From Thermoplasmata archaeon (GTDB lineage Archaea; Thermoplasmatota; Thermoplasmata; Lutacidiplasmatales; UBA184), in NCBI GenBank assembly GCA_030042955.1, contig JASHYQ010000178.1, positions 1 through 10,224 on the forward strand: DNA of 10,224 nucleotides. The letters run 5' to 3'. Position numbers and translations under genes: made by a program. Below, piece after piece: positions 1 through 10,224 of this stretch. The notes under the pieces are model-generated. The model was given only the letters and a program-made list of their open reading frames with translations. It made no database searches and was not told the DNA's origin. Positions within the stretch are counted from its first letter, which is position 1. Each line of letters opens with the position of its first letter.

Positions 1-539
1 CGATACGGCGCGTCCGTGGTCCACGACGGACCCTGGGCAAAGGGAGTTCCCTCGCGTTCCAGCGTGCTCCGCAAGGTCGCGGTAAGCCGAGGGGAGGGTT
101 GGGCAAAGAGGCTGGGCCTCGCATAGTGGTGGGAGGTGCCCTCGTCGCGAAGGGCCTTGGTGCAGACGACGAGGGACCCTACGCGGAGGTCTGGTTGGAG
201 AGACCCTGCCATTCCCACGATGAGGAACCGTCGCACCCCCAGCGCCGCCAGCTCTTCGACGATGATGGCGGAGAGGGGCGCCCCGGGGCCACCGACTAGC
301 GAGACACCGACCTCGTCGTTCGCCCGGTAGACGCCGCATCTTGGGTCGAAGGCACCCGCGAACCTCCGTTGGAGATACCCTCGCCACCGACGACCGTACC
401 ATAGAACGACGCTCCGGGGGGGCCTCGGGGCCGGGACTCCAGTGAGGCTCGCCTCGTACTGGTGGTACTCCAAGGCAGTGAACAGCGGCTCCTCTAGATG
501 CTTTCCCGGGTGGTGTGGGAACCGCACGATGGGTTCCAT
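1..539 (-). CDS. Nucleoside phosphorylase (uridine/purine type), N-terminal part, cut by window edge
   Basis: This frame is open from an ATG at 539-537 to the left edge and gives 179 residues; the C-terminal part lies outside the window. Seen: a glycine-rich segment GGPGAPLSAIIVEEL at residues 83-97, GMAGSL at 109-114, RDEGTSHHY at 131-139 and WTTDAPY at 173-179. These match in order the phosphate- and nucleoside-binding blocks of the PNP/UDP phosphorylase family, and RDEGTS-HY is characteristic of the uridine phosphorylase branch. Such cytoplasmic enzymes split nucleosides with phosphate into a free base and ribose-1-phosphate in salvage. Members are usually about 250-280 residues, so roughly two thirds is present. 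The start is supported by a full Shine-Dalgarno site 6 bases upstream. Pyrimidine versus purine preference cannot be told from this part. It lies downstream of the cyclase-like gene on the same strand with a 122-base gap. Confidence 0.87.
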   Translation of the reverse strand, partial: MEPIVRFPHHPGKHLEEPLFTALEYHQYEASLTGVPAPRPPRSVVLWYGRRWRGYLQRRFAGAFDPRCGVYRANDEVGVSLVGGPGAPLSAIIVEELAALGVRRFLIVGMAGSLQPDLRVGSLVVCTKALRDEGTSHHYARPSLFAQPSPRLTATLRSTLEREGTPFAQGPSWTTDAPY

Positions 540-545
540 GCCCCT

Positions 546-552
546 TCACCTC
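546..552 (-). promoter_or_regulatory. Shine-Dalgarno site of the nucleoside phosphorylase
   Basis: On the minus strand this reads GAGGTGA, a near-perfect match to the archaeal anti-Shine-Dalgarno sequence, with a 6-base spacer to the ATG at 539. It fixes the start codon and implies a leadered transcript, unlike the TATA-only starts elsewhere in the window. Confidence 0.75.
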
Positions 553-605
553 ATCTGACTTGTGCGGACCTTTCCTCGTCCGTCGGGCGGGCCGATCCGC
601 AGGCT

Positions 606-646
606 CCCGGAGTCCTTCTGCTGGTTTGCCTTGCTCCGGGAAGGAC
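606..646 (-). other. Overlapping, mutually exclusive inverted repeats in the phosphorylase leader
   Basis: Two perfect 7-base inverted repeats share their ends. CCCGGAG (606-612) pairs with CTCCGGG (634-640), and GTCCTTC (612-618) pairs with GAAGGAC (640-646). Each has a 21-base loop. Because 606-640 and 612-646 cross, both stems cannot form fully at once; the RNA would choose one or attempt a tight pseudoknot. The element lies 67 bases or more upstream of the phosphorylase ATG and 16 bases past the stop codon of the cyclase-like gene. It could be a terminator or processing site for that gene, or a leader element for the phosphorylase. No TATA-like box is visible in the 122-base gap, so read-through is plausible. 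Confidence 0.4.
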
Positions 647-661
647 CCGGGCGTGCTCGCG

Positions 662-1636
662 TCAGGATTCCGCCCGCTCACGCACGAGGAGCGCACGGAG
701 GGTGATCATCTTGCTCGGCTGGCCGACGCCCTCGAGCGCGAACGGGGTCGGCCGGTCCTTCGGATGCTCGGCGTAATACCGTGCTACGCTGCCCTCCACG
801 TCGGGGTGGACCGCGTCGAGGTTCCAGCGCCCGTCGGACCGCCGCTTCTCCTCGAGGACGGAGAGGGCGTACCGGAGCCGGGGGTCGCGGCCGTACCCCA
901 GCGAGGTGAGAAGCTCGAGACCCACGAGAAGGTCGTAGTAGTAGTGGACCGGGTAGTGGAAGCGGTACCACGGGGCGTACCGCTCCCCCTGCCGGTGCAA
1001 CTCCCGGTCCAGGTAGAACTCGGCCGCCCGCTCAACGCAGGCCTTCATGACGGGAGTCCATTTCGAGCGGGGGTAGGCGGCGAAAGCGCTCAGGCCCTCC
1101 CACGAGTCGAGGGTGCGACCGGGCGAGGGTCCGTCCGCGAACGACCAGCACGTCCAGCCGCCCTTCGGGTGCGCCGTCCTGACGAGCCATTCCAAACCCT
1201 CGCGGACCCTTGGGTCATCGACGTAGCCGAATCGGATCATGGCCCGGGCCGAGTTTCCCACCACACAATGGTGGAGAAATCCTGGTAGGTGGGCCCCGGG
1301 CTCCCCCCGCTGGACCGGCTTGGTACGCGCCCAGAGCTCGCACGAGTCTCGGATCGCGGGCAGTTGACGCGTGAGCCCGAGGTCGGAGAGGACGAGCATC
1401 TTCCAGTTCGTCGAGACGTACTTCGGGTGGTAGTGATTCCCCGGCCGCACCCACCACCCGCCGGGATTCCGCTCCGTGAGAATGTCCGCGGCCCAACCGA
1501 CCTCGGGAATCCTCTTCCGCGTCTCCCGCACTTCAGGGTCGCTCTGGGGTCGACCGAGCAGTTCCGTCAGCGTGCGGTAGCGGACCGAGGGCTGGTTCTC
1601 CTCGAGGAGCCAGTCGAGCACCTTCCTGGAGGTCAT
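662..1636 (-). CDS. Prenyltransferase/terpene-cyclase-like alpha/alpha-barrel protein, function unknown
   Basis: 324 residues, complete. Seen: repeated helical units that end in aromatic-glycine turns, for example GGWWVRPGNHYHPKYVSTNW (59-78), PKGGWTCWSF (157-166), LDSWEGLSAFAAYP (176-189) and RRSDGRWNLD (265-274). Each is followed or preceded by helices of the form xxxALxxLxxL. This pattern is that of the squalene-cyclase/prenyltransferase alpha/alpha toroid fold. The DxDD acid motif of true terpene cyclases and the zinc-ligand set of protein prenyltransferases are not evident, so catalysis is not established. A His/Cys cluster at 116-124 (HLPGFLHHC) and an aromatic stretch at 224-234 line what may be a pocket. 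There is no signal peptide or membrane helix, so it is probably cytoplasmic. Homologues of this kind are often left as hypothetical or vaguely named in databases. It follows the S53 gene after 244 bases and precedes the phosphorylase. Confidence 0.7.
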   Translation of the reverse strand: MTSRKVLDWLLEENQPSVRYRTLTELLGRPQSDPEVRETRKRIPEVGWAADILTERNPGGWWVRPGNHYHPKYVSTNWKMLVLSDLGLTRQLPAIRDSCELWARTKPVQRGEPGAHLPGFLHHCVVGNSARAMIRFGYVDDPRVREGLEWLVRTAHPKGGWTCWSFADGPSPGRTLDSWEGLSAFAAYPRSKWTPVMKACVERAAEFYLDRELHRQGERYAPWYRFHYPVHYYYDLLVGLELLTSLGYGRDPRLRYALSVLEEKRRSDGRWNLDAVHPDVEGSVARYYAEHPKDRPTPFALEGVGQPSKMITLRALLVRERAES

Positions 1637-1643
1637 CGCACCC

Positions 1644-1690
1644 GTCCCAAGGGCTGTAGGGCTTGAAAGCTAGCGAGCCCTGAACGGGAC
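1644..1690 (-). promoter_or_regulatory. Nested inverted repeat just upstream of the cyclase-like gene
   Basis: AGGGCT (1658-1663) pairs with AGCCCT (1676-1681) across 12 bases. Outside it, GTCCC (1644-1648) pairs with GGGAC (1686-1690). The inner dyad covers about -22 to -45 relative to the ATG at 1636, where an archaeal core promoter or operator would sit. No good TATA box is seen; the start has only a GGGTG two bases upstream. It could be an operator or a leader hairpin. Confidence 0.35.
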
Positions 1691-1759
1691 CAAGCTGCAG
1701 GAGGGCTGGATGGCCCCTCTCGTCCCGATCAGTTCGAAGCATGCGGGGGAGAGGCGTTG

Positions 1760-1796
1760 CCCGGGTTCCCGAATGGTCGGGTTCGCCGCCCCCGGG
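1760..1796 (-). other. Stem-loop in the 244-base gap after the S53 gene
   Basis: The gap 1637-1880 between the S53 stop and the cyclase-like start holds no convincing gene or tRNA. Its clearest structure is CCCGA (1768-1772) pairing with TCGGG (1777-1781) around a 4-base loop, enclosed by CCCGGG at 1760-1765 and 1791-1796. It lies 85-121 bases past the S53 stop. It could contribute to 3'-end formation, but no T-run follows, so the role is unproven. Just after the stop, the minus-strand text CCCTTTCCCCC is a pyrimidine run that could also serve termination. Confidence 0.25.
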
Positions 1797-1880
1797 TCGC
1801 GCTTAGAGTCCGGGCTGGGGCCTCGTCCTCGGCGGAAGATAAGTTGGGGGAAAGGGTTGGCGTAGCAGGGGGCGCCTGAC

Positions 1881-4800
1881 TCAGTTCGGCCCCCTTGGCC
1901 ACTCCCCGGAGGCCCCCGGAGGGGGCCCTCCGACCACAACCGAGCGTGGGTGGCTGAGCCAAGCGCCTCGCTGAGCTACCGTGTTCTGCCGAGAGGCCGC
2001 CAGTCGGTGGGGCCAGGTGGGCATCGGTTCTTCCTCCGCCGCTTGGACCGAGCTCCCCTCGGAGGGTCTCTCTTCCCGCCTCGGGCTGCTCGGCGGCTGC
2101 TCGACGATCGGCGCCCGCCGCCGACGGCCCACCGCAAAGCCCGCCACCAGGGCGGCGAGAGCCACTGCCCCGAGGAGCGCGACCCCGCCCGCCCCGCCGA
2201 ACACGGCGTACCACGGCGTCGCCGCGGCCGTGTGCTTCTGGGCCAGCTCCTGCTCCAGTTGAGTGATCTGGGCCTGGTCCGAAGCCAGGTCGGACTGGAG
2301 TTGGCTGATCTGGCTCTGGTCGGCCTGGGAGGTCGACTGGAGCTGGGTCAGCTGCGCCTGGAGACTCGCGATGGTCGCCGTGTCGGCACTCAGCTCGGAC
2401 GCGACGCTAGCGTTGGCCGTTGCCCAGTTCTGTTCGATACCGGAGAGTTGGGCGTTGAGCGCGGCGACGCTGGCGGTCAGCGAGACGATCTCGTTGTCGG
2501 AGTACAAGACCACGCTCCGCGTCGTCGTCGCGGCCCCGGGCGCCGACTCGGTGAAGACCACCGAGTAGTAGCCATCGGCCAGGGCAGCGGTGTTCAGCGC
2601 GTAGGTTCCTGAGATCCCGGTCGCCAAGACCGTCGATCCCGCTCCCGACACCAGCGTCAGGATGCCGGTGGCCAGCTCCGTCCCTTTCGCGTTCGTGTAG
2701 GCGGCGCCGGACCAGGAAATCGTGTCCGTGCCCGTAACGCCGCTCGCCGACGCGCTCTGAGAGATCGTCGCCGGGAGGAACACGGTCGGGTCCTGCCAGA
2801 CGATCGGGTTCTGCACGCTCCTCTCCGTGTAGTTGTAGTAGAACCCGTCGAAGTACTCGCTGTACCCGAACGAGACGTCGTTCACGCCGCTCGCGAGCTC
2901 GCTCACGACGATCGGTCCCGTGAGACCCGACACATCCAGGTTCACGGGCAGCAGACCGTTGTCGACCCCGCTCTCCCAGACATCCGCTCCGAAGTTCGTG
3001 TCGTAGAACGGAGTGCACCCGGGAAGGAGCACCGTGTTCGCCGGTTGCGCCGCGCCACCGGGGAGCGGGCAGGTGTAGTTGACGAACTGGCCGGGCCCGC
3101 CACCGACGGAGATGTTGACGAAGCTCGCGTACTTCATGCCCGCGAAGGAGAGGTTCCCTACGACCGCGGTGCCCGCCGAGTTCAGGGTCAGGTCGCCCGT
3201 GTAGAACGACCCGGACTGGGGCTCGACGAAGACCGTGACGGTATTGGATACAAGTCCATCGTACGTAGCCGTCAGCTGGTACACCTGAGTGTAGAGGGAC
3301 CCGTTCGTCTCTGCCAGGCCGAGGGCCGCCGGCCAGAAGGTCGCCTCGCCACGGGCGTCCGAGATCGTCGTCCCGATCGTCGCGCCGGGGGCGTAGGTCG
3401 CCGGAGGCAGGGTCGGGTCGATCAGACCCTCCTGGCTCACGACGGCGACCTGGGTGACCACCGCTCCCGAGACCGGGAGGCCGTTCAGCCAGATATCCGA
3501 CTGGGCAAAGATGTTGTAGTCCCCGACCGTGGTGGTCGTGAACATCGTGGTCTCCGCGTCGGCCGTGTCGCAGTTGCCGTACGGGTCGACCACGCACAGG
3601 GTCAGCGTGCCCTGCGGGGTGGGCGCCTGCACGGCGTAGTCGACAAAGCTCCACTCCGGAGACGGTCCGACCACGGACGTCACGAGGAAGTAGCCGTAGG
3701 TCGTCGCCGCGTCGCCCCCGGGCGGGGTCCCTGTCGTGGGCGTGTAGGTGAACTTCCCGTCCGAGCCGGTCGTCATCGTGGTCAGGGACCCGCCGCCGTA
3801 GGCACCGGCGCTCGACTGGCCGGAGTAAGCGGCTACATCGTAGACCCCTGGCTGCCCGGAGCCGTCGAGGACCTCGAGCGTGTAGGCGGTCCCGGCCGTC
3901 AGGATGGGGTCGGTGAACGGCACGGGACCTCCCGGCGTGACGACGAACAGGCTGAAGGCCGGATTGGCGATGGAGTGCCCCGCCAGCCCCGTCTGGCCGA
4001 ATAGGTCGTTGTCCAGGAGCTTCACGTTCGGGATCCCGAGACCCTGGAGGTAGTTCCAGCCACTCCCGGCGGGGTTGCCGAGGCTCGGGAACCAGATCGG
4101 CTGCACCGGCGCGCTGGGTACCTCGATCGAGAGGTTGTAGTAGTACCACGTGAACGAGTTGACCGGCGCCGAGTCGAGGCCGGACCCCTCTCCCATCGGG
4201 GTGTACGGGTTCGAGGCCACGGCGCCGGCTTCGTAGGCGTTGTGCGCCGCGTAGAGCAACGGATTGATGTCGCCCATCTCGGGGGTGCCGAACGCCACGT
4301 TGGCCTGCTCTTCGACGAGCGCCCACTCACCAGCGGTAATGGGTGTGGCGAAAGACGTCCCGCCCCAGAAGAGCGACCACGACCCGTCGACATAGATGGT
4401 CATGTTGAACGCGGCGCTGCCCGCGATCACGGGGTCGATCTTCTCGCCAGTGGAGTAGGTGTCGAGGGCGTTCTGCCACCACGGCTGGGTCTCCACGAAC
4501 GACTGGCCAAAGCCGCCGCCGACGACGCCTGTGTAGGTCCCTCCGATGTGTTCGCTGTACGACCAGTAGGCCGTAGCCCCGATGCCGGTCGCCGACGCCC
4601 AGTACGCCTGTCCGATAGCGCCGTAGCAGTAGGGAACGTAGGCGGTACCGTTCCACAGGTACTCGATGAACCCGTCACAGTAGGTGAAGTTGTTTGACGT
4701 GATCGGGAACTCGGAGCCGTCGCCCACGGCCGTGATCTGGGCACCGCCCACCGAGGTCGCCCCAGGGGAATCCGCCGCGGCAAAGTCGTTCACGGTGGCG

Positions 4801-6443
4801 TACACTCCTCCGCTGTCGCCCGAGGCAAAGAAGTTGGTTACTCCCACACTGTTGAGCAGCTCGAGCTCCTGGTCCTCGGCGGTGATGTAGATCGGGGTTC
4901 CGTAGAAGTACTCGTACTCCTCGCCCTCGCCGTAGCTGTTCGACGTGATCGTGACCCCGCAGGCTCCCGAGGTCGTCCCTTCGACCACGTACATGTTGGC
5001 CCCGTTCAGGGTCGCGGTCGAGGGGCAGACGCCGCCGGTCGACCCGAGGGAGAGGTACTGGGCGATATCGGCGTAGGCCGTGTCGAAGTCGGAGAAGTAC
5101 CCGGGGTACGGAATGGCGATCACATCGATGTGAGCGCCTGGAGCCATCGTCGAGGCGTACTCGACATCGAGCTCGGTTTCGCCGGTCCACCCCGCGTATT
5201 CGCCCTCAAGGACGCAGTTGTCAATGTTGGTGTTCGGAATCCCGGTCAGGGAGTACCCGCCGCTGGTGTTCACCGCAATCTGGGTGACCCGGTCGGGGAG
5301 CTGGTTCGGGTTGCCGTAGACCTGCTGCGAGAATTGGGAGAGGTCGCTGGGGATCGCGCACCCGACCTCGACGACCGCGATGGTGACGCCCTGGCCCGTG
5401 TCGGGCTCGGAGTCGATCGTGGCCGCTCCGCTCCAGAGGTTGTCCGCCCCGGTAAGGTCGGGCATGGTCGACGGGAAGAGGAACTGGTACTCGCCGCAGA
5501 GCTCGTCATACTCGCACGAGAGACCCTGTGCGCTGAAGTTGGTCCACAGGAAGCTCGAGTTCTCGATCGATTGGTTGCCGTCCAGCGACTGGGGGCACTC
5601 GCCGAATACCCCGAATTGGCAGGGAACCGGTGGAGGTGGAGTGCTGTTGTTCTCGGCCCCGGTTTCCGCCTGGGCGGATCCGGGATACAACCCGTGAGGC
5701 AGGGCCAGGGTGGGAGTCGCCGTCATGCCGTCCAGACCGGCAATCCCATTGACGGCGGAAGCGATCCCTAGCGGTAGCTGGGCGGGCCCCAGATTCGCGT
5801 AGAAGGTAGGTCCCATTTCCGTCGTGCCCGCGACTCCGCTCTTGGCGCCGAACGAGGGGTTCCAGACCCCGGTCGACTGGTACTCCGTAGCGAAGGCGGA
5901 GAGGCTTGTGTGGAAGGCCGCCGACATCTCGGCGACGGTCCCGCTGACGGTCAGCGTCAGCGCCGTCGCGCTCGACTGAACGGCGAGCCCGTAACTTTCA
6001 AAGTAGGCGACGGTGGAGGCGTAGGCGCTGTTCCCGTAGGTGCTCCCGAGGGCCTCGGCCGACAGGAAGTGCCGGTACAGCGGGCTGCCCACGTCGTTGA
6101 GCTCGTTGGCGAGGGTGCTGAGGCTAGATGAGGGCGTCAGGGTCACGGTCACGGTCATCAGGGCGGTCGATTTGTACGCCTGAGGTTCGGGCACGACCGA
6201 GACGGTTCCCAGGGACGTGACGCCGTTCGGATTGAGGTCACTCGCGCTGCCCTGGACCTTCGTCAGCGGACCCGGGCTGACCGCGGCCGGAGCGACGCCT
6301 GCGTGCGAAGTTACCGGAGCGCTCGCTCCACTAGCTCCCGGGGCAGAGTGCGTCGAGACGGTATTCGCCAACGCGAATGCCACGATCGCGACCACGACGA
6401 CCAGAATGGCGACCCATCCAGTTCTTCCAACTTTCTCGTACAT
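1881..6443 (-). CDS. Secreted, stalk-anchored S53 (sedolisin/kumamolisin-type) serine-carboxyl peptidase
   Basis: 1520 residues. Residues 8-27 form a signal/anchor helix after basic K4 and R7, with possible cleavage at ALA-N. Residues about 90-235 match the pro-kumamolisin activation domain (SPLYRHFLSAEALGSTYG, 120-137). The catalytic domain covers about 320-810. It has E422 and D426 in GETELDVEYA, D543 in ASGDSGG (oxyanion) and S697 in GGTSFATP, which is the full Glu-Asp-Ser triad; the Gly in place of Ser before TS also occurs in kumamolisin. Residues about 830-1315 are Thr/Ser/Gly-rich beta domains of immunoglobulin-like look. Residues 1318-1403 are coiled coil. A helix at 1411-1438 ends in RRRR, and a Pro/Arg-rich tail runs to 1520. 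All 14 cysteines (275-1143) lie in the predicted exterior part, so disulfides are likely. The family hydrolyses proteins at acid pH, so this is probably a cell-surface nutritional or processing protease. It is far longer than typical 500-700-residue sedolisins. Confidence 0.93.
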   Translation of the reverse strand: MYEKVGRTGWVAILVVVVAIVAFALANTVSTHSAPGASGASAPVTSHAGVAPAAVSPGPLTKVQGSASDLNPNGVTSLGTVSVVPEPQAYKSTALMTVTVTLTPSSSLSTLANELNDVGSPLYRHFLSAEALGSTYGNSAYASTVAYFESYGLAVQSSATALTLTVSGTVAEMSAAFHTSLSAFATEYQSTGVWNPSFGAKSGVAGTTEMGPTFYANLGPAQLPLGIASAVNGIAGLDGMTATPTLALPHGLYPGSAQAETGAENNSTPPPPVPCQFGVFGECPQSLDGNQSIENSSFLWTNFSAQGLSCEYDELCGEYQFLFPSTMPDLTGADNLWSGAATIDSEPDTGQGVTIAVVEVGCAIPSDLSQFSQQVYGNPNQLPDRVTQIAVNTSGGYSLTGIPNTNIDNCVLEGEYAGWTGETELDVEYASTMAPGAHIDVIAIPYPGYFSDFDTAYADIAQYLSLGSTGGVCPSTATLNGANMYVVEGTTSGACGVTITSNSYGEGEEYEYFYGTPIYITAEDQELELLNSVGVTNFFASGDSGGVYATVNDFAAADSPGATSVGGAQITAVGDGSEFPITSNNFTYCDGFIEYLWNGTAYVPYCYGAIGQAYWASATGIGATAYWSYSEHIGGTYTGVVGGGFGQSFVETQPWWQNALDTYSTGEKIDPVIAGSAAFNMTIYVDGSWSLFWGGTSFATPITAGEWALVEEQANVAFGTPEMGDINPLLYAAHNAYEAGAVASNPYTPMGEGSGLDSAPVNSFTWYYYNLSIEVPSAPVQPIWFPSLGNPAGSGWNYLQGLGIPNVKLLDNDLFGQTGLAGHSIANPAFSLFVVTPGGPVPFTDPILTAGTAYTLEVLDGSGQPGVYDVAAYSGQSSAGAYGGGSLTTMTTGSDGKFTYTPTTGTPPGGDAATTYGYFLVTSVVGPSPEWSFVDYAVQAPTPQGTLTLCVVDPYGNCDTADAETTMFTTTTVGDYNIFAQSDIWLNGLPVSGAVVTQVAVVSQEGLIDPTLPPATYAPGATIGTTISDARGEATFWPAALGLAETNGSLYTQVYQLTATYDGLVSNTVTVFVEPQSGSFYTGDLTLNSAGTAVVGNLSFAGMKYASFVNISVGGGPGQFVNYTCPLPGGAAQPANTVLLPGCTPFYDTNFGADVWESGVDNGLLPVNLDVSGLTGPIVVSELASGVNDVSFGYSEYFDGFYYNYTERSVQNPIVWQDPTVFLPATISQSASASGVTGTDTISWSGAAYTNAKGTELATGILTLVSGAGSTVLATGISGTYALNTAALADGYYSVVFTESAPGAATTTRSVVLYSDNEIVSLTASVAALNAQLSGIEQNWATANASVASELSADTATIASLQAQLTQLQSTSQADQSQISQLQSDLASDQAQITQLEQELAQKHTAAATPWYAVFGGAGGVALLGAVALAALVAGFAVGRRRRAPIVEQPPSSPRREERPSEGSSVQAAEEEPMPTWPHRLAASRQNTVAQRGAWLSHPRSVVVGGPPPGASGEWPRGPN
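2238..2363 (-). repeat. Three 14-residue heptad-pair repeats in the peptidase stalk
   Basis: Residues 1361-1374, 1375-1388 and 1389-1402 of the S53 protein are related tandem units, best seen in DQSQISQLQSDLAS followed by DQAQITQLEQELAQ. Each unit is exactly two heptads with I/L at the core positions and Gln/Asp outside. This indicates a parallel coiled coil that ends about 9 residues before the membrane helix. The repeat is a protein-level one; at the DNA level the copies are diverged. Confidence 0.8.
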
Positions 6444-6447
6444 TTGT

Positions 6448-6453
6448 TCCCCC
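6448..6453 (-). promoter_or_regulatory. Weak purine-rich ribosome binding site of the S53 gene
   Basis: The minus strand reads GGGGGA, then ACAA, then the ATG at 6443. The spacing is short and the match imperfect. No TATA-like box is seen between this site and the stop of the upstream gene at 6540, so the peptidase may depend on transcription from further upstream. Confidence 0.35.
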
Positions 6454-6505
6454 TTTTCCCTCAGTCAACTCCGTTCTGCTACTCCTAGGGCCGGACCAGC
6501 AGGCC

Positions 6506-6543
6506 CTGATCGGACCTCCAGCTGGCCCCGCCGTTCGGATCAG
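6506..6543 (-). other. Inverted repeat around the stop codon of the IS630-like gene
   Basis: CTGATC (6506-6511) pairs with GATCAG (6538-6543), the latter spanning the TGA stop, with partial pairing continuing inward (CGGAC against GTTCGG). It sits in the 97-base gap before the S53 gene. It could be a terminator stem or a remnant of a transposon end; no matching copy is seen at the other end of the gene. Confidence 0.25.
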
Positions 6544-7661
6544 TCAAAGGGAGATTGAGACCGCGAAGAAAAATCACGCGAATCCCGAGTGGAACTCGAA
6601 TACGTATCGACGGCCGGACTCCGCCAGTGGGAGACCGCCCCGCTCCGGGTCCAGGCGAACGGTCGGCCGAGCAGGGTCGCTCCGGGGAGGAAGCTGCCGA
6701 GCGACCGCTCCAGCCCGGGCAGGCTGGCAAGGCCGCCAGCGGCCTCGGAAGAAGTCCGCGGGGGTTGGAGCCACGCACGGACGAGGCTGGAAATCGGTTG
6801 GTCCGCCGGCGAGGTCACCAGGTGGAAGCGCGGGTGCCGGTCCAGCCACCGAAGGACTCGTGCATCCTGGAAGATCGAGCTCGCACCGGTGAGCAGGTGG
6901 ATCTCCGATGCGCGGGTCGAGCGCTCGTTCACCGACTCGAGGAACAGCAGCAACTCCCGGGAGGTCAGCTTCCAGGAGGCCGCGCTGGGGGGAAGCCCAT
7001 CGAGGACCCGGACCGTCTCCGCTAGCTGCTCGACCCGGCCCAGAGCGCGACGGTCCCCCTCTGTCCGCTCCCGCCCTCCGCTGCCGCCGCGACGCGAGGA
7101 GTGAGCGGTCGCTCCGGGGGCGTTGCCCAAGAAGTCGATACTGAGGGCGAGCAGGGTCCGGGGAGGGTCCACGTAGAGGCCCGCGACGTCGATTCTCCGG
7201 TCGCGGACCCGCGGGTCGGGCGATAGTCGCCAGTGTCGGTACGGCGGAGGGCGAACTCCCGAGCTTCTCCACGCTCGTGCGATGGTCGTGTGGCTCGCGC
7301 CCAGCTCTTTCGCAAGGGTCCGGGTCGTCCACCGAACGCCGTTGGTCGGCCGGGCAGACCGAGTGCGCTCGAGGATAGTGGCTACGGAAGGAGAGCCGGA
7401 ACCCTCCTTATGCCCCGACCGGGGAGCGTCGGCAGAGATTCCCGCCAGCCCGAGCAGGGCGAAACGCGCCCGCCACCGCCGCACGGTCACGGGGCTCATG
7501 CGAAGAATCTTCGCAATCTCCTTGTTGTTCCGACCCTCGGCCGCGAGCAGGACAATCCGGGCCCGCTCGGCGCGCCGCACGGGGACCGATCGGCCCCGCG
7601 TCCACTGCAAGAGTTTCGCCCACTCCCGCGGGCTCAGGGCCACGGGAGGGGCACCCTTCAT
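6540..7661 (-). CDS. IS630-family transposase-derived protein with degraded DDE triad
   Basis: 373 residues from the ATG at 7661; this start is chosen because a TATA-like box lies 20-27 bases upstream and the reading frame above it has no transposase similarity. Seen: a first HTH at about 30-80 (ARIVLLAAEGRNNKEIAKIL, then MSPVTVRRWRARF) and a second at 107-150 (WTTRTLAKELGASHTTIARA). GLYVDPP at 161-167 leads into the catalytic core. These match IS630/Tc1-type transposases closely. In the core, the usual VDEK is SIDFL (D176 kept), the usual HLVLDN is HLLTGA (Asp replaced by G259, Asn by A260), and the usual NQVERWF is SSLVRAWL (Glu replaced by R295). The intervening RWLDRHPRFHL (271-281) is kept and places these positions without gaps. 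So DNA binding may persist while strand transfer is unlikely. It may be a domesticated regulator or a decaying insertion; no terminal repeats were found. Confidence 0.8.
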   Translation of the reverse strand: MKGAPPVALSPREWAKLLQWTRGRSVPVRRAERARIVLLAAEGRNNKEIAKILRMSPVTVRRWRARFALLGLAGISADAPRSGHKEGSGSPSVATILERTRSARPTNGVRWTTRTLAKELGASHTTIARAWRSSGVRPPPYRHWRLSPDPRVRDRRIDVAGLYVDPPRTLLALSIDFLGNAPGATAHSSRRGGSGGRERTEGDRRALGRVEQLAETVRVLDGLPPSAASWKLTSRELLLFLESVNERSTRASEIHLLTGASSIFQDARVLRWLDRHPRFHLVTSPADQPISSLVRAWLQPPRTSSEAAGGLASLPGLERSLGSFLPGATLLGRPFAWTRSGAVSHWRSPAVDTYSSSTRDSRDFSSRSQSPFD

Positions 7662-7680
7662 GCGTCGAGGGAAGGTTTCT

Positions 7681-7688
7681 GTTATATT
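7681..7688 (-). promoter_or_regulatory. TATA-like box for a leaderless start of the IS630-like gene
   Basis: The minus strand reads AATATAAC, occupying -27 to -20 relative to the ATG at 7661. That position is expected when transcription begins at or next to the start codon. No Shine-Dalgarno sequence is present, in agreement with a leaderless mRNA. This AT patch stands out against very GC-rich surroundings. Confidence 0.6.
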
Positions 7689-7707
7689 GACCCTGGCGCG
7701 ATGGAAT

Positions 7708-7746
7708 GCGGATAAAGTGCATCTATCTACGTTCCAGTTTATCCGC
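7708..7746. promoter_or_regulatory. 9+9 perfect inverted repeat upstream of the IS630-like gene promoter
   Basis: GCGGATAAA (7708-7716) and TTTATCCGC (7738-7746) are exact reverse complements separated by 21 bases. The element starts 20 bases upstream of the TATA-like box. A further CGGATAACC lies at 7788-7796, giving three GGATAA cores. The half-site centres are 30 bases apart, about three helical turns, which suits a dimeric or tandem-HTH binding protein. It could be an operator, an activator site, or a transposon end remnant. Confidence 0.5.
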
Positions 7747-8029
7747 CGCCCGGTGCGACGTCCGCAGGAGTCGGGCGACCGCGATGTCGGATAACCATGA
7801 GCAGGACTAGGGGGAACCAAGGCAGACCAGGCAGCAGAGCCCCGGGCGGGTCAACCTACTGACATGGACCGGGTCGACCACGTTCCCGGCGGTCCGGCCA
7901 TGAAGGAAGCGGTCGCTCACCGAGGGATGGGAGGTTGTGCCGGCACTCATCGGCCCGCTGGGTCGAGTAGTTCCGTGAGGGAAAGGGGCCCAGGTCCCCT
8001 AGGGGAGGAGGCCGTCCAGAGAAGGGCTC
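7747..8029. other. Intergenic stretch without a supported gene
   Basis: Together with the promoter region this makes a 368-base gap between the regulator stop (8030) and the start at 7661. I see no convincing coding region. It contains GGACCG (7866-7871) with CGGTCC (7890-7895) as a 6-base inverted repeat, and the palindromic terminator-like element listed separately. A plus-strand open frame from 7864 overlaps the regulator and has no recognisable protein features. Confidence 0.5.
7984..8006 (-). terminator. Candidate terminator/palindrome after the tandem-HTH regulator
   Basis: TCCCCTAGGGGA (7995-8006) is a perfect 12-base palindrome beginning 24 bases past the regulator's stop. In addition AGGGG (7984-7988) and CCCCT (7996-8000) form an alternative stem with a 7-base loop, followed in the minus-strand transcript by TTTCCCTC. 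The pyrimidine tail and position suit 3'-end formation, though there is no strong T-run. Confidence 0.35.
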
Positions 8030-8929
8030 TCAGCGCTCGACGCCTCTCGTCCCGTATCTTCGAATCCGTTCGCTCCGAATCCAGTCGACGATGCGATCTC
8101 GGGCGAAGTACCCTCCTGCAGGTATCAGGGGGTCCGCGCTGAGGACGCCAGGCAGCGAGCGGAGCTCGAGTTCCAGTTCCCGGGCGTCGAAGTAGCTGTC
8201 CGCGCTTCCCAGCAAGTAGACCCCGCGCGGATTTCGGGTCCAGTGCGGTCGGTCCCAGAGCCGGGGCAACTTCAGGGCCGCCTCGTCGACCGACCCGTCC
8301 AACTTGAGCCAGATGCCGTAGGTGGAGAGCCCTGCCTCGCGTGCGAGGTCCACGATCATGGCGAGTTCTAGCACCCGGGCGGTGTCGAGGTTCGACCGAT
8401 GAAGGCGGAGAGTCCGCGGAGAGACGCCTGCCTGCTTGGCCTGTGTGGTGAGCGAGGCCCGAGGGGTTCGAACCACGGCTTCCATCACCTTCCAGTCGAC
8501 CCGGGAAAGGTCGTCAGGGTCCATCAAGCCCTTTGGGGACCAGTCGTCCAACGGGCCACCGAAGGGACGGCCGAGCAACCGGCCCAGTCGAGGGTCGTCC
8601 TGGGCGTCGGGCTCCTCTGTAAACCGCACGGCCATGTAGAAGTCCGGCCGAAAGCAGCGCACGTACACGAGGTCCTCGACCTCTCTCAAACGTGCGACGG
8701 GAAGCTCGAGTCGATCTCGGGCGGTGTAGCCCCAGGCGAGCGCATGCCGTCCCAATATCTCGGCGCCCGGGTGGACCGCATAGTCGGTCAGCACCCCGTC
8801 GGTTTCCAGCCGCCGTCGACGGAGCCGGACCGCTTTTCCCGTGAGGTTCACCTCACGCCCGATCCGTTCGTCCGAGAGGAACGGGTCGGAGACGAGCAGC
8901 GTGAAGATCCTGAGGTCGGTCCGGTCCAT
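8030..8929 (-). CDS. Tandem winged-HTH transcription regulator, Lrp/AsnC-like
   Basis: 299 residues. Seen: two similar units in one chain. The first HTH is at about 3-50 (LDxRIxxLLxxDPxLSDxxIGxxxxLTGKAVRLRRRRLExDGVL). The second is at 141-190 (LSRVDWKVMEAVVRTPRASL, then TTQAKQAGVSPRTLRLHRSN). Each HTH is followed by an alpha/beta stretch of about 80-90 residues that may be a ligand- or dimer-type domain (58-105 and 192-270). Single Lrp proteins are about 150 residues, so this looks like an internal duplication that would let one chain behave as a built-in dimer. It likely binds DNA in the cytoplasm as a repressor or activator; the ligand is unknown. The ATG at 8929 lacks a Shine-Dalgarno site and has a TATA-like hexamer at -25 to -30. 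It is divergent from the VOC gene, which makes that gene a natural candidate target. Confidence 0.78.
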   Translation of the reverse strand: MDRTDLRIFTLLVSDPFLSDERIGREVNLTGKAVRLRRRRLETDGVLTDYAVHPGAEILGRHALAWGYTARDRLELPVARLREVEDLVYVRCFRPDFYMAVRFTEEPDAQDDPRLGRLLGRPFGGPLDDWSPKGLMDPDDLSRVDWKVMEAVVRTPRASLTTQAKQAGVSPRTLRLHRSNLDTARVLELAMIVDLAREAGLSTYGIWLKLDGSVDEAALKLPRLWDRPHWTRNPRGVYLLGSADSYFDARELELELRSLPGVLSADPLIPAGGYFARDRIVDWIRSERIRRYGTRGVER

Positions 8930-8950
8930 CCACCGGGGGATTCTGATCGT

Positions 8951-8967
8951 CCGATTTTAGGAATCGG
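8951..8967. promoter_or_regulatory. Divergent-promoter operator candidate overlapping the regulator's TATA-like box
   Basis: CCGATT (8951-8956), TTAGG, AATCGG (8962-8967) is a perfect 6+6 dyad with a 5-base spacer. It is nested inside GGGGA (8936-8940) and TCCCC (8970-8974). The regulator's TATA-like hexamer (minus-strand TAAAAT, 8954-8959, -25 to -30 from its ATG) lies within the dyad, so a bound protein would block the core promoter. This is the arrangement expected for autoregulation. Confidence 0.55.
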
Positions 8968-8978
8968 GTTCCCCGAGG

Positions 8979-9015
8979 CTTTATGGTCTAGGAGCCGGCG
9001 TCGGGGACGAGGGGG
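8979..9015 (+). promoter_or_regulatory. Promoter and Shine-Dalgarno region of the VOC gene
   Basis: CTTTATGG (8979-8986) is a possible TATA-like box that would start transcription near 9008. GAGGGGG (9009-9015) is a plausible ribosome binding site with an 8-base spacer to the ATG at 9024. The box lies about 12 bases from the dyad at 8951-8967, so one protein could influence both directions. Confidence 0.45.
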
Positions 9016-9023
9016 CGTCGGAC

Positions 9024-9449
9024 ATGAGCGTGTCTCGAGAGGGGGCAGAGTCGCGGGGAGTATCATTCCTGAACCCCTTCGTCAACCTCTATAGTCGCGA
9101 CGTCGAAGCCGGCCTCCGGTTCTATCGGGACCTCCTCGGATTCAAGGAAACCTTCCGTACTCCGAAGGTCGGAACTCCTGTGCACGTCGAGCTCACCCTC
9201 GGCGGCTTCGGGATCGGGCTCAGTGCGGTCGAAGCCGCAAAGAGGGTACACGGGGTCGACGCGTCCCCTGGCAGCCCGTCCATGGCGGTGACCGTGTGGA
9301 CCTACGACGTCGACCAGGCGTTTCAGATGCTGATCTCCGCGGGCGTGCCGGTCGTTCAGCAGCCTCACAACTCCAGCAACAACAATCGCACCGCGCTGGT
9401 GCGGGACCCGGACGGAAACCTCGTTGAGATTGTAGCCAAGGTCCGCTAG
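9024..9449 (+). CDS. VOC-fold protein (glyoxalase/bleomycin-resistance/dioxygenase superfamily)
   Basis: 141 residues. Seen: two beta-alpha-beta-beta-beta units. The first has NPFVNLYSRDVEAGLRFYRD (17-36), LLGF and HVELTLGGFGIGLS (54-67). The second has SMAVTVWTYDVDQAFQMLIS (86-105), AGVPVVQQP and VRDPDGNLVEIVAKVR (126-141). The RDPDGNLVEI ending is the hallmark of the superfamily. Of the usual metal ligands, E56 and E135 are present, but the first-strand position is N21 and the third-site His is not evident, so a metal enzyme role is uncertain. Members include lyases, dioxygenases, epimerases and antibiotic-binding proteins; the substrate here cannot be assigned. It is cytoplasmic with no membrane segment, and it is divergent from the tandem-HTH regulator. 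Confidence 0.85.
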   Translation: MSVSREGAESRGVSFLNPFVNLYSRDVEAGLRFYRDLLGFKETFRTPKVGTPVHVELTLGGFGIGLSAVEAAKRVHGVDASPGSPSMAVTVWTYDVDQAFQMLISAGVPVVQQPHNSSNNNRTALVRDPDGNLVEIVAKVR

Positions 9450-9693
9450 TGGGACTGTCCAGCCCGTCAGCCCGGAGTTCTTGGTCCCGAGCGAGGGCAC
9501 GGCACTTCTGCCGTGGGACGGGTATCGCTCCTCTCGGAGAGGGGAAATGGTTCCCACGAGTCGAACCCGACGGGTTTGTGGTCCGGCTTGTATCCCTCTC
9601 GTCTGCGCGTTTCAGGATGGAGGTTCGCATCGCCCGTCGCTCGTCGACCCTGCGTCATGCGGGTCTGGCCTAGATTCCGGCCGGAGGCGACAG
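9450..9693. other. Intergenic stretch with short hairpins after the VOC gene
   Basis: No convincing gene is seen. CACGGC (9498-9503), ACTTCT, GCCGTG (9510-9515) is a perfect 6-base hairpin. A CCTCT-CGG-AGAGG stem follows about 17 bases later. GGGAC (9452-9456) and GTCCC (9484-9488) also pair. These could end the VOC transcript or form part of a structured 3' region. AACCCG-A-CGGGTT (9564-9576) is a short dyad. A 63-codon minus-strand frame (9467-9658) shows only low-complexity polar sequence and is not called. Confidence 0.35.
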
Positions 9694-9694
9694 G

Positions 9695-9702
9695 CTATAT
9701 CG
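9695..9702 (+). promoter_or_regulatory. Distal TATA-like box upstream of the DUF1059 gene
   Basis: CTATATCG in a GC-rich context is one of the best TATA-like matches in the window. Transcription about 25 bases downstream would begin near 9722-9723, which is where the nested stem at 9722-9755 begins. Because the core is nearly palindromic, minus-strand firing cannot be excluded. Confidence 0.4.
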
Positions 9703-9721
9703 AAACAAGGGGCCCGGAACC

Positions 9722-9755
9722 CGTTGATTCGGCGATCCACGCCGATAGGACAACG
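9722..9755 (+). other. Two-tier stem-loop, possible small RNA 5' end or leader structure
   Basis: CGTTG (9722-9726) pairs with CAACG (9751-9755). Inside it, TCGGCG (9729-9734) pairs with CGCCGA (9740-9745) around the 5-base loop ATCCA. The two stems are joined by an asymmetric internal loop (AT opposite TAGGA). It does not match a tRNA, and I do not recognise box C/D or H/ACA signatures with confidence. Confidence 0.35.
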
Positions 9756-9782
9756 CTGCGGTGGCCGGCTGTGGCTCGGTCG

Positions 9783-9790
9783 TTATGTAT
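9783..9790 (+). promoter_or_regulatory. Proximal TATA-like box of the DUF1059 gene
   Basis: TTATGTAT lies 46-53 bases ahead of the ATG at 9836. A start site about 25 bases downstream, near 9812, would give a leader of about 24 bases that carries the Shine-Dalgarno site but begins inside the 5' arm of the hairpin at 9809-9828. Confidence 0.45.
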
Positions 9791-9808
9791 CTTCGTCGCC
9801 TCCGTGAG

Positions 9809-9828
9809 TCCTCGCGCTGGGGCGAGGA
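9809..9828 (+). promoter_or_regulatory. Hairpin covering the DUF1059 ribosome binding site
   Basis: TCCTCGC (9809-9815), GCTGGG loop, GCGAGGA (9822-9828) is a perfect 7-base stem. Its 3' arm contains most of the Shine-Dalgarno site GAGGAG (9824-9829), which has a 6-base spacer to the ATG at 9836. When folded, the stem would hide the site and lower translation. Confidence 0.5.
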
Positions 9829-9835
9829 GCGGCTT

Positions 9836-10003
9836 ATGCAGGGACGAATGGAAAAGTGGAAGGTCGAGTGCGAGGACGGATTTGCTGTGATGAGTACGAA
9901 GGAGCACGAGCTCGTAGCGCACGTGCAGCAGCACTTGAAGGACGTTCACCAGAAGATAGTCGCCCACGCCGACGTCATGAAAATGGCCAAGAAGACGAGC
10001 TAG
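9836..10003 (+). CDS. DUF1059 family small protein
   Basis: 55 residues. The body from residue 5, with WKVECEDGFAVMSTKEHELV and the pattern HVQQHLKDVHQK (29-40), matches the DUF1059 family. Members are about 50-60 residues, with an early Cys-x-Asp turn, a short strand for residues such as FAVM, and a helix bearing spaced histidines (here H29, H33, H38). The function is unknown; the Cys and His positions might bind a metal, but this is inference. The ATG at 9836 is preferred over the in-frame ATG at 9848 because GAGGAG lies 6 bases upstream; starting at 9848 would give 51 residues and also be family-like. There is no membrane segment. It stands alone on the plus strand after a 386-base gap that holds regulatory-looking structure. 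Confidence 0.75.
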   Translation: MQGRMEKWKVECEDGFAVMSTKEHELVAHVQQHLKDVHQKIVAHADVMKMAKKTS

Positions 10004-10224
10004 TCGGAGTCGCGCCCTAGGCGCTCCAGCAGTCGGGTCCTCGGACCAGAACCGCGAGTAGGCGTCGGGCGTCGGATAGGTCCGCCGGTAGTGGTGGCCC
10101 CGGACGCAGTCGCTCACTGTTACAGGCCGAGCCCACTCCGCGCCTACAGTTCATCGCTCGGCGCTCAGTGCACCCCGGGGAACTCCCACGGTAGAGGTCG
10201 CCGGACCTTTCGGCTCATCGCGAG
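10004..10224. other. Right-edge stretch, no gene assigned
   Basis: No ATG start with a convincing product is seen on the plus strand. On the minus strand one frame is open from the right edge to a stop near 10138-10140 and could be the last ~28 codons of a gene entering from outside, but this is too short to judge. No tRNA pattern was found. Confidence 0.3.

Follow-up and report, generated by a model that had tools for sequence, protein, structure and literature searches.

The 373-codon gene described here is located in a stretch of 10,224 nucleotides from a Thermoplasmata archaeon, which we refer to as the window, and is best explained as a domesticated IS630 transposase, a reading that is well supported and to which we assign a probability of roughly 0.9. 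The exaptation is seen in the homology of the protein to IS630 transposases, in the loss of the full catalytic triad and of the CTAGTG-type ends, in the selection that acts on the remnant core, in the conserved gene order and in a pair of conserved, inverted boxes. Judging from sequence comparison, the most likely function of the protein is the local regulation of the adjacent protease gene, and we consider this function probable. The positions of the features that are discussed below are listed in Table 1.

Table 1. Features of the IS630-derived gene and its surroundings, in window coordinates.
Feature	Position	Strand	Basis or remark
IS630-derived gene without full DDE triad, 373 aa	6540..7661	minus	
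N-terminal HTH units, two (residues 11-134)	7260..7631	minus	Pfam HTH_23/29/28/32 and predicted helices
RNase H-like core remnant (residues 155-338)	6648..7199	minus	holds D176, G259, R295
G259 codon	6885-6887	minus	
R295 codon	6777-6779	minus	
C-terminal tail (residues 341-373), weakly constrained, omega about 1	6543..6641	minus	holds downstream box
TATA-like AATATAA just 5' of the ATG of the regulator candidate	7682-7688	minus	sequence
Upstream TGGAAC box, 75 bp 5' of the ATG	7731..7736	minus	
Downstream GTTCCA box (inverted), 152 bp 5' of the protease ATG	6590..6595	minus	
Sedolisin-type (pro-kumamolisin) protein gene, 1520 aa, candidate target	1881..6443	minus	Pro-kuma_activ E 6.5e-14

An earlier note on this DNA had described an open, IS630-like frame with two N-terminal HTH units, two acids of the triad substituted in place (G259 and R295), a DEK motif that reads DFL, and a TATA-like promoter; each of these observations holds. 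The frame opens with the ATG at 7661 and its stop ends at 6540; an in-frame TTG is present at 7820, yet the homologues align starting at the ATG, and the TATA-like element lies close to that codon. The Pfam search places the HTH domains above their cut-offs and finds no DDE domain in the window protein, the remaining Pfam matches being weak and unrelated. In the profile-profile alignment with intact IS630s (hhalign, probability 100, E 9e-72), G259 faces the Asp of the LDN motif and R295 faces the Glu of the VEGW motif, D176 is retained, and “DF” is read where IS630s have “DE”; the triad of the window protein is D-G-R. The window protein is like the IS630 transposases (NF033545, DDE_3) in its collinearity over 335 columns, in its two HTH units and in the spacing of 36 between D2 and E3; unlike them, it lacks a full triad and CTAGTG-type ends, and scores 91.8 bits against the NCBIfam IS630 model, below the cut-off of 100, compared with 240.6 bits for an intact protein of the same genus (L005). 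Neither TAGTG within 300 bp upstream of the gene nor CACTA within 300 bp downstream was found, and one copy of the gene was detected in the genome of the window, which is 59% complete.

The orthologous set of the window gene, which we refer to as clade A, consists of 14 genes. With the clade A profile, 12 genes score above 400 bits, in 11 of the 78 genomes of the genus, and the next matches, starting with intact elements, reach at most 320 bits; the two additional members (L129 and L130) are located on Thermoplasmata archaeon contigs. A class-wide sample of 400 genomes contains two strong clade A matches from a different genus of the same family, which are probably the same genes as L129 and L130, since their positions match. 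The viral contigs contain two relatives, at 28% identity, and none that is close. The patchiness of clade A within the genus counts against the reading of an exapted regulator. A search with the single sequence of the window protein retrieves G008 and G003 first and proteins that include intact IS630s from the third-best match on; with the clade A profile and in the tree, the protein falls in a clade without the triad.

Besides clade A, the genus contains four further families of degenerate IS630-derived proteins, B to E. The strict DDE triad is found in 0/14 proteins of clade A, 0/17 of C, 0/11 of D, 0/2 of E and 4/18 of B, and in 14/14 intact copies of the genus and 29/30 external IS630s; proteins shorter than 280 aa and the near-duplicates L080 and L082 had been excluded before counting, and 30 of the 68 external IS630s were used for both the count and the tree. 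No DDE_3 match occurs in any of the 14 clade A proteins by Pfam, HTH_32 and HTH_29 occur in all of them, and HTH_23 and HTH_28 in 13; these proteins are diverged, yet full in length. In the tree (106 rows), each of the families A to E falls into a single clade, apart from the 44 intact proteins, which group together (SH-aLRT 99); the topology fits a single domestication followed by duplication, a pattern that long branches could mimic, the forks between families being weak.

Directly downstream of the clade A gene, on the same strand, a sedolisin-type gene is found in 12 of the 14 loci, the exceptions being L033, which lies before another large protein, and L007, which lies at a contig edge. 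The neighbour maps rely on genes predicted with a simple codon-usage caller, which missed the clade A gene of L052, placed by homology search, and left the family gene of L105 uncalled. The 1520-aa protein of the window contains GGTS and ETELD stretches, which resemble sedolisin active-site motifs. The protease family (E <= 1e-60) occurs in 13 of the 78 genomes, including all 11 clade A genomes (hypergeometric P 1e-11, with kinship among genomes ignored). Protein distances of the candidate regulator and the protease are correlated over 12 pairs (Mantel r 0.43, P 0.0025); the correlation falls to r 0.31 (P 0.025) without L002, which counts against the regulator reading. Six protease genes have no clade A neighbour and have upstream DNA at hand; in three of them (L191, L193 and L195) the place of the clade A gene is taken by an HTH_45 winged-helix gene, and the other three have no HTH_45 gene there.

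The occupation of this slot by HTH_45 genes bears on the rival that survives best, namely that the protein binds DNA for the host in a task other than regulation, in DNA architecture, as a partner of the protease or in repair. Such a role would suit a remnant core that is as conserved as the HTH half, but it is opposed by the winged-helix genes that occupy the slot in three of the six other protease loci and by the boxes that precede the protease genes, and we regard it as improbable.

These boxes were found by a Gibbs search of clade A, which returned a TGGAAC motif upstream and a GTTCCA motif downstream, with width-16 scores of 210 and 214, respectively, versus 153-160 in six shuffled sets each. 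The downstream box was chosen in 9/12 loci and missed in L001, L002 and L011, which counts against the regulator reading; in L001 and L002 it lies inside the gene end, outside the searched stretch. Of the clade A genes, 13/14 have TGGAAC in the 180 bp that precede the start, versus 29/475 control genes, family genes being among the controls (P 3e-14). Where the other genes start, L008 and L130 lack an ATG in the alignment, and ATC was taken as their start; another start for L130 reduces the count to 12/14. Upstream of G008, the box reads TGGAAA. The inverted box is located 3' of the clade A genes in 14/14 loci with a loose pattern, and in 12/14 as GTT[CA]CA (binomial P 4e-9, with an assumed background of 14%). 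The protease genes were compared over the 200 bp before their corrected start codons (250 bp in the case of L190), with the same pattern for all of them. The loose box, whose pattern was picked after the sites had been inspected, is present in 12/12 clade A-linked protease genes versus 0/6 others (P 5e-5), and the strict GTT[CA]CA in 10/12 versus 0/6 (P 0.0015). About 22 bp past the downstream box lies an AT-rich stretch, an arrangement that would resemble the position of an activator site 5' of a TATA box. The longer box of the window has a sole match in its genome, which is the known site. TGGAAC also occurs at -76 to -79 in 7 of 11 clade D genes (P 2e-6), and since the box is common to A and D, the recognition site may date to their common ancestor.

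A 9-bp perfect inverted repeat, GCGGATAAA / TTTATCCGC (7708-7716 and 7738-7746), was considered as an operator and rejected, being post hoc and missing upstream of the G008 orthologue. The repeat flanks the TGGAAC box of the window and is rare within the window.

That the boxes are the ends of a non-autonomous element still mobilised in trans is less probable again than a non-regulatory role. The boxes are inverted and flank the gene at about IS630 length, 9 bp of them are identical in L033 and L034, and clade A is patchy, all of which would suit a mobile unit; the best inverted repeats between the locus flanks are mostly short, and only L033 and L034 have the TGGAACCGA box pair among their three best. 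As IS630 ends, however, the boxes have been rejected, the intact elements having CTAGTG-type sequences instead: these occur upstream of 10/14 intact IS630s of the genus and 51/68 external ones, against 0/14 in clade A (B 1/18, C 2/17, D 0/11, E 0/2). The recurrence of the same gene type behind 12 of the 14 copies also opposes mobility, as does the distribution of intact-like matches (235-320 bits), found in 0/11 clade A genomes and 12/67 others, a difference that is not significant (P 0.20) in genomes that are incomplete. The same absence of intact-like matches weighs, with the same reserve, against a dead transposase retained as a repressor of living IS630 elements; the retained DNA-binding half and the intact IS630s of the genus would accord with such a repressor, but the conserved boxes are unlike the intact ends and the link to the protease would be left unexplained, and we consider it very improbable.

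The selection that acts on the gene can be read from its orthologue in G008, another genome of the same genus, whose protein is 73% identical to the window protein and whose gene likewise precedes the same protease gene. At the DNA level the loci are 79% identical over an alignment that begins 8 bp into the gene, counted from its 5' end, and extends through most of the protease gene, and the DNA upstream of the gene gives no alignment between them. For this pair, omega is 0.085 (dN 0.165, dS 1.95; 2dlnL 225 against omega 1), a value that is approximate because dS is high; it is 0.068 in the dead core (residues 206-340) and about 1 in the last 33 residues. For the protease pair, omega is 0.056 and dS 1.98, which, next to the dS of the gene, is as expected under joint inheritance of both genes; a second clade A pair (L007/L033) gives omega 0.054 at dS 1.14. 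Omega is low in intact IS630 pairs too, which counts against the exaptation reading; a low omega indicates that the protein is in use, and the absence of the triad and of the ends argues that this use is other than transposition. An omega far below 1 also makes the open frame more than an accident of GC-rich DNA. The loss of two catalytic acids, the lack of G259 in the orthologue and the neutral-looking final 33 residues would suit a newly inactivated IS630 copy whose frame stays open since GC-rich DNA has few stops, but the rejection of omega 1 at this divergence and the 14 diverged clade A genes, without triad and intact in length, make such a copy highly implausible.

The earlier note had proposed to look for orthologues at a conserved locus, with dN/dS well below 1 and the same Gly and Arg replacements. 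The G008 orthologue provides the first two and, in part, the third: R295 is common to both proteins, but residue 259 of G008 is Asp, and this unshared G259 counts against the proposal. The proposed domestication itself is supported by the synteny, by the omega of the pair and by the placement of the protein in a clade without the triad.

A structural model of the window protein was obtained with AlphaFold2 from an alignment of clade A only (14 rows), with a mean pLDDT of 70 and a pTM of 0.48. The HTH region is predicted as the helices of two units (residues 11-134), with block pLDDT mostly 68-94 and one block at 41. In the core, two strands (155-165 and 168-177) precede a helix at 202-221, residues 179-204 being poorly predicted; a strand ends at 258, directly before G259, and R295 lies within a helix (290-298). 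The predicted core is without an acidic pocket, as the earlier note had anticipated, with the mean pLDDT only 70. A Foldseek search with this model, whose confidence is modest, returned nothing at E <= 0.001, which counts against the reading of an exapted regulator; the best match by E is TnsB, and the best probability among the matches listed belongs to Pax5. No confident match was obtained when solved structures were searched by sequence.

If the window protein is a regulator, both HTH units would bind the upstream and the downstream box; the upstream box would control the IS630-derived gene itself, while the downstream box, about 22 bp before a possible TATA region of the protease gene, would switch the protease. 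The remnant core would probably serve in dimerisation or sensing.

The other four families show comparable associations with their surroundings. In clade D, a single frame of 719-745 aa, present in 12 of 78 genomes, carries an M29-like C-terminal domain (20.1 bits, below the cut-off of 27); in-frame fusions of the IS630-derived N-terminus with the M29-like part are seen in L016, L026, L027, L041, L069, L075, L078, L079, L101, L102 and L103. The C-terminal half of the fusion, taken alone, is matched in the majority of the 78 genomes. Clade D genes are divergent to a gene of cluster c3 in 12/12 loci, and a gene of cluster c6 lies at most two genes away in 9/12; in L058, c3 is a dual-specificity-phosphatase-like protein and c6 a PHO4 phosphate transporter. 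Clade C comprises 17 genes, which come from 15 of the 78 genomes and are located 3' of an ABC-2 permease-type gene in 8/17 loci, and clade B, in 18 of 78 genomes, adjoins a gene of cluster c14 in 6/18 loci; the neighbour domains of clades C and B were checked in a single locus per clade (L061 and L098). Most of the acids are kept in clade B and DDE_3 is matched in 5/18 of its proteins, for which reason this clade may not be dead; the median distance between the first two acids is 50 residues versus 83. About 33 residues are missing between these acids in L020, L088, L022, L024, L025 and other clade B loci, and clade B has its own conserved promoter stretch before the start, of the type GACCC...TTTAT. 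In clade C, L085 and L086 have CTAGTGGGGTCG immediately 5' of the ATG, similar to the ends of intact IS630s and possibly a fossil IS630 end.

On the sequences compared, the best reading of the five families would be a radiation, in this genus, of exapted transposases as local regulators, many with their own neighbours, such as the sedolisin-type protease, an ABC exporter, and Pst-type or PHO4 phosphate transport. To the stronger proposition, that a DDE (IS630) transposase gave rise to a radiating class of transcription factors in one archaeal genus (A to E, four of them without the full triad, many tied to a neighbour or fused to an M29-like domain), we give even odds.

Pax factors probably derive from a Tc1-type transposase, and they are not known to have a remnant catalytic core. 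The N-terminal fold of the window protein resembles the paired domain of these animal proteins in the Foldseek comparison (probability 0.91 for Pax5 and 0.85 for Pax6), but the matches are not significant (E 0.21 and 0.35). In prokaryotes, TldR proteins descend from TnpB. They are RNA-guided transcription factors, nuclease-dead transposon proteins that regulate neighbouring genes (PMC13418256), and in this respect they are like the window protein, a candidate for the same role. Unlike TldR, the window protein belongs to a different protein family: no TnpB domain was found in it by Pfam, and its NCBIfam matches begin with IS630. In animals and plants, proteins of DNA transposons have recurrently become regulators (PMC10027918, PMC7386202 and PMC6000157); the recruitment to regulation would be the same here, but in archaea and in operon-like neighbourhoods. 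Mobile-element DNA-binding proteins have also been recruited as host regulators in prokaryotes, and the cases in the accessible part of that paper (Xre, antitoxins) were already regulators, with no DDE transposase among them (PMC8987985). Among the papers listed by our literature searches, and in the accessible parts of PMC9287336 and PMC8987985, no family of DDE-transposase-derived regulators in archaea was found, and the prokaryotic precedents that they returned, within the same limits, are derived from TnpB or are phage or antitoxin regulators. The archaeal DDE-derived set comprises several stages, i.e. one acid lost, all acids lost, part of the core deleted, and domain fusion; if the reading is true, the successive steps by which a mobile enzyme becomes a local regulator would be directly testable, intact relatives being present in the genus.

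Two further genes of the window can be mentioned. Upstream of the IS630-derived gene, on the same strand, lies a gene for a two-HTH AsnC-type protein (8030-8929), in the place of which G008 has a different gene. A 324-aa protein with no Pfam match is encoded at 662-1636, and a relative of it (cluster c43) is located near the clade D fusion in L058.
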